From: Lactiplantibacillus pentosus
GTDB lineage: Bacteria > Bacillota > Bacilli > Lactobacillales > Lactobacillaceae
DNA length: 64,000 nucleotides
Direction of reading: 5' to 3'
Assembly (NCBI RefSeq): GCF_003641185.1
Contig: NZ_CP032757.1
Location: 186,001 to 250,000, forward strand
The notes under the pieces were generated by a model. That model saw only the letters and a list, made by a program, of their open reading frames with translations. It made no database searches and was not told the origin of the DNA. A program made the position numbers and the translations under genes. Positions within the stretch are counted from its first letter, which is position 1, and every line of letters begins with the position of its first letter. Positions 1 to 64,000 of the stretch are shown here, in pieces.

Positions 1-21
1 AGCGGCAATCTGGCGAGCTAA
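1..21 (+). CDS. possible 3' end of an upstream gene
   Basis: The first 21 bases read in frame as S-G-N-L-A-S followed by TAA. This could be the end of a gene running into the window, and the GntR regulator that follows on the same strand would then be downstream of it. Seven codons are too few to identify anything, so this is only a plausible reading. Confidence 0.25.
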   Translation, partial: SGNLAS

Positions 22-58
22 TGACAGAATGATTAGTAATTAAACAAAGCTGATAAAA

Positions 59-66
59 GTATATAC
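59..66. promoter_or_regulatory. candidate GntR/HutC operator core (GTATATAC)
   Basis: An 8-bp perfect palindrome GTATATAC sits in the AT-rich stretch upstream of the GntR regulator gene. HutC-subfamily regulators often bind AT-centred palindromes of the GTnTATAnAC kind, so autoregulation is a reasonable inference. Only the palindrome itself is observed. Confidence 0.3.
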
Positions 67-139
67 AAATCGTTTCATTTAGCTGCTAAAAGGGGTAAAC
101 TAGTTGACAAGACCAAATGGTAAAAGGGGTGTGTAGAAT

Positions 140-856
140 TTGGCTTATAAATACGAAACGATTGCGGATACCTTGCGAGAAGAAATTAAATCTGGCAAAT
201 ATACGCCGGGAGAATTAATGCCCGATCAAAATAAATTAGCGGCGACCTTTGATACGACGCGGATCACCATTCATAAGGCGATTCAATTATTAATCATCGA
301 AGGGATGGTGTACTCGAAACGAGGGGCTGGGACCTTTGTCCGTAAAGACTTTGGCTTGACCGAAAGACGGCAGGAAACGTTGGTGGACAAGCCACTCGGA
401 ACGACCCAAACCAACGCCGGTAAAAAAGTGACGAGTAAAGTGCTAGAACTAGAAGCACGGTTGCCAACGAAGCGTGAAGCCGAACAACTGCTGATTGACG
501 AGATGGATCCCGTCTACGTGATGCGGCGGACGCGCTATGTCGATGGCAAAGTCTGGGCCTATGAACATACGATTATGCCGACTGGAATCGTCACGTTGAC
601 GAAAAAAGTACTGGAAGGCTCCGTTTATGGTTACTTGGAACAGCATAGCGGTAAGAAAATTGCCGGGTCGCACCGCATCATTTCCGCCGGTAGAGTTACG
701 GCTGATGACGTGGCGGCCATGGGGGCAAAATTAAATGACCCCGTGTTGATCATCAATCAGATCAGTTATATGGATGACGGCCAGCCGTTTGAAGTGTCAG
801 AATCACACTTTCCATACGCGACGAGTTCGGTTGTCGCTGATGTACAGCTCCATTAA
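140..856 (+). CDS. GntR-family (HutC subfamily) transcriptional regulator
   Basis: This is a 238-residue cytoplasmic repressor-type protein. Residues 1-70 form the GntR winged helix (YETIADTLREEIKSGKY, then the recognition region TTRITIHKAIQLLIIEGMV and the GAGTFV wing). Residues 90-235 fit a UTRA ligand-binding domain, as in regulators of sugar, GlcNAc or beta-glucoside genes. The start is TTG, preceded by an AAAGGGG ribosome-binding site. A strong terminator follows the stop codon. Its targets are probably sugar genes to the left of the window (inference); the ligand cannot be read from the sequence. Confidence 0.88.
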   Translation: MAYKYETIADTLREEIKSGKYTPGELMPDQNKLAATFDTTRITIHKAIQLLIIEGMVYSKRGAGTFVRKDFGLTERRQETLVDKPLGTTQTNAGKKVTSKVLELEARLPTKREAEQLLIDEMDPVYVMRRTRYVDGKVWAYEHTIMPTGIVTLTKKVLEGSVYGYLEQHSGKKIAGSHRIISAGRVTADDVAAMGAKLNDPVLIINQISYMDDGQPFEVSESHFPYATSSVVADVQLH

Positions 857-858
857 AG

Positions 859-896
859 AATCGGTAACCACATTTGACAGTGGTTGCCGATTTTTT
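859..896 (+). terminator. Rho-independent terminator of the GntR gene
   Basis: The arms AATCGGTAACCAC and GTGGTTGCCGATT form a 13-bp stem (one G-T pair) with an 8-nt loop, followed by a run of T. It starts three bases after the stop codon. Confidence 0.9.
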
Positions 897-958
897 GCTG
901 AAAATGCTGGTGAAAGTTGCATTCGACTAAGCGGTGGACCATAATTAAGTTAGCTTTT

Positions 959-972
959 AGAAAGCGCTTTAA
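959..972. promoter_or_regulatory. cre-like or PadR operator palindrome
   Basis: The sequence AGAAAGCGCTTTAA contains the perfect palindrome AAAGCGCTTT and matches 12 of 14 positions of an idealised CcpA cre site (TGAAAGCGCTTTCA). It lies about 30 bp upstream of the PadR-like gene. It could serve CcpA or the PadR protein itself; the sequence does not decide. Confidence 0.4.
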
Positions 973-1000
973 CGAGCGTGCGATATGAGGAGATGTGATG

Positions 1001-1330
1001 ATGCCAGCTAATTTCTATCAACGATTGATCGACAAGTATGAACCAATGACGGAAGCGGCGTTCTTGGTCTTAGTCAGCGTCCGCAAGCCGATTACGAGCG
1101 AAGCGATTCCGGAAAAGATCGCTGAGTTGACGCAAAATCAGCTACAGCTTGGCTTGGGGACCCTGTTCACCAACTTACACGCGATGACCAAGGATTATTT
1201 GATGACGGAACGCGTGGATGAAAATGACGTGCACACGTATGAAATCACGGGGAGTGGCGAATCGGTCTTGGCAGCTGAACGGAAACGGCTGCAATTATTG
1301 AACCAGATTTGTGAACAAGAAGGTCTCTAG
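1001..1330 (+). CDS. PadR-family transcriptional regulator
   Basis: This is a 109-residue winged-helix protein with the PadR-type pattern (TEAAFLVLVSV, then LGLGTLFTNLHAMTKDYLM, where typical PadR has GTLYRALxRLExxGLI, then the wing YEITGSGESVL). The frame is open from a GTG at 995, but GAGGAGA at 987-993 sits almost on that codon, so the ATG at 1001 has the better spacing. The next two genes encode DUF2812 membrane proteins. PadR-DUF2812 pairing recurs in Firmicutes and implies that the regulator controls this small operon (established association; inference here). Confidence 0.8.
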   Translation: MPANFYQRLIDKYEPMTEAAFLVLVSVRKPITSEAIPEKIAELTQNQLQLGLGTLFTNLHAMTKDYLMTERVDENDVHTYEITGSGESVLAAERKRLQLLNQICEQEGL

Positions 1331-1368
1331 TCTATCTAACAGGCTGATATCACGGGGGAAGTGGTAAG

Positions 1369-2157
1369 ATGTGGCGTTATCATGTTACGGTCAAAGGCTC
1401 GGATGACGAGCTCAAGTGGCTGAACCAGCAAGCACAGCGGGGACAGCGGTTATGCCGAATTACGGGTAATTGGTATCAATTTCAGGCGACCAAGACGCCA
1501 GTGCAGCTCTTCAGTGAATATGTCACGAGCGAGGTGGCGACGGACATTGAGACGAGTCAGCCGCCGTTTGAATTGGTGACCAAGTTGCAGCTCAAGCAGC
1601 CGGATGTCCAAGTCATTTATACGGCGACGACACAAGCCAGTCTGGACGTGACGCGCGTTGATCGGCAAAATGCCCCACTGCAATTGAAAGTCGCGTTGGC
1701 ACAGCGGGGACATTTGATGAATGTGATGAATCTCAGGGTTGTTCTGGGATTACTACTGGCAATGATTTTGATTTATTTCAGGCTCATGAACGACACGTGG
1801 GGCGGCTGGTATGGTTTGATTTGGATCCTATTTAGCTTTTATCCGGCGTGGCAGGCGAGTCGGATTCACAAGCAAGCCAACGCGTTGCGTGTCGTGACGC
1901 AACAGTATGATGATGCGTGGCGGCCAACGATGCACGTCTTTTTGAAAAACATGGCGGCACCGCTTGAGATTGAAAAAGTCGCTAGTATCGGCCAGTGGCA
2001 GTACGTGGGGCAAGATCATCGCGGCATGTATTGGTATGATGTTCGAACGTTAGCCAGTGCCAGTGAAATCAAGCAAACGCTACAGCCAGCACTTGACCAT
2101 AGCGTTACCGTATCGATTGTCAGCTGGCTGGGATTAGCACCAATTGGTTATCTTTAG
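1369..2157 (+). CDS. DUF2812 domain membrane protein
   Basis: The protein has 262 residues. The N-terminal 115 residues resemble DUF2812 (SDDELKWLNQQAQRGQRL, GNWYQF, VYTATT). A hydrophobic hairpin of two probable membrane segments follows at about 120-165 (LRVVLGLLLAMILIYF and WYGLIWILFSFYPAW). The C-terminal soluble part ends with a WYDVRTLASASEIKQ block. It is a paralogue of the next gene, with identical motifs at both ends, which points to a local duplication. DUF2812 proteins have no firm biochemical role; association with PadR regulators suggests an envelope-stress or sensing function (inference). Confidence 0.75.
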   Translation: MWRYHVTVKGSDDELKWLNQQAQRGQRLCRITGNWYQFQATKTPVQLFSEYVTSEVATDIETSQPPFELVTKLQLKQPDVQVIYTATTQASLDVTRVDRQNAPLQLKVALAQRGHLMNVMNLRVVLGLLLAMILIYFRLMNDTWGGWYGLIWILFSFYPAWQASRIHKQANALRVVTQQYDDAWRPTMHVFLKNMAAPLEIEKVASIGQWQYVGQDHRGMYWYDVRTLASASEIKQTLQPALDHSVTVSIVSWLGLAPIGYL

Positions 2158-2176
2158 TAAAAAAGGACGTGGGATT

Positions 2177-2989
2177 ATGTGGCGGCATCGGTTTTTGATT
2201 AAAGGTTCAGAACAGGAGTTAACGTGGCTAAACGGCCTCGCAGCCCGGCACCATTTATTGACGGGGATTCATGGAAATTGGTATCAGTTTAAAAAAGTTG
2301 AGCCGACCTACCGTGTCTTCAGTGAATACGTGACGCAGGATGTTTCGACGACGGTGACTGACCGCAACAGTGCATTTCAAGTGTTGACGACAGTTCCAGT
2401 GAAGGGGACGAATGTCGACGTCATCTATACGGGGAGCGACCAGCCGAGCTTGCAACAGACTAAGCTGGCTCCCAGCGACCCGCAAATGCGCTTGAAAGTT
2501 GCGTTACAGTTGCGCGACCAGGCGATGAATACGATCAATTTGAGTTTGTATGCCGGGGTGATCGTCTGGGGCTTGTTCCTGGTACTTTTGATTCAGCGGC
2601 AACAACTTGACTTGCTAGGGCCTTGGCTGCTGCTATTGTTGGTAGGACTATTAGCCATTTTTGGACTGTATCGCATCTCCGGACGGTTACAGTTGCAAAT
2701 CAGTCAGTTGCGCCGAGAGACTGAGCAGTACGACGGCGCGTGGATGCCAACAATGCACGTCTTTGTGAGTCCGTTAACGGCAGAGTTGGATGTTGAAGCG
2801 CCAGAACTAAAGTCGTTAGGTCGGTGGACCCTGGTCGGTCATGACAAACGCGGCAAGTACTGGTATGATGTCCAAACGTTGGCCAGCACTTCCGAAATCA
2901 AGCAAGTGCTCCAGTCAGTAACCGCTGACCAAGTCCACATCGACATTTTCAGTTGGCTGGGTCTGGCACCAGTCGGTTGGTTTATCTGA
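2177..2989 (+). CDS. DUF2812 domain membrane protein (paralogue)
   Basis: The protein has 270 residues and the same architecture as its neighbour: DUF2812 at the N terminus (SEQELTWLNGLAARHHLL, GNWYQFKK), two membrane segments near 125-175, and the same WYDVQTLASTSEIKQVLQ block near the C terminus. The frame is open from 2144, overlapping the previous gene, but AAAGGACG at 2162-2168 is well placed for the ATG at 2177, and the MWRH opening matches the MWRY opening of the paralogue. It is very likely cotranscribed with the preceding two genes. Function unknown. Confidence 0.75.
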   Translation: MWRHRFLIKGSEQELTWLNGLAARHHLLTGIHGNWYQFKKVEPTYRVFSEYVTQDVSTTVTDRNSAFQVLTTVPVKGTNVDVIYTGSDQPSLQQTKLAPSDPQMRLKVALQLRDQAMNTINLSLYAGVIVWGLFLVLLIQRQQLDLLGPWLLLLLVGLLAIFGLYRISGRLQLQISQLRRETEQYDGAWMPTMHVFVSPLTAELDVEAPELKSLGRWTLVGHDKRGKYWYDVQTLASTSEIKQVLQSVTADQVHIDIFSWLGLAPVGWFI

Positions 2990-3460
2990 CTAGGTTTTTT
3001 ATCTGGACTGACAGGTCCTTAATTGAACATAGACGTAAACGTCACTTTGTAGTCGTTACGACGAAGTGGCGTTTTTTTTGACGTCCGGTGGTGGGGATTA
3101 ACCCGCTAAGTGGTCGGAATTTGTTTGTGGGGTGCCAAGCTGATTAATCAGGTCATTACTGCACTTTAAGGCGCATTGTTAGTGGTATTCAAGCGGGGTT
3201 AGTTAATCAGCTAAAAATAATATAAATAATAAGTGACACACAAACATAATAGTAGTATTCTAGTATAAAGGACAAAGCTGGAATGTGTGGAGTGTTGACG
3301 TATTTTCCGCCAAATAAGAAGATAGGCGCAAATTTAACAATGAAATTTTTTTTATTCGTCACAAATATTTCATATAATCGGGTTACCGTAGACAGTACAA
3401 GCTCGATTGGATTTAATGTGGTCGGACTAAATATGCAGAAAGCTTAGTGAGGTGATTTTG
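2990..3460. other. intergenic region, AT-rich
   Basis: About 470 bp without a supported gene. It contains the terminator at 3038-3079, then AT-rich DNA (3200-3440) with a TATAAT at 3373-3378 that could serve the next gene, although the -35 region in front of it is poor. Nothing else was recognised. Confidence 0.5.
3038..3079 (+). terminator. Rho-independent terminator of the PadR-DUF2812 operon
   Basis: AACGTCACTTTGT (3038-3050) pairs with ACGAAGTGGCGTT (3061-3073) using two G-U pairs, followed by eight T. It lies 50 bp after the last DUF2812 stop codon. Confidence 0.85.
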
Positions 3461-3952
3461 ATGCGACTCAAGGATTTGACAGGTGAGACTTTTAGCCGTT
3501 TGACTGTGCTCGAACGGGCTGAAAGTGCACCTAATGGTAATGCACGGTGGTTGTGTCAGTGTTCATGTGGTCGACAGGTAGTTATCGATAGTTATCGGTT
3601 ACGGAAAGGAATTACGAAAAGCTGTGGTTGTTTACGCGCGGATGTCAGTCGGAAGAATATTTTCGAGAATCCCCAAACACGTAAAAACATGGGACGGAGT
3701 GATAACTTACCGCTATATCAAGGAACTTCAGTCGATCGATTGAAACCGAATAGCCGTAACCGGAGTGGCGTCATTGGGGTATCCTTTGACCGTTGCTCAC
3801 AAAAATGGGTGGCCCGGTTAATGTATCGTGGTCGGTTAGTATTAAATCAACAATTTGCAGATATGGACGATGCAATTATGGCGCGCAAGCAAGCTGAACA
3901 ACGCTATGTGATGCCCGTATTGAAAGAATATGAAGAATCAAGTACGGACTAG
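3461..3952 (+). CDS. zinc-ribbon / AP2-like DNA-binding protein
   Basis: This 163-residue protein has an N-terminal Cys-rich segment (CQCSCG ... SCGCL, about residues 33-62) that looks like a small zinc-binding element. The C-terminal block SGVIGVSFDRCSQKWVARL (about 108-150) resembles the AP2 domain found in phage and mobile-element proteins, often beside HNH nuclease domains. No HNH motif is visible. GTG at 3452 and TTG at 3458 are upstream in frame, but the GTGAGGTGA ribosome-binding site covers them, so ATG 3461 is preferred. The gene stands alone between two terminators in AT-rich DNA, so it may be a transferred or domesticated mobile-element gene (inference). Confidence 0.6.
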   Translation: MRLKDLTGETFSRLTVLERAESAPNGNARWLCQCSCGRQVVIDSYRLRKGITKSCGCLRADVSRKNIFENPQTRKNMGRSDNLPLYQGTSVDRLKPNSRNRSGVIGVSFDRCSQKWVARLMYRGRLVLNQQFADMDDAIMARKQAEQRYVMPVLKEYEESSTD

Positions 3953-3971
3953 GCGCGTACATACATTTAAG

Positions 3972-3998
3972 CACTCCGAATAATCGGGGTGTTTTTTT
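3972..3998 (+). terminator. Rho-independent terminator
   Basis: CACTCCGA (3972-3979) pairs with TCGGGGTG (3984-3991) around an ATAA loop and is followed by a T run. It lies about 20 bp after the AP2-like gene. Confidence 0.8.
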
Positions 3999-4373
3999 GT
4001 TGGCTGAGCATGAGTCGAATTCGGGCAATCTTTAAGAGTGATCGTTCGGCAATCGAATAATTACCCAGATTATTTCCCGGGAAATAAGTACGTTAACTTT
4101 ACGATTGTGGTCGTACTGGGGTTAGATGTAAGGCCTCGATTGGCTCATTTGATTAGGTCGTTAGGATACTAAGCGAAGAAGGTAGGTTGAACAATCAACT
4201 GGCGAGATCACGTAAGCAGGAAATATGCACTGAAGTTAAGCCACAAAATAGTGTCGTCAGGTCAGGACATTGCGCCAATCTACTACTCATCTTCGTGGAT
4301 ACTTAATTAGCTTAACGAGCGAGAATGACCGTTGTCGCAGCATTTCAAACCATTAAGCTAAAATAGCAGAAAA

Positions 4374-4406
4374 ATTGACTCGCCAGTCATTGACTTGTGA
4401 GTCAAT
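4374..4406. promoter_or_regulatory. tandem TetR-type operators
   Basis: Two overlapping 18-bp palindromes are visible: ATTGACT-cgcc-AGTCATT (4374-4391, one mismatch) and ATTGACT-tgtg-AGTCAAT (4389-4406, perfect). Their centres are 15 bp apart. They cover the -35 hexamer of the exporter promoter. The TetR gene at 7105, downstream of the exporter genes, is the obvious candidate ligand (inference). Confidence 0.75.
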
Positions 4407-4418
4407 AGTGCGTATGAT
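4390..4418 (+). promoter_or_regulatory. promoter of the ABC exporter operon
   Basis: TTGACT (4390-4395) and TATGAT (4413-4418) are separated by exactly 17 bp. The -35 element lies inside the second TetR-type operator. Confidence 0.8.
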
Positions 4419-4477
4419 AGCGGCAACAATACAACCGAGTTGCTTGTTGATGAGCTCGGATGATGGGAGTGAGTGGT

Positions 4478-5395
4478 ATGGCTAATGAACCAGTTTTAAA
4501 AATTACGCATTTACAGAAACGGTTTGGCAAGTTCAATGCGTTAGCTGATATTGATTTTGAAGTTGGGCCGGGGGAAGTGTTTGGTTTTATTGGCCCGAAC
4601 GGTGCGGGAAAGTCGACGACGATTCGGGTATTACTGGGGATTTTACGGGCGACTAGTGGTCATGCGCTGATTTTTGGCCAAGATGTCTGGCGAGAGAGCG
4701 TTGCGATTCACAAGCGGCTGGCGTACGTTCCTGGTGATGTTTATTTATGGCCGAACCTAAGCGGTGGTGAAATCATTGACCTGTTCTTGAAGTTGAACGG
4801 TGGGCAGCACAGTGCTAAGACGGATGCGCTGATTGATAAATTTGAATTGGATCCGCGTAAAAAAGCGCGCACCTATTCTAAAGGCAATCGGCAAAAAGTG
4901 GCCTTGATTGCGGCCTTTTCAACGGATGCGGACTTTTATATCTTTGACGAGCCGACTTCCGGATTAGACCCGTTGAATGAACAGACGTTTCAAAACGAGG
5001 TTCTGGCGTTAAAGCAACAGGGGAAAAGTGTCTTGCTGTCGAGTCATATCCTGTCGGAGGTTGAAAAAATGTGTGACCGGATTGCGATTATTCGTGAAGG
5101 ACGAATCGTTGAGACGGGGACCTTGGCCGAAATGCGCCATTTAACTCGGACAACGGTGGACGTTCAGACACAAGAGGCCTTGACCGATTTGGCAACATTA
5201 CCGGGCGTTCATGGCGTCACTGCGCGGCACGGCAAAAATCACGTCAGTCTGGCAGTCGATGCGGACCAACTGAGTGTCGTCATGCAATATTTAACGCAGC
5301 GGCAACTGTTAACGTTGACCACGACACCGCCGACCCTCGAAGACTTGTTCATGCGCTACTACACCGCTGATGAGCCACATGATGACGGGAAGTGA
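4478..5395 (+). CDS. ABC transporter ATP-binding protein (ABC-2 exporter)
   Basis: This 305-residue ATPase has a Walker A motif (GPNGAGKST), a degenerate signature (YSKGNRQKVALI), Walker B (FYIFDEPTSGLD) and the switch histidine region (LLSSHILSE). The C-terminal extension is typical of drug or antibiotic exporter ATPases. The frame is open from 4460, but GGGAG at 4465-4469 fits the ATG at 4478. The stop overlaps the start region of the permease gene, so the two proteins form one exporter in the membrane. Substrate unknown; an adjacent TetR regulator suggests a xenobiotic or antimicrobial. Confidence 0.9.
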   Translation: MANEPVLKITHLQKRFGKFNALADIDFEVGPGEVFGFIGPNGAGKSTTIRVLLGILRATSGHALIFGQDVWRESVAIHKRLAYVPGDVYLWPNLSGGEIIDLFLKLNGGQHSAKTDALIDKFELDPRKKARTYSKGNRQKVALIAAFSTDADFYIFDEPTSGLDPLNEQTFQNEVLALKQQGKSVLLSSHILSEVEKMCDRIAIIREGRIVETGTLAEMRHLTRTTVDVQTQEALTDLATLPGVHGVTARHGKNHVSLAVDADQLSVVMQYLTQRQLLTLTTTPPTLEDLFMRYYTADEPHDDGK

Positions 5396-5400
5396 TTCGG

Positions 5401-7017
5401 ATGAAGGGGCAATTAGGTGCACAGACGGGAACACTGATCCGTTTTAATCTAAAACGAGATTGGAAGAAGAACCTGATTTGGATTGCGGTAATGACCGGCT
5501 TATTTGCGGTGATTGCAGCTAAGTTTGACGGAATTTATGGGACTCAGGCGGCCTTAAATGAAATTGTCAAAACCCTTAAGATGCCGGCGATGGTCGCCTT
5601 ATTTGGCGCTTTTACCGCAAAGGCACCGTATACGACAGCCAAGGTGTTTGCGACTGAAATGGTCGTTTTTATGGCGCTGTTCATGGTGATTATGAATATT
5701 ATGATTGCGGTCGCTGCGACCCGTACAGATGAGGATGACGGCCGATTAGAATTGATTCGAGCACACGCGGTCGGTCGCCTCGCGCCGCTGTTCGCGGTTG
5801 CGACAGAACTGACCATCTTAAATGGCTTAGTTGGCGTGCTCTTTGGATTGGGCCTGCAAGTGGCACAACTGCCTGGTGCAACGACGACCGGTAATTGGCT
5901 GATTGGCCTGGGCTTAGGCACACTTGGCTGGGCGTTTGGGATGCTGACGCTCTTGCTTGCTCAGGTCGCGACCAGTGCTAGCGGGACCACGATGCTCAGT
6001 TACGTGGTTCTCGGCGGCATGTATATTGCGCGAATGGGAACGGATGTCAGCCACCCCCGCCTCACTTGGTGGATTCCCTTTGGCTGGATTGAAAAAATGG
6101 ACGTTTACCAGACGGCCCACTGGCTACCGGTCGGTTTGTATGGGCTGATGGGTCTAGTGTGCTTAGCGGTGGCACTGGGATTGAGTGCCCAACGTGATGT
6201 GGGCGCCGGCTTGATTAGCCCGCGTCGTGGCCGGCGTCAGGCGAGCTTATGGCTGCGAGGACCGGCGACGTTATTGTGGCGGCAATCACGGGGGATGATG
6301 ATTGCCTGGCTGCTCGGTAATTTCATTTTAGGGGCGTCCTACGCGTCAATTTTTAACACGATCGGTGACTTAGCGAAAAGCAACCCGATGATCAAGCAGT
6401 TGCTGGGGACTTCCGCACTGGCTGCGGCCAATCGGACGGTCGTTAAAAATTTCATTGCCGTGTTAGCGGTCGTGATGGTGATTGTGGCGCTAATTCCAGC
6501 CGTGCAGTTGATGCTGAAGCTGGTGGGCGATGAGCAAAAAGGGGTTCTGCATCAAGTTTATGCGACCGCAACGTCTCGTTGGCACGTGTGGATCAGTTAT
6601 ACCGGCTGGGCGCTGGTCCTTGGCAGCGGCGTGCTACTTTCAGGCTTGGCCGGGATGTACTTGATGGGGACAATTAGCATGACCGACCCGATTCGCTGGT
6701 CAACTTATTGGCAGATTTTCTGTGCCTATGTTCCGGCGATGCTGGTCATGATTGCGGTTGCCAGTGCCTTAGCTGGTTGGCTACCCAAATGGCGCGTGGT
6801 CGCCTGGGCGTGGGTCGGTTATGCGTTTTTCTCGCTTTATCTGGGCAACTTAATCGATTTGCCACGGTGGGCGCGGCGGTTGACACCAATCGGGTTTGTC
6901 AATCAGGTTCCGATTAAAGCAATCGATTGGACCACGAGTGGCTGGTGCTTGGCAATCGCTGTGCTAATATTAATCATAGCGGCGTTTGGCTATCGGCGCC
7001 GGGACCTCGCACAATAG
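5401..7017 (+). CDS. ABC-2 type exporter permease
   Basis: The 538-residue protein has about twelve hydrophobic segments in two similar halves, as in the large permeases annotated as exporters of polyketide antibiotics. Examples are LIWIAVMTGLFAVIAA, MALFMVIMNIMIAVAA and ATLLWRQSRGMMIAWLLGNFILG, the last opening the second half. A GTG at 5392 is in frame and overlaps the ATPase stop, but GGGAAGTG is better spaced for ATG 5401. It partners the ATPase encoded immediately upstream. Confidence 0.85.
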   Translation: MKGQLGAQTGTLIRFNLKRDWKKNLIWIAVMTGLFAVIAAKFDGIYGTQAALNEIVKTLKMPAMVALFGAFTAKAPYTTAKVFATEMVVFMALFMVIMNIMIAVAATRTDEDDGRLELIRAHAVGRLAPLFAVATELTILNGLVGVLFGLGLQVAQLPGATTTGNWLIGLGLGTLGWAFGMLTLLLAQVATSASGTTMLSYVVLGGMYIARMGTDVSHPRLTWWIPFGWIEKMDVYQTAHWLPVGLYGLMGLVCLAVALGLSAQRDVGAGLISPRRGRRQASLWLRGPATLLWRQSRGMMIAWLLGNFILGASYASIFNTIGDLAKSNPMIKQLLGTSALAAANRTVVKNFIAVLAVVMVIVALIPAVQLMLKLVGDEQKGVLHQVYATATSRWHVWISYTGWALVLGSGVLLSGLAGMYLMGTISMTDPIRWSTYWQIFCAYVPAMLVMIAVASALAGWLPKWRVVAWAWVGYAFFSLYLGNLIDLPRWARRLTPIGFVNQVPIKAIDWTTSGWCLAIAVLILIIAAFGYRRRDLAQ

Positions 7018-7104
7018 GTCGCTGGCAACCCGACCAACGTCACGATGACAATGATTAATACGGTGACAACTAGCGACAACAATGGATGAAAGGATGATTG
7101 GTAG

Positions 7105-7749
7105 ATGGCAAACAAGCAAACAGTTCCCAAGGATCCAAAAAAGGTGGCGCGGATGATGCAAGCGGCGATGCATGAGTTTGCTGCGCGGGGCTATCAGGAT
7201 GCCAAAACGGATGCCATCGCCAGTGCTGCGGCTGTCTCCAAAGGGCTCCTGTTTCATTACTATGGCAGCAAACAGGGGCTCTACTTCGCAACCGTCCAGT
7301 TGGCAACTGAGACGATTATCGCGACGATCAATCGCCAATCCCATGCCGTACCCGATGACCTGGTGACGTTGATGGCTCGTAGCGCACAATATAAGGCTGA
7401 TTTCGGCCGAACCCATCCAGATGAGATGAAGGTCATGATTGAAGCATACGGCGCCTTAGAACGGTTACCGGTGAAATTACAAGCACAGATGAAAGGCTTG
7501 TATGCCCAAGCAATGACGATGACTCAGGACATGATTGGCCAGGTCTTGGATAAAATGAAACTGCGTCCAGAGATTGATCGTGAAGCAACGATTGCGTTAA
7601 TTATGGGCGTTTATAATCAAATTTTTACGGAATTTCAAGCCTATATGCGAAAACAACCAAACGTGCAGTCGATGGATGATGCCGCGTGGGTCGTTCAACG
7701 GGCTCAGACCTATATGGCGATTTTGGAGCATGGATTCGTTGCCCCTTAG
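7105..7749 (+). CDS. TetR/AcrR-family regulator of the ABC exporter
   Basis: The 214-residue protein has a TetR helix-turn-helix at about residues 12-55 (AAMHEFAARGYQDAKTDAIASAAAVSKGLLFHYYGSK) and an all-helical ligand domain. It is encoded 87 bp after the permease on the same strand, with AAAGGATG as ribosome-binding site. The tandem 18-bp palindromes over the exporter promoter are its likely operators, which would make this a drug-responsive self-regulated operon (inference). Confidence 0.88.
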   Translation: MANKQTVPKDPKKVARMMQAAMHEFAARGYQDAKTDAIASAAAVSKGLLFHYYGSKQGLYFATVQLATETIIATINRQSHAVPDDLVTLMARSAQYKADFGRTHPDEMKVMIEAYGALERLPVKLQAQMKGLYAQAMTMTQDMIGQVLDKMKLRPEIDREATIALIMGVYNQIFTEFQAYMRKQPNVQSMDDAAWVVQRAQTYMAILEHGFVAP

Positions 7750-7845
7750 TGCGCAAAGGCGCATGTATTGATGTTAGATTGGCCTTCTGAAAAACTGTAG
7801 GAGGCAAACTACTGAAGCTTGCCACTTACCATCACGATGCATTCA

Positions 7846-7884
7846 AAAAGTAATTGCCGGCATGGATCAGGCAGTTGCTTTTTT
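7846..7884 (+). terminator. Rho-independent terminator after the TetR gene
   Basis: AAAAGTAATTGCC (7846-7858) pairs with GGCAGTTGCTTTT (7870-7882) with G-U pairs, followed by T residues. Confidence 0.75.
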
Positions 7885-8018
7885 GATTCTACAACTAGCT
7901 CGTACTGAATACTGCGGGTTAACGTGTGAAACGAGCGTCGCTGACAGGATTATTCGTTTGCGCGCTAAAAATGTGGTAAGTTAGACTTATTAAGTAACGG
8001 ATGAAGCGAGGGATCAAG

Positions 8019-9560
8019 ATGGAATTACATTTATCAGCACGGCAGATGGCGCTGTGGCAAACTTTACAAGCATTAGCGCGTGAGCAACTGATGGGCATGA
8101 CCATGCAACTAGAAACGACTGGGACGGTCGATCCCGCGCTGTTAGCGTCACTGACCGAGCAGTTAGCTTTAAGTGATGGGTTAGCGGATGAACGCTTGAC
8201 GCAACGGGTGCTGGCATTATTGGTCTTAGCGCAGAACTCCGCTGGATTAGCGAGCCAATTCGCTGCTCGCTGGCAAGTTGAAGATGCCGTGGCAACGTTT
8301 GGAACGCCCCAGCAGCGGCAACAGTATTTAACACCGCAAACGACCTTTGGCTTAGCCGCGCTACCGTTCCGCGTGACTGATAGTTCTACGGTCAAAGCCA
8401 CGCCAGTAACGGCTGGTTGGCAATTAACCGGGACGGTCAAGGCTGTGTTGAACGCTGGTCAAGCGACCGACTACCTAGTGTTAGCCCAGACGCCGCCGGA
8501 CGCGGCCGGCGCGTTCATGATCAAGGCCGACCAAGCAGGGGTTGAGATTGGCAATCCGGTTCCGTTACTCGGACTACGCGGTTTATCGGTGGCTGACTTA
8601 AAACTCACCGCCGTTCCGGCAACGGCGGCCAATCAACTCGGTCAGCTCGGTCGGGGCCAACGCGTCTTACAGCGAGCCCAAGCCGTTGGACAATTATTTG
8701 CGGCAACGGTGACGGCCGGCGTCTGGCAACACGCGACGGATCAAGTGCGGCAATTAGCCTTGGCTGAGCAACCGCCATTAACGGCGCTGGCACCGGCCTT
8801 AGCACTGACCGCCAGCTTGGAGACGAGTGTCTTTAATGCGGCTCAACAGGCGGATGATGACCGCGGCTTTACGGATGCCGCCCAATTAGCCGCGCTGTTT
8901 GCGAGTCAGCAAGCCTTGGTGCCCTTTGAACCATTAATGCCGCTGATTGGCGACTTAGCCTATACGCAACAGTCGCCATTGGTCGCTTTGCGTAACGATT
9001 TGGCAACCCTGCCATTACTGGTGGGAACGGCCGGTCAACTTGCCACGACTTACGCGACAACTAACTTCAATGATGATGCAGCCTTAAGTGTCGGGCACGA
9101 ATCCGCAACGGCGCCGGAACACCTAGTTGTCGCGGATTTACATCGGGTCGTCAAGCGGCTGAAATTAACACAAGACGTGCCAGTCAATGTCGGAAGCATT
9201 GCGACTGCCAAACGAATCATTGCACTCGGACGGGGCGCCATGACACCGGCTGTTTTATTGCAGGCGCAACAATTAGCCAAGTGGATTGGGGCAGCGATTG
9301 CTGTCACGCAGCCATTGACCGCTATGGAACAGTTTAGTGTTGAGCAACAAATCGGTGGTAGCGCGGTCACAGTCGCGCCTGAAGTCCTGATTAATGTGGG
9401 CGTGTCCGGTGATGATGATTACCTAGCCGGCATGTCCGGCGCGCAACACGTCTTGTCTGTGAATTCAGACGAACAGGCGCCCATCTTCAATCATTCCCAA
9501 CAAATCTTTATCGGTGCGGCGGATGAATTTTTGGATGGGATGGTTGCGGCGTTGAATTAG
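8019..9560 (+). CDS. acyl-CoA dehydrogenase-like protein fused to an ETF-alpha C-terminal domain
   Basis: The 513-residue protein joins two flavoprotein modules. Residues 1 to about 340 resemble acyl-CoA dehydrogenases (all-helical start, FGLAALPFRVTDSSTVKATPV, GWQLTGTVKAVLNAGQATDYLVLAQ, VPLLGLRGLS). The last 110 residues match the FAD-binding domain of electron transfer flavoprotein alpha (LGRGAMTPAVLLQAQQLAKW, QIGGSAVTVAPEVLINVGVS, LAGMSGAQHV, NSDEQAPIF). Some FAD-contact positions differ from classical EtfA: GDDDYLAGM where GAIQHLAGM is usual. No separate etfB or etfA is nearby. ATG 8001 is in frame, but GCGAGGGA at 8006-8013 selects ATG 8019. Substrate unknown. Confidence 0.75.
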   Translation: MELHLSARQMALWQTLQALAREQLMGMTMQLETTGTVDPALLASLTEQLALSDGLADERLTQRVLALLVLAQNSAGLASQFAARWQVEDAVATFGTPQQRQQYLTPQTTFGLAALPFRVTDSSTVKATPVTAGWQLTGTVKAVLNAGQATDYLVLAQTPPDAAGAFMIKADQAGVEIGNPVPLLGLRGLSVADLKLTAVPATAANQLGQLGRGQRVLQRAQAVGQLFAATVTAGVWQHATDQVRQLALAEQPPLTALAPALALTASLETSVFNAAQQADDDRGFTDAAQLAALFASQQALVPFEPLMPLIGDLAYTQQSPLVALRNDLATLPLLVGTAGQLATTYATTNFNDDAALSVGHESATAPEHLVVADLHRVVKRLKLTQDVPVNVGSIATAKRIIALGRGAMTPAVLLQAQQLAKWIGAAIAVTQPLTAMEQFSVEQQIGGSAVTVAPEVLINVGVSGDDDYLAGMSGAQHVLSVNSDEQAPIFNHSQQIFIGAADEFLDGMVAALN

Positions 9561-9684
9561 TTGCATGTTAAAACTGGCGGCCTGTTACCGGTTTTGGCAG
9601 ACAGGTGGTAGCGCTTCGGAATGGATGCTGCGGTCGAACAGGGGCTACGCTGGCGAATAGAATAATGAAGCACACGAATAATTA

Positions 9685-9745
9685 AAACACCCAGTCGTCT
9701 CGCGAATTTTGCTTGAAAAATTCCTGAAACGACTGGGTATTTTGA
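9685..9745. terminator. bidirectional terminator
   Basis: ACCCAGTCGT (9689-9698) and ACGACTGGGT (9729-9738) form a perfect stem. A second GAATTTT/AAAAATTC stem lies inside it, and A and T runs lie outside. It separates the convergent ACAD-like and ECF S-component genes. Confidence 0.85.
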
Positions 9746-9805
9746 TTTGGTGCGGCGCTTGAGAGCTAATCTTGACTGGGCGTCATCATTAAATTCAATA
9801 AATAA

Positions 9806-10324
9806 TTAATGACCACTGTCACGGGTTGTCAGTTTGGTCAGAATCGGGACCTTAAAGACCGCAATCAAAATGGCCGTGTAGCAAACGTAGGTCACGATTT
9901 CTTGAATAAGGCGGGTCGTCAGCAGTACGGACCACGGCGTCATGTACATGATGTGTAGCCACAGACTGTTCATGAAGAGGTTGAGGATGAAGACCACGAT
10001 AAAGTTCGCCGTTAAAATCCGCGGCAGGTTCGTTTGTTGTTGGAAGGCGAGACCAAAAACCAGTCCGGTCAAAAAGGCCGTTAAGATAAAGCCGGGAAAA
10101 AACGTGAATTTTGGAAACAACAACATGCCTAATAGATTGGCAAAGGCCGCACTGCCTGCGGTGACGAGTGGTGAGAATAGCCGTGCGGTCAACGCGATGA
10201 TGATAAAAGTAAACGAGATTTTAGTGAGTAACAGTTGGATGGTCAGCAAGCTACCCAAAACGACCTGCATAGCAACCAACATCCCCAGCAGTGGTAGCCG
10301 CTTGGCGGTAAGTGATGGTGTCAT
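9806..10324 (-). CDS. ECF transporter S component, FolT-like
   Basis: This 172-residue protein has about six membrane segments and no ATPase part, the size and pattern of an ECF substrate-binding S component that uses the shared EcfAAT module. KISFTFI in the first third, NLFMNSLWLHIMY and PWSVLLTTRLIQE near the end resemble the folate-family S component FolT. The substrate is therefore probably folate, but another vitamin cannot be excluded. The 5' leader contains a strong hairpin (10425-10468) that reads as a terminator on this strand. Confidence 0.7.
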   Translation of the reverse strand: MTPSLTAKRLPLLGMLVAMQVVLGSLLTIQLLLTKISFTFIIIALTARLFSPLVTAGSAAFANLLGMLLFPKFTFFPGFILTAFLTGLVFGLAFQQQTNLPRILTANFIVVFILNLFMNSLWLHIMYMTPWSVLLTTRLIQEIVTYVCYTAILIAVFKVPILTKLTTRDSGH

Positions 10325-10410
10325 GATGAAAGCCCCCTAAGTGTGTGTTGTTAGTATTTTAGTGTATGGCGCTCAAAAATACTAGGGGCCGAAAATAGCA
10401 GTAATACTCA

Positions 10411-10468
10411 GCATTAAAAAATTAATCCCGTGAAACGCTACATCCAAGCTCATAGCGTTTCAGGGGAT
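10411..10468 (-). terminator. terminator-like hairpin in the S-component leader
   Basis: The 16-nt arms at 10425-10440 and 10453-10468 are complementary except for one position, with a 12-nt loop. On the minus strand the hairpin is followed by TTAATTTTTT. It sits 100 bp upstream of the FolT-like start, so it could be an attenuator; no known riboswitch consensus was recognised next to it. Confidence 0.55.
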
Positions 10469-10495
10469 AGTGGTGGACAGTTGATTTCAGTTCTG

Positions 10496-10525
10496 TTGGA
10501 CAGGGCGCGCACTTATCGATACAAT
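10496..10525 (+). promoter_or_regulatory. candidate dhaS promoter
   Basis: TTGGAC (10496-10501) and TACAAT (10520-10525) are separated by 18 bp and lie 31 bp upstream of the dhaS start codon. Confidence 0.55.
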
Positions 10526-10556
10526 GTTGATAAAACAAGCATGGAGGCGTCTATAA

Positions 10557-11075
10557 GTGGCATACATCACCAAGAAAAAGATTGCTAAGTCATTTCACGA
10601 TGTCGTACTTGCGAAGGGCTTTAGCCGGACATCAGTGACGGCCATTATGGATGCAGCCCATTTTCGGCGGCAGACATTTTATGATTATTTTCAAGATAAA
10701 TATGAGTTATTAACCTGGTTTATTGATGATACATTGGCCGAGACCGTTGAACATAACTTGAACTACTTGCCGTGGCCAGACATTATCAAGCTAGTCTGTT
10801 ATGAACTGGATGCGAATCGGCGGTTTTATGCCGAGTGTATCAATACCCAGCACGAAATCGACGTGACCGCGTTAGTTGGCCATCACTTAGTCGTCTTGTT
10901 GACTGAGCTGACACAGACGGATGAACCGGAGATGGCGGCCTTGATCTGGTTACTGTGTTTAGGCATCGCGCAATCGCTGACGCATAATATTGTCGCCAAT
11001 CATCCAGAAGACTATGAGGTCTTGTCGCAAGATGCGATTGCGGCCATTAAGATGACGTTGGCGATTTTGAATTAG
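10557..11075 (+). CDS. dhaS: DhaS, TetR-family activator of dihydroxyacetone kinase genes
   Basis: The 172-residue protein has a TetR helix-turn-helix (KIAKSFHDVVLAKGFSRTSVTAIMDAAHFRRQTFYDYFQDK, residues 8-48) and a C-terminal helical domain like lactococcal DhaS. Translation starts at GTG with GGAGG nine bases upstream. In Lactococcus lactis DhaS acts as an activator when DhaQ, loaded with dihydroxyacetone, binds it. The neighbours here are a DhaQ-like gene (convergent, 4-bp overlap of stop codons) and dhaKLM, which supports the same role. A DhaS-type operator lies in front of dhaK. Confidence 0.85.
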   Translation: MAYITKKKIAKSFHDVVLAKGFSRTSVTAIMDAAHFRRQTFYDYFQDKYELLTWFIDDTLAETVEHNLNYLPWPDIIKLVCYELDANRRFYAECINTQHEIDVTALVGHHLVVLLTELTQTDEPEMAALIWLLCLGIAQSLTHNIVANHPEDYEVLSQDAIAAIKMTLAILN

Positions 11076-12061
11076 TTGGGCCAAGCGGCAGTTGTGACCG
11101 GCTTCTGGAGTGCGGGCAGCCAGCTCGGATGCGCAAGTTTTAATAAGGTCAACGATAATCCGTGCATCCCGTTAGAAGTCAAGAAGGTCCCGACTTTATT
11201 GAAGTCAACGGTGACGGCATCTAAGTCGAGCAGCTCATGGACGTCGTTGTTGAAGACCATCAGTTCTAAGGGCGTCGTCCCACCGAGTGAGTTCACCATC
11301 ACAGCGTAGTGGTCGCCAGCATGCCAGCGGAAGTTGAGCCGCAACTTGCTGACCAGTTCTTGCGCGAGCCGTTCTGAAGACTGAAAAGGTTCGCGGCGAT
11401 ACCCAGGTTCGCCATGAATGCCGACACCGTAGTAGATTTCGTCGGGTTGTAAGCTAAACGAGGTCGCGGTTTGACCCGGAATGCGTGCGCCACTAGCGGC
11501 AACGCCAATCGTATGAATATTGGTGATGAGGGACGCCGATAAATCAGTGAGTTCGGCGATCGACGCGCCCCGTGCTGCGGCTGCTCCGAGAATTTTATGA
11601 ATTAAAACAGTGCCGGCGACCCCTCTGCGTCGTTGTTTGAGGGACGCATTGTCAACTGAAATATCATCGGCGACGATACAGTGCCCAACTTGCTAGCCTT
11701 CAGCGGTCAGTTGGGCTTCTGCCGTTGTAAAGGCGGCGACATCGGCAGGAAAGTTTTTGATGATAAAAAAGGCTTCATGATTCTTAGTGACTTGCTTGGT
11801 CACTTTGATGATTTCTTGCGGTGTCGGTGGCTGGAAGACTTGGCCCATGACGGCGGCACTTAACATACCAGTGCCAACGTAGCCCCAGTGAGCCGGGTCG
11901 TGGCCACTACCCCCACCAGCGATCAACGGCACTTGGTCGTCGCGAAAATTTCGGTCGTAGCAGCCCAGCGTGCCAGGAACCCATTGTAAATTTGGATAAG
12001 CTCGCTGAATGCCTTGAATCGCCTGATTCAGGGCATTTTGAGGTTCGTTGATGATTTGCAT
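11072..12061 (-). pseudogene. dhaQ: dhaQ-like gene interrupted by one in-frame amber codon
   Basis: The frame is continuous over 330 codons except for TAG at codon 123 (minus strand of 11693-11695). Before it lies the first 122 residues of a DhaK-like protein (GGGSGHDPAHWGYVGTGMLSAA); after it the same frame continues with VADDISVDNASLKQRRRGVAG, GVGIHGEPGYRRE (the dihydroxyacetone-binding His) and a normal C terminus. Alignment with DhaK of this locus shows no insertion or deletion at the stop. GAAGGTGG precedes ATG 12061. DhaQ is the co-activator of DhaS in lactococci. This copy is either recently inactivated or expressed by read-through. Confidence 0.85.
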
Positions 12062-12133
12062 AATGCCACCTTCTTAGTCGTTAGTTTGATATAATTATAC
12101 CGCATTCGAAAACAGTCTCGGTCGGCAAGTGAC

Positions 12134-12155
12134 GGACAGAACCTGGAAAGTGTCC
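12134..12155. promoter_or_regulatory. DhaS-type operator
   Basis: The arrangement GGACA-N12-TGTCC spans 22 bp, the same geometry as the lactococcal DhaS site as I recall it (GGACACAT-N6-ATTTGTCC). It lies in the dhaQ-dhaK intergenic region, directly upstream of a weak -35 (TTTATT, 12157-12162) and a TAGAAT -10 (12180-12185) spaced by 17 bp, as expected for an activator site. Confidence 0.75.
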
Positions 12156-12219
12156 ATTTATTTTGAAAGCGGATTCATATAGAATGAACGTGTAAATGAT
12201 AGAAGGGACGGGTTGAGGT

Positions 12220-13218
12220 ATGAAGAAAATTATTAATGATCCAAAAAACGTGGTTGAAGAGATGGTCGATGGTTTGGTACGGTCCTACCCGCAGTATTTG
12301 ACGAAATTACCAGATACTGAAGCGATGGTTCGTAGCGACCAAGCCTCGATGAAAGGTAAGGTCGGTCTTGTAAGTGGTGGGGGCAGTGGTCACGAACCCG
12401 CCCACGCCGGTTTTGTTGGCCAAGGTATGTTAAGTGCCGCGGTCGCCGGTCAAGTCTTCACCTCACCAACGCCGGATCAGATTTACGCGGCAATCAAAGC
12501 CGTTGACCAGGGGAAAGGCGTTTTTCTCGTCATCAAAAACTATTCCGGTGATGTAATGAACTTCGACATGGCCAAGGATATGGCCGAGTTGGATGACATT
12601 CAAGTGAAATCGATCGTGGTCGATGACGATATTGCGGTCAAGGATAGCTTGTATACGCAAGGCCGGCGCGGTGTTGCGGGAACCGTTTTGATGCATAAGA
12701 TTCTCGGTGCCGCGGCAGATCAAGGGGCGAGTCTCGATGAGCTTGAAACGCTAGCCAACCAGGTCATGCCACAGCTCAAAACGATTGCGGTCGCGTTATC
12801 CGCTGCTACGGTCCCAGAAGTCGGCAAGCCAGGCTTTGAATTGGCGGACGATGAGATTGAATTTGGCGTCGGCATTCATAGTGAACCCGGTTACCGACGT
12901 GAAAAAATCAAGCCATCCAAGGCGTTAGTCCAAGAATTGTTAGGTAAGCTAGATGACGAACTCAAGTTGCAAGCTGACCATCAATACGCGGTACTCGTTA
13001 ATGGGATGGGCGCAACGCCACTCATGGACCAGTACGTGTTCTGCCATGACTTATTGGATGAATTAGCTGCCCGTGACATCGAACCGGCGTTTATGAAAGT
13101 CGGCAATTACATGACGTCAATCGATATGGCGGGGATTTCACTGACACTGCTAGATATGACGACGACTAACTGGCTCGATTACTTACAATACCCAGTTAAA
13201 ACGATTGCTTGGTCATAA
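12220..13218 (+). CDS. dhaK: dihydroxyacetone kinase subunit DhaK
   Basis: The 332-residue protein is the dihydroxyacetone-binding subunit of the PTS-dependent kinase that makes dihydroxyacetone phosphate. GGGSGHEPAHAGFVG (residues 53-67) and the substrate-binding His220 in GVGIHSEPGYRRE are present, and the length is normal for the family. Together with DhaL and DhaM it forms the cytoplasmic DhaKLM complex. The gene starts the dhaKLM operon behind a DhaS-type operator. A glycerol dehydrogenase or glycerol facilitator gene is not in this cluster. Confidence 0.95.
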   Translation: MKKIINDPKNVVEEMVDGLVRSYPQYLTKLPDTEAMVRSDQASMKGKVGLVSGGGSGHEPAHAGFVGQGMLSAAVAGQVFTSPTPDQIYAAIKAVDQGKGVFLVIKNYSGDVMNFDMAKDMAELDDIQVKSIVVDDDIAVKDSLYTQGRRGVAGTVLMHKILGAAADQGASLDELETLANQVMPQLKTIAVALSAATVPEVGKPGFELADDEIEFGVGIHSEPGYRREKIKPSKALVQELLGKLDDELKLQADHQYAVLVNGMGATPLMDQYVFCHDLLDELAARDIEPAFMKVGNYMTSIDMAGISLTLLDMTTTNWLDYLQYPVKTIAWS

Positions 13219-13233
13219 GAGGAGGACGTAAAA

Positions 13234-13815
13234 ATGTTAACAGTTGAAAATACGACGGCATGGCTGAATCAATTTGCCGCCCAAATTGAACAACACCAAT
13301 CTTACTTAAGTGAATTGGACACCCCCATCGGTGACGGCGACCATGGTGGCAACATGGCGCGGGGCTTAGCAGCCGTCAAGACTGCCCTAGCCACGCAACC
13401 CGCAGATTTGACGAAGCTGTTTCAAGCGACTGCCATGGCGCTGATCAGCAAAGTCGGTGGTGCTTCAGGCCCCTTATACGGGACGGCCTTCTTAGAGATG
13501 GCGAAACAGAGTAAGACCGATACGGACCTCGGCACCTTGCTCGCTGCCGCATTAGCCGGAATTGAAAAACGCGGTGGTGCGACGACTGGCGACAAAACCT
13601 TGATTGACGTGTGGGCCCCCGTCGTTGCCGCTGTTCAAGCTGGCAAATTGACGCAGACCGTTATCGACGATGCGGTTGCCAGCACGAAGCCGATGGTTGC
13701 CAAAAAAGGGCGGGCGTCCTATTTAGGCGAACGTTCTGCCGGCCATCTGGATCCAGGGGCCGTCTCTAGTGGTTACTTGTTTACGACCTTATTAGCAACG
13801 GAGGGGATTTTATGA
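13234..13815 (+). CDS. dhaL: dihydroxyacetone kinase ADP-binding subunit DhaL
   Basis: The 193-residue protein keeps the Mg-coordinating aspartates D29, D34 and D36 in LDTPIGDGDHGGNM, the nucleotide-loop region KVGGASGPLYGTAFL, and GDKTLIDVWAP. DhaL holds ADP as a cofactor, accepts phosphate from DhaM and transfers it to dihydroxyacetone on DhaK. GAGGAGG precedes the start 15 bp after dhaK, and the stop overlaps the dhaM start by four bases (ATGA), so translation is coupled. Confidence 0.95.
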   Translation: MLTVENTTAWLNQFAAQIEQHQSYLSELDTPIGDGDHGGNMARGLAAVKTALATQPADLTKLFQATAMALISKVGGASGPLYGTAFLEMAKQSKTDTDLGTLLAAALAGIEKRGGATTGDKTLIDVWAPVVAAVQAGKLTQTVIDDAVASTKPMVAKKGRASYLGERSAGHLDPGAVSSGYLFTTLLATEGIL

Positions 13816-14180
13816 GTCTAGGAATTGTTGTTGTTTCCCACGTCCCTGAAATCGCAGCTGGCGTTCAACGACTACTCGCGCAAGTGGCGAAGGATGTCTC
13901 CATCACGATTGCTGGTGGGACGGATGAGGATCAAGTCGGGACGAGCATGGCGAAGATCACGGAGGCCTTTGAAGCCAATACGGCGGATGAACTGTTAGCG
14001 TTCTATGACCTTGGGAGTGCCAAAATGAATCTGGAAATGGCGATTGAAATGAGCACCAAGCCGGTTCACTTGTATGACACCGCCCTAGTCGAGAGTGCCT
14101 ACACCGCGGCTTCGTTGTTGCAAGCGGACGTACCGTTGGCGGATGTGGAGGCACAGTTGGCGCCGTTGAAAATTAAGTAG
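13812..14180 (+). CDS. dhaM: dihydroxyacetone kinase phosphotransfer subunit DhaM (single-domain)
   Basis: The 122-residue protein consists only of the EIIA-mannose-like domain. The phosphorylatable His10 is in VVVSHVPEIA and IAGGTDEDQVGTS follows. HPr passes phosphate to this His, which then rephosphorylates ADP on DhaL. Enterobacterial DhaM carries extra HPr and EI-like domains; the short form is typical of lactic acid bacteria. Confidence 0.93.
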   Translation: MSLGIVVVSHVPEIAAGVQRLLAQVAKDVSITIAGGTDEDQVGTSMAKITEAFEANTADELLAFYDLGSAKMNLEMAIEMSTKPVHLYDTALVESAYTAASLLQADVPLADVEAQLAPLKIK

Positions 14181-14242
14181 ATAATAGCTAGAAATTTTTC
14201 AAAAATCAGACTAACTGATATGAGTCGATAATTATCTCAACT

Positions 14243-14278
14243 AAAAGACTGTGAGTGCGCGAAATCACAGTCTTTTTT
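14243..14278 (+). terminator. Rho-independent terminator of dhaKLM
   Basis: AAAAGACTGTGA (14243-14254) pairs with TCACAGTCTTTT (14265-14276), followed by T residues. Confidence 0.9.
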
Positions 14279-14310
14279 GCGGTATAATTTAAATTGTAAT
14301 GCAAATTTAT

Positions 14311-14340
14311 GCAATCGCTTGCAATAACGTTGAAAACGTT
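14311..14340. promoter_or_regulatory. candidate LacI-type operators upstream of the mal regulators
   Basis: GCAATCGCTTGC (14311-14322) is a near palindrome, and AACGTTGAAAACGTT (14326-14340) contains a second cre-like site. GCAA-N4-TTGC reappears as a perfect palindrome in front of msmK (24133-24144), and a related site precedes malE, suggesting a common MalR-type regulator plus CcpA. Confidence 0.5.
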
Positions 14341-14382
14341 TTATATTTAGAACGAGAGACTGAACAGAACGGGGGGATCATG

Positions 14383-15402
14383 ATGGCAACCATTAAGGAT
14401 GTTGCCCAGCGCGCGGGTGTGTCACCGTCAACGGCGTCACGTGCCATGCATGGCAGTAAGATTATTAGTAAACCGACACGTGATAAGGTGATTAAAGCTG
14501 CGCGAGAATTGAACTACGCGCCAGACTTTAATGCGCAAAACCTAGCCACTAAAGCTAGTAACACAATCGGTGTCGTGTTACCTGTCGACCACCACGAAAT
14601 CTTTTCTAACCCATTTTTCTTAGAAATGATTCGTGGAATTAATGAAGTCTGCAGCAAGCATGGGTCGATGACGACGCTAGCGACGGGGATTTCTAGTGAA
14701 GAATTGGTGCATAATATTGACGTAATGATCGCACAAGGCCACATTCGGACCTTTATTTTGCTGTACTCAGAAAAAGACGATCCGGTCGTTGAACGATTGA
14801 AACAATTTGACGTTCAGTATGTTGTGATTGGGAAGCCCTATCAGGAAATCAATAAGACGTCGTATGTCGATAACGACAACGTTCAAGCTGGGACGGATGC
14901 GGCACAGTATTTGGTTGACCATGGTCATCGCCGCATCGGCTTTTTGTGCACCGATTTATCACGGATGGTTCAGAGCGACCGGATGCTCGGTTATCAGCGG
15001 GTGATGATGCAGAATCAGTTACCGAACATTATGCTGACAGAACGGTTTGAAACACATGCAGCTGGTGTTAAAGCATTGCATCGATTCTTTGACCAGAATC
15101 CTGATGTCACAGCGTTTGTCGCTGTCGATGACATGTTGGCACTTAAATTACAACAGGTACTCCACAACGATCCCGATTGGAAGGTCAAACAATTTTCACT
15201 GATTGGTTTTAACAATTCGATTTTCTCTGATTTAGCACATCCAATGTTGACTTCGATTGCCGTATTTCCACAGCGTCTAGGTGAAGAAGCTGCGAAAATC
15301 GCCTTAGCGGACCATCCGACTGATGAATTATCAACGGCGGTGATTGTCCCACATCAAATCGTGAGAAGACACTCAGTACATCAGATTAAAGCTTTGCCAT
15401 AG
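14383..15402 (+). CDS. LacI-family regulator, probable maltose regulator MalR
   Basis: The protein has 339 residues from ATG 14383: a LacI helix-turn-helix (ATIKDVAQRAGVSPSTASRAMHG, residues 2-24), hinge (FNAQNLATKASNTIGVVLP) and a periplasmic-binding-protein-like effector domain. The frame extends upstream to 14299, but GGGGGGA at 14371-14377 and the immediate HTH opening select 14383. It heads the maltose/maltodextrin region and probably represses it in the absence of maltose (inference). Confidence 0.85.
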   Translation: MATIKDVAQRAGVSPSTASRAMHGSKIISKPTRDKVIKAARELNYAPDFNAQNLATKASNTIGVVLPVDHHEIFSNPFFLEMIRGINEVCSKHGSMTTLATGISSEELVHNIDVMIAQGHIRTFILLYSEKDDPVVERLKQFDVQYVVIGKPYQEINKTSYVDNDNVQAGTDAAQYLVDHGHRRIGFLCTDLSRMVQSDRMLGYQRVMMQNQLPNIMLTERFETHAAGVKALHRFFDQNPDVTAFVAVDDMLALKLQQVLHNDPDWKVKQFSLIGFNNSIFSDLAHPMLTSIAVFPQRLGEEAAKIALADHPTDELSTAVIVPHQIVRRHSVHQIKALP

Positions 15403-15439
15403 GATCGGACTTACTTTTACCGATGGGGGGAATCTAAGT

Positions 15440-16396
15440 ATGATAACGCTAAACGATGTCGCAAAAAAAGCCAATGTGTCGAAGATGACGGTCTCAAGAG
15501 TGATCAATCATCCCGACCAAGTCCGTCCGGAATTACGCGAGCTTATTTTGGACGTGATGGCACAATTGAATTATCAGCCGAATGCGGCAGCGCGAGCGCT
15601 AGTTGGTCGAAGGACGCGGGTCATCAAATTGACTATTTTTGAGGATATGGATACGACGGAACCGTACTACATGATGTTGCTGGCGGGAATTTCTAACGAG
15701 TTGAACCAGCATCAATATGCACTACAGATTGCAACGCGCAACAGTTTTCAAAACGGTGAATGTGATGGCTACATCTTAACCGGGATTCGGCAGACTGACT
15801 ATGCCTGGGTATCTCGGTTGACGCAGCCAGTCGTCTTTTTTGGTAGTAATCGTCAGGGGTATGATTACGTTGATACGGATAACTATCAAGCGGTTCAAGA
15901 AAGTACGAAATATGCGGTCGAAACCGGTTATACGCACCTAGTCTTCATTGGTATCGCAGTTGCAGAACCCTTTGAATTGGACCGTGAGCGCGGCTTTCGC
16001 GAATATGTGACGACGCACCGAATCAGCGCCCACATCATTCGCCTAGAAAATCACTCGCATACGGCAACAGCGTATGTTAAAGCCCACTGGCGTAATTTTC
16101 CACGCAACACGGCCTTTGTGTGTGCCAGTGACCGACTGGCGATTGGGGTTGAAACCGCCATCATAAGCGAGGGCGGTCAGGTGCCCACGGAATACGGTGT
16201 TATTGGGTTCGACGGTGTCTTATTGAATCAAATTGCAACGAAACGGCTAACGACGATGCAACAGCCCCTAGAAGCGATGGGACGCGCCGCTGCAAGATTA
16301 TTGCTAGCTAACATTAATCATGGTGATACGCCGCGCCGCGACCAGGAGAAGGTCATCATTAATTCACGGTTGTCGGTGGCAGAATCGACCCGTTAA
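15440..16396 (+). CDS. LacI-family transcriptional regulator (second)
   Basis: The 318-residue protein has the LacI HTH (ITLNDVAKKANVSKMTVSRVINH) and YQPNAAARALVGRRTRVI hinge. Its effector domain is diverged and slightly short. It starts 38 bp after the first LacI gene, with GGGGGGA as ribosome-binding site, and precedes an alpha-glucosidase gene whose start lies 17 bp after its stop, so the three are probably one transcript. Two adjacent LacI regulators may split maltose and alpha-glucoside responses. Confidence 0.85.
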   Translation: MITLNDVAKKANVSKMTVSRVINHPDQVRPELRELILDVMAQLNYQPNAAARALVGRRTRVIKLTIFEDMDTTEPYYMMLLAGISNELNQHQYALQIATRNSFQNGECDGYILTGIRQTDYAWVSRLTQPVVFFGSNRQGYDYVDTDNYQAVQESTKYAVETGYTHLVFIGIAVAEPFELDRERGFREYVTTHRISAHIIRLENHSHTATAYVKAHWRNFPRNTAFVCASDRLAIGVETAIISEGGQVPTEYGVIGFDGVLLNQIATKRLTTMQQPLEAMGRAAARLLLANINHGDTPRRDQEKVIINSRLSVAESTR

Positions 16397-16412
16397 AGAG
16401 GAGTATAGACAG

Positions 16413-18101
16413 ATGAGCAAGCATTGGTATGACCAACAGACGATTTATCAAATTTATCCGAAGAGTTTTAATGACAGTAATCACGATGGTATTGGCGATA
16501 TTCCCGGCATCACAGCTAAAGTGCCATATTTAAAACAACTCGGGGTAACGACGTTATGGTTGAATCCCATTTACCAATCACCCCAAGTGGATAATGGCTA
16601 TGATGTTTCAGATTATTATCAGGTCGACCCCAGCTTGGGAACGATGGCGGACGTGGAAACGCTTATCAAAGTCGTTCATGAACATGGGATGCATCTGATT
16701 TTTGATTTTGTCCTAAACCACACCTCGGATCAACATCCGTGGTTTCAACAAGCCGTCGCTGACCCGCATAGCAAGTATCGAGACTATTATCTGTGGCAAG
16801 ATCCAGCAGCCGATGGTGGTCGTCCTAATAATTGGGGCTCTTTCTTTGGCGGTAGCGTCTGGGACAAGGATCCAGCTGGCGGCGACCAGTACTATTTTCA
16901 TCTGTTTGATAAGCGGATGCCGGACCTCAATTGGACCAATCCAGCGGTACAGCAAGCCATGCGCGATGTCGCCGAATTTTGGGTTGAAAAAGGCATTGAT
17001 GGGTTGCGGTTAGACGCGTTCATTCACCTGGCTAAGGCGGATTTTCGGCAAATGTACCCGAGTCAGTCTGGGGATTCAACACCGATTATTAGTGATATGT
17101 TCTACGCGCACTTGCCAAAAGTGCATCAATATTTACATGATTTTGTGGCTGCAATCAAAGCCAATCATCCAGAGACTTACATTGTCGGGGAGGCGTCCTC
17201 AGCCGACCCCCATCTAATGGTGGACTACACGACGCCTGGAACGGACGAATGTGATCAAGTGATTACGTTCAGAACGTTTGCGGATGATAATTCAAACGAT
17301 GATCCAAGCTTCTCAGATATGTTCCAACCACGCCCCATGGATGTTACGGCGTATAAACAGCATACGGTTGGGATTCAAGCAGCGTTAGCAGATACCAGCT
17401 TGCCAACGCTTTACTGGAACAATCATGATATGGCGCGGGTTGCCACCCGCTATGGGGATGCGAACTATCCTAAACAAAGTGCGAAGGCTCTCGCAACGGC
17501 ACTCTACTTGCAACGAGGAACCCCCATTATTTACTATGGGGAAGAGCTGGGACTAACGAACATTCGTTATCAGAAGTTGGCGGATTTTGAAGACCAAACT
17601 GTGCCGACATTTGTCAAAAGTGCACAGGCCGCCGGAAAAACGATGCCAGAAATTATGACGATGTTGAACAAGACGCATAAGATGGCTGGACGAGGACCGA
17701 TGCAATGGGATTCGTCGACTTATCATGGTTTTTCGGACCACCTGCCATGGAAGCATGGGCAGACGGATCAGATGAATGCTGCTGATGAAATCGATGATGA
17801 AGATAGCATTTACAACTATTATCGGCAACTACTGCAATTAAAGCGCCAAGCACCGTTTACTGATGGTCAATTTATTATGCTTGGTAGCAATGATCAACTC
17901 TTCACTTATTTGATTGATGATGGGACTGAACAGGCGGCAATCATCTGCAATTTAAGCTCAGAGATGCAATACTATACGCTGCCATTTGCGGGCGACGCAA
18001 CGTTGCTTGCGCAGGGTGGCGCTAGCTGTACGGAACGGCAAGTAACCTTACCAGCTTGGAGTAGCATCGTCGTGTCGCCACGAACAACGGTGTCGGCATG
18101 A
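16413..18101 (+). CDS. malL: GH13_31 alpha-glucosidase (probably maltase type)
   Basis: The 562-residue cytoplasmic enzyme shows the GH13 conserved regions: DFVLNHTSDQH, GLRLDAF (nucleophile D201), VGEASS (acid/base E260) and NNHDMAR. The residue after the nucleophile is Ala202, whereas the two other alpha-glucosidases in this window have Val; in this family Val favours alpha-1,6 and Ala or Thr favours alpha-1,4 linkages. It probably hydrolyses maltose and short maltodextrins. The open frame starts at 16320, but AAAGAGGAG at 16396-16404 and the family-typical HWYDQQTIYQIYPKSF opening select 16413. Confidence 0.88.
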   Translation: MSKHWYDQQTIYQIYPKSFNDSNHDGIGDIPGITAKVPYLKQLGVTTLWLNPIYQSPQVDNGYDVSDYYQVDPSLGTMADVETLIKVVHEHGMHLIFDFVLNHTSDQHPWFQQAVADPHSKYRDYYLWQDPAADGGRPNNWGSFFGGSVWDKDPAGGDQYYFHLFDKRMPDLNWTNPAVQQAMRDVAEFWVEKGIDGLRLDAFIHLAKADFRQMYPSQSGDSTPIISDMFYAHLPKVHQYLHDFVAAIKANHPETYIVGEASSADPHLMVDYTTPGTDECDQVITFRTFADDNSNDDPSFSDMFQPRPMDVTAYKQHTVGIQAALADTSLPTLYWNNHDMARVATRYGDANYPKQSAKALATALYLQRGTPIIYYGEELGLTNIRYQKLADFEDQTVPTFVKSAQAAGKTMPEIMTMLNKTHKMAGRGPMQWDSSTYHGFSDHLPWKHGQTDQMNAADEIDDEDSIYNYYRQLLQLKRQAPFTDGQFIMLGSNDQLFTYLIDDGTEQAAIICNLSSEMQYYTLPFAGDATLLAQGGASCTERQVTLPAWSSIVVSPRTTVSA

Positions 18102-18195
18102 TTGAATGCAAAATTGGTATATATAAAATAAGTGATGAATTTTAATTAACTTATCAATCTTTATATTAATTGGTCTAAATGTTGATAGACTAATG

Positions 18196-18230
18196 AATCC
18201 TAACGTTTTTCGGCGTTAGGATTTATTTTT
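18196..18230 (+). terminator. Rho-independent terminator after the alpha-glucosidase
   Basis: AATCCTAACG (18196-18205) pairs with CGTTAGGATT (18214-18223), followed by a T-rich tail. It separates the regulator/glucosidase transcript from malE. Confidence 0.85.
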
Positions 18231-18269
18231 GTTGTGATTCTGTTAACGTTAACATTACGAAAACGATTG

Positions 18270-18283
18270 CGAAAGCGTTTGCA
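18270..18283. promoter_or_regulatory. cre/MalR-like site upstream of malE
   Basis: CGAAAGCGTTTGCA matches 13 of 14 positions of the CcpA cre consensus TGNAANCGNWNNCA and sits within the larger palindrome TGCGAAAGCGTTTGCA. TTAACGTTAA occurs 25 bp upstream. Catabolite repression and/or MalR control of the mal operon is inferred. Confidence 0.65.
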
Positions 18284-18340
18284 CAGATGCATAATTAATT
18301 ATGGTAAATGAATTAAGTTACTTCGCAAGGAGGAAGCACT

Positions 18341-19597
18341 ATGAGTACTTGGAAAAAGTTGGGGATGGGTGCGTTAGCCACTGGGTTAGCACTCACGCTC
18401 GTAGGTTGTGGAAATAGCAAATCGTCATCATCCAGTAGTTCAAAGATGGATAAGACGTTAAAGGTTTCAGCAGACCCTTCATATAAATCATATATGAAGT
18501 CTGTGATTCCAAAGTTCGAAAAGAAGTACAACGTCAAGGTTAAGGTCTCATACAAGGCAATGCTTGATGAAGACGATGCTTTGAAGTTGGATGGCCCTTC
18601 AGGCAAGGGACCCGATGTTTTAATGGCACCATACGACCGGGTTGGTCAAATGGCTTCACAAGGACAATTATCCACGGTTAAGTTGGCAAGTGGTCGTTAC
18701 AACGCAACGGGGAAGAAATCTGTTACTTATAAGAACAAGATTTATGCTGCGCCTGTAACGATTGAATCAGATGTCTTGTATTACAACAAGAAGCTGATCA
18801 AGACTGCACCTAAGAACTTCAAGGAACTTGAAAAGTTAGCTTCTGACAAGAAGTATGCTTACGCTAACGATAAGACTAAGTCAGTTGCGTTCTTGACGCA
18901 ATGGACGAACTTCTATAATTCATTTGGTGTCATCAAAGGTTATGGTGGCTACGTCTTCGGCGATGACAACACCAATGCCAAGAAGATGGGCTTGAACAAT
19001 TCAGGTGCCGTTGAAGGTTTGACTTACATGACGAAGTGGTTCACGAAGTACTGGCCAAGTGGGATGCAAAATGTCACTTCAAACGAAAACTTCGTAACGT
19101 CACAATTTACTTCGGGTAAGACCGCCGCTGTTATCGATGGTCCTTGGATGGCTTCAACTTATCAAAAGTCCAAGATCGATTATGGTGTCGCTGTATTGCC
19201 TAAGTTGAACAATGGCAAGGATTATCAAGCGTTTGCTGGTGGGAAAGCTTGGGCTATCTCAAACTACTCTAAGCACAAGACCGCTGCACAAGCTTGGTTA
19301 GACTTCATTTCTAACAAATCCAACCAAAACAAGTTGTACAAGTCTGCTAGTGAAATTCCAGCAAACACGGCAGCTCGTAAGGAAGCTGTAAGTACTGGCG
19401 ATGACATGGCTACGGCCGTTTCAAAGCAATACGACAAGGATGTTCCTTTGATCAACTTACCACAAATGTCAGAAGTTTGGACACCAGCACAAACGATGGT
19501 TACCAACGCTGCTAGTGGCAAGATGACACCAAAGCAAGCTGCTAATAAGGCACAGAAGACCATTTTAACTAATATCTCACAAAAGTACGACAAGTAA
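18341..19597 (+). CDS. malE: maltose/maltodextrin-binding lipoprotein MalE
   Basis: The 418-residue solute-binding protein has a lipoprotein signal (MSTWKKLGMGALATGLALTL followed by lipobox VGC) and a Ser-rich linker. The family-1 sugar-binding fold follows (DVLMAPYDRVGQMASQGQL, DVLYYNKKLI, GKTAAVIDGPW, GGKAWAIS). It captures maltodextrins outside the membrane for MalF-MalG-MsmK. GGAGG is well placed before ATG. A terminator hairpin separates it from malF, which would make malE mRNA the most abundant of the operon. Confidence 0.93.
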   Translation: MSTWKKLGMGALATGLALTLVGCGNSKSSSSSSSKMDKTLKVSADPSYKSYMKSVIPKFEKKYNVKVKVSYKAMLDEDDALKLDGPSGKGPDVLMAPYDRVGQMASQGQLSTVKLASGRYNATGKKSVTYKNKIYAAPVTIESDVLYYNKKLIKTAPKNFKELEKLASDKKYAYANDKTKSVAFLTQWTNFYNSFGVIKGYGGYVFGDDNTNAKKMGLNNSGAVEGLTYMTKWFTKYWPSGMQNVTSNENFVTSQFTSGKTAAVIDGPWMASTYQKSKIDYGVAVLPKLNNGKDYQAFAGGKAWAISNYSKHKTAAQAWLDFISNKSNQNKLYKSASEIPANTAARKEAVSTGDDMATAVSKQYDKDVPLINLPQMSEVWTPAQTMVTNAASGKMTPKQAANKAQKTILTNISQKYDK

Positions 19598-19614
19598 TTT
19601 AAATTGTAATTTAA

Positions 19615-19653
19615 GGGGGCTGAAACAAAATTCGTTTTGTCTCAGCCCTTTTT
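19615..19653 (+). terminator. intra-operon terminator between malE and malF
   Basis: GGGCTGAAACAAAA (19617-19630) pairs with TTTTGTCTCAGCCC (19635-19648) across a TTCG tetraloop, with one mismatch, followed by T residues. Since malF and malG must also be expressed, partial read-through is expected, as for binding-protein genes in other ABC operons. Confidence 0.85.
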
Positions 19654-19706
19654 AAAAAGAAAAAAGCATTAAATCTAGGATTTATTAGGAAAGGGGTGCG
19701 GGCGAC

Positions 19707-20996
19707 ATGCAAAAGAAAGATGTAAAAAAAGCGCAACGCCTGTCAATTATTCCCGGGCTAGGTCAATTTTATAATGGTCAGACCATCAAAGGTGTCGGCT
19801 TCATCATTATCTTATTGGCGTTCGTTGCTGAATTCATCTTTGGCGGCTTTAGCGCGTTTGCTAACTTGGTAACTTTGGGTTCGGTCTCAATGGAAGACAA
19901 CTCATTGTTCATGATGATTTATGGGACGTTGCAGATTCTGTTGACGATTGTCTTCATCGTGTTCTACATTGCGAACTTATATGATGCAAAACACGTGGCC
20001 CAATTAATCAACAATGGGAAAAAGGTTTCACACACATTCAAAGAATTAGGGGCTAGTCTTGTTGACGGTGGGTTCGCCTACCTGTTAACGACACCAGCGT
20101 ACTTCCTAATGATTTTCACGATTGTGTTCCCAGTATTAGTAACCTTACTGATGGCATTCACGAACTATGATTTCGCGCATATTCCACCGGCTATGTTACT
20201 CGACTGGATTGGCTTCAAGAACTTCACATCAATGTTCTTCTTGAGTAGCTACCGTGCAACCTTTAACGCAGTCTTTGGCTGGACAGTTATTTGGACGGTC
20301 TGTGCAACCACGTTACAAATTATCATCGGGATCGCCACTGCGGTGATTGCTAATCAGAACTTCATTAAAGGGAAACGCTTCTTCGGGGTTATTTTCTTAC
20401 TCCCTTGGGCTATTCCAGCGTTTGTTTCAATTATGAGTTTTTCAAATATTTTCAACGATTCAGCTGGTGCGATTAACGTGCAAGTCATCGGCCTATGGAA
20501 CACATTAGTCCCATTTGCCCATATTGCACCAATTCATTGGATGACTGATACATTCTGGACGAAAGTTGCCATTATTATGATTCAAGGTTGGCTTGGGTTC
20601 CCATACATCTATGTGATGATTACGGGTATTTTACAAGCGATTCCAGAAGATTTATACGAAGCTGCGACCCTGGATGGGGCAACGGTGATGCAGAAGTTCA
20701 ATAAAATCACGTTACCAACGATTTTTGCGATTGCTGCACCAATCTTCGTAACCCAATACACGTTTAACTTCAACAACTTCTCGATGATCTATCTGTTTAA
20801 CCAAGGTGGTCCAGGCGATGTTGGGGCGAATGCCGGTGGGACTGATATCCTGATTTCATGGATTTACAAGTTAACGACCGGGACATCACCACAGTACTCG
20901 TTAGCCGCAGCGGTTACACTGATTATTTCCGTCTTAGTCATCGGGATCTCATTGATTGTCTTCAAGAAGACCCACGCTTTTGAAATGGGGGACTAG
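19707..20996 (+). CDS. malF: maltodextrin ABC transporter permease MalF
   Basis: The 429-residue inner-membrane permease has a N-terminal extension with the pattern [16 protein letters not shown] followed by membrane segments, then the MalF core. The EAA loop that contacts the ATPase is [20 protein letters not shown]. It forms the channel with MalG. Confidence 0.92.
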
Positions 20997-21000
20997 TGTT

Positions 21001-21885
21001 ATGGATAATGCACAAGCAGTGGCACCTAAAAATGCCAATTCAAAACAAAATAGCGCGCGTCGGCACCGTTTCTGGAAAGAGTTCTTTACGTATTTTTACA
21101 TGGTCGTTCTTGGGATTATTATCATTTATCCCGTTCTGATTACGTTCATTACGGCGTTTAAGGATGCTAACGTGCAAGCCTTCGTCCTCGACTTCGGTGG
21201 TAAGTGGACGTTGGTTAACTTCAAAAACTTATTTACGCAGACGTTATATGGTAGCTGGTATCTGAACACGATGATTATTTCAGTCTCATGTATGGTGATC
21301 CAAGTCATCGTTGTCACGTTAGCTGGTTACGTTTACAGTCGGTATCGTTTTGCAGGTAAGAAGTTCAGTTTGACCTTCTTTATCGTAATTCAAATGGTCC
21401 CAACAATGGCTGCTTTGACTGCTTACTACGTCTTAGCTAACATGTTGAATGCTTTGGACCATTACTGGTTCTTAACTGCGATTTACATTGGTGGTGGGAT
21501 TCCACAAAATACGTGGTTGATGAAAGGCTACTTCGACAATGTGCCATATGACTTGGATGAATCTGCCAAGCTAGATGGTGCCGGTAACTTTAAGATTTTC
21601 TGGTCGATCGTCTTACCACTGGTTAAACCAATGATTGCGGTCCAAGCGCTATGGGCATTCATGTCACCAGTTCAAGATTACCTGATGGCGAAGTTCTTAT
21701 TGACGTCTGAATCGCACTATACGGTTGCCGTTGGGCTTCAAACATTCATTAACAACGCACAAAATCAACAAGTGGTACTGTTCTCGGCAGGGGCAATCTT
21801 AGTGGCGCTACCAATCGCTGCCTTGTTCTTCTACCTACAACGGTTCTTCGTTTCTGGACTACTTGCTGGTGGGAGCAAAGGTTAA
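21001..21885 (+). CDS. malG: maltodextrin ABC transporter permease MalG
   Basis: The 294-residue permease has six membrane segments. The EAA loop is [20 protein letters not shown]. The frame is open from 20956 inside malF, but the ATG at 21001, five bases after the malF stop, gives the family-typical length and follows GGGGGA. It pairs with MalF. Confidence 0.92.
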
Positions 21886-21912
21886 AACAAAATTTAGTAG
21901 GGGTGAAATTAG

Positions 21913-22743
21913 ATGCAGAGTACGAAAAACAAACCAACCGCATTTCCGGTCCGGTTTTTTGGCAGCCTCTTCTCACCTCGAAGAATGTTTGCCAACCGGG
22001 ATCAATTTAACTGGTTACAGATTATCGTCTTATTTATCTTTCTGACTGCGGTGATGGTGATGCCGATTCCGTTTTATTACAATCATCAAACGAATTTCAA
22101 CTTATCACCATTTTTGCCACATATCGATAAAATGATGGCGAGTGACCAGATGCAAACCGCATTGAAAGCCGCTGATTATCACAATCAGCAGTTCGACAAT
22201 GTGCAGCATCAAGTGATTATTAAAACTAAGGATAATGTTGCTGGCTTTGACCTGACGACAGCCGATATGGCGGGGCGTAAAAACGTCATTAATCTGCACA
22301 CGAATACCTTTCAAGTGAAGTCAGTCGGCAGTACTTTCAAAGCAAAGTACGTTCCGGGACATAATTTGAAGACGAATGCGCACGCATTTCTGGTTAATTC
22401 CTGGTATCAGAGTAATAAGGTCATGATTGGGCTCTTTATGCTGATGGCGCTGGGGTTGATCATCGTTGGGGTCAACTTGATTCTTGTAAACGGAGCGGCC
22501 TTCTTCTTGTTCTTGTCACGGCATAATAAAATTACGCATATTCGCAACTTTCGCGAGGGGGTCAATTTAACCCTCATGATGATGGGAATCGGGAGTTTGT
22601 TAGCGATGGTGATTGGGCTCATCCACTTTGACGTCACTATCGAATTAACCGTTCAATCATTGAGCTTAGCGTTCGTTGTGCTATGGGTATACCTGAAAAC
22701 GAAATTTAAAGATCCAGAAGTTGACCAAACCATGTTACTTTAG
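21913..22743 (+). CDS. malA: DUF1189 membrane protein, MalA-type maltodextrin utilisation protein
   Basis: The 276-residue protein has an N-terminal membrane segment (IIVLFIFLTAVMVMPIP), an extracytoplasmic domain of about 130 residues and three to four C-terminal membrane segments. It matches the DUF1189 family, whose pneumococcal member MalA is encoded beside malF-malG. AGGGGTG precedes ATG. Its biochemical role is not established; operon position supports a part in maltodextrin uptake. Confidence 0.75.
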   Translation: MQSTKNKPTAFPVRFFGSLFSPRRMFANRDQFNWLQIIVLFIFLTAVMVMPIPFYYNHQTNFNLSPFLPHIDKMMASDQMQTALKAADYHNQQFDNVQHQVIIKTKDNVAGFDLTTADMAGRKNVINLHTNTFQVKSVGSTFKAKYVPGHNLKTNAHAFLVNSWYQSNKVMIGLFMLMALGLIIVGVNLILVNGAAFFLFLSRHNKITHIRNFREGVNLTLMMMGIGSLLAMVIGLIHFDVTIELTVQSLSLAFVVLWVYLKTKFKDPEVDQTMLL

Positions 22744-22776
22744 GCCAATTAGTAAGCATAGAAATGAGGAAGATTA

Positions 22777-24099
22777 ATGGCACGCGATACGCAAACACAA
22801 TTACGCAACGAAATGATTTACTCAGTCTTTGTCCGCAATTACTCTGAGGCTGGCAATTTTGCTGGCGTCACCGCTGACTTGCGACGAATTAAGGATCTGG
22901 GGACCGACATTTTATGGTTACTACCAATCAATCCGATTGGTGAAGTTAACCGTAAAGGGTCGTTGGGTTCACCCTATGCAATTAAGGACTATCGGAAAAT
23001 CAACCCAGAATATGGGACCTTGGATGATTTTAAGGCACTGACGACTAAGGCGCATGAACTTGGCATGCGGGTGATGATGGATATTGTTTATAATCACACG
23101 TCACCAGATTCAGTCTTGGCCACTGAACATCCTGAATGGTTTTACCATGATGCGGAAGGTCAGCTAACGAACAAAGTTGGTGATTGGAGTGACGTCAAGG
23201 ACTTGGATTACGGCCACCATGATTTGTGGCAGTATCAAATCGATACGTTGTTATATTGGCGTCAATTCGTAGATGGTTATCGCTGTGATGTCGCCCCATT
23301 AGTTCCCTTAGATTTCTGGCTAGAAGCACGTCAACAAGTCAATGCCAAGTACCCAGGAACCTTGTGGCTGGCGGAATCAGCCGGTAGTGGCTTTATTCAA
23401 GAACTCCGCTCACAGGGATACACTGGATTATCAGATAGCGAGCTATACCAAGCATTTGATATGACTTACGACTACGATGTCTTCAGTGATTTCAAGGATT
23501 ACTGGCAAGGCCGGCGTACGGTCGACCAGTATGTTGACTTATTACAACGACAAGATGCGACTTTCCCAGGTAACTATGTCAAAATGCGGTTCTTGGAAAA
23601 TCATGACAACGCCCGGATGATGAGCTTAATGCATAGCGAATCTGAAGCGGTGAATGCGTTGACTTGGATCTTTATGCAACGTGGTATTCCGTTAATTTAT
23701 AACGGGCAAGAATTCAGCGCTGAACATCAGCCGTCATTATTTGACCGCGATGTCATGGTGAACGACCGTCATGGTGACTTAACAGCATTGATTCAAAAGC
23801 TGGTTGCGATTAAGCACGAACCGCTGATGCGGGCTGCTGATTATCAATTAGCGGTCGTTGAAGATGGCATTATCAAAGTTAGCTATCAAGCCGCTGGCGC
23901 TGCATTGACGGCTTGGATTCCACTGAAAGGTCAAGTCACAACGGTTAAGACGACGCTGCCTGATGATCATTATCAAAATATCTTGACGGATACGGCAGTC
24001 GAGGTCAATAATCATCAGCTTCAAGTTAATGGTCAACCAGTACTAATTAAATATACGACAAATACGACTGCGACGAAGGTTGCGGATCAATCCAACTAA
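22777..24099 (+). CDS. intracellular GH13 alpha-amylase/cyclomaltodextrinase-like enzyme
   Basis: The 440-residue enzyme has no signal peptide, so it acts on imported maltodextrins. Conserved GH13 regions are MDIVYNHTS, GYRCDVAP (nucleophile D171), LAESA (acid/base E200) and ENHDNAR (D277). It lacks the N-terminal dimerisation domain of classical neopullulanases. It would shorten maltodextrins to maltose for the phosphorylase encoded downstream. Confidence 0.85.
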   Translation: MARDTQTQLRNEMIYSVFVRNYSEAGNFAGVTADLRRIKDLGTDILWLLPINPIGEVNRKGSLGSPYAIKDYRKINPEYGTLDDFKALTTKAHELGMRVMMDIVYNHTSPDSVLATEHPEWFYHDAEGQLTNKVGDWSDVKDLDYGHHDLWQYQIDTLLYWRQFVDGYRCDVAPLVPLDFWLEARQQVNAKYPGTLWLAESAGSGFIQELRSQGYTGLSDSELYQAFDMTYDYDVFSDFKDYWQGRRTVDQYVDLLQRQDATFPGNYVKMRFLENHDNARMMSLMHSESEAVNALTWIFMQRGIPLIYNGQEFSAEHQPSLFDRDVMVNDRHGDLTALIQKLVAIKHEPLMRAADYQLAVVEDGIIKVSYQAAGAALTAWIPLKGQVTTVKTTLPDDHYQNILTDTAVEVNNHQLQVNGQPVLIKYTTNTTATKVADQSN

Positions 24100-24132
24100 T
24101 CGGTTATCGAAGGATGGCAATTGGTTGAAAAA

Positions 24133-24144
24133 GCAAGCGCTTGC
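24133..24144. promoter_or_regulatory. perfect palindrome GCAAGCGCTTGC, candidate MalR operator or cre
   Basis: The 12-bp perfect palindrome lies in the 100-bp gap between the amylase gene and msmK. A related site lies in front of the first LacI gene. It suggests a regulated internal promoter or roadblock for msmK and the phosphorylase gene. Confidence 0.5.
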
Positions 24145-24200
24145 GGGGCGCTGTGCAGTGGACGTTGTTTAGAAGTGAGAATACAAGGGAGTGGATTTCG

Positions 24201-25307
24201 ATGGTTGAAATGAATCTCGATCACATTTACAAAAAATATGAAGGTAACGACAAGTACTCCGTTACCGACATGAATCTTGATATTAAAGATGGTGAGTTCA
24301 TCTTCTTTATCGGGCCATCTGGTTGCGGTAAGTCGACGACATTACGGATGATTGCCGGCTTGGAAGATATTACTAAGGGCGATTTTAAGATGAATGGCCA
24401 AGTCATGAACGACGTGGAACCTAAGAACCGGGACATCGCGATGGTTTTCCAAACTTACGCGTTGTATCCAAACATGACGGTCTTTGACAACATGGCGTTT
24501 GGACTGAAAATTCGGAAGACTTATAGTAATACGGAAATTAAAAAACGGGTCGACAATGCCGCCGAACAATTAGGATTAACGGACTACTTACAACGTAAGC
24601 CTGCTAACCTTTCCGGTGGTCAACGGCAACGGGTTGCTTTAGGCCGGGCGATTGTGCGGGACGCGGGGACGTTCCTACTAGATGAACCACTGTCTAACTT
24701 GGATGCTAAGTTGCGGGTTGATATGCGGACCACCATCGCCCAAATGCACCAGCGTTTGAAGACCAACATGATCTACGTCACCCATGATCAAATTGAAGCG
24801 ATGACGATGGCTGACCGGATTGTGATTATGAATGATGGTAAAATCATGCAAGTCGGAACCCCATACGAACTCTACAATGAACCCGTCAACCAATTTGTGG
24901 CTGGATTCATGGGGTCACCATCAATGAACTTCTTCAACGCAACGCTTCATGACGGCCGGGTCAGTGATGGCGAAGGCTTAGATGTTGCCGTACCAGAAGG
25001 ACAACTGAAGATTCTCAAGGCACAAGGCTATGATCAAAAGAAGATGATTGTCGGGATTCGGCCAGAAGATATTCACGCTGAACAAATCGCCTTGGAAGCA
25101 ATGCCGAACTCAATCGTCAAGACGAAGGTCATGGTCTCTGAATTCTTGGGTGCTGAAAGTATGCTGTACTGCACGGCTGGTAAGTCTAAGTTTACCGCTC
25201 AAGTGGATGCACGTGATTATCATAATCCAGGCGAAAACGTTGAAGTGGCATTTGAAATGGCAAAGGCGCACTTCTTTGACCCAGAAACTAAAGATGTTAT
25301 TCGGTAA
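24201..25307 (+). CDS. msmK: sugar ABC transporter ATPase MsmK/MalK type
   Basis: The 368-residue ATPase has Walker [10 protein letters not shown] (residues 38-46), signature LSGGQRQR, Walker [12 protein letters not shown], the switch histidine (YVTHDQIEA) and a C-terminal TOBE domain. It energises MalF-MalG and, as MsmK does elsewhere, may serve other sugar ABC importers. The open frame begins at 24141, but AAGGGAGTGG at 24184-24193 fits ATG 24201 and the family-typical start [13 protein letters not shown]. Confidence 0.93.
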
Positions 25308-25333
25308 TTTCACATTACGGAGGAGCAATTACA

Positions 25334-27604
25334 ATGAAACGCATTTTTGAAGTAGATCCGTGGCACGTTGTCAGCCATGAACTCGTTCCAGCGGATAAGC
25401 GACTACAAGAGAGTATGACGAGTATCGGTAATGGCTACATGGGCATGCGGGGCATGTTTGAGGAGCATTACTCGGGCGATACGCTAAAAGGAATTTATAT
25501 TGGTGGGGTCTGGTATCCCGACAAGACGCGGGTCGGCTGGTGGAAGAATGGCTATCCGGATTACTTTGGTAAGGTGATCAATTCGGTCAACTTCATCAAG
25601 GTCAACGTGACGATTGATGGCGACCAAGTCGATTTGGCGAAGGACAATGTCAGTGATTTCACCTTGGACCTCGACATGTACACCGGAATTTTGCGGCGGT
25701 CATTTATCGTGACGAAGGGTGAAAAACGTGTTCAGTTCATGATTGACCGGTTCGTCAGCGTGGCACAAAAGGAATTATTCGATGTGCACTATAGCGTTCA
25801 TAATTTGAGTAATGAACCGGTACAAGTCAGCTTTATGTCGCAGATCGATGCGGACGTCTTTAATGAAGATGCCAACTATGATGAACAGTTCTGGCAAGTG
25901 CTCGACAAGAGCCATGCGATCACGGGTGGCAGTATGTTTGCCGAAACCAAGCCGAATGACTTCGGGACGCCACGCTTCACCCTAGGCATGCAGATGTTGC
26001 ATGAAACGTCGTTGCGGGGAATCAACGCACCGGATGCTGAAAAAGCCGTCACGAACATTTTCCGTGGCGAATTAGCGCCGGATGAGACTAAGAATTTTGA
26101 AAAACGAGTCTTGGTCGTGACTTCGCGTGATTATGCCGACATGCCTGCGATGCGGACCGGATTGGCTGAGTTGAGTGAAACGGTCAGCTCGCAGTCATAT
26201 GAAGACCTGCGTCAGGCACACGTTGATGGCTGGGCACAACGTTGGCAATTGGCCGATGTGGTCATTGACGGTGACGATGCGGCGCAACAAGGGATTCGCT
26301 TTAACCTATTCCAGCTGTTCTCAACCTACTATGGCGAAGATAAACGCCTGAACTTAGGGCCTAAGGGCTTCACTGGTGAAAAATACGGTGGTGCCACATA
26401 TTGGGATACCGAAGCGTTTGGCGTACCGTTCTACCTATCGTTGGCAAAACCAGAAGTGACCGAAAACCTCTTGGAATATCGGTATAATCAGCTGGCTGGT
26501 GCGTTCCACAATGCTAAAATGCAAGGATTGGCGGGCGCACTCTATCCGATGGTGACCTTCAACGGGATCGAATGCCATAACGAATGGGAAATCACGTTTG
26601 AAGAAATTCACCGCAACGGCTCGATTGCCTATGCCATCTTTAACTACACGCGCTATACCGGCGATGAGACTTACTTGAAGACTAAAGGTATCGACGTTTT
26701 GACTGGAATCTCACGTTTCTGGGCGGACCGGGTTCACTTCTCACAACGGAATCAACAATATATGATTCACGGCGTCACCGGGCCAAATGAGTACGAGAAT
26801 AACGTCAATAACAACTGGTACACCAACTTCATGGCACGCTGGACGTTGGAATACACGTTAGCCAGCTTGAAGAAGGTCAGTGCTGATAAACGGGCGGAAC
26901 TCAAGATTACGGATGACGAATTAGCCAAATGGCAAGACATTATCGATCGGATGTACTTCCCACATGATGACAAATTGGGCATCTTCGTTCAACAGGATGG
27001 CTTCCTAGATAAGGATGTTCAGCCCGTCTCAGCCATCCCAGCAGATCAGCGGCCCATTAATCAGCACTGGTCATGGGATCACATTCTCCGGTCACCGTAT
27101 ATTAAGCAGGCGGATGTCTTGCAAGGCATCTACTACTTCATGGATCGGTTCACACCGGAAGAGAAGAAACGCAATTTTGATTTCTATGAACCACTAACGG
27201 TCCACGAATCGAGCTTGTCACCGGCTGTCCACGCCATTTTAGCCGCTGACCTGCACTATGAAGATAAAGCGGTCGAAATGTACGAACGGACTGCCCGGCT
27301 TGACTTGGATAACTACAACAATGACACGGTCGACGGGCTACACATCACGTCCATGACTGGCTCATGGTTGGCAATCGTTCAAGGCTTCGCTGGCATGCGT
27401 GTGACTGACGATACGTTAGCCTTCGCACCGTTTGTTCCAAAGGCTTGGACCCGTTATCAGTTCCACGTGAACTTCCGCGGTCGCTTGCTCAAAGTCGATG
27501 TTGACCAACAGGGGACGACCGTTGAATTGGTCAGTGGTAATCCATTGACCATCGAATTGAACGGCAAGACCGTCGAAGTCGCAAATACCGTCTCCACAAA
27601 ATAA
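25334..27604 (+). CDS. malP: maltose phosphorylase (GH65)
   Basis: The 756-residue cytoplasmic enzyme converts maltose and phosphate to beta-glucose 1-phosphate and glucose. The catalytic acid is E486 in [14 protein letters not shown], one position from E487 of the Lactobacillus brevis enzyme. [19 protein letters not shown] and [14 protein letters not shown] are typical of GH65, and the length is normal. GGAGGAGC precedes ATG. The beta-phosphoglucomutase gene that often follows is absent from this cluster. Confidence 0.93.
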
Positions 27605-27697
27605 TAACCTGCCTTGATTCACACCTGGCCGTAACTGGTGGGGATCAAGACTCAACCCTAGAATGATTCCAAGTTCATTCTAACCTACTCCTAGAGG

Positions 27698-27726
27698 GCC
27701 CGTATCGTTTTGATGCGGGCTTTTTG
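27698..27726 (+). terminator. Rho-independent terminator of the mal operon
   Basis: GCCCGTATC (27698-27706) pairs with GATGCGGGC (27712-27720) with one G-T pair, followed by five T. Confidence 0.85.
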
Positions 27727-27920
27727 GGCGTCAGGAAACTTGTGCGAATGTGGTGGTTAGCAGTGAGTAGTGACTTGCGGTGGTCGTGTGGTGAAACTAG
27801 TCACTGCCCACGATTGGCGGTGACCATGAGCAAGCGGCAATGTGAACTTAGCAAAGCGTGTGCGGTGTGCGAAAACGGCTCGTTTCAAGTGACCAAGTAT
27901 GCGTGTCTCGCGATAAGCAT

Positions 27921-27953
27921 GCAAAAAAGTCGCTTCGAAATTCGAAGCGACTT
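27921..27953 (-). terminator. terminator of the GH85 gene
   Basis: AAGTCGCTTCGAA (27927-27939) and TTCGAAGCGACTT (27941-27953) form a 13-bp inverted repeat with one base between them. On the minus strand it is followed by TTTTTT, as expected for the gene ending at 28108. Confidence 0.75.
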
Positions 27954-28107
27954 CTTGCCGATATTTAAATCCGGCTATTTCTATCTGTGCTTTTCTGTCT
28001 GCTATTTTGCTGGTTGCTAGTGATTCACGATTAATCTGGCTGGATGGGAGGCGCGCACGCCGATTCAGCACGGCTGATTGTAGCGCTATCTCTAGGCCAT
28101 CTAATCG

Positions 28108-30954
28108 CTATTTAAGTGGACTGTTCAAGCCGAGAACGTCCATTTCATAGATACGGACGGCAGTATCGGCCACTTGAGTCGGTTTGTCGACCACGATGCG
28201 AACGTAACGGGCGGTCGTTGCGGCAAAGGTATTCAGGCTCGTGGCCTTTGTGTTGTCGTACGTGCGGGCAACGTCCTTGAAGTGTTTACCATCGGTGCTG
28301 ACTTGAATCGTCCATGCTTTGGTATTCATATCCGCGCTTTCACCACCCGCCTTGGCGTGGGCGAGTTTGACCGCGCTAACGGTAGCTTGGTGGCCTAAAT
28401 CAAGCGTTAACGTATGCGGGGCTTTACCAGTGGCACACCACTTGGTACTGAGTTTGCCATCAACGGCCATCTTTGGCGCTTCACTGCTATTGGTGTAACC
28501 CGAGGCACTCGTCTTCGCATTCTTCGATAGCACCGTCAGCGCGCCTTTAGCCTTAGGCGTGATCGTAATCAATTTTTTCATCGTTACGGACCGCTGCCCA
28601 TCCTTGTTCTTCGCAGTCAAGGTGACGTTATAGGTGCCGGCCTTCGCGTATGTGACCGTTGGGTTCTTAGCCGTACTGCTGGTTTGCTTGGCACCGGTAA
28701 ACTGCCACTTAAAGCTAGTCGCGTTTTTGGATGACGTGTTCGTAAACTTGATGGTACTTCCGGGACTAGCTAAGGTCCGGTCGACGGTAAAGGCCGCTTT
28801 GGGCTTGCGGTTATCGGGCCATTTCAACGTGGTTACTTTGGAGGCCGGGCCACGTTGGTTCCAAATATCGACTGGGACGACCATCAAATCAGTTTCATTT
28901 TGTTGCCCAGTCCGCTCGAGGGCGTTGAGGTAGAAATTAGTTGTATCGGTTGCGCCGAGAAATGAGCGTGAGCCATTCTGGTTGCGTTGGTAGATTTCAT
29001 AGTGGTCCAAATGCTTAGTTGATGCGGCTTGCCAGCCCAAGTTCACGCCAGCGTACTTGCCTTCTTCATCAAAGACGCGGCTGTCGATGGCGACGGACTC
29101 AACGGCAGTTGGACTGGCTTGCGGCTTGCCCGTGATTGCCAATCGCCCTAATTGTGCGCGATAACTGGTATCCGACTTGCTGGTCGTTAGGCTTAGACTG
29201 ATTGATTTCACGGTCTTCTTAGCAAGCCCACTGACGTCGTAATCGATCGTTTGCCACTTAGAGCTGAGGGCCTGATCGCCCTTGATCGTCTTCTTGCGAC
29301 CATCTTTTAACGTGACCACTAAATCTAATTGGGTCTTATCCGTGGCTTTCGCAGCGACCTTGACTTGGGTGTTGGTGGTAAACGGAATATCGGTCGTATA
29401 GAGCTTGATGGTGCTGGTCTTGTTCTTGCGCATCTGACCGGACAGCTGAATATCGTTGCCACCGTCATAGGCGTCGGTATAGTCGAAAGCCGCTTTTAAG
29501 TCGTTACCAGAGGGATTGTCGATCATCCAGCGGTAAGTCGGGTTGATGGCCTGCAACGATCGGTTGTTCCAATCGCGAAGTGAGACCTTGCGTCCCTTGA
29601 TAAAGTAGTTATAGCCATTTCCTAAGCTGAAGTTGGTGACGAATGGTTGTTTCGTAATGGCACTTTTCTCCACGGCATAGGTGGAGACACCGGGCCACTG
29701 ACTCGATGTCTTGGACGGAACGCTACGTGATGGATCGCTATGACTGTTCACCCATAGCGTTTCTTCCTTAGATTGGAATTCATCGGGCGTTTCAGATGAC
29801 GTATAGGTCCAATTCGGGGCGTAAAGGCCTAGCGACGTGTAGGGAACGTTATGCTGGTTGGCAAACAAATCCCAGCGGACGGGTGTCGAAGTACCATCCG
29901 CTTGAACATCAATACCAGCAAACAAGTTATAAGGGTTGAGCCCCAGCTTTTCAGCCCGGTCCCGCGACTTTTTGAGCAAGTCCTGGCTCGCTAACCGTTT
30001 CTTCGTCCACCAGAAGTTCAGGAACATTGAATCCGCGACTGGCTTCATGTTGGCGTCAACCAGGTAGGACTGGTTTTCCTTAGTAAGCGCATTTTGCCAA
30101 TCCATCTTACCGTCCTTGGTCATCGAATCGTACCACATGAGGTCTAACTTGCTGCCGGCTTTTTGCTTGTATTCCTTGATCAATTGTTGCATGAGCTGTG
30201 CGTGCTTTTTGGTTAGCCCGCTCTTCGTCGTGGACTGGCTGTTCTTACCACTAGCGGCGGAGTCAAAACTCTTCACTTCGGGGTCGGTTTCTTGATTGAT
30301 GAACCAGCCATCAAACCCATAGGCCTTAGCAACCGCTACCAATTTATCAGCCATTGGAAAATGACCGTCCTTATCTTGCTTCAGGAAGTCATTGAGCCAT
30401 TTGAGCTTACCGCCACTAACGACCTGCGGAAAGAAAACGGTTCCAAGAACGGGCACACCATTTTTATGAGCGGCATCAATGACATCGGCCGTGGGTGGCA
30501 CGATCAAGCCTTCACCCGCTGAGCCGCCCCAGTAGACGAGTTGATCAATATATTGCCAATTTGAGAAGACGTTGGCGTCAAACGTGTTGATGCCGCGGGG
30601 CGCATTCCCACTGGTCGACGCGTTCATAATCGATAACGCGACGACTTTCATTTTAGGGTCCTGGGTCTTGTTGACGGTCGGAAGCTGCCACTTGTCGATG
30701 CGCTTGGCCAGTGGTACGGTCGCAACATTGTATTTGGCCTGCTTATCCATACTGAATTGCCACTTTAGCAGCTGATTAGGAAACCAGTACGGCGCTTCTG
30801 GTTGATTATCCATCCCTTTATCCAGACTAGCTTCAGCGGTCTGTCTGTAGCTGACTTTGCCACTAGATTGCTGGCTTGAACATGCTGACAAGCTGAGCGC
30901 GGCTATCAGTAGGGCAACCGTACTTGCGATTTGGCGTTGCCGTCTTATTCTCAT
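28108..30954 (-). CDS. GH85 endo-beta-N-acetylglucosaminidase lipoprotein with PKD and F5/8 C domains
   Basis: The 948-residue surface lipoprotein has a lipoprotein signal with Cys25 (LSLSAC). The GH85 catalytic domain (about 55-400) shows YWGGSAGEGLIVPPTADVID and GFDGWFINQETD with the Asn220/Glu222 pair used in substrate-assisted catalysis. It is followed by beta-sandwich regions, a PKD-like domain (about 733-820) and a discoidin/F5/8 type C carbohydrate-binding domain (about 825-945). The enzyme cleaves the chitobiose core of N-linked glycans at the cell surface. GGGAGG precedes the start. Its substrate could be host or food glycoproteins. Confidence 0.88.
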   Translation of the reverse strand: MRIRRQRQIASTVALLIAALSLSACSSQQSSGKVSYRQTAEASLDKGMDNQPEAPYWFPNQLLKWQFSMDKQAKYNVATVPLAKRIDKWQLPTVNKTQDPKMKVVALSIMNASTSGNAPRGINTFDANVFSNWQYIDQLVYWGGSAGEGLIVPPTADVIDAAHKNGVPVLGTVFFPQVVSGGKLKWLNDFLKQDKDGHFPMADKLVAVAKAYGFDGWFINQETDPEVKSFDSAASGKNSQSTTKSGLTKKHAQLMQQLIKEYKQKAGSKLDLMWYDSMTKDGKMDWQNALTKENQSYLVDANMKPVADSMFLNFWWTKKRLASQDLLKKSRDRAEKLGLNPYNLFAGIDVQADGTSTPVRWDLFANQHNVPYTSLGLYAPNWTYTSSETPDEFQSKEETLWVNSHSDPSRSVPSKTSSQWPGVSTYAVEKSAITKQPFVTNFSLGNGYNYFIKGRKVSLRDWNNRSLQAINPTYRWMIDNPSGNDLKAAFDYTDAYDGGNDIQLSGQMRKNKTSTIKLYTTDIPFTTNTQVKVAAKATDKTQLDLVVTLKDGRKKTIKGDQALSSKWQTIDYDVSGLAKKTVKSISLSLTTSKSDTSYRAQLGRLAITGKPQASPTAVESVAIDSRVFDEEGKYAGVNLGWQAASTKHLDHYEIYQRNQNGSRSFLGATDTTNFYLNALERTGQQNETDLMVVPVDIWNQRGPASKVTTLKWPDNRKPKAAFTVDRTLASPGSTIKFTNTSSKNATSFKWQFTGAKQTSSTAKNPTVTYAKAGTYNVTLTAKNKDGQRSVTMKKLITITPKAKGALTVLSKNAKTSASGYTNSSEAPKMAVDGKLSTKWCATGKAPHTLTLDLGHQATVSAVKLAHAKAGGESADMNTKAWTIQVSTDGKHFKDVARTYDNTKATSLNTFAATTARYVRIVVDKPTQVADTAVRIYEMDVLGLNSPLK

Positions 30955-31401
30955 GATACTGTTCCTCCCTTGATCAAATCTGAGTCACCTGACGAAGACG
31001 ACCATGGTCATGTGGACTAACGATTGAAAGCACCAGATAATGGCGATAAACGGTAATAAATTAGTGCTTCCGAGGTGGCTATCAATCGTCTTGCTGAGTC
31101 GTAACGGCTTTGGTAAAGTCCGGCCACACGACCAGGGTCATCTATACATTACTGGTATGTATGATATATAATTTTTTCAGTAAAGGGTATCGACAAATTA
31201 AAGGAATTAAGGGACAAAATAAACTAATTGATGACTGAAATGGCGCCAGGTTAGATGGTTTATCTGAATTTACGCTCACAGCCTGGTGTGATTAGGGCGG
31301 GGCTGAATCATGAAAAGATGGATGAAAGCGTTATCGATGTTGCTTTTTTTGGATTGATTGAAGTCGTGTAGTATAATGACCTACCAGGAAGGTGATTAGT
31401 T
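30955..31401. other. divergent intergenic region between GH85 and SemiSWEET genes
   Basis: About 450 bp. It contains the palindrome GACCATGGTC (31000-31009), a related ACGACCAGGGTCAT (31127-31140) and an inverted repeat ATACAT-N7-ATGTAT (31144-31162). The last lies beside an AT-rich stretch suited to the minus-strand GH85 promoter. The + strand promoter of the SemiSWEET gene is at its right end. No gene is supported. Confidence 0.5.
31349..31377 (+). promoter_or_regulatory. promoter of the SemiSWEET gene
   Basis: A perfect TATAAT (31372-31377) has TTGGAT (31349-31354) 17 bp upstream; the -35 is weak. Transcription would start only a few bases before the AGGAAGGTGA ribosome-binding site. Confidence 0.55.
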
Positions 31402-31722
31402 ATTAAATATAAAGTTGATAATGGTGAGTACCCGACTGGTAAGGACGCTGTCGATCCCAAGCGGGTCAAATATCTGAAGTTAATTAGTAAGTTAGCAACC
31501 TTTACTTGTATTGCGATGTACGTGTCGTATATTCCGCAAATTATTGATAATTTTACTGGTAATCCGGTGTCGCCGCTACAACCCCTTGTCGCAATGATCA
31601 ACGGGATATTATGGACGGGGTATGGCTGGTTCAAGACGTATAAAGACTGGCCAGTCATTATCTCGAATGTCCCTGGGGTTATCTTTGGTTTCATCACCGT
31701 TTTAACCGTATATGTTCATTAA
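31402..31722 (+). CDS. SemiSWEET (PQ-loop) sugar transporter with apparent ATT start
   Basis: The 106-residue protein has a three-helix PQ-loop architecture: helix 1 LATFTCIAMYVSYIPQII with the PQ motif, helix 2 PLVAMINGILWTGYGWF with the conserved Trp/Asn region, and helix 3 WPVIISNVPGVIFGFITVLTVYV. SemiSWEETs dimerise to carry sugars down a gradient. The first ATG of the frame (31516) would delete most of helix 1. Upstream to the in-frame TGA at 31393 there is no ATG, GTG or TTG; the only codon well spaced from AGGAAGGTGA is ATT at 31402. A rare ATT start, as in infC, is inferred; a sequence error is the alternative. Confidence 0.7.
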   Translation: MKYKVDNGEYPTGKDAVDPKRVKYLKLISKLATFTCIAMYVSYIPQIIDNFTGNPVSPLQPLVAMINGILWTGYGWFKTYKDWPVIISNVPGVIFGFITVLTVYVH

Positions 31723-31781
31723 CTGTAACCGAAAATAGATAATAACAATCAGCCGACAGAATTTTTTGTCAGTTGTATAGC

Positions 31782-31834
31782 TAATAAATTCCGCCACTTT
31801 GTGCTAACATTGACCACAAAATGGCGGAATTTAT
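31782..31834 (+). terminator. large hairpin after the SemiSWEET gene
   Basis: AATAAATTCCGCCA (31782-31795) is perfectly complementary to TGGCGGAATTTATT (31821-31834), with an inner TTTGTG/CACAAA stem. Stem-flanking T runs are short, so it may be a terminator or an RNA structural element. Confidence 0.5.
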
Positions 31835-31862
31835 TATGAATCGGGATTCAAACGTGCCAGTC

Positions 31863-31943
31863 ATGTGGCTTAAGGATGACAAGCAAACCGTGTCCATGCA
31901 GGACGTGCTAGCCGACTTTGATAAACCGGCTGAAGACGAGTAG
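31863..31943 (+). CDS. possible very small ORF
   Basis: A 26-codon frame starts MWLKDDKQTVSMQDVLADFD and ends at TAG 31943. It may extend upstream towards an ATG at about 31835. The composition looks protein-like (acidic, low hydrophobicity), but there is no convincing ribosome-binding site. Low confidence. Confidence 0.25.
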   Translation: MWLKDDKQTVSMQDVLADFDKPAEDE

Positions 31944-32031
31944 ACGGGACAGAGTAGCTTTTACAATCGCATTTAAGATTCAATAAAAGTCGCTGCGGTT
32001 ATAATTGGCAACTGCATTTAAGGTTCAACAA

Positions 32032-32077
32032 AATAGGACCCGGAATCAATCAACGATGATTGGTCCCGGGTCCTATT
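32032..32077. terminator. bidirectional terminator downstream of sacK1
   Basis: AATAGGACCCGG (32032-32043) pairs perfectly with CCGGGTCCTATT (32066-32077). It lies 65 bp after the sacK1 stop codon on the minus strand. Confidence 0.75.
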
Positions 32078-32141
32078 AGTCGTTTAGAAACACATTTGCA
32101 ATGAGTCACTCAATCAACAGCGACGGATTTTGATTTTTAGC

Positions 32142-33008
32142 TTAATGCTGGTCTAATGCGACTTGGGCTAATAACAAGCCACCGGCAATACCGGAGTTGT
32201 TCCCAAGTCCGGCGGGAACGATGTAGTCGTCGAGTGCCGGCACTTCTTCATAGCCGTTTAGATAAGCCGCGAATTTTTCACGAATCATTGGGAAGAGTTG
32301 CCGTTGATTCATGACACCACCATTTAAGATGATTTTGTCTGGTGCAAACGCAACGGTCAGATTGACGCAAGCCTGCGCGATATAGTCCGCAATGATTGGC
32401 CAGACTGGATCATCGACTGGAATATCCTTACCAGCCATCCCGGTCCGTTTACCGACAGCGGGGCCGGCAGCTAGGCCTTCCAGACAGATGTCGTGGTACG
32501 GGCAACTGGATTTAAAATCGTCGCCAGGGAGCCGATTGAGTCGCATGTGGCCGAGTTCAGTGTGGGTCCGACCGTTGAAAATCTGATTATGGCTGATAAC
32601 GCCCGCACCAACGCCGGTCCCAATCGTCATGTAAATACTGTTCGGGACGTCCTTGGCAATCCCAATCATCGCCTCACCATAGGCGGCTTCGTTGACATCG
32701 GTCGTCCAGTAGAATGGAATGTCAAACTGCTGCTTCAAATGGCCGAGAAAGTCGTAGTCGCCCCAGCCAGGCTTAGGCGTGGTCGTAATGTAGCCGTATT
32801 TTGGATCTTCCGGATTAACGCCGATTGGCCCGAATGACCCGATCCCAATGGCCGCGACCGGATGGCCTGTAAAATAATCATCGACTGCCGCCATGGTTTC
32901 CGCTGGGGTGGTCGTCGGGATTGAAATCCGGTCACTAACTTGTCCTTGTTCATCGCCAATCGCACAAACAAATTTTGTGCCACCAGCTTCAATTGCACCT
33001 AAAAGCAT
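32142..33008 (-). CDS. sacK1: fructokinase (ROK family)
   Basis: The 288-residue kinase phosphorylates the fructose released by sucrose-6-phosphate hydrolase. It has the phosphate loop GAIEAGGTKFVCAIG at the N terminus and the ROK zinc-site signature (HTELGHMRLNRLPGDD, then CPYHDICLEGLAAGPA with Cys/His ligands). AGGAGGC precedes ATG. It is encoded 133 bp downstream of pts1BCA on the same strand, so it belongs to the leftward half of the sucrose regulon. Confidence 0.93.
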   Translation of the reverse strand: MLLGAIEAGGTKFVCAIGDEQGQVSDRISIPTTTPAETMAAVDDYFTGHPVAAIGIGSFGPIGVNPEDPKYGYITTTPKPGWGDYDFLGHLKQQFDIPFYWTTDVNEAAYGEAMIGIAKDVPNSIYMTIGTGVGAGVISHNQIFNGRTHTELGHMRLNRLPGDDFKSSCPYHDICLEGLAAGPAVGKRTGMAGKDIPVDDPVWPIIADYIAQACVNLTVAFAPDKIILNGGVMNQRQLFPMIREKFAAYLNGYEEVPALDDYIVPAGLGNNSGIAGGLLLAQVALDQH

Positions 33009-33141
33009 CGTGTGCCTCCTGTGGATAAAAATATAGTTTTATTAATAAATAGTATACTCTTATTTAATAGCTTTGTTAACGATTACATTAACATTAGCAC
33101 GCGTCTAGCTCACAGTTGAAATCCGGGCATCGAACTGGTGC

Positions 33142-35097
33142 TTATAAATTAACCGCGGCAGTCGCATCCGCTGCCGGTTCCGTCAATGCAATCAGTTGCT
33201 CGCCCGCCTGAACATCGGTGGCATTTAAACGCTCAACATTAGCGTAACTAGCGGTATTAGTGACCACGACCATGACGGTTGGATCATAGTTAGCGGCTTT
33301 CAAGGCGGCCACGTCAAAGGTACCGAGTAAGTCACCTTGATGAACGGTATCGCCCTTTTGAACGTTGGCTGTAAAATGTTCGCCCTTCAAGTTGACCGTA
33401 TCTAATCCTAAATGAATTAGGATTTCAGCGCCGGCAGTCGTTTTGATGCCGTATGCGTGATGGCTATCGTAAGTCACCGTGATGGTACCGTCAGCTGGCG
33501 CCAGAACCTGATCAGTGCTAGGGACGATTGCGGCACCGCTACCCATGATTTCAGCTGAAAAGACTTGGTCGTTGACTTGACTTAAAGGTTCACTGGTCCC
33601 AGTGACGGGGGCGACGAGGATTTCGTCATTGACGTTGATCGGTGCCTTCGGTGTTTCAGGTTGTTGAACTTGGTCGCGGTCATCGCCGAGGGTTCGTTTT
33701 GCATAAATAAAGGTCGGAATAAAGGCGACGACGAACGAAATGACGGCACTAAGCGCGAAGGCTGGAATCGACTTTGAAGCAATTGAGATGAACCCAATGA
33801 CTGATGCGGGACCCATCGCCACTGATAGGACGTGGAATAGCCCTAGGAAGGCGGAAGCAATTCCAGAAGCAATCGCTGCAAAGACGAATGGATATTTCAT
33901 CTTCAAGTTGACCCCGAAGATGGCTGGTTCCGTAATTCCGAGTAACGCTGAGACCCCGGCTGAAGAAGTCAGGGCTTTTTGTTTTTGACTTTTAGTGGCA
34001 AAGAAAATAGCTAAAGTGGCGGCACCTTGCCCGATGTTGGCCATCGAAGCGACTGGGAAGATAAATGAACCACCAGTCTTGGCGACGTTGGCTAATAATT
34101 GCGTTTCGATTGCTGGGAAGGTTTGGTGGAGACCGGTAATCACAATGGCAGAATAGAGTAAGCCAAAGATGCCCATCCCAATCCAGCCAGTGCTGTTATA
34201 CAGTCCAACTAAGCCGTTAGTTAACGCATCACTGACCGTCCGTAAGACTGGTCCGACAATGGTAAAGGTCAAAAAACCGGTGATTACAATTGAAAACATT
34301 GGGGTAAATGTGAAGTCAAAAGCCCCTTTAATGTGTTTATGGAAGAATTTCTCAAGGGTAGCTAAAATGAAGGCAACCCCTAAGACTGGTAGTACCTGAC
34401 CTTGATAACCGGCTTGGGCCACGTGAAGTCCAAAGACGTTCCAGTAAACCATCTTACCGGCGGCCATGGTCGTCGCAACGTTATAGCCATTAACAAGTGA
34501 TGGTAAGACCATGATCATCCCCATCGTCGCACCGAGGAAAGGATTACCACCGAAGCGCTTGGTTGCTGAGAAACCGAGCAGAATCGGCAAGAAGGTAAAT
34601 GGGGCACTAGCCATCGCATTGATCATTTCAGCGATGCCTTTCAACCCTGGATAGACTTCAACTACGGATTTGGCCATGAAAAGATGTTCGGCGGTCAGCA
34701 CGTTGTTGAGCGCCATTAAAAGCCCACCGGCAACTAATGCGGGCACGATTGGAATGAAAATATCTGATAAGACTTTTAGAAAGTCCATCAGTGGATTGCG
34801 TTTTTTACCAGCGGCCGCGACTGCCTTAATATCATCAGGAGTCGCTTCCTTGAGGCCAGTCTTGGCAATGAGGGCATCGTAGACTTTGTCGACATCGCCG
34901 GGGCCAATAATGATTTGGTATTGGCCGTTGGTTTCGAAGGTCCCCTTGACGTCAGCATCGTTGTCTAGGGCAGTCTGATCGATTTTAGATTCATCCTTGA
35001 TGACTAAACGGAGGCGCGTCGCACAATGGGCGGCCGCCTGAATATTGGTCTTGCCGATGGCCTTGAGGACGCGATCTGCAACTTCTTGATGATTCAT
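33142..35097 (-). CDS. pts1BCA: sucrose-specific PTS transporter EIIBCA
   Basis: The 651-residue membrane protein imports and phosphorylates sucrose to sucrose 6-phosphate. Domain order is EIIB (residues 1-85, phosphocysteine Cys25 in [10 protein letters not shown]), EIIC (about 105-470, about ten membrane segments), EIIA (about 500-640, phosphohistidine His562 in [13 protein letters not shown]). It is transcribed divergently from sacA under the mirrored promoter-operator block at 35143-35303. Confidence 0.95.
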
Positions 35098-35142
35098 GGT
35101 GGTTCACTCCCTGGTATCGAAATTTTGAATTTAAGTTAGTTT

Positions 35143-35156
35143 TGCAAGCGCTTTAC
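35143..35156 (-). promoter_or_regulatory. cre-like site downstream of the pts1BCA promoter
   Basis: TGCAAGCGCTTTAC matches 12 of 14 cre positions. It sits just downstream of the pts1BCA -10 element, where a bound CcpA would block transcription. Confidence 0.55.
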
Positions 35157-35163
35157 AAATCCA

Positions 35164-35191
35164 ATCATAACAAGTTCTAGTTTTATGTCAA
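35164..35191 (-). promoter_or_regulatory. pts1BCA promoter
   Basis: On the minus strand TTGACA (complement of 35186-35191) and TATGAT (complement of 35164-35169) are separated by 16 bp. The -35 lies inside the operator at 35185-35202. Confidence 0.8.
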
Positions 35192-35202
35192 GCGTTTGAT
35201 AT
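35185..35202. promoter_or_regulatory. SacR operator 1
   Basis: ATGTCAAGCGTTTGATAT is an imperfect 18-bp palindrome of the LacI/GalR type (central CG) and covers the pts1BCA -35. It closely matches operator 2 at 35263-35280. Confidence 0.8.
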
Positions 35203-35262
35203 AAAATAATTTGGCTTTTAAATCACGTTATAAGCGTCCAATGTGAAAACTAATCACAAAAA

Positions 35263-35280
35263 ATGTCATACGTTTGACAT
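35263..35280. promoter_or_regulatory. SacR operator 2
   Basis: ATGTCATACGTTTGACAT is an 18-bp palindrome with one mismatched pair and covers the sacA -35. SacR, encoded downstream of sacA, is the expected ligand. Confidence 0.8.
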
Positions 35281-35303
35281 AACGATGTAAGCGGTTTTAT
35301 AAT
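35274..35303 (+). promoter_or_regulatory. sacA promoter with overlapping cre
   Basis: Consensus TTGACA (35274-35279) and TATAAT (35298-35303) are 18 bp apart. A cre-like site TGTAAGCGGTTTTA (35286-35299, 13 of 14) covers the spacer and part of the -10. Confidence 0.85.
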
Positions 35304-35343
35304 GGAGTCACTTAATTCAAACGATAAAAGGAGCTCAATCGGC

Positions 35344-36855
35344 ATGCAATGGAATCGTAAAATGCGTTATACCCCCTATAATCAGTGGCCAGCGACTAAA
35401 TTACCGCAACTGGCGGCCCAAGCTCGGCAATCCAAGTGGCGGATGCAGCACCACATTCAACCCGCATCCGGTCTGTTAAATGATCCCAATGGCTTTTCAT
35501 ATTTTAATGGGCAGTGGCACTTGTTCTATCAAAGTTTCCCATTCGGGCCTGTCCATGGCCTGAAATCTTGGCAGCACGTGACTTCCGACAACTTAGTCGA
35601 CTGGCACGACGAAGGCCTAGCGATTGCGCCAGATACGCCGTATGACTCGCACGGGGCCTATACGGGGACGGCGCTGCCCGTTGGTGACCGCTTATTCATT
35701 ATGTATACCGGCAATGTCCGCACCGCTGACTGGCAACGTGAAGCGTACCAGATTGGCGCGTGGATGACGGCGGATAACCAAATCCATAAATTAGACCAAC
35801 CGCTGATTTCCCACGCACCAGCGGGGTACACGAGCTCATTTCGAGACCCCGACCTCGTCAAGACTGACCACGGTTACTACGCATTAATTGGCGCACAAAC
35901 AACCGATGAGCAGGGCGCACTCTTAGTTTATTATTCAGAAGACCTTTCGAAATGGGACTGTCGTGGCGCAGTCAATGTTCCTGAAGCCGCGCGTGGTTAC
36001 ATGATCGAATGCCCGAATATCGTGTGGATCGATCAACAACCCGTCCTACTATTCTGCCCACAAGGCTTGTCGCAGCAGACGCTGGCTTATCAGAATATTT
36101 ATCCAAACACGTCTCTAGTCGCTGAAGAATTTGATTTAGACCAGGCCAAATTGACTGGTGCGAAAGCCTTACATCAGTTAGATGAAGGCTTTGATGTCTA
36201 CGCGACGCAGGCCATCAACGCACCAGATGGGCGGGCTTTAGCTGTGAGTTGGATTGGTCTACCAGAAGTTGCCTACCCAACTGATCAGGAGAACTGGGCC
36301 CACTGCTTGAGTTTCGTGAAAGAACTGACCTTGAAAGACGGCCACCTCTACCAGAATCCAGTGGCGGAAGTTGATCAATTACGCACGACAGACCAACCAC
36401 TGACACTGGACCCTCATAATACAGCAACGGTCGCTGATTTGGAGGGTAGCTTTGAGCTCCTGATGACGGTTGCGGCTGACGAAACGAGTACGGTGCGGGT
36501 GGCGGATACCCATAATCGGGGGGCGCTAATCGTTACCGTTGATGCCCGAGCAGGCCAAGTCGTCATTGACCGCAGTCAAACTGGACACCCGTTTGCAGAA
36601 GACTACGGTCAGACTCGGACTGCTCAAGTAAAGCCGCACACGGCAATCAACATTCGGCTCATGATAGATGTATCGGTCTTTGAATGCTATATTGATAGTG
36701 GTTATTCTGTGATGACCGGACGCTTTTTCTTAGCGGACACACCAACGCAACTGAACATAGAAGCAAGTTCGTCAGCGGCGGTCACTGGTAAAGTCTGGAA
36801 ATGGCGCCAATCAGAGCATATTGGAGCGAATGAATATGAAGCCAAAATTAAATGA
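35344..36855 (+). CDS. sacA: sucrose-6-phosphate hydrolase (GH32)
   Basis: The 503-residue cytoplasmic enzyme splits sucrose 6-phosphate into glucose 6-phosphate and fructose. GH32 motifs are LNDPNG (nucleophile D47), FRDPD (167-169 RDP) and IECPN (acid/base E222). An in-frame ATG at 35302 overlaps the -10 box and cannot be the start; AAAAGGAGCTC precedes ATG 35344. Confidence 0.94.
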   Translation: MQWNRKMRYTPYNQWPATKLPQLAAQARQSKWRMQHHIQPASGLLNDPNGFSYFNGQWHLFYQSFPFGPVHGLKSWQHVTSDNLVDWHDEGLAIAPDTPYDSHGAYTGTALPVGDRLFIMYTGNVRTADWQREAYQIGAWMTADNQIHKLDQPLISHAPAGYTSSFRDPDLVKTDHGYYALIGAQTTDEQGALLVYYSEDLSKWDCRGAVNVPEAARGYMIECPNIVWIDQQPVLLFCPQGLSQQTLAYQNIYPNTSLVAEEFDLDQAKLTGAKALHQLDEGFDVYATQAINAPDGRALAVSWIGLPEVAYPTDQENWAHCLSFVKELTLKDGHLYQNPVAEVDQLRTTDQPLTLDPHNTATVADLEGSFELLMTVAADETSTVRVADTHNRGALIVTVDARAGQVVIDRSQTGHPFAEDYGQTRTAQVKPHTAINIRLMIDVSVFECYIDSGYSVMTGRFFLADTPTQLNIEASSSAAVTGKVWKWRQSEHIGANEYEAKIK

Positions 36856-37816
36856 TGTGGCTAAGCTGGCCGGTGTCTCACCGACCACGGTGTCACGCGT
36901 GATCAACAATCACGGCTATTTAAGTGAACAAACGAAAGAAAAAGTCTTCGCAGCGATGCGCGAGTTACATTACCAACCGAACAACATGGCGCGGTCGTTG
37001 CAGGGGAAGAACACGCAATTGATCGGCGTGATTTTCTCAGATATCAGCAATCCGTTTTTTGGCGAGCTCGTGTCGCGGATTGAAAAAATCCTGTTTGCGA
37101 AGAACTATAAGGTGATTTTATGCAATAGTGCGGATGACCCGCAAAAGGAACGCGACTACCTGCAAATGCTGATGGCCAATCAGGTGGACGGTATCATTGC
37201 CGGGGCCCATAACTTAGGCATCGAAGAATATCAGCAGTACGGGCTGCCGATTATTTCATTTGACCGCTACCTATCCGACAACATTCCCATCGTGAGCTCG
37301 GATAATTACCATGGCGGTTGGTTGGCTGCTCAAACGCTACATCAGGCTGGTGCGAAAAGCATCGCGATTTTTACTGGTAAATCATACGCGGGTTCGCCGA
37401 CAAATGGCCGACGGGAAGGCTATGAAGCGTATTTAGCGGCGGAACAATTGACGCCACACGTACACGAATTACCGTTTGAATTATCACCGGCCTTAAAAAT
37501 GATGGAAATCAAAACGATCATGTCCCAGCAAAACTACGACGGTATCTTCTGTAGTGATGATTTGACCGCCTTATTGACGATCAACGTCGCCCACCAACTC
37601 TCGATTCGGGTGCCAAAAGACTTGCGTGTCGTCGGCTACGATGGCACCGCCTTGATGCGCAACTATCACCCAGAATTAACGACTATCGAACAACCGCTGA
37701 CGGATATCAGCACGCTGCTCGTATCCCTGTTATTACAGCGAATCGTGGATGCCGATTGTCAGTTGGAATCAAAATACACGTTACCGGTCAAGTTGAGTAA
37801 GGGCATTACCGCATAA
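36836..37816 (+). CDS. sacR: LacI-family sucrose regulator SacR
   Basis: The 326-residue repressor opens with the LacI HTH (MKPKLNDVAKLAGVSPTTVS), and the effector domain contains ISNPFFGELVSRIEK. The start at 36836 lies 20 bp inside the end of sacA, with GGAGCG at the right distance, so translation is coupled. It probably binds the two 18-bp operators of the divergent sucrose promoters. Confidence 0.93.
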   Translation: MKPKLNDVAKLAGVSPTTVSRVINNHGYLSEQTKEKVFAAMRELHYQPNNMARSLQGKNTQLIGVIFSDISNPFFGELVSRIEKILFAKNYKVILCNSADDPQKERDYLQMLMANQVDGIIAGAHNLGIEEYQQYGLPIISFDRYLSDNIPIVSSDNYHGGWLAAQTLHQAGAKSIAIFTGKSYAGSPTNGRREGYEAYLAAEQLTPHVHELPFELSPALKMMEIKTIMSQQNYDGIFCSDDLTALLTINVAHQLSIRVPKDLRVVGYDGTALMRNYHPELTTIEQPLTDISTLLVSLLLQRIVDADCQLESKYTLPVKLSKGITA

Positions 37817-37835
37817 CGAAGGAGTTATGAGCAAC

Positions 37836-39512
37836 ATGACAGCAACAATTAAATGGTGGCAACAAGCCGTTGTCTATCAAGTCTATCCGCGGAGCTTTCA
37901 AGATACCAATCATGATGGCATCGGCGATTTAAAAGGGGTCACGGCACACCTTGATTATTTACAGCAATTAGGGGTCGACGTCATTTGGTTGAATCCGATT
38001 TACCGCTCGCCCAATGATGATAATGGTTATGATATTAGTGACTATCAACAAATCGCCGCAGAATTCGGGACCATGGCGGACTTTGACGACTTGTTAACAG
38101 CGGCGCATGACCACGGGATAAAAGTGATTATGGACCTTGTCGTGAACCATACCTCGGATGAACATCCGTGGTTTTTGCAAAGTCGCCAGAGCCGTGATAA
38201 CCAGTACCGGGATTTTTACTTTTGGCGTTCCGGTAAGGGAGCTGACCAACCGAATAACTGGGAGTCGGCATTTGGCGGTTCAGCGTGGACCTATGATGAG
38301 CAGACGCAGCAGTATTATCTGCACACATTTTCAACCAAACAGCCGGATTTGAACTGGGAAAATCCGGCGCTACGAACGGCAATCTATCAGATGATGACGT
38401 GGTGGCTGGAAAAAGGCGTGGATGGGTTTCGAATGGACGTCATCAACCAGATCTCTAAATTACCAGGCCTCCCAGATGGCCCCCTCAAGCCACATAGTCA
38501 ATACGGCGACGCGCGAGTGACCAATGGCCCGCATGTGCATGAATTCTTACAAGAGATGAATCGACGCGTCTTGTTGCGCTTCGATATTATGACGGTCGGC
38601 GAGACTCATGATGTGACGCCGGCTGATGCCCGTAAATACGCCGGTAATGACCGCCATGAACTCGATATGGTCTTTGAATTTCAACATTTACGACTTGATA
38701 ATAGCCAACACGGATTTGGTAAATGGAGTATCCGCAAGACGCCGCTGGTTGCGCTGAAACAAGTGATCAACGACTGGCAGACGGGGCTGGCTGGACAGGC
38801 TTGGAATAGTCTTTTCTGGAATAATCATGATACGCCACGCGCCGTGTCCCGCTTTGGTGATGACCGGCCGATGTATCGGGTGCGCTCAGCTAAAATGCTC
38901 GCGACTTGCCTGCACTTGCTGCAAGGGACCCCGTATATTTATCAAGGCGAGGAACTTGGGATGACGGATGCCCATTTTACAGACTTAGATAGCTATCGTG
39001 ATATTGAAACGTTGAACGCCTATCGCGACTTAGTGACTGACCGGCATTTGCTGACGCATGCTGATATGATGGCCCGGCTTGCGGCGAGTTCTCGTGATAA
39101 TTCACGGACACCAATGCAGTGGAATGCGACTGAAAATGCCGGTTTTAGCGATGCGCAACCGTGGATCAAAGTGAACCCGAACTACCAACAGATCAACGCT
39201 GAAGCTGCCTTAGCTGACCCTGATTCAGTGTGGTATTACTACCAGCAACTGATAAAATTACGGCACCACTATCCAATCGTCACGCTAGGTACGTTCAAAC
39301 TATTACTGGCGGATGATTCGCAGGTGTTTATGTACGAGCGGCACTGGCAGGACCAGACTTGGCTGATTGCCTGCAACTTCACGTCTGAAACGATTTCACG
39401 ACCACTCCATCAATATTTGACGGCCGATGCCAAGTGCTTGCTGAGTAACTACGACGACCACCAAACCGACACATTACGCCCGTATGAAGCCTGGGTGTAC
39501 CAGCTCGCTTAG
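37836..39512 (+). CDS. agl2: GH13_31 oligo-1,6-glucosidase
   Basis: The 558-residue cytoplasmic alpha-glucosidase contains MDLVVNHTSDEH, GFRMDVIN (nucleophile D201 followed by Val202), VGETHD (acid/base) and NNHDTPR. Val after the nucleophile points to alpha-1,6 linkages (isomaltose, panose, isomaltulose-type products). AGGAG at 37820-37824 lies between two candidate starts: ATG 37827 is only two bases away, ATG 37836 eleven. It is the last gene of the sacA-sacR transcript. Confidence 0.88.
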   Translation: MTATIKWWQQAVVYQVYPRSFQDTNHDGIGDLKGVTAHLDYLQQLGVDVIWLNPIYRSPNDDNGYDISDYQQIAAEFGTMADFDDLLTAAHDHGIKVIMDLVVNHTSDEHPWFLQSRQSRDNQYRDFYFWRSGKGADQPNNWESAFGGSAWTYDEQTQQYYLHTFSTKQPDLNWENPALRTAIYQMMTWWLEKGVDGFRMDVINQISKLPGLPDGPLKPHSQYGDARVTNGPHVHEFLQEMNRRVLLRFDIMTVGETHDVTPADARKYAGNDRHELDMVFEFQHLRLDNSQHGFGKWSIRKTPLVALKQVINDWQTGLAGQAWNSLFWNNHDTPRAVSRFGDDRPMYRVRSAKMLATCLHLLQGTPYIYQGEELGMTDAHFTDLDSYRDIETLNAYRDLVTDRHLLTHADMMARLAASSRDNSRTPMQWNATENAGFSDAQPWIKVNPNYQQINAEAALADPDSVWYYYQQLIKLRHHYPIVTLGTFKLLLADDSQVFMYERHWQDQTWLIACNFTSETISRPLHQYLTADAKCLLSNYDDHQTDTLRPYEAWVYQLA

Positions 39513-39520
39513 TGAGAGGC

Positions 39521-39854
39521 TCTTAAGTTCAAAAGCAGCCAGCTGAGGATCGCTGGAAATAAGGCGAGTTGGCGTATTCTTGTTCAGCAGCCGGTGCGCG
39601 CCGTAGTCCGACTTCCGGAGCCGGCTGACAATTGCTGGAACGTAAGCCGACGTCGATTTGAACTCACGCAGAAAGTCACTGCGCAATTTCAAATACGAGT
39701 CTTATTCTAAGCCGGAAGAAGACGCAGCTACAACAGAAAGTTTACGGTAACTCGCATTGTTTCCAGCGGGTCTTAGCTGGCAGCACTTGAACTTAGAAAA
39801 TGCCATGATTTAATTATGATTCATGACAAATTAACCAGCACAATGCGTACGAAT
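39521..39854. repeat. dispersed intergenic repeat, copy A, with inverted termini
   Basis: Block E1 (39521-39570, starting TCTTAAGTTCAAAAGCAGCC) recurs in reverse complement at 39749-39797, giving imperfect 48-50-bp inverted ends around a structured centre. Block E3 (about 39648-39705, ATTTGAACTCACGC) and block E4 (39801-39854, containing CAGCACAATGCGTA) are shared with other copies in this window. No ORF is supported. It looks like a non-autonomous element (MITE-like) or a decayed one. Confidence 0.7.
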
Positions 39855-39867
39855 ATAACCACACACC

Positions 39868-39906
39868 AATAAAGCGACCTTCAAAAATCTTGAAGGTCGC
39901 TTTATT
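39868..39906. terminator. bidirectional terminator
   Basis: The 17-nt arms at 39868-39884 and 39890-39906 are perfectly complementary with a 5-nt loop. The right arm reaches the stop codon of the minus-strand reductase gene. Confidence 0.88.
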
Positions 39907-40820
39907 TAGCGAACAATGACGATTTGGCCGATGTGTGGTTCATCTAGTTGCTGGTGGCCTTGAATAAAGCCGTTCAGGTCAAAGGGCAGTTCGGCCGCAA
40001 TCGTGGTGATGAGTTGGTGAGTTGCTAATAATTTGAATAATAACTGTAATGTCGCTTGGTCCGAAATGACTTCGGTCGGTTGAATCGCTTGGAACCGAAT
40101 TGATTTACTGGTGGCAGGAAGGCGGTGGGCGAAGGAGGCAATCGTGGCGTCAAACTTCGCCATTGCCAAGTCGTCCTTGCCACCGACACCGTCTAAAGCG
40201 ACGTTGATGATGACATCGCCGCGGTCGGCTAACACGTGGACTGGATTTTGTTGCTGGTAGTCCACAAATTGATCGACGCCCAGTGAAGTGATCAGATCCG
40301 CGTAGCGCCCACTGGCCACGGCAATCACGTGCGCACCGAGGCGTTTTGCTAGTTGAACGACTAGTAAGCCCACGGGACTGCCAGCGCCTTTGACGATCAC
40401 CGTCTGGTCAGCTTGGACGTCTGCAAAATAACGCACCGTTTTGTAAGCGATGATGCCGGGCGTAATCAGGCTCACCGCACTGGCGGGTGTGAGGTCGTCA
40501 GGAACCGTCACGGCCAGGTCGCTATCGACACAGACCTGTTCGGCGTAAGTTTCAGTGGTGTGCGCTGCGACTAAGGTGCCAATCTTAAAATCAGTGACTG
40601 CCGCTCCGACTTGAATCACGTGACCGACCACATCATGTCCCGGAATGTGTGGCAGGTCGACGTTGGCCTTGGTACCCAGACGCTCCAAGCGGTCTTCGTC
40701 TGTTAAATTAACTGCCGCCGTTTCAATTAAGATTTGATTATCAGTCAGGTGTAGTGCTGGCTGGACAAGCGTCTCAAATACGGCGGGTCCCCCAAATTTT
40801 TGATAACCGTATGCAAGCAT
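39906..40820 (-). CDS. zinc-independent alcohol dehydrogenase/quinone reductase-like MDR protein
   Basis: The 304-residue medium-chain dehydrogenase/reductase has an N-terminal GroES-like fold (HIPGHDVVGHVIQVGAAV) and a Rossmann domain with VKGAGSPVGLLVVQLAKRLG for NADPH. The catalytic-zinc Cys/His pair is not evident, so it belongs with quinone oxidoreductase-like members. GGAGGGGG precedes ATG. The substrate is unknown. Confidence 0.8.
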   Translation of the reverse strand: MLAYGYQKFGGPAVFETLVQPALHLTDNQILIETAAVNLTDEDRLERLGTKANVDLPHIPGHDVVGHVIQVGAAVTDFKIGTLVAAHTTETYAEQVCVDSDLAVTVPDDLTPASAVSLITPGIIAYKTVRYFADVQADQTVIVKGAGSPVGLLVVQLAKRLGAHVIAVASGRYADLITSLGVDQFVDYQQQNPVHVLADRGDVIINVALDGVGGKDDLAMAKFDATIASFAHRLPATSKSIRFQAIQPTEVISDQATLQLLFKLLATHQLITTIAAELPFDLNGFIQGHQQLDEPHIGQIVIVR

Positions 40821-41015
40821 GATAATCCCCCTCCTATCATGGCTGAACCAGCATTTAGACTGGTAAAATCACCGAAGATACCGGCGTTTACCAACCAAAT
40901 GCGTGGGTTCAGACATTGGTCCAAAAGTATGCTCTTGCCTCATTGTAGCGGGCGAGCAGGGGAAATCACAAGCCGAAACAATTATATTCCGGGCTTCGTT
41001 CGGTTACCGACTGAA

Positions 41016-42416
41016 TTAAGCGGTCGGTTTGACTGGCTGGCGCTTGAGGCCCCAACCGGTAAAACCACTGATGATGGAGAAGACTGGCGATAGCAAGCTG
41101 AAGAAGCAGAATGGCAAGTAGGCCAGTGTTGAGACGCCCAAGGTATTTGCGGCAAACGCCCCCGCAACACCCCATGGAATCAAGTAGTTAATGACCGTTC
41201 CACCATCTTCGAGTACCCGACTGAGTGCCAAGTTGGCGAGTCCGCGCTGATTGAAGGCGAGTTTGAAGGCTTTACCAGGCAAAATTACGGATAGGTATTG
41301 TTCACCAACAAAGATGTTGACGCCAATTCCGGCTAAAATCGCCGCAGTGACGGTGGCGCCAGTCCCTTTGAGCCGCTTGGTCAATGGCACCATCGCGGTT
41401 TGGATCAAGTTGAATTTCATCAACAGGCCACCGAGCGATAAGGTCAGTAAAATCAGTGAGACCGTGCTCATCATCGCGCTAATGCCACCCCGAGAGAGCA
41501 GGGCGTCGACGCTGGCATTGCCAGTTTTTGCGACAAAACCAGATTCAATCATCGTTGCGATTTTAGTGATGGCGATGTGTGGTTGCTGGATAAAAATCAT
41601 CACGATGGCGAGCCCGATGTTCATCAATAACGTCGCAATCGCTGGAATTTTGAGGAGCGCACAGGCGAACATCACCGCTAGCGGCAGTGCGGCCCACCAC
41701 GTAATGGCAAAATTACTGTTGAGCACGGTCAGGGTCGTTTGAATTTTACCTAAGTGACTTTGGGTCGCTGCACCCGTGCCGAGAATCGTGTACAGGACTA
41801 ATGAGACGACGAACGCCGGAATCGTTGACCACATTAAGTTACGGATGTGATCGAACAAATCACTCTCAGCAATCGCTGACGCCAGGTTCGTCGAGTCGGA
41901 CAGTGGCGAAGTTTTATCGCCAAAAATGGCGCCGGAAATAATTGCACCGGCAATCAAAGCCGGGTTGATGCCCATGGTCGTCCCGATACCGAAGAGGGCA
42001 ATCCCAATCGTTGAAATAATCGTGAACGCACTCCCAATCGACGTTCCGATGATGGCACAAACCAGGAAGACGGACGGCACGAACCACTGTGCGGAAATCA
42101 AATGAAAGCCGAAGACCATCATTGACGGAATGATGCCGGCTGCGATCCACACACTGATCAGCGCACCAATCAGCAGGAAGATGAAAATTGGAATGATCCC
42201 AGTTTTGATTCCATCAATGATGCCGCCGTGAATATCATCCCAAGCGGCGCCACGAATGCGGGCCCACAAAATAATCAGGGCAATCACGAGGATGACGGGT
42301 GTTTGTGGGGATAGGCCGAACTTAATCACACCAAGTCCCATAATCGCTAACATAAGCAACAAAACGCATAAGGCTTCTGGTAATTTGACCGGTCGCCATT
42401 TTTCTGAATGAGGCAT
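41016..42416 (-). CDS. NhaC-family transporter, possibly a tyrosine permease
   Basis: The 466-residue protein has about eleven membrane segments and NhaC-type motifs (GAIISGAIFGDKTSPLSDSTNLAS, TVINYLIPWGVAGAFAANTLG). NhaC proteins are annotated as Na+/H+ antiporters. The leader here carries a T-box whose specifier reads UAC, and T-box-controlled NhaC proteins have been predicted to import tyrosine. The frame is open to 42455, but AAAAGGAG fits the ATG at 42416. Confidence 0.8.
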   Translation of the reverse strand: MPHSEKWRPVKLPEALCVLLLMLAIMGLGVIKFGLSPQTPVILVIALIILWARIRGAAWDDIHGGIIDGIKTGIIPIFIFLLIGALISVWIAAGIIPSMMVFGFHLISAQWFVPSVFLVCAIIGTSIGSAFTIISTIGIALFGIGTTMGINPALIAGAIISGAIFGDKTSPLSDSTNLASAIAESDLFDHIRNLMWSTIPAFVVSLVLYTILGTGAATQSHLGKIQTTLTVLNSNFAITWWAALPLAVMFACALLKIPAIATLLMNIGLAIVMIFIQQPHIAITKIATMIESGFVAKTGNASVDALLSRGGISAMMSTVSLILLTLSLGGLLMKFNLIQTAMVPLTKRLKGTGATVTAAILAGIGVNIFVGEQYLSVILPGKAFKLAFNQRGLANLALSRVLEDGGTVINYLIPWGVAGAFAANTLGVSTLAYLPFCFFSLLSPVFSIISGFTGWGLKRQPVKPTA

Positions 42417-42514
42417 AATCGATAACTCCTTTTGAAGGTCGCCCAGCGTCACCAAGCCAGGTAGTCACCAGCTGCTTGAATGACGGTACGCGCCAATAAT
42501 AATCATAATGAATG

Positions 42515-42767
42515 CAAAAAATCGTCCCCGTTGCACAATAATGCAACAGGGACGATTGATTAGACCGTGGTACCACCCCAGCTTGAGCCACAATAGGACT
42601 CCACTCACTAGCAGTTAACGGCTCTAGTTGTTATCCGCCGGGCGTACCCGGACCTCTCCTACCGTATTTCATCGAGATTAACCTGATCGGTTCGCAGCAC
42701 CCACCGACTTCCTGACGCACAGTTAATTCGCTACTTGAAAGTAAGATTATCGTTCGTTATTTGAATA
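42515..42767 (-). promoter_or_regulatory. T-box riboswitch, probable Tyr specifier
   Basis: On the minus strand the T-box sequence GGGGTGGTACCACGG (complement of 42565-42579) is followed by a terminator with 16-nt arms at 42520-42535 and 42542-42557 plus T run. Stem I is visible: ATTAAC/GTTAAT with an AGTA motif on the 5' side. The opposite strand reads GAAATACGG; UAC (complement of 42664-42666) is the best specifier, i.e. tyrosine. The specifier reading is manual and less certain than the T-box itself. Confidence 0.9.
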
Positions 42768-42773
42768 CTGATG

Positions 42774-42802
42774 ATAGTAGCATGTGCGCCCGAGTTCGTC
42801 AA
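42774..42802 (-). promoter_or_regulatory. promoter of the T-box leader
   Basis: TTGACG (complement of 42797-42802) and TACTAT (complement of 42774-42779) are separated by 17 bp on the minus strand. Confidence 0.75.
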
Positions 42803-42893
42803 CTGACGTGAACGGCAGTTGGCATAAAAAACTCGGACAAATTCCGTTTGCCCGCTACGATAAGTGAGGTTGGAATGGTAGAATAGATAGTGT

Positions 42894-42907
42894 TGTAAGC
42901 GGTCTCT
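42894..42907 (+). promoter_or_regulatory. cre-like site upstream of the third alpha-glucosidase
   Basis: TGTAAGCGGTCTCT matches 13 of 14 cre positions. It overlaps a small hairpin (GTCTCT-agca-AGAGAC, 42902-42918) and lies 60 bp before the start codon. Confidence 0.5.
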
Positions 42908-42965
42908 AGCAAGAGACGGCACTAGTTATTTTTAAAGATAAAAAAGTTTTTAGGGGGATATCAAT

Positions 42966-44639
42966 ATGGCTAATCAATGGTGGCAATCAGCCGTCGTGTA
43001 TCAAGTCTATCCACGCTCGTTTCAAGATTCGAATGGTGATGGGATCGGGGATCTACCCGGAATCACCCAACGCTTAGATTATATTAAACACTTGGGTGCT
43101 GATGTCATCTGGCTCAATCCAATCTACCGGTCACCCGGAGTCGATAACGGTTATGATATCAGTGATTATTACGATATTAATCCGGAATTTGGGACGATGG
43201 CTGACTTTGACCAGCTGCTCACAACCGCCCACGCGAAGGGCTTGAAAATCATGATGGACATCGTCGTAAACCACTCATCCAACCAAAATAAATGGTTTAC
43301 GGAGAGTGCCAAGAGCAAGGATAATCCATATTCTGATTATTATATTTGGCGTGACCCGGTCGACGGACATGCGCCCAATAACTGGGGTGGCTTCTTCGGC
43401 GGCTCAGTCTGGGAATACGTCGAGAGTCGGCAACAGTATTATTTGCATTCATTTGCCGTCGAACAACCGGATTTGAATTGGGATAATCCCAAGTTGCGGC
43501 AAGCGGTCTATGACATGATGAACTTCTGGGTCGACAAGGGTGTCGATGGCTTCCGCTTAGACGTCATCAACCTGATTTCCAAACCAGCCAGCTTTGCGGA
43601 TGGACAACCTGAAGCGGGAGAACCATACGCGGCCATCGGTGACATCGTGGCAAACGGCCCACATTTGCATGATTACTTACAAGAGATGAATCAACAGGTC
43701 TTTGCTGGCCATCAACTGATGACGGTCGGGGAGACGCCGGGTGCGACCGTTGCGGATGCCAAGCAGTTAGCGAGTCTACAAGGTCAAGAACTCAACATGG
43801 TTTTCGAATTTGAACACATGGGTTTAGACGGCAATCCCGACCCCGCATTGGGCAAGTGGAATGATCAACCCGTCCAACTCGTTGATTTGAAGCAGAGTTT
43901 ATCAAAATGGCAGACGGGCTTGCAAGGTGCCGCTTGGAATAGCCTCTATTGGAATAATCACGATCAACCACGGATCGTGTCCCGCTTTGGCGACGAACGA
44001 CCAGCTTATCGGGAACGCTCAGCCAAAATGTTGGCCACGGCGCTACACTTCTTGCAAGGGACCCCATACATTTATGAGGGTGAAGAGCTTGGCATGACCA
44101 ACGCCCATTTCGACAAATTGAGCGACTACCAAGATTTGGAATCACTGAATGCTTATCATCACTTTGTCGACGACGAACAGGTCGTCTCAGCGGATAAGAT
44201 GTTAAGCTATTTAGCGCACACGTCTCGTGATAATGCTCGGACCCCGATGCAATGGGATGACAGTGCCAATGCCGGCTTTTCAACGGCGACACCTTGGCTA
44301 GCGGTCAACGCGAATTATCCACGACTGAACGCGCAACTAGCGCAACGGACGCCTGGGTCGGTATTTGGCTACTATCAACGGTTGATCAAGTTGCGGCATC
44401 AGTTGCCAGTCATCACGACTGGGACTTGCCGGCTATTGTTGCCAGAAGACCAGTCCGTCCACGCCTACATGCGCCAAGCGGGTGACCAGCATCTGCTCGT
44501 GATCTGCAACTTCACGGATGCCACCCAGACGCGGCACTTTGCTGAATTACCGGCCACGGCTAAGCTTCTGTTGAGTAATTATGATGAGGACCATCAGGAC
44601 GTTTTGCGGGCGTATGAAGCGAAGGTTTATCAATTCTAA
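42966..44639 (+). CDS. GH13_31 oligo-1,6-glucosidase
   Basis: The 557-residue enzyme has MDIVVNHSSNQN, GFRLDVIN (nucleophile D199 followed by Val200, the same numbering as Bacillus cereus oligo-1,6-glucosidase), VGETPG and NNHDQPR. It is closely related to agl2 and probably cleaves alpha-1,6-linked glucosides. TAGGGGGA precedes ATG. It is monocistronic, with a cre-like site upstream and a terminator downstream. Confidence 0.9.
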   Translation: MANQWWQSAVVYQVYPRSFQDSNGDGIGDLPGITQRLDYIKHLGADVIWLNPIYRSPGVDNGYDISDYYDINPEFGTMADFDQLLTTAHAKGLKIMMDIVVNHSSNQNKWFTESAKSKDNPYSDYYIWRDPVDGHAPNNWGGFFGGSVWEYVESRQQYYLHSFAVEQPDLNWDNPKLRQAVYDMMNFWVDKGVDGFRLDVINLISKPASFADGQPEAGEPYAAIGDIVANGPHLHDYLQEMNQQVFAGHQLMTVGETPGATVADAKQLASLQGQELNMVFEFEHMGLDGNPDPALGKWNDQPVQLVDLKQSLSKWQTGLQGAAWNSLYWNNHDQPRIVSRFGDERPAYRERSAKMLATALHFLQGTPYIYEGEELGMTNAHFDKLSDYQDLESLNAYHHFVDDEQVVSADKMLSYLAHTSRDNARTPMQWDDSANAGFSTATPWLAVNANYPRLNAQLAQRTPGSVFGYYQRLIKLRHQLPVITTGTCRLLLPEDQSVHAYMRQAGDQHLLVICNFTDATQTRHFAELPATAKLLLSNYDEDHQDVLRAYEAKVYQF

Positions 44640-44733
44640 GCCGAGGCTCGGGCTGACTAACTTAGATGCGTGCGGCGAGGCGCTGGCTATTAGTCAATTG
44701 TCGAGTTCAGATTTGAAAATTAATCAGTAAAAA

Positions 44734-44781
44734 CTAAAGGACGCCCTTGTTATCAACAAAGATAACAGGAGCGTCCTTTAG
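44734..44781. terminator. bidirectional terminator
   Basis: CTAAAGGACGC...CTTGTTATC (44734-44754) pairs with GATAACA...GCGTCCTTTAG (44761-44781) between the convergent glucosidase and LysR genes. Confidence 0.85.
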
Positions 44782-44796
44782 TCGTGTTAAGTACAA

Positions 44797-45717
44797 TTAC
44801 TGCTTGTTTTCTTGTTTGGCGTTGTCATCAGCAAAGGTCTTTTCGATGATATCGATGACTTGCTTGACCAGCCCAATTGGGAATTGGTGTGCGCGCCGAA
44901 TCAGATTGATATGCACGCTGGGGACTTGGACGTCGTCGAATGGAATTTCAACGAGGTCGTCGTCTTCACCTTCAGCCGGCGTCGTAATGTCCGAGATGAA
45001 CCCTAACGCCAAGTTTTCCTTGACTAGTCCCTTGATTAAAGTACTGCTGTCGGATTCGAAGAGAACTTGTGGCTCGATTGAAAGCTGTTCAGCCAACTGC
45101 CGAAAGACGAGCTTGTTCAAATAAGTTGCATTAAGTAGGACAAACGGTGACTTCAGCGCTTCCGCAAAGGTCGGGTGATCCGACTTGGCTAGTGGATGGT
45201 CTGGGTTAGCCAAGATGCGGAATTTAAATGGCCGCAATGGCGTGACTGCCAGGCGTTCATCGAGCGTTTGATCCAAGTTGCCACTGATGGCAAGGTCCAG
45301 CTGACCAGCCAAGACTTGCTTAACGAGTTGGTTGGCGCCCATTTCAACGGTATGGACGCTACTGAGCAAGTCCTGTTCGATGATGGGCTTAGTTAATGCT
45401 GGTAAGTAATGTTCACTGACGGAGGGTTCGATCCCAAACCGCAGTGTGTGTTGACGGAGGTGACTGATTGATTCGTTGACGTGTTGCCAGTTATTGATAA
45501 TATCATTGGCCGCGAGCAAAAGCTGCTGGCCGCTCGGTGTCAGGACGAGCGCCTTGGTTTTTGCTTGACGAAAGAATAGCGTCACTTGGAAATGACGCTC
45601 CAGTCGCTTAATTGCTTGTGAAATTGTTGGTTGGCTAACGTGAAAATCAGCAGCGGTTTGCGTGTAGCTTTGCGTACTGATCAAGCGTTGGAAGTAATAC
45701 AAGTCTTTAATGTTCAT
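44797..45717 (-). CDS. LysR-family transcriptional regulator
   Basis: The 306-residue regulator opens MNIKDLYYFQRLISTQSYTQ with the LysR HTH (HVSQPTISQAIKRLERHF) and a two-lobe effector domain. An in-frame ATG at 45735 is part of the GGAGG ribosome-binding site for ATG 45717. The divergent region to its right has no gene, so the target cannot be inferred by adjacency. Confidence 0.88.
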   Translation of the reverse strand: MNIKDLYYFQRLISTQSYTQTAADFHVSQPTISQAIKRLERHFQVTLFFRQAKTKALVLTPSGQQLLLAANDIINNWQHVNESISHLRQHTLRFGIEPSVSEHYLPALTKPIIEQDLLSSVHTVEMGANQLVKQVLAGQLDLAISGNLDQTLDERLAVTPLRPFKFRILANPDHPLAKSDHPTFAEALKSPFVLLNATYLNKLVFRQLAEQLSIEPQVLFESDSSTLIKGLVKENLALGFISDITTPAEGEDDDLVEIPFDDVQVPSVHINLIRRAHQFPIGLVKQVIDIIEKTFADDNAKQENKQ

Positions 45718-46625
45718 GAAAAATGTAGCCTCCATAAAATATTAATGTTGGTTGAGCAATTAATAGTCGCAGGTAAGCAGGCTCCGACTGATTGATTAAA
45801 GCTGGTTATTATACGTCATGTTAATCATACCATTGTTATAACGAATAGTGTCAGGATAATTCGTAAAAATAAATTCACAGAATAGTTAACGTCCTGAAAT
45901 TATAATGATTATTAATAAGCCGAACACTTGAAATTGGTATGGATGCTGGTTTGACACCATTCAAGCTTTTGAATCATCAGTTTAATTTATCAGTTAAAGG
46001 GCTGTTTGATTATCTATCGGGACTAATTTGTCAATTTGAAACGGGTCATTATAGATCACTGGCACTTAAGAAACCCTTGAAATGATAGCTATGACCGCGA
46101 TTGATAAAGTTAAAGGGGTCAAGTGATAAATAAATTTTATTACCCATCTTCAATAAGTACCAGGCTCAATTATAAAAGCGGTTACACACCATAAATGATT
46201 CGTATCAGTTAAGGGGTTGTCGGAAATAGCCAGCTAACTAAAAATTGGTCTACATGAAGTCGGCTGCAGGCTGTGGGCGTCGCATTTGGCGGTAACGGTC
46301 AAATTTTTGAACCAAATAAGTTAACGTGTTTAAGTTATAACTGAAACTAATAAGCTCCAAAAAACGACCAAAAAAAAGGCGATCAGCGGGCCTATGTTCG
46401 CTGGCTTAATCATAACTTGTGATAATCAGTTAAACGGGTGTGCTAATTTAGTTGGCCTGAGGATTAACCCACTCATTTGCATAAATAATTATAATACTAC
46501 TCGGAACGACAATCTATAAAACGCCGATATAACAGTGAGTTAATTAATTAACTATAATAATTTATTATAGCAAACCTCGAATCGGGGCTAAAGGATTTTG
46601 TCTCACAACTTGATCCAAAATAAAA
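45718..46625. other. long AT-rich intergenic region with a repeated motif
   Basis: About 900 bp without a supported gene on either strand. Four copies of a motif close to CAGTTAAAGGGG lie in the same orientation (near 45990, 46108, 46205 and 46427). A 19-bp palindrome CTATAATAA-t-TTATTATAG lies at 46552-46570. No decayed family could be recognised. Confidence 0.5.
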
Positions 46626-46656
46626 CGCACCAGCTATCACGAAGATAGCTAGTGCG
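46626..46656 (-). terminator. terminator of the regulator-peptide operon
   Basis: CGCAC (46626-46630) plus AGCTATC (46632-46638) pair with GATAGCT (46644-46650) and GTGCG (46652-46656). On the minus strand the stem is followed by TTTTATTTT. Confidence 0.8.
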
Positions 46657-46667
46657 CATACTCGACA

Positions 46668-46799
46668 TTACCGCCGATTCTGAGGCGTACGTTGGTCATG
46701 CTTGATTCTGACTGGTTGCGCAGCAGGAACTCGGTTGCCAGCGACAACCCCGGCGACAGCAGCTAAACCAGTTGCAACTAATAAACCTGCTAATAACAT
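46668..46799 (-). CDS. 43-residue hydrophobic small peptide, possible signalling peptide
   Basis: A GAGGAGG ribosome-binding site nine bases upstream marks ATG 46799. The product starts MLLAGLLVATGLAAVAGVVA, a hydrophobic segment, and continues with a basic polar tail (NRVPAAQPVRIKHDQ...). It is encoded 93 bp after an XRE/TPR regulator on the same strand and is followed by a terminator. This order (regulator, then short exported peptide) is that of plcR-papR pairs. A small membrane peptide or toxin is the main alternative. Confidence 0.65.
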   Translation of the reverse strand: MLLAGLLVATGLAAVAGVVAGNRVPAAQPVRIKHDQRTPQNRR

Positions 46800-46892
46800 G
46801 GGCAGGACCTCCTCAATGGTTGTTAAGCACTCGTCATTTGATACTTGCAGTTTAGGCGATTTCTTAACCAATTGCAATTATTTCACCGCTAA

Positions 46893-47735
46893 TTAATGGG
46901 AATTTGAATAACTTGAAATATTCTTAAGCAATTGATGGTTTTTGTTCATCCGGGCAAAGGCAGCCGCGTCGTTGAGATACTCATGAACTTCATCAGTATC
47001 CGTCGCGAGTTGGGCCTGTAAGAACTTGATGCGAGCGGCGTAGTAGGTGACGTGGAACCGAGCACAGATTTCAATCCCGTAGTTGAGTAGTTGCAGGCTA
47101 CGTTCAGTATCTGCGATGCTAGCGTAAAAGGCCCCGGTGTAATAGGCGAGGTTGATCACGCGCCAGATACTTGCGGTCGTCTCTAGTGGCAAGTTGGGCA
47201 GAGCGTGCCGGACCTTTTCAAAATAATATTGGGCCTTGTCGTTATCGCCGGTCTGCTGATAAGCAATCCCGGTTCCGCAATAAGCCAACTGGGTGTAAAT
47301 CGTAATGTGCGATTCATCCAAGTCCGTGATGATTTGGTCGAAGTTAAAGACCACGTCACTGATTGGATGGTGGTTAAGTGCCGCCACGTAACCCTTTAGA
47401 TAACAGTATTGGAGCTTAGTCTCGCGATCGTGCCGCGGCATATCAGCGGCCTTTTCGAGTTGTTCTTCAGCATCCTGATATTCTGCGGTGATCAAATCAA
47501 ATTCGACTTGTTCCAGAATCTTCAAGACTGCAGCATCCGCGACCCGTTCAGTTGGAAAGACATCTTCCAATTGAAGGTTCAGCCGCTGGCACAATTGCGC
47601 CACGATTCGAATGGCAGGGGCCTTACCATTATTCTCAAACTTACTTAATGTTGCCTGGGTACATATGCCGTCTGCAAGGGCTTTTTGTGAAAGACCCAGT
47701 GCCTTGCGACGGGCGATGAAGAGCTCAATATTCAT
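46893..47735 (-). CDS. XRE-family regulator with TPR domain (RNPP/PlcR-like)
   Basis: The 280-residue cytoplasmic protein has an XRE helix-turn-helix at residues 4-57 (ARRKALGLSQKALADGICTQ ... SKFENNGKAPAI) and a C-terminal helical repeat region (about 65-280) with TPR-like pairs (AYCGTGIAYQQTGDNDKAQYYFEKV). Size and layout fit Rgg/PlcR-type receptors, which bind reimported peptides. AAAGGAAGCG precedes ATG. A small peptide gene follows, and two oligopeptide-binding lipoprotein genes lie upstream. Confidence 0.8.
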   Translation of the reverse strand: MNIELFIARRKALGLSQKALADGICTQATLSKFENNGKAPAIRIVAQLCQRLNLQLEDVFPTERVADAAVLKILEQVEFDLITAEYQDAEEQLEKAADMPRHDRETKLQYCYLKGYVAALNHHPISDVVFNFDQIITDLDESHITIYTQLAYCGTGIAYQQTGDNDKAQYYFEKVRHALPNLPLETTASIWRVINLAYYTGAFYASIADTERSLQLLNYGIEICARFHVTYYAARIKFLQAQLATDTDEVHEYLNDAAAFARMNKNHQLLKNISSYSNSH

Positions 47736-48088
47736 GCCATCAACGCTTCCTTTACATAGTTAAGTCATTTTTGAAATTGCTTTCATTTATTCTAATTAAA
47801 AACTTTTTATATAATTTTGTCAATATTTATACATAATCCATAGTATTCCAAAAATGTGTCTATTAAATATAAAAATATGGCAACTAAAAAATCGGTACCG
47901 CAAGCAGTAATCCAATACTCGCGGTGCCGATAAAGTTTACATTCAGGCGTGAATTGAAGCTTGATTGAAGGCTAATTGATAGGACAGGTCGGCTCAAGTT
48001 AGTCTCGCACGACGGCTTAAAAGCAGTAATGCTGCTCGGCTACTTTCTGCTAAAAGCAACTAGTCGCTCTGTGTAGCGCTCATTCAAC
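47736..48088. other. promoter region of the RNPP regulator plus oppA terminator
   Basis: About 350 bp. A minus-strand promoter TTGACA (complement of 47818-47823)/TTTAAT (complement of 47795-47800) has a 17-bp spacer. Downstream of it lies the inverted repeat TGAAATTGCTTTCA (47772-47785), a possible autoregulatory site. The rest is AT-rich; the oppA terminator is at 47889-47931. Confidence 0.6.
47889..47931 (-). terminator. terminator of the intact oppA gene
   Basis: ATCGGTACCGC (47891-47901) pairs with GCGGTGCCGAT (47921-47931) with one G-T pair. On the minus strand a TTTTTT run follows. Confidence 0.8.
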
Positions 48089-49750
48089 TTACTTTTCCAA
48101 ATAAGCGTCTTTGAAGTTGTAGTTGGTGCCGGAAGTATTATAAATCAGGCCCTTCAACTTCGGATTGACCATCTGAGCGATCGTATTTTGTGTTAAAGGC
48201 ACGACGCCGGATTCGGTACCGATGATTTTTTCGGCGCGGCCCATCGCTTGCCACCGCGCTGAGTTGTTAGTGGCAGTTTGAGCCTGCTTGATAGCGGCGT
48301 CGTAGTCGGCATTGTTCCACTTACCAAAGTTGTAGTCGTTAGTCGATGTCAGGATGCCCAGGTCTGAGATTGGATCTGCAAAGTCCGCTTGCCAGCCCGA
48401 GATGGCGAGTTCGAAGTTGCCGGCCGTTTCACGTGCTAACCGATTTTTAAACGGCAAGGTGATGTCAGTAATCTTGAGGCCTGGTAATTCCTTTTGCCAT
48501 TGCCCTTCCAGGTATTCAGCCGTTTCCTTAGTCTGGTCAACGCTGTCATGGGTGAGCGAGAGCGTCAATGATTTTTTACCGACTTCTTTGAGCCCTGCTG
48601 CCCAGAGTTGTTTAGCCTTAGCGTCATTTTGCGTTACGGCTTCTGCGACACTGTTTTCAGTGGCGAAATCTTCACCAGTCGTTGGATCGGTGGCTAAGCC
48701 CGTGGTGACGAAGCCTTTAGGTACGGTCGACCCATCGCCGAGGACGTTTTTAACGAGTTCTTGCCGATCAATGACCAGCGACATCGCCTGGCGTAACTTG
48801 GCGTTGGCCAAAGCGGGGACTTTCTTCTGATTGAATTCTAGGTAGTTCAAACGGGACGTCTTCCGAAGGACTAATTTCGGATTATTACGTTCATTTTTGA
48901 CCTGCTCACCGCTCAAGGTTGCCATATCGAGCTTGTTGCTCTGGAAGAGGTTGAACCCAGTGGTCGGTGACTTGACGACTTGGTCATTGATGCGTTCGAG
49001 ATAGACGTGGCGTTTGTCCCAATAATGCGGATTGCGTTTCAAGGTCCAGGTCGTATTCGTACCTTTCCAGCCGGTCATCGTAAACGGCCCGTCATAGACC
49101 ATCTTGCTGGCAGTCGTCCCGTAGTCCTTGCCATAGTCTTGAACGGCGTGTTGATTTTGTGGGAAGAAGATGGCAAAGCCCATCAAAATCTTGAAGTAGG
49201 CCATCGGTTTATCCAAAGTGACAGTCAGTTTATATTTACCATCAGCTTTGATTCCCAAACTATCGACCTTCGCCTTGCCATTCGTAATCTGTTCAGCATT
49301 TTTGATGCCGGCGTATAAGTAAGCGTACTGTGAAGCGGTCTTCGGATCGATCGTCCGCCGCCAACTATAAACAAAGTCCTGTGCGGTCGCCGGGTCGCCG
49401 TTACTCCACTTGGCATTTTTACGCAAGGTGAAGGTGTAGGTCTTCTTGTCCTTCGAAACGACGGTATTGGTGGCAATCCCAGGTGTGATTTTATTATTGG
49501 CACCAATGCGGTAGAGGCCTTCCATCGTGTTATTGATCATGTTGGCACTAATGGAATCGGTCACGAGGGACGTATCTAGTGTCGTTAACTCGGAACCATT
49601 TTCGGACCAATTCAAAACTTGGCTACTAGCCATGTCTGATTTCAAATTTCCCCCATTATCTGAAGCAGTATGACTCTGACTGCAGGCTGCCAATAGTAAG
49701 CCGGATGTCGCGGCAGCGGTCGCAGTTGTTAAAACAATTTTCCATTTCAT
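48089..49750 (-). CDS. oppA: oligopeptide ABC transporter substrate-binding lipoprotein
   Basis: The 553-residue protein has a lipoprotein signal (MKWKIVLTTATAAATSGLLLAAC) and the SBP family-5 fold (EGLYRIGANNKITPGIATN, YTFTLRKNAKWSNGDP, FTMTGWKGTNTTWTLKRNPHYWDK). It binds peptides outside the membrane. The permease and ATPase genes of an Opp system are not nearby, so it must use another locus. The frame extends to 49789, but GGGGGGAG is placed for ATG 49750. Confidence 0.9.
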   Translation of the reverse strand: MKWKIVLTTATAAATSGLLLAACSQSHTASDNGGNLKSDMASSQVLNWSENGSELTTLDTSLVTDSISANMINNTMEGLYRIGANNKITPGIATNTVVSKDKKTYTFTLRKNAKWSNGDPATAQDFVYSWRRTIDPKTASQYAYLYAGIKNAEQITNGKAKVDSLGIKADGKYKLTVTLDKPMAYFKILMGFAIFFPQNQHAVQDYGKDYGTTASKMVYDGPFTMTGWKGTNTTWTLKRNPHYWDKRHVYLERINDQVVKSPTTGFNLFQSNKLDMATLSGEQVKNERNNPKLVLRKTSRLNYLEFNQKKVPALANAKLRQAMSLVIDRQELVKNVLGDGSTVPKGFVTTGLATDPTTGEDFATENSVAEAVTQNDAKAKQLWAAGLKEVGKKSLTLSLTHDSVDQTKETAEYLEGQWQKELPGLKITDITLPFKNRLARETAGNFELAISGWQADFADPISDLGILTSTNDYNFGKWNNADYDAAIKQAQTATNNSARWQAMGRAEKIIGTESGVVPLTQNTIAQMVNPKLKGLIYNTSGTNYNFKDAYLEK

Positions 49751-49828
49751 ATGTGAACTCCCCCCAACTGGATGTTCACGAGGATACATTAAAGGATAAT
49801 GAGAATCAATTTTTCAGCGCTAATAATT

Positions 49829-49998
49829 AAGGTAATTAACACGCGTTGAGCTCATTAATAATTAAAAGTACCAGTTAGCTGGATTGCTGTTCGTCAGCCG
49901 AGAGCTTCCTAATCCGACCTCCGGGGCTGGCTGACGAACAGCACACTAACTAACTCGCAACATTTCCAGCGGTCCTAAGCTGGCTGTCTTTGAACTCA
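49829..49998. repeat. dispersed intergenic repeat, copy B
   Basis: It contains an E4-like block in reverse orientation (ACACGCGTTGAGCT, near 49839-49852), a perfect 14-bp inverted repeat GCTGTTCGTCAGCC/GGCTGACGAACAGC (49886-49899 and 49929-49942) around block E2 (CCGACCTCCGGGGCTGGCTG), and a right end E1 in reverse complement (49951-49998). It lies between the two oppA genes. Confidence 0.65.
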
Positions 49999-50001
49999 AA
50001 A

Positions 50002-50032
50002 ACGGGCTCCCACCATACTGCAGGGAGTCCGT
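50002..50032 (-). terminator. terminator of the broken oppA gene
   Basis: ACGGGCTCCC (50002-50011) pairs with GGGAGTCCGT (50023-50032); on the minus strand a TTTTT run follows. Confidence 0.75.
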
Positions 50033-50066
50033 AATTAGCGTGTATTACTGATTTTTAGAGAGAATC

Positions 50067-51729
50067 CTATTTGGCCATGTAAGCACTCTTGAAGTTGTAG
50101 TTGATACCGGCTGTGTTGTAGACGAGGCCCTTCAACTTTGGATTGACCATTTGAGCGACCGCGTTTTGGGATAATGGTGCGACACCTTGGTCAGTGCCCA
50201 ACGTCTTGGCAGCGGTCGAAAGTGCTTGCCAGCGTTTCTTCGTGCTGGTGGTGCTGTTGGCCGTATTGATGGCACTGTCGAAGGACTTGTTCGTCCACTT
50301 ACCGAAGTTGTAGTCGTTGGTCGACGTCATGATGCCTAAATCAGAGACGGGGTCAGCGAAATCGGCCTGCCAAGCAGAGATGACGAGTTGGAAGTTACCG
50401 GCCAGTTCACGAGAAATTCTGGTCTTGTATGGAACCGTGACACTCTGAACCTTCAAGCCAGGTAGTTCCTTCTCTAATTGCCCTTGAACGTATTCAGCGA
50501 GGGCCTTCATTTGGTCCGTATCGTCATGCGTCAACGTCAAAGTGACCGATTTCTTGCCCGTTTCTTCCAAGCCTTCCTTCCAAAGCTTCTTCGCCTTGGC
50601 ATTGTCTTGAGTTACGGATGATTTGACCGTGTTTTCAGTCGCAAAGTCCTTGCCCGTGGTTGGGTCAGTGGCCAGACCGGTCGTGACAAAGCCCTTTGGT
50701 GTGACGGAACCGTCACCGAGCACGTCGTTAACCAGTTGTTTGCGGTTAAGCGTCAAGGACATTGCTTGCCGGATCTTCTTGTTAGCCAAGAGCTTGACCT
50801 TCTTCTGGTTAAATTCCAAGTAGTTCAATCGTGAAGACTTGCGGACGACTAACTTACTATTGTTCTTTTCGTTTTTAACTTGTTGTCCAGACAAGGTTGC
50901 CATATCCAGTTTGTTGCTCTGGAAAGAGGTTGAAGGCCGTCGTGGTTGACTTGACAACTTGGTCGTTGATCTTCGTTAGGTAAACGTGCTTTTTATCCCA
51001 ATAAGCTGAGTTACGTTTCAATGCCCAAGTAGAGTTCGTCCCTTTCCAACCGGTCATCTTGAATGGCCCGTCGTAGACCATCTTGCTGGCGCTCGTCCCG
51101 TAATCCTTGCCGTATTTTTCAACCGCATGTTGATTTTGTGGGAAGAAGGAGACGAAGCCCATCAGTAATTTGAAATACTGCATTGGTTTTTCCAGGGTGA
51201 CCGTCAACTTGTACTTGCCATCTGCCTTGATCCCCAGCGTACTTGGCTTGGCCTTGCCGTTAACGATCTTGTCGGCGTTCTTGATGCCAGAGTACAAGTA
51301 AGCGTATTGGGAAGCCGTCTTCGGATTGACGGTCCGTTGCCAGCCGTAAACGAAATCTTTGGCCGTGACTTGATCGCCGTTACTCCACTTGGCGTTCTTC
51401 CGCAGGGTAAACGTATAAGTCTTTTTATCTTTTGAAACGGTCGTCTTAGTGGCAATCCCAGGCGTGACCTTACTATTTTTACCGAGCCGATACAGGCCTT
51501 CCTGCGAATTGCTGATCATCGTGCCACTAACCACGTCGGTCGCAAGCGACGGGTCCAAAGTGGTCAAGTCTTGCCCGTTTTCTGACCAATTCAGAACTTG
51601 GGTGCTGGCCATCTTGGACGTCGTATTGCCGGCGTTACTAGAGCTAGATGATGATTGCCCACAACCCACTAATAGAACCCCGGTGGTTGCAGTCAGTGTC
51701 GCAACAGTTGCAAATAATTTCCATTGCAT
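50067..51729 (-). pseudogene. oppA: oligopeptide-binding lipoprotein gene with a +1 frameshift
   Basis: The first 275 codons (from ATG 51729; lipobox VGC) are a normal family-5 binding protein and the frame from about 50930 to 50067 is its C-terminal half. The junction is at 50921-50929, GGAAAGAGG, where the intact paralogue has GGAAGAGG: one extra A (T on the coding strand). The upstream frame then reads NLFPEQQTGYG instead of NLFQSNKLDM. Both halves remain well conserved, so the event is recent, a phase-variable run, or a sequencing error. Confidence 0.85.
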
Positions 51730-52091
51730 AAAATATGTACCCCCTACTCAAATAAGTATGATATGTAGATGAGAATACATTAAAAATAGATTAAAAGCAA
51801 TATAAACATTTTAATGGTTAACATTATTCAGCCAAAAAAGCTAGCACGACCTGTTGGAGGCCGTGCTAGCTTAATTAAGTAAACTAACGCGGGAATATTA
51901 GGGCTGATATCAATGCCCAAAACTTTGGTAGCGACATGTCAAAAGCCTGTCGGCGCTTGATTTCTGAAAGTTACGGATAGTCATAGCTAGTCCGCATTTA
52001 TGTTTGAAAACTTAGCGCATACAGGCCAGAAACTAGTCAACACCAATTCCATGATGATGCAGATTTGAGCAGGGTTAAGCAAGACGAACCA
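51730..52091. other. intergenic region between serA and the broken oppA
   Basis: About 360 bp holding the oppA upstream region (AT-rich, 51735-51835) and the serA terminator at 51834-51872. Nothing else was recognised between 51880 and 52090. Confidence 0.55.
51834..51872 (-). terminator. terminator of the serC-serA operon
   Basis: AAGCTAGCACG (51838-51848) pairs perfectly with CGTGCTAGCTT (51862-51872). On the minus strand it is followed by TTTT. Confidence 0.8.
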
Positions 52092-53261
52092 TTAATCCTG
52101 TTGTAGCAACCGCACCCGAATGACTGCGGGAATCTTCGTCAGTTCGTCGATTAGTTGGGCATGTTGCGGTTGTTGTAAGTCGTCGACATCAATAATCGTA
52201 TAGGCCGTTTGGTGCTTGGCAGCGTTGGCCATCGTCGTGATATTGAGGTTGGCTGCAGCCAGTTTTGCCGTGATTTGGCTCACCATGTTGGGCACGTTCT
52301 GGTGAATGATGGTAAAGCGGTAAGCGGCGTTGAATGGGACGTTTAGGTCCGGCAGATTGATGGCGGCGTGGACGTTACCGGTCTCTAAGTAAGTCATGAT
52401 GGTTCGCGCGGCCTGCGTGGCACCGTTGACCTCGGCTTCTAGCGTTGAGCCACCGATATGGGGGGTGACGGTGACGTCCGGGTTGTCAGCGAGCTGCGGT
52501 TCGCCAAAGTCGGTGTAGTAGTGCGCGATGTGATGTGCGGCGATGGCTGCTAAGGCGGCGGTATTATCCACGATGCCGAGGCGTGAATAGTTGAATAACT
52601 GGACACCAGCGGGCATTGCAGCGAAAGCTTCCGCATTAAGTAAATTTAGCGTGTCCGGATTTTTAGGGACGTGGACGGTGACGAAATCGGCGTGTTTAAC
52701 GGCGTCGGTCAGGGTCGCGGCCCGCTGCACTTGTTTGGCAATATTCCAGGCGGCATCGGCGGATAGGTAGGGGTCATAACCAATCACGTTCATCCCCAGA
52801 TTGAGGGCGGCGTTGGCCACTAGTGAACCGACGTGGCCCAGGCCAATCACAGCCAGCGTCTTACCCGTTAATTCGGAGCCGTTAAACTGGGTCTTGTCAT
52901 GCTCAGTCCGCTGAGAAACGTCCGCCTCAGTGTGCTTCGCTGAATAGTTGGCGGCGGCCATCAAATGGCGAGAAGCGACGATCAGGAGGCCGATAATCAG
53001 TTCCTTGACGGCGTTGGCGTTACTGCCGGGCGTATTGAAAACGGCGGTACCATTCGCGGTTGCTTGGTCGAGCGGAATGTTGTTGACACCGGCGCCGGCG
53101 CGAGCAATTACCTTGAGCGACGTGGGTAGTGTCTCATGGTGCAAGTTGACCGAGCGAATCAGATAGGCATCGGGCTGGTCAGACTGGTTCAGCGCGTAAT
53201 CAGCGGAAAATGTGTTGAGACCGGCTGGGGCGATGGCGTTGTAAGTTTTAATTTGATACAT
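52092..53261 (-). CDS. serA: D-3-phosphoglycerate dehydrogenase with ACT domain
   Basis: The 389-residue enzyme catalyses the first step of serine synthesis. It has the NAD-binding motif VIGLGHVGSLVANAA, VTVHVPKNPDTLNLL, the catalytic-His region TPHIGGSTLEAE and a C-terminal ACT domain (about 315-389, VSQITAKLAAANLNITTMAN) that may bind serine. It follows serC by 30 bp on the same strand and shares its attenuated leader. Confidence 0.92.
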   Translation of the reverse strand: MYQIKTYNAIAPAGLNTFSADYALNQSDQPDAYLIRSVNLHHETLPTSLKVIARAGAGVNNIPLDQATANGTAVFNTPGSNANAVKELIIGLLIVASRHLMAAANYSAKHTEADVSQRTEHDKTQFNGSELTGKTLAVIGLGHVGSLVANAALNLGMNVIGYDPYLSADAAWNIAKQVQRAATLTDAVKHADFVTVHVPKNPDTLNLLNAEAFAAMPAGVQLFNYSRLGIVDNTAALAAIAAHHIAHYYTDFGEPQLADNPDVTVTPHIGGSTLEAEVNGATQAARTIMTYLETGNVHAAINLPDLNVPFNAAYRFTIIHQNVPNMVSQITAKLAAANLNITTMANAAKHQTAYTIIDVDDLQQPQHAQLIDELTKIPAVIRVRLLQQD

Positions 53262-53291
53262 AACTAAATTCCTCCTCGGATCGTTCGAATA

Positions 53292-54368
53292 TTAATGATG
53301 TTGGGCTTCAAATGCGGCTAAGTAGTCAACGAGGGCTTGAACCCCGGCAACCGGCATGGCGTTATAGAGACTGGCTCGCATGCCCCCAACGGAGCGGTGG
53401 CCCTTTAGATTCAAGAGACCGTGTTGGCTGGCACCAGCGATGACGGCGGCGTCTAGTTCGGCGTTGCCGGTGACAAAGGGCACATTCATCGTTGAGCGGT
53501 CGCTGGCTTTAACGGGGTTCGTGAACAGTTGTGACTGGTCGAGAAAGTCATACAGTAGCGCGGCTTTAGCGTGATTACGTGCTGTCATGGCTGCTAAGCC
53601 ACCCTGTTGTTTGAGCCACTTGAGGACGAGCCCCGCGGCATAGATTGCAAAAACGGGTGGTGTGTTGAACATCGAGTGTTTGTCAGCGAACAGTTGATAA
53701 TCCAGCATGCTGGGGAGCTGTTGGGCGTGGCCAATCAGGTCCTCACGAACGATGACCAGCGTCAAACCAGCAGGGCCCAGGTTCTTCTGAGCGCCGGCAA
53801 AAATCAGGCCAAAATCACTGACGCGGTAGGATTCACCTAAAAAGTTAGAAGACATGTCGGCGACCAGTGGAATATCGCCGGTGGCTGGCAAATCGGTCGT
53901 CATGGTTCCTTCAATCGTATTGTTGGTCGTCAAATGAACGTAGTCGAGGGTTGGATCGAGTGGCTGTTCGATAGTGGGTAGCCGGTCAAAATGGGTGGCG
54001 GCGCTACTGCCGAGGACGGTGACTTTGGTGCCAACGCGTTGGGCTTCGTCGCCAGCCCGTTGTGCCCAGTGTCCGCTATCTAGCAGGCCGATGTGGTGAT
54101 GGTTCGTCGCGAGGTTCAACGGAGCAGCGGTGAACTGCAAGGTCCCGCCACCTTGAAAGAACAGCACCCGGTAGTTATCGGGAATCGCCATTAGGTCCCG
54201 CAAGTCCTGTTCGGCGTCATTGATGACTTGTTCGAACAGGTCGGAGCGATGGGAGATTTCCAAGATACTCATCCCAGAATTCTGAAATGACGGTAACGCT
54301 GCTTGAATTTGGGCAATGACGGGTTGCGGCAAGACCGCTGGACCAGCAGAAAAATTATAAATTGGCAT
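53292..54368 (-). CDS. serC: phosphoserine aminotransferase
   Basis: The 358-residue PLP enzyme converts 3-phosphohydroxypyruvate to phosphoserine. The PLP lysine is K195 in FAGAQKNLGPAG; FSAGPAVLP at the N terminus and RSVGGMRASLYNAM near the C terminus are typical. It is the first gene of serC-serA. A separate serB is not present here. The 410-nt leader encodes a serine-rich peptide and contains a terminator. Confidence 0.94.
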   Translation of the reverse strand: MPIYNFSAGPAVLPQPVIAQIQAALPSFQNSGMSILEISHRSDLFEQVINDAEQDLRDLMAIPDNYRVLFFQGGGTLQFTAAPLNLATNHHHIGLLDSGHWAQRAGDEAQRVGTKVTVLGSSAATHFDRLPTIEQPLDPTLDYVHLTTNNTIEGTMTTDLPATGDIPLVADMSSNFLGESYRVSDFGLIFAGAQKNLGPAGLTLVIVREDLIGHAQQLPSMLDYQLFADKHSMFNTPPVFAIYAAGLVLKWLKQQGGLAAMTARNHAKAALLYDFLDQSQLFTNPVKASDRSTMNVPFVTGNAELDAAVIAGASQHGLLNLKGHRSVGGMRASLYNAMPVAGVQALVDYLAAFEAQHH

Positions 54369-54540
54369 AAAAAATCCTCGCTTTCGATTGTTTAATGGCA
54401 GTTAAACGGCTAATCGTCTGGAATAGGTCGACCTAAGCACATCTCGACAGTTAATCAGCTAGTACTAACGTCGAACCATCATCAGTTCGTGTATCAGGCA
54501 ACCGTGGTGTTTCGCCTGATTAGTCGGTAACAACAAAAAA

Positions 54541-54630
54541 GTCCTCGCAGTCGATTTCGACTACCAGGACGGTTAATGACAATCTGAAGCAATTGCGCCC
54601 GGTAGCGAATGTCTAACATCCGTGCTCGGG
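54541..54630 (-). promoter_or_regulatory. attenuator with terminator, antiterminator and protector hairpins
   Basis: Read on the minus strand. The terminator has arms at 54561-54570 and 54541-54550, an inner GTCGA/TCGAC stem and a TTTTTT run. CTACCGGG (complement of 54598-54605) can pair with CCTGGTAG (complement of 54561-54568), which would open the terminator. The same CTACCGGG can instead pair with CCCGAGC (complement of 54624-54630). The three structures are mutually exclusive, as in ribosome-mediated attenuators. Confidence 0.75.
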
Positions 54631-54649
54631 CTGATTTGCGAACGCAAAA

Positions 54650-54724
54650 TTAGGCCAACACAGATGAGTGCGTAGACCAGGAGGAACTGATATGATATTG
54701 ATTGTTGAGTTGTCGCTGTGCCAT
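54650..54724 (-). CDS. serine-rich leader peptide of the serC-serA operon
   Basis: A 24-residue frame starts at ATG 54724 behind GAAAGGAG and ends at TAA just before the attenuator hairpins. Codons 13-21 read S-S-S-W-S-T-H-S-S: six serines in nine codons, using AGT, TCC, TCC, TCT, TCA and TCT. Such clustering in front of serine biosynthesis genes is the hallmark of a control peptide whose translation senses charged tRNA-Ser. No T-box sequence was found in this leader. Confidence 0.75.
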   Translation of the reverse strand: MAQRQLNNQYHISSSWSTHSSVLA

Positions 54725-54787
54725 AATCAGTTAGACTCCTTTCGACTGACCGGTCATGATTGCCGGTGCTTGAATTGCGTTGGTATT

Positions 54788-54816
54788 AATTTAGCAAGCA
54801 AATTCTGGTTTGTCAA
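54788..54816 (-). promoter_or_regulatory. serC leader promoter
   Basis: TTGACA (complement of 54811-54816) and TAAATT (complement of 54788-54793) have a 17-bp spacer. Transcription would start near 54781, about 57 nt before the leader peptide start. Confidence 0.75.
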
Positions 54817-54885
54817 GCATGTTAATGAGAAAAACCTGTGACATCATCGCTGTAATTAATAATAATCTAATCTTGGAGGCGCACA

Positions 54886-55509
54886 ATGACAACTTTTTAC
54901 GTGGTACGGCATGGTCAAACAACGGCCAATGCGCAAAATCTCAAACAGGGCACGATCAATACTGACATCACACACCTAAATTCAGTTGGTCAGCAACAGG
55001 CCCAAACGCTACACGACGCGTTTGATATCAGTTTTGCGGACCGACTCATTTGTAGTCCACTCGACCGGACACAGGCAACCGCGGCTATTTTGAATGCAGG
55101 CCGTGACTTGCCCGTTAGTACGGATGAGCGGCTGTTGGAAATTTCATACGGCCAGTGGGATGGGCAGGCCAACGACCAACTATTGGCCGCCTATCCGCAG
55201 TATTTTGATCCAATGTTGCAGGACGTCTTACCGAATTACGTCGATGTGGCGACGGATGGCGAGACGTTTATGCACGTGCAACAACGGGTTCAAGCCTTTT
55301 TGACGGCGATGGCCCAGGCCTATCCAGATGAACAACTGATTGTTGTGACCCACGGCTTTACCGTCAAGGCCATGGCGCTTGCGGTGCTCCAACCCAAGGA
55401 CCCGATGAGTCTACCAGAACCCGCCAATACCAGTGTGACTAAGATCGTCGTCGATGCTGTGCACGCGCGTCAGTACTTGGCCTACTACAATCGGCTGCCA
55501 CAGTTCTAA
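54886..55509 (+). CDS. histidine phosphatase family protein (phosphoglycerate mutase-like)
   Basis: The 207-residue protein has the RHG motif with the phospho-histidine His9 (VVRHGQTTANAQNL), a second catalytic region YGQWDGQ and the late His in VVTHGFTVKAMAL. It may be a cofactor-dependent phosphoglycerate mutase-like phosphatase. Because it diverges from serC-serA, a phosphoserine phosphatase role is conceivable (pure inference). GGAGGCG precedes ATG. Confidence 0.85.
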   Translation: MTTFYVVRHGQTTANAQNLKQGTINTDITHLNSVGQQQAQTLHDAFDISFADRLICSPLDRTQATAAILNAGRDLPVSTDERLLEISYGQWDGQANDQLLAAYPQYFDPMLQDVLPNYVDVATDGETFMHVQQRVQAFLTAMAQAYPDEQLIVVTHGFTVKAMALAVLQPKDPMSLPEPANTSVTKIVVDAVHARQYLAYYNRLPQF

Positions 55510-55646
55510 TGGGTATCGCTTAACGAACCGCACATTCCGGATTACAATAGAGGTTGGTTTGAAATAACCACGTCCTGTTGAACCATATTTCAAATCCGAG
55601 TTTCATTCAGGCAACAACAGCAGACATCACATAAACTCCTAAGTGA

Positions 55647-55679
55647 GGCAGTCCTGGCAAATGCGAGGACTGCCTTTTT
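55647..55679 (+). terminator. Rho-independent terminator after the histidine phosphatase
   Basis: GGCAGTCCT (55647-55655) pairs with AGGACTGCC (55666-55674), followed by five T. Confidence 0.85.
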
Positions 55680-55760
55680 GGCATGGCATTATCGGGGAAT
55701 CGGGCAGTTGGAGACTGCATTTTCCAAATCGCCATCCAATGAACTGACCGGTTCAATCAG

Positions 55761-55940
55761 CGTAATAACTACGCGTTGTGCTAGTTATTCTTTAGCCTTA
55801 AAGATGGTTAAATCATGACAAGTTCTAAGTTCAAGGGCTGCCAGCTGAGACTCGCTGGAAGAAGTGCGACTTAGCGTAAACTTGCTGTTGTGGAGACGTC
55901 CTAGGCCGGCTTCCAGGTATTCGAAAGGCAGACATGTGCG
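55761..55940. repeat. dispersed intergenic repeat, copy C
   Basis: It has block E4 in reverse complement (55761-55820, ACGCGTTGTGCTAGTTATTC ... GGTTAAATCATGAC), then block E1 (55821-55872, TTCTAAGTTCAAGGGCTGCC) and a diverged centre with GGCCGGCTTCC. Confidence 0.6.
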
Positions 55941-56270
55941 GACTCAACTTTTTCTTAGATTAGTCGTTGATTCATAGTCCAAGGTCATTTTGACATTCAA
56001 CTGTCAGACTAGTTTTTAATGATAGCTAAGCTTCCTAACCCATGTTTTAACTTTTCGAATCAGCAGTTTCACTGAATTTGTCACAACTTTCTATAATCGT
56101 CTGAGATAGCAAAGTCTCAAATTATAAACGAAGGTAATTTGAGACGAAATTCAAGACTAATGTCCGTTGAATCTTGCGAATAAAATTTAACTGATTTTTT
56201 CAGTAATTAAGTGTGATAAAGCATTATTGACGCCAATTAAAAGTTTGCCTGAAGGACCAGTCACTTAATA

Positions 56271-56590
56271 TTCAGTGGTCAATTGTACCCAGATAAGTGG
56301 CCGTTCATCCGCCATTCGAGCGGGTTCCCGACTGGAGGGGCTGGCGGACAATGCTCAAGGGCGAAATTCTTCTTGTCCGGGTGGGCTTCCCGGGCTAGAA
56401 GAAGACTCGTATTTGAAATTTCACAGTGGGTTTCTGTGTGAGTTCAAATCGATGTCCGCCCTGTTCCAGCGTTGTCAGCCAGCCCCGGAGGTCGGAATAA
56501 GACGCGCATCGGCTGACGAACAGGACGCCAACTGGTCATGATTTAACCATGAATCATGATAATTTAACTAGCACAATGCGTAATAACTAG
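56271..56590. repeat. dispersed intergenic repeat, copy D
   Basis: Blocks in order: nested hairpins at 56309-56347 and 56368-56403, E3 in reverse (56404-56456), E2 in reverse (56471-56523, CAGCCAGCCCCGGAGGTCGG) and E4 (56536-56588, containing TAGCACAATGCGTAATAACT). E4 has the same orientation as in copy A. Confidence 0.65.
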
Positions 56591-56805
56591 CGCCATGCCG
56601 AGTGATAAATTGACATGGCATATGATTGTAATATAATAAAGCAATTAAAAAATGATTAGATTAGCGAACTGGTTTCAGTTGTTGCTGGTGAGACTAGCGC
56701 CGTTTTGAAGCTAACAGTCCGAGTAGGCGCCGTGTCATGAAACGTGATGGACGGGGATCGTTCAAAGCGAAATTGCCCTAATCAGCTAGAAAAGGGGGGA
56801 TGATT

Positions 56806-58629
56806 GTGAATCTAACGCACAAAAAGAATTCGATCTTTCAGAATATTCACTGGTACTTGACCAAAGCAGCGCCCAAATTTCCGAAGCTCAAGTACGGCTT
56901 GCTCCTGACCGTGACGATGAGTCTGATTTTACTAGTTGCGACTAGTGGCGTACCCACGTTGATTGTCTGGGGGTTGCAGGAGCAATTAGCGTTTCCGCAG
57001 TTTGCCGGTTTCATCTTGTCAATTTGTGTTGGACTCGGGTGTTTGGTGGCTGGGCAAGCCATTTATAAGACGTGGATGACGTGGGAGAATGCCAATCTCA
57101 GAATGCAACTGAGCGTGGATGATGGCGAGGGCTTTTTGAATTCGCCTTTTGAGGAATCAATCGATACCGCGGTCCAAAAACAACGCGCGAGGAGTAGTAA
57201 GCTGGGATACGAAGATGACGATAGTGGGGTCGCATTGCTGTGGCCCAGCTTCGTCGACTTTAGTGCGACGCTGATTTCGGTAGGGGTGATTGCCGGATTG
57301 ACGCTGAGAATACAGTGGTGGAGCCCAATCGTCATTGTCACGCTGACCCTTTTGGCGGGAACCCTGCTGGTCAAGTTTGATCGCGGTCAGGAAAAGTTCA
57401 GAACGAGTTTAGCAAACATTAATTTTATGCAGAAATATTTGTATAAAGAGGCGTTCAGGCTAGGGGCCGGCAAAGATATCAGACTCTATCACTTGCGACA
57501 GCAGTATCATCAAAAAATCGCCGCCTTATCGCAACAGATGCTAGCGGTACAGCGCCAACTTGACCGGGAGAAAATCAAAGCCGTGTGGGTCGTTTGCCTG
57601 ATTGATAGTGGCCAATTGATTTTGTTATACGTGCCATTAGTGATGCAGGTGAGTTCACACCACTTATCGCTACCGGCTTTCACCTTTTTCTTTACCCTGT
57701 TAGGCACCTTAAGCAACCTGGTTCGGAAGGGTGCGACCGAATTTTCGCAGATGATTGTGGCCAACGAGAACTTATCGGTGGGCCGCGATTATTTAGATTA
57801 CGCGGCACAATTCATCACGTCTGATTCAGAGCAGCACCAATTGCAAAATAAGGCGCAAGTGGAAAAAATCGAGTTTAGAAACGTCAGCTATCATTATCCA
57901 AATCATGATCAGAAAATTATCGATGATGTTAGTTTTGTCATCCACAAAAACACGGCGGTGGCGCTGGTCGGGCTCAATGGCGCGGGTAAATCCACGCTGG
58001 TCGCGCTACTGATGGGCTTACTGAAGCCGACTAGTGGCACGATTTTGATCAATGATCAGCCCAGTGAGGCGTTTGATTATCATGACTATTTGGGGCTGTT
58101 TGCACCCGTTTTTCAGGAATCCGCGACGTTTGCAGATACGTTAGAAAACAACATTACTTTTGGAAAAACAGCTACCCCGGCCTTGGAAGCCGCCATCAGA
58201 CAGTCTGGATTGTGGAAGGACGTCCAGGACTTGCCGGCAGGGCTGCAAACGAATTTGACACAGTACGTCGATGATCAGGGGATGAGCCTGTCAGGTGGGC
58301 AATCTCAGAAGCTGATGCTGGCCCGAGCGCTATATCAAAAGCGGCCAGTGTTAATTCTGGATGAACCGACTGCGGCCCTGGATGCGCTAGCTGAAAGTGA
58401 ACTGTATCAGCACTATCACGACTTGTCGAAGGGGACGATTTCCATCTTCATCTCCCATCGTTTGGCTTCGACGCAGTTTGCGGACATCGTCTTCTTTGTT
58501 CAGGATGGTCAAATCGCGGATGCGGGGACTCATCAGGATTTGATGAAAGCCAATCCAGCCTATGCAGCCCTCTACTACGCACAGAGTCAATATTATCAGG
58601 AGGGGGATGGTATGGATGCAACGGAATAA
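56806..58629 (+). CDS. ABC transporter, fused permease/ATPase (first half of a heterodimer)
   Basis: The 607-residue protein has an N-terminal membrane domain with five to six segments and a C-terminal ATPase: Walker A GLNGAGKST, signature LSGGQSQK, Walker B VLILDEPTAALD. ATG 56800 abuts the AAAGGGGGG ribosome-binding site; GTG 56806 is better spaced and is taken as start. Its stop overlaps the start of the next gene by 14 bases, so the two half-transporters are coupled and probably form a heterodimeric exporter. Substrate unknown. Confidence 0.85.
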   Translation: MNLTHKKNSIFQNIHWYLTKAAPKFPKLKYGLLLTVTMSLILLVATSGVPTLIVWGLQEQLAFPQFAGFILSICVGLGCLVAGQAIYKTWMTWENANLRMQLSVDDGEGFLNSPFEESIDTAVQKQRARSSKLGYEDDDSGVALLWPSFVDFSATLISVGVIAGLTLRIQWWSPIVIVTLTLLAGTLLVKFDRGQEKFRTSLANINFMQKYLYKEAFRLGAGKDIRLYHLRQQYHQKIAALSQQMLAVQRQLDREKIKAVWVVCLIDSGQLILLYVPLVMQVSSHHLSLPAFTFFFTLLGTLSNLVRKGATEFSQMIVANENLSVGRDYLDYAAQFITSDSEQHQLQNKAQVEKIEFRNVSYHYPNHDQKIIDDVSFVIHKNTAVALVGLNGAGKSTLVALLMGLLKPTSGTILINDQPSEAFDYHDYLGLFAPVFQESATFADTLENNITFGKTATPALEAAIRQSGLWKDVQDLPAGLQTNLTQYVDDQGMSLSGGQSQKLMLARALYQKRPVLILDEPTAALDALAESELYQHYHDLSKGTISIFISHRLASTQFADIVFFVQDGQIADAGTHQDLMKANPAYAALYYAQSQYYQEGDGMDATE

Positions 58630-60475
58630 ATTTGGACAATTTAACGCGGATTTGGCTAAGGCCCGGGGCTATATCAGATATGCCAATCAGCTATATCCAC
58701 ATGTTTTTGGCATTCAGTTGTGTGCCTCGGTGATTTCGACCATCAGCATCTTCGTCAATATCTTCTTTATTGGCCAAATCATCAACCTGCTGGTGCGTGC
58801 GGAAGACCAAGCAATCGTGATTTGGCGAACAGTCGGCTTCTTATTGATCTTGTTGGTTTTGAATCTAATCAGCGAATATTTCAAAGTGCGGGCGAACTCG
58901 GGTGCACATCTGATTTTGGCCCACGCACGGCGCAACATGGCGACCAAAATGTTAGACGCCGACTATCCGACTTTTATTGACCCGGCCTTTAGAAAGTTGT
59001 ATAGCACGGTCAAAACTGGCTTCACTTACACGGGTGGTTTTACGGTTTTCGTGGCCAATATTTTGAACGGCCTGATTTCGTTTGGGACCACTTGTGTGCT
59101 GGCGGCTGGTTCGCTTGTCGTGATGATTTTGGCCCATGCGACGACTCATGATCCATTGGGGAATTTCGTTAATTCGCCGTGGTTCATCCTGGTCGTCATC
59201 GGCTTGGTCGTGATTCCACTGCTTAGTTCGCGACCAATTACGACTGCGAGAAGTCAAATCATGAAGCAGTTTTTCGCCTATAATATTCAATTCAATCGGG
59301 TGCTCGACTATTACGGCGAGATTTTATTTAAAACGCCGATTTTTAGCAAGACACTCAGATTGTATGATCTGACTGGTAAAACAGTTAGGAAGGCGCGTGA
59401 GGACGTCTACCAGCAGATCAAAAAAGACGCTGATTTTCAGGTCAGGGTCGCGCAGGTTGCCAGCATGAATACGTTGATTACATATGGTGTTGTCGGTTTA
59501 TTGTATCTATTAGTCTCGATGAAGAGTGCCACTAGGGCCATTGGAGTCGGGAGCGTGGTCGTCTATGTTGGCTATTTACAGCAATTAATGGCCACGTTAG
59601 CCACCGTTTTTAGTGCTTGGGGCCAACGAGAAAGCTCATTTAAAACAATGGATCAGTATATTCAGTTCATGAATTTTGGCGATACCACCGATGATTCTGG
59701 TAAACGACCGCTTCCGGACTTGGGGACGGACTGCCAAATCGAATTTAGCCACGTGTCTTATCGCTATCCTGGAAGTGACAGGTGGGCGTTGAACGATATC
59801 AACCTGACCATCCACAAGGGCGAACGGTTAGCCATTGTCGGGCCTAATGGGAGTGGCAAGACGACGCTGGTGAAATTGTTGGTCAAACTAATTCAACCGA
59901 CATCTGGCACGATCAAGATTAATGGTGTCAACATCGATGATTTAAGTGTTGCTGACTATCAAGCCCTGTTTTCGGTGGTGTTTCAAGACTTCTCATTATC
60001 CAGTTTTTCAGTTAACGACAACGTTTCGTCGGCGCCCACACTGAATGCGGCCCGGGCCAAACGGTCGTTGAAACTAGCTGGCGTCTGGGAAAAGATTGCG
60101 AGCCTCCCGCATCAAGGCGAAACCGCGATTGGGACGCAGTTGGATGCTAATGGCGTCCAATTCTCTGGTGGTGAATTACAAAAGATCGCCATTGCCCGGG
60201 CTTGGTACAAAGATGCGCCCATCATTGTGCTAGATGAACCGACCGCTGCGTTAGACCCAATCTCTGAAGCGGAGATTTATGCGCACTTCAATGAGCTGGT
60301 TGCCAATAAGACGGCGGTCTATATTTCTCATCGCATGAGCTCGACGCGCTTCAGTTCACGGATCCTCGTTTTAAATCACAGCGCCATCGTTGAAAGCGGG
60401 ACGCATACAACGCTGATGGCCCAGCACGGCCTCTATTACAACTTATTCTCACAACAAGCTAAGTATTATCGGTGA
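58616..60475 (+). CDS. ABC transporter, fused permease/ATPase (second half of a heterodimer)
   Basis: The 619-residue protein pairs with its upstream neighbour. It has an N-terminal membrane domain (VISTISIFVNIFFIGQIINLL, VGFLLILLVLNLISEYF) and an ATPase with GPNGSGKTT, FSGGELQK and IIVLDEPTAALD. The frame is open from 58562, but AGGAGGGGG at 58599-58606 fits ATG 58616 better than ATG 58607. No regulator or peptide gene that would reveal the cargo lies next to the pair. Confidence 0.85.
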   Translation: MQRNKFGQFNADLAKARGYIRYANQLYPHVFGIQLCASVISTISIFVNIFFIGQIINLLVRAEDQAIVIWRTVGFLLILLVLNLISEYFKVRANSGAHLILAHARRNMATKMLDADYPTFIDPAFRKLYSTVKTGFTYTGGFTVFVANILNGLISFGTTCVLAAGSLVVMILAHATTHDPLGNFVNSPWFILVVIGLVVIPLLSSRPITTARSQIMKQFFAYNIQFNRVLDYYGEILFKTPIFSKTLRLYDLTGKTVRKAREDVYQQIKKDADFQVRVAQVASMNTLITYGVVGLLYLLVSMKSATRAIGVGSVVVYVGYLQQLMATLATVFSAWGQRESSFKTMDQYIQFMNFGDTTDDSGKRPLPDLGTDCQIEFSHVSYRYPGSDRWALNDINLTIHKGERLAIVGPNGSGKTTLVKLLVKLIQPTSGTIKINGVNIDDLSVADYQALFSVVFQDFSLSSFSVNDNVSSAPTLNAARAKRSLKLAGVWEKIASLPHQGETAIGTQLDANGVQFSGGELQKIAIARAWYKDAPIIVLDEPTAALDPISEAEIYAHFNELVANKTAVYISHRMSSTRFSSRILVLNHSAIVESGTHTTLMAQHGLYYNLFSQQAKYYR

Positions 60476-60506
60476 TGGGGTGTGCTAGTCAAGGTAAAAT
60501 GTGTCG

Positions 60507-60600
60507 ATTCTTAAGTTAAAAGGCAGCCAGCTTTGGACTGCTGGAAACAATGCGAGTTTGCGTCAATTTTCAGTGGAGGCGACGTCTAAGCCAATCACTG
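60507..60600. repeat. dispersed intergenic repeat, partial copy E
   Basis: Block E1 (60507-60558, ATTCTTAAGTTAAAAGGCAG ... CTGGAAACAATGCGAGTT) is followed by about 40 bp resembling the start of the centre of copy C (GGAGGCGACGTCTAAGCC). The other blocks are missing. Confidence 0.6.
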
Positions 60601-60737
60601 GTGCATTTTCCTCATCTTTCCGCTAACTACTACTAATGATCGAAATTTGCCGATATATCAGTCATTAAAACGGTACCAGAAATACAGAAGCGGTATAATA
60701 TAAATTGTATTTAAAAATTAGATGAGGTGAGTAAATA

Positions 60738-61727
60738 ATGACTTATTCGGCAGCAGGGACACGCTACGATCAGTTGCCAATACGGCGTGTCGGTAAGACT
60801 GGGTTACAATTACCAGTGATTTCGTTAGGATTATGGCGGCATTTCGGGGATGAAGCCCCGTTTGCCCGTTCACGGGAAGTCGTGTTAGACGCATTTGACC
60901 ATGGTGTCTTCAGCTTTGACTTAGCCAATAACTATGGGCCATCGAAAGGCTCGGCAGAACGGACTTTTGGACAAATTATGCAACGTGATTTGAACCCCTA
61001 TCGTGATGAGCTGGTCATTACGACTAAGGCGGGTTATCCCGCTTGGCCCGGGCCATACGGGGCGTTTGGCTCACGTAAGACACTGATTAGCTCATTGGAT
61101 CGGAGTCTCAAGCAGATGCATCTGGATTACGTCGATATTTTCTATTCACATCGTCCAGATCCTAATATTGATTTGCAGGAGACGGCTCAAGCGCTCGATC
61201 AACTGGTTCGTCAGGGGAAGGCGCTGTACGTCGGGATTTCCAACTACGACCGGGACCAGACCGCGACGATGATTCAGTATTTCAATGACATGCACACGCC
61301 GTTCACGGTCAACCAGTATTCTTACAATATGTTGAATCAGCAGGCCCAGACGACCGGTTTATTGGACTATCTTGGCCAACATGGTGCGGGACTAGTGGCG
61401 TACGGGCCATTGGCGGAAGGACTGCTAAGCCAGCGCTATTTAGATGGCATTCCAGCGGATTTCCCAATCCATCGCACGAATAAATATTTGTTTGAACAGG
61501 GGACGCAGCCGGTCGTGGCGCAGTTGAACGCCTTAAATGACATCGCACAACAGCGCGGTCAAACTTTAGCCCAAATGGCATTAGCTTGGTTGTTGCGGTC
61601 TCAAACGGTTACCAGTGTCATCATTGGTACGACGAGCATCGACCACTTACACGCCAACCTTGACGCGGCTAAACAGTTGGACTTTAGTGCCGATGAAGTC
61701 GCAGCAATCACCGCGATTTTGAAGTAG
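60738..61727 (+). CDS. aldo/keto reductase
   Basis: The 329-residue (beta/alpha)8 oxidoreductase has the catalytic tetrad D61, Y66, K97 and H138 (FDLANNYG, TTKAGY, YSHRPD) and the C-terminal NADPH site VIIGTTSIDHL. The LGLWRHFGD opening matches the YghZ/L-glyceraldehyde 3-phosphate reductase subgroup. GAGGTGAG precedes ATG. Confidence 0.9.
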   Translation: MTYSAAGTRYDQLPIRRVGKTGLQLPVISLGLWRHFGDEAPFARSREVVLDAFDHGVFSFDLANNYGPSKGSAERTFGQIMQRDLNPYRDELVITTKAGYPAWPGPYGAFGSRKTLISSLDRSLKQMHLDYVDIFYSHRPDPNIDLQETAQALDQLVRQGKALYVGISNYDRDQTATMIQYFNDMHTPFTVNQYSYNMLNQQAQTTGLLDYLGQHGAGLVAYGPLAEGLLSQRYLDGIPADFPIHRTNKYLFEQGTQPVVAQLNALNDIAQQRGQTLAQMALAWLLRSQTVTSVIIGTTSIDHLHANLDAAKQLDFSADEVAAITAILK

Positions 61728-61876
61728 GTCACGTCGCTGATATTCGGTACTGTAACGCAAAGATGACGTGGCGTTAGTGAGCGTCGCAACAGATGCTACT
61801 AGGGTTGAAACGAGTAACGGTTCGCCGACTGCCACAGGATGTTGGGGTTATGGTATTCGACGACCGAATTTTAAAA

Positions 61877-61918
61877 AAATGGCGCTTCAAGTAGACGAAT
61901 CCACTTGAAGCGCCATTT
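61877..61918. terminator. bidirectional terminator
   Basis: The 16-nt arms at 61877-61892 (AAAATGGCGCTTCAAG) and 61903-61918 are complementary, flanked by A and T runs. It is 150 bp from the aldo/keto reductase but only 23 bp from the stop of the small minus-strand ORF, which supports that ORF. Confidence 0.85.
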
Positions 61919-61940
61919 TAGGTGGCAATGATGGTTAGAA

Positions 61941-62108
61941 TCAGCGAGCCGGTTGAAAGGGATTGGTGCACGATTCTAAACACAGTTGATTTAGCTGCTG
62001 ATTAGTCAAAAAATGATGACAATGTTCGGTAATCCCGGTAGTTAAGCGTGTTATTAGTTGGCGTTCGCAATCGCTGATGGTTACAAACGACCGTAAAATC
62101 AACGTCAT
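61941..62108 (-). CDS. possible 55-residue SOS-linked small protein
   Basis: A 55-codon frame (starting MTLILRSFVTISDCERQLIT, ending NPFQPAR) runs away from a LexA box and ends 23 bp before a terminator. No strong ribosome-binding site is visible. No family was recognised; its cysteine/histidine content (4 Cys, 3 His) is high for its size. Confidence 0.4.
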   Translation of the reverse strand: MTLILRSFVTISDCERQLITRLTTGITEHCHHFLTNQQLNQLCLESCTNPFQPAR

Positions 62109-62128
62109 CAAAATGTAATGCTTTTTGT

Positions 62129-62142
62129 CGAACGTACGTTCT
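62129..62142. promoter_or_regulatory. LexA (DinR) box
   Basis: CGAACGTACGTTCT matches 13 of 14 positions of the Gram-positive SOS box CGAACRNRYGTTYG, with a perfect GAAC-N4-GTTC core. TATGAT at 62153-62158 is a plausible -10 for the gene to the right, so LexA would cover its -35 region. Confidence 0.75.
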
Positions 62143-62187
62143 AAAAGTGTGCTATGATAGAGCTACTATTTCGATGAGGTGATGGAC

Positions 62188-62409
62188 ATGGAACAGCTGA
62201 AACCAATTGAAGCGTCGATATTACAAGCCTATGAGTTGAACTGCGTTGTCCAGCTCACATTGAGCGATGGCCGTCAGCCAAGCGGGCTCATTGCGGCTGT
62301 GAACGACCATCAGCTACTATTGAATCAACAAGCTGGCGTGGTGAACCAGGTCGCCCTGGACGACGTCACAGCCATTGACTTTTTAGCGCAGTCATGGTGG
62401 CAGCGCTAA
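62188..62409 (+). CDS. small YolD/LSm-like protein under a LexA box
   Basis: The 73-residue protein is predicted to be mostly beta strand (NCVVQLTLSDGRQPSGLIAA, then QLLLNQQAGVVNQVALDDVTAIDFL). This resembles the small LSm/YolD-like proteins that accompany Y-family polymerases in SOS operons. GTG 62179 is in frame, but GAGGTGA overlaps it; ATG 62188 fits. No polymerase gene follows, so the role is open. Confidence 0.6.
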   Translation: MEQLKPIEASILQAYELNCVVQLTLSDGRQPSGLIAAVNDHQLLLNQQAGVVNQVALDDVTAIDFLAQSWWQR

Positions 62410-62411
62410 GC

Positions 62412-62762
62412 CTAAAGGTCGTATTTGGCGATGATTTCGCGCCGACGAAAAGCCGTAATGGCAGCAATTAAATCTAGTGGTAAGGGGGCATCCAGTGGGA
62501 ATTGGATGGCCCCTTTACTCGTCTTATAGGCGGTCAACTCAGCTTGAAAAGCAGTCACCGCGCTGGGCGTTGGGTATAAGCCAAAGTGGTGCTGGTTGAG
62601 TGCGAAGTGAATCACATTCTCATGCCAATAAAAGGTCGGCATTTGATATTTGAGCTGTTCTTCAGCGCCTGGTAGATTTGCGGCAATCGTCTGACGAATG
62701 GCAGTGAGCTGGTCGCGATAGGCTGCTGGTGCGGCCGCAATATAAGTGTCAATGGGTGTCAT
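62412..62762 (-). CDS. DUF1801 family protein
   Basis: The 116-residue protein matches the DUF1801 (YdhG-like) family: IDTYIAAAPAAYRDQLTAIRQTI, EEQLKYQMPTFYWHENVIHFA, GAIQFPLDAPLPLDLIAAI. The fold is frataxin-like and its function is not established. Its start overlaps the stop of the upstream NFACT-R gene by 14 bases. Confidence 0.8.
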   Translation of the reverse strand: MTPIDTYIAAAPAAYRDQLTAIRQTIAANLPGAEEQLKYQMPTFYWHENVIHFALNQHHFGLYPTPSAVTAFQAELTAYKTSKGAIQFPLDAPLPLDLIAAITAFRRREIIAKYDL

Positions 62763-63630
62763 TGGCTGTCTCCTGTTCGCGTAATTCGGTGACTAGGTTG
62801 GCGTCCGGTGCTACCGTCAAGGTCTTGGCTGGACCACTGAAAGTCACTAAGCCAGCTTTGGCCCCCTTGGGTTTATGCATTTGACCCACGGTGAGGACGT
62901 CGACGGGGACGCGCTTGAGCTGCCGACCTTTACTATAATAAGCCGTTAAGACGGCCGCTTCGTGCAAGGTCCGTTCGCTCGGATGTGTACTGTGAATGAC
63001 GACGTGCGACCCCGGAATTTCACCGCCCGCGTGCATCCAGTAATAATCTTTGCGCGCCGTCATGGTCAGGTGGTCGTTTTGGTGGCTATTTTTGCCGACC
63101 TCTACTAAGACATGGTCATGGGTGTAAAACCGGCGCGGGTGAGCGGGTTCTGGCGCTTTCGATGAATGCAAAACCTGGGTGTGAATCGCACCGGCGTCGA
63201 TCAATTTTGCTTTGAGTGTCGCCACTTGTTGGGCATCAGTCGGGTCAAAATTGGCTTGGGTCGTGAGCTGTTGTTGTAACTCGGCCTCAGCCTTAGTCAG
63301 GTTGGCTTGAACGGTCGCACGGCCGCGTTTGCTCTTGCGGTAGCGTTTAAAATAATCTTCGGCATTTTCCATAATTGATTTTTTAATATCGAGTTGAATA
63401 CTGAGTTGGTGGCCGGGATGCTGATAGTCCGGTAATTCGACGAAATGATGGCGACCGTCGATCTGGCTGGCATAGGTTTTCAATAGCGTCCCTTTAAGCT
63501 GCAGGTCATCGGCCACTGGCAGGTGTGCAAGTGCCTTCGTCAGCGACTCGATTTGCTTGCGCGTGTGATGAATCAGGTGCGCCAAGCCATGCTGGACGAG
63601 CGCGGCATCGTTTTCAGGTAAGGTTGTCAT
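62749..63630 (-). CDS. NFACT-R domain protein (short RqcH/FbpA-like paralogue)
   Basis: The 293-residue protein consists of an N-terminal helical/coiled-coil part (about 1-150) and an NFACT-R (DUF814) domain (about 165-260: VLVEVGKNSHQNDHLTMTAR, YYWMHAGGEIPGSHVVIHS). Full RqcH is about 560 residues; the NFACT-N domain, with its tRNA-contacting residues, is missing. It may bind RNA or ribosomes in another way. It is the first gene of a two-gene unit. Confidence 0.75.
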   Translation of the reverse strand: MTTLPENDAALVQHGLAHLIHHTRKQIESLTKALAHLPVADDLQLKGTLLKTYASQIDGRHHFVELPDYQHPGHQLSIQLDIKKSIMENAEDYFKRYRKSKRGRATVQANLTKAEAELQQQLTTQANFDPTDAQQVATLKAKLIDAGAIHTQVLHSSKAPEPAHPRRFYTHDHVLVEVGKNSHQNDHLTMTARKDYYWMHAGGEIPGSHVVIHSTHPSERTLHEAAVLTAYYSKGRQLKRVPVDVLTVGQMHKPKGAKAGLVTFSGPAKTLTVAPDANLVTELREQETANDTH

Positions 63631-63825
63631 GAATACGTTCCTCTAATCTCTAAAAGTTAACGTCTCAATGATAACACGTTCCGGATAATCAGCGATATCA
63701 CAACCGCTGATGGCCTAAAAAGGTGCGGGCTGGTGCGGCTTCCATGGTCAATTTATTAAGATTGAAAAAAGTTGAGCATTTTTCAGAAAATTCCGGTATT
63801 CTAGTACTTGGGAGTTGAGAGAGAA

Positions 63826-64000
63826 ATGCAGAAAACATTGATTATTAATGCGGGTAGTTCGTCTTTGAAATGGCAATTATTTGCCATGCCTGCCGAAACC
63901 GTCGTCGCGAGTGGGTTGGTTGAGCGAATCAGTATGCCTGGTTCGATTTTTACCATCAAGTACGGTGACCATCAGAAATTTGAGAAGACTGTCGACCAAT
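63826..64000 (+). CDS. ackA: acetate kinase, 5' part (runs off the window)
   Basis: The first 58 codons read [20 protein letters not shown]..., with the acetate kinase N-terminal phosphate-binding motif NAGSSSLK. The enzyme converts acetyl phosphate and ADP to acetate and ATP. GGGAGTTGAGAG precedes ATG. Confidence 0.92.

Follow-up and report, generated by a model that had tools for sequence, protein, structure and literature searches.

In Salmonella and E. coli, the his operon attenuator combines a leader peptide carrying a run of seven His residues with six RNA arms, A to F. The leader that we describe here, located ahead of serC-serA in Lactiplantibacillus pentosus, shares with it a leader peptide rich in codons of the cognate amino acid, a set of hairpins A:B, C:D and E:F opposed to the alternative helices B:C and D:E, and a stop codon near arm B; it differs from the his system by having Ser instead of His codons, by having few of them instead of a run, and by its occurrence in Lactobacillaceae. 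In Firmicutes, where T-boxes are common, leader-peptide attenuation has also been described, with a Leu-rich attenuator peptide at the ilv-leu operon of S. aureus (PMC5794164) and, in bacilli, with His leader peptides that precede hisZ/hisS* (PMC2965389); these leaders concern other amino acids and other genes and are likened to the serC leader by mechanism alone. T-box control of the serine pathway has the presumed signal, uncharged tRNA-Ser, and the terminator as output in common with the serC leader, but a T-box RNA reads the tRNA directly and needs no leader peptide, and no T-box was found at the serC leader. The serC RNA motif RF00517 of alpha-proteobacteria is likewise found ahead of serC-serA operons and differs in its two-stem structure, which was proposed to hide the ribosome binding site (PMC1273637). 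According to a study on sinR of B. subtilis, UCN serine codons serve there as starvation sensors acting on SinR protein output (PMC3862929); in the serC leader the most conserved codons are also all UCN, and the output is a terminator and not a protein level.

In this study, we analyzed the leader in the window, i.e. the whole stretch of 64,000 nucleotides (genome positions 186001-250000 of a 3.67 Mb genome), and in related genomes. From its anatomy, its conservation and modelled folding we conclude, with a probability of roughly 90%, that serC-serA is under the control of a ribosome-mediated, serine-specific transcription attenuator similar in kind to those of his and trp. The attenuation mechanism as such is known; its serine-specific form appears to be new, since no description of a serine leader-peptide attenuator, nor of the control of the serine pathway in these bacteria, was found in the literature searched, outside of which most subscription papers fell.

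Anatomy of the serC-serA leader

The leader extends on the minus strand from 54816 to 54535, and the operon downstream of it makes serine according to the family-model matches of serC and serA, thereby matching the leader codons (Table 1). The closest named serC, with 98% identity, is that of Lactiplantibacillus plantarum EGD-AQ4.

Table 1. Positions of the serC-serA genes and of the leader elements in the window.
Feature	Position	Strand	Details
serA, phosphoglycerate dehydrogenase family	52092..53261	-	PF02826 and PF00389 over cut-offs; PGDH models below theirs
serC, phosphoserine transaminase	53292..54368	-	TIGR01364 over cut-off
Promoter-like site	54788..54816	-	-35 TTGACA 54816-54811; -10 TAAATT 54793-54788
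Ribosome-binding site AAGGAG of leader ORF	54736..54741	-	11 nt before ATG 54724
Leader ORF, 24 codons, MAQRQLNNQYHISSSWSTHSSVLA	54650..54724	-	stop 54652-54650
Regulatory Ser codons 13-15 and 17 (AGT TCC TCC TGG TCT)	54674..54688	-	Ser conservation in relatives
Hairpin A:B	54653..54678	-	A ~54678-54669, codons 16-19; B ~54664-54653, ORF end
Alternative helix B:C	54617..54664	-	B 54664-54653 with C 54631-54617
Hairpin C:D, anti-antiterminator	54597..54631	-	C 54631-54617, D 54610-54597
Antiterminator helix D:E	54558..54610	-	D 54610-54597 with E 54570-54558
Intrinsic terminator E:F	54535..54570	-	stem 54570-54541, then T6 54540-54535

An earlier note, made from the sequence of the window, had named a consensus promoter and a 24-codon ORF with a ribosome binding site and six Ser codons among codons 13-21; a promoter-like site and the ORF were found there. 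The promoter-like site has a spacing of 17 nt, a TG upstream of the -10 element and 10 of 12 consensus matches; it is one of four sites of such quality in 700 nt on both strands, for which shuffled sequences gave a mean of 1.3 (sd 1.2), and TTGACA with the 17 nt spacing precedes the leader in several relatives, too. The Ser codons are numbers 13, 14, 15, 17, 20 and 21. Among 46 short ATG ORFs of the window that are preceded by a Shine-Dalgarno (SD) sequence (31 on the plus and 15 on the minus strand), the leader ORF is the single one with at least five Ser in nine codons; dinucleotide shuffles of the leader yielded an ORF with at least five Ser in nine codons in 7 of 3000 cases and one with six in 1 of 3000. 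The stem of the terminator E:F has a folding energy of -19.9 kcal/mol and contains an internal mismatch, and it was not listed by a simple consensus terminator scan.

The gap between terminator and serC (54534-54369) comprises about 170 nt in the window and in locus L002 and about 25-60 nt in most relatives; it is likewise longer in L022, L028 and L010. Divergent from the leader, on the plus strand at 54886-55509, a histidine-phosphatase-family protein (PF00300) is encoded, for which the NCBIfam PspA phosphoserine phosphatase model gave 88.8 bits (cut-off 350) and the alpha-ribazole phosphatase model a higher score of 106.9 bits, also under its cut-off. A histidine-phosphatase gene adjoins serC in loci of Lactiplantibacillus, Companilactobacillus, Lentilactobacillus and Lacticaseibacillus hulanensis, and in Limosilactobacillus gastricus (L186) a homologue with 38% identity immediately precedes serC in the same orientation. 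As judged from sequence, the protein is a candidate phosphoserine phosphatase for serine synthesis.

Conservation of the leader and of its serine codons

For the comparison with relatives, a search for serC gave matches in 20 of 21 genomes from the genus and in 173 of 397 from the family. Of the 131 serC genes with the best scores, 130 (L001-L130) were examined for their upstream DNA; G314, a match without start, was omitted. Among these 130 Lactobacillaceae loci, 98, from 11 of 16 genera, have the leader ahead of serC; counts across loci do not represent independent events, the loci being related. An ORF scan with an SD-like sequence before the leader start as criterion found 96 of them, and the leaders of L052 (TTG start) and L010 (farther upstream) were added. 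In the relatives, the N-terminal half of the leader peptide is highly variable and the C-terminal Ser cluster far less so. The 32 serC loci with no detectable leader are those of the genera g3 (3), g23 (6), g31 (14), g34 (7) and g37 (1), plus L074 of g6; for most of them 700 nt upstream were read, so that a leader located farther away, like that of L010, may have escaped detection. Upstream of serC in L073 (g34), tandem units of about 100 nt with a ribosome binding site and a start-like ATG were observed.

An RNA structure model including the terminator, R1, whose first codon is the one that follows the Ser pair, matches 96 of the 130 loci. The matches score at least 45 bits in 88 loci and 20.8-34.4 bits in eight, the latter being near noise level and retained because they coincide with a leader ORF; L086 and L096 have a leader ORF and no R1 match. 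In all 96 matches, an in-frame leader stop follows 12-33 nt after the R1 start. A script reported a terminator between ORF and serC in 94 of 96 leaders, eight of which were judged wrong by eye, and these eight as well as the two leaders for which none was reported are matched by R1, which includes the terminator, at 45.5-95 bits.

In its own genome, R1 has a single strong match, which is at serC (82.4 bits; next best 28.9). In an order-wide search of 395 genomes, 56 had matches at E<=0.01 under stricter filters, by which weak relatives may be missed, and in the 14 genomes with at least 47 bits the match is located directly ahead of serC without exception. With flanks of 2.5 kb, or shorter ones near contig ends, R1 matches 18 of 80 named loci, namely loci of Lactiplantibacillus, Lentilactobacillus, Companilactobacillus, Lacticaseibacillus hulanensis and one uncultured Lactobacillus bin; no R1 match was obtained among the named loci of Ligilactobacillus, Liquorilactobacillus, Limosilactobacillus gastricus, Enterococcus, Vagococcus and Streptococcus. 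The possibility that the element has spread to genes other than serC was considered and rejected: a Ser-rich short ORF is absent at 16 of the order-wide R1 loci below 35 bits (L152-L167) and at seven weak loci of the own genome (L132-L138), and with these 23 loci inspected the weak matches were taken as noise.

Codons -2 and -1, which lie outside R1, encode Ser in 94 of 96 loci each, and codon +1, inside R1, does so in 94 of 96 as well; an anchored position table of the codons is partly circular, as its anchor demanded Ser or Phe, and the R1-based counts are therefore preferred. With the 88 strong R1 matches the frequency is 87/88 at each of the three positions, and among the 65 loci not used in building R1, Ser is found at -2, -1 and +1 in 63, 64 and 63 loci. 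Ser is replaced by Phe in L052 (-2), L105 (-1) and L041 (+1), and L103, a weak R1 match, is apparently out of register. The third bases at -2, -1 and +1 differ from the commonest one in 16, 15 and 14 of 96 loci and are nearly always Ser-synonymous, and over a seven-codon stretch, 347 Ser codons occur in frame versus 64 and 42 in the other frames. All 188 Ser codons at -2 and -1 are UCN, as are all those at +1, and position -3 has 41 UCN versus 14 AGY codons; in the 39 window ORFs with at least 200 codons, UCN makes up 57% of the Ser codons, and UCC (10.7%) and UCU (8.1%) are the two rarest. The uniformity of the Ser codons may partly stem from common descent and, at +1, from structure. Under serine starvation of B. 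subtilis, ribosome density rose at UCN codons but not at those of the AGC/AGU type, as stated in the sinR study (PMC3862929).

Conservation of the codons might also be explained at the nucleotide level, if TCCTCC were kept for pairing with the leader's own SD sequence (GGAGG), so that the leader would regulate its own translation and Ser would be a by-product. TCCTCC is indeed the commonest hexamer (68 of 96 loci), and the fold of the window leader pairs AGGAG with the TCCTCC stretch. However, 28 of 96 loci carry another hexamer and 25 of these still encode Ser-Ser, with TCTTCC, TCCTCT, TCATCA, TCCTCA or TCATCC; TCATCA (4 loci) loses most of the complementarity to GGAGG and yet codes for Ser-Ser. 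We regard this explanation as very unlikely, while SD pairing of TCCTCC and Ser-codon attenuation could act together.

Two RNA states and the proposed switch

Side-by-side reading of the relatives revealed six arms, A-F, with related sequence. The terminated state consists of A:B, C:D and E:F together, the alternative state of B:C and D:E. The three hairpins and the U-tract terminator of the earlier note are present, but its statement that the hairpins are mutually exclusive was wrong: A:B, C:D and E:F coexist, and it is with the alternative helices B:C and D:E that they are incompatible, not with one another.

Covariation was assessed in an alignment (A1) of 31 loci chosen for spread, from which hard ones (g6, g13, L059, L067, L089) were omitted. 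In the terminated state 92.1% of cells are paired, with two-sided changes in 17 of 27 pairs, and in the alternative state 87.5% are paired, with two-sided changes in 16 of 22 pairs. None of 500 shuffles reached the number of two-sided changes for either state. Shuffles of this kind can be surpassed through relatedness of the sequences alone, but when the partner was shifted by 1-3 columns, pairing fell to 31-48% (terminated) and 33-49% (alternative). By helix, two-sided changes were found in 7/9 pairs of C:D, 9/10 of E:F, 9/14 of B:C and 7/8 of D:E. Helix A:B, with 94.0% of cells paired and a two-sided change in 1 of 8 pairs, rests on conservation, not on covariation.

A duplex test was carried out with 86 of the 96 leaders and a between-genus swap of partners as comparison; left out were L027, L031, L036, L041, L045, L047, L057 and L063, in which the terminator was mispicked as judged by eye, and L054 and L055, for which none was picked. 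For D:E, the own partners gave a mean of -18.4 kcal/mol versus -12.3 kcal/mol with those of other genera and were stronger in 84 of 86 leaders; for B:C, the values were -17.9 versus -14.0 kcal/mol and 80 of 86. The control pairs B:E (26/86) and B:F (36/86) showed no excess of own over between-genus pairing. What the sequences show of the attenuator is its anatomy, its conservation, the covariation of both states and the Ser-coding constraint. The note had seen clustered Ser codons before a terminator as the signature of ribosome-mediated attenuation and had suggested looking in relatives for conserved Ser codons with covarying hairpins; this comparison supported it, with the leader and its Ser cluster kept in 98 of 130 loci and both states covarying.

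The note had also pointed to a difficulty, namely a protector arm about 30 nt downstream of the last Ser codon. The masked arm is A in codons 16-19 and its partner B lies at the end of the ORF, by which the distance difficulty is removed. The Ser codons and the stop are placed such that stalling at codons 13-15 would free B and completion would cover it; this refers to placement, the modelled folding being mixed by stage.

For the modelling, growing transcripts were folded at equilibrium, the nucleotides under an assumed ribosome footprint being kept from pairing. At the stage where E is newly complete, a stall at Ser13, 14 or 15 gives B:C plus D:E and a stall at Ser17 mainly D:E, while a ribosome at Ser20, Ser21 or the stop gives C:D; B:C plus D:E is also favoured with no ribosome at this stage. 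When D has just been made and the ribosome is stalled, C:D is favoured with 8.4-9.1 expected pairs versus 1.6-2.3 for B:C, and after completion of F, E:F prevails whatever the state of the ribosome. Since equilibrium folding is mixed across the stages, the switch would have to be kinetic, i.e. depend on order and speed of synthesis.

In the proposed switch, with seryl-tRNA plentiful, the ribosome would run to the leader stop and cover B, C:D and E:F would form, and transcription would end at the T-run. With seryl-tRNA short, the ribosome would wait at Ser codons 13-15 and cover part or all of A; B would then pair with C and leave D for E, and with D:E formed the terminator would not be made in time, so that serC-serA would be transcribed. 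If the leader were not translated, A:B, C:D and E:F would form in order and transcription would end. We infer the timing, this fate of untranslated transcripts and serine as the cellular signal. Codons 20 and 21 (+4 and +5) were rejected as sensors: a ribosome located there would cover B and lead to C:D, and Ser is poorly kept (15 of 93 and 53 of 86 leaders), with +5 being within helix B:C.

A stall might instead be caused by the nascent chain itself, if the sequence ending in SS(S)WST were an arrest peptide similar to TnaC. In 67 of 96 loci the residue after the Ser pair is Trp, and in 86 of 96 there is a Thr two codons later; but the Trp position is also occupied by Leu, Arg, Lys, Gln or Gly (29/96), the GG of the Trp codon and the Thr codon sit in arm A, whose pairing accounts for both, and the N-terminal half of the leader varies widely. 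An arrest peptide is considered extremely unlikely. T-boxes are common amino acid sensors in the genome (39 matches, 11 over the cut-off), which speaks for the idea that the leader is a T-box or a metabolite- or protein-binding RNA with Ser codons by chance. Against it stand the Ser-coding constraint, the lack of a T-box motif in up to 700 nt before the 130 serC genes and the lack of an Rfam match at the leader of the window, and we regard it as practically negligible.

T-boxes and the leader as putative serine sensors

No Rfam family matched at gathering score in the window or at E up to 10 in 54300-54900, where the covariance model of RF00517 likewise gave no match; for T-box (RF00230), neither a model nor a sequence match was found at the leader. 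A regular expression for the T-box motif had no hit in up to 700 nt before the 130 serC genes, and no T-box at gathering score was detected by Rfam in 20 named loci. The Rfam scan of 20 relatives at E up to 1 gave two sub-threshold matches. One is a trpB motif (RF04312, 43.6 bits, gathering 59) beside serC in L122, at 482-580 on the plus strand of that locus, with serC on the other strand; the second, NsiR1 (RF02399) over the L091 leader with 23.9 bits (gathering 39, E 0.61), was taken as chance.

T-box matches are located directly before both serS genes of the genome (517521-517712 and 1039772-1039957), with 74.0 and 64.1 bits and below the gathering score of 93. In the alignment of one of them, UCC stands at what we take to be the specifier place. 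Serine seems to be sensed by T-boxes for charging and by the leader peptide for synthesis. A further T-box match in the window (42545-42759, minus strand, 60.2 bits, below gathering score) has a specifier that, read by eye, looks like UAC for tyrosine, and the ORF behind it (42455-41016) resembles a membrane transporter by the look of its sequence.

Taken as a whole, we consider it rather probable that the leader is the first serine-sensing leader-peptide attenuator, that it is old in much of the Lactobacillaceae, that its key codons are all UCN, and that it exists beside serS T-boxes for the same tRNA. If this is true, one genome reads one tRNA via two unrelated RNA sensors, one for synthesis and one for charging, and serine would be a further amino acid read by leader peptides. 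With T-box matches before both serS genes, the serS T-boxes and the serC leader would make it possible to compare, within one cell, two sensors that respond to one tRNA, and the all-UCN choice at -2 and -1 bears on the idea of codon-specific tRNA charging. The regulation of serA in most Firmicutes was described in 2021 as unknown, save for some that use T-boxes and others that use CodY (PMC8002221); for many lactic acid bacteria, the serC leader would provide a testable answer.
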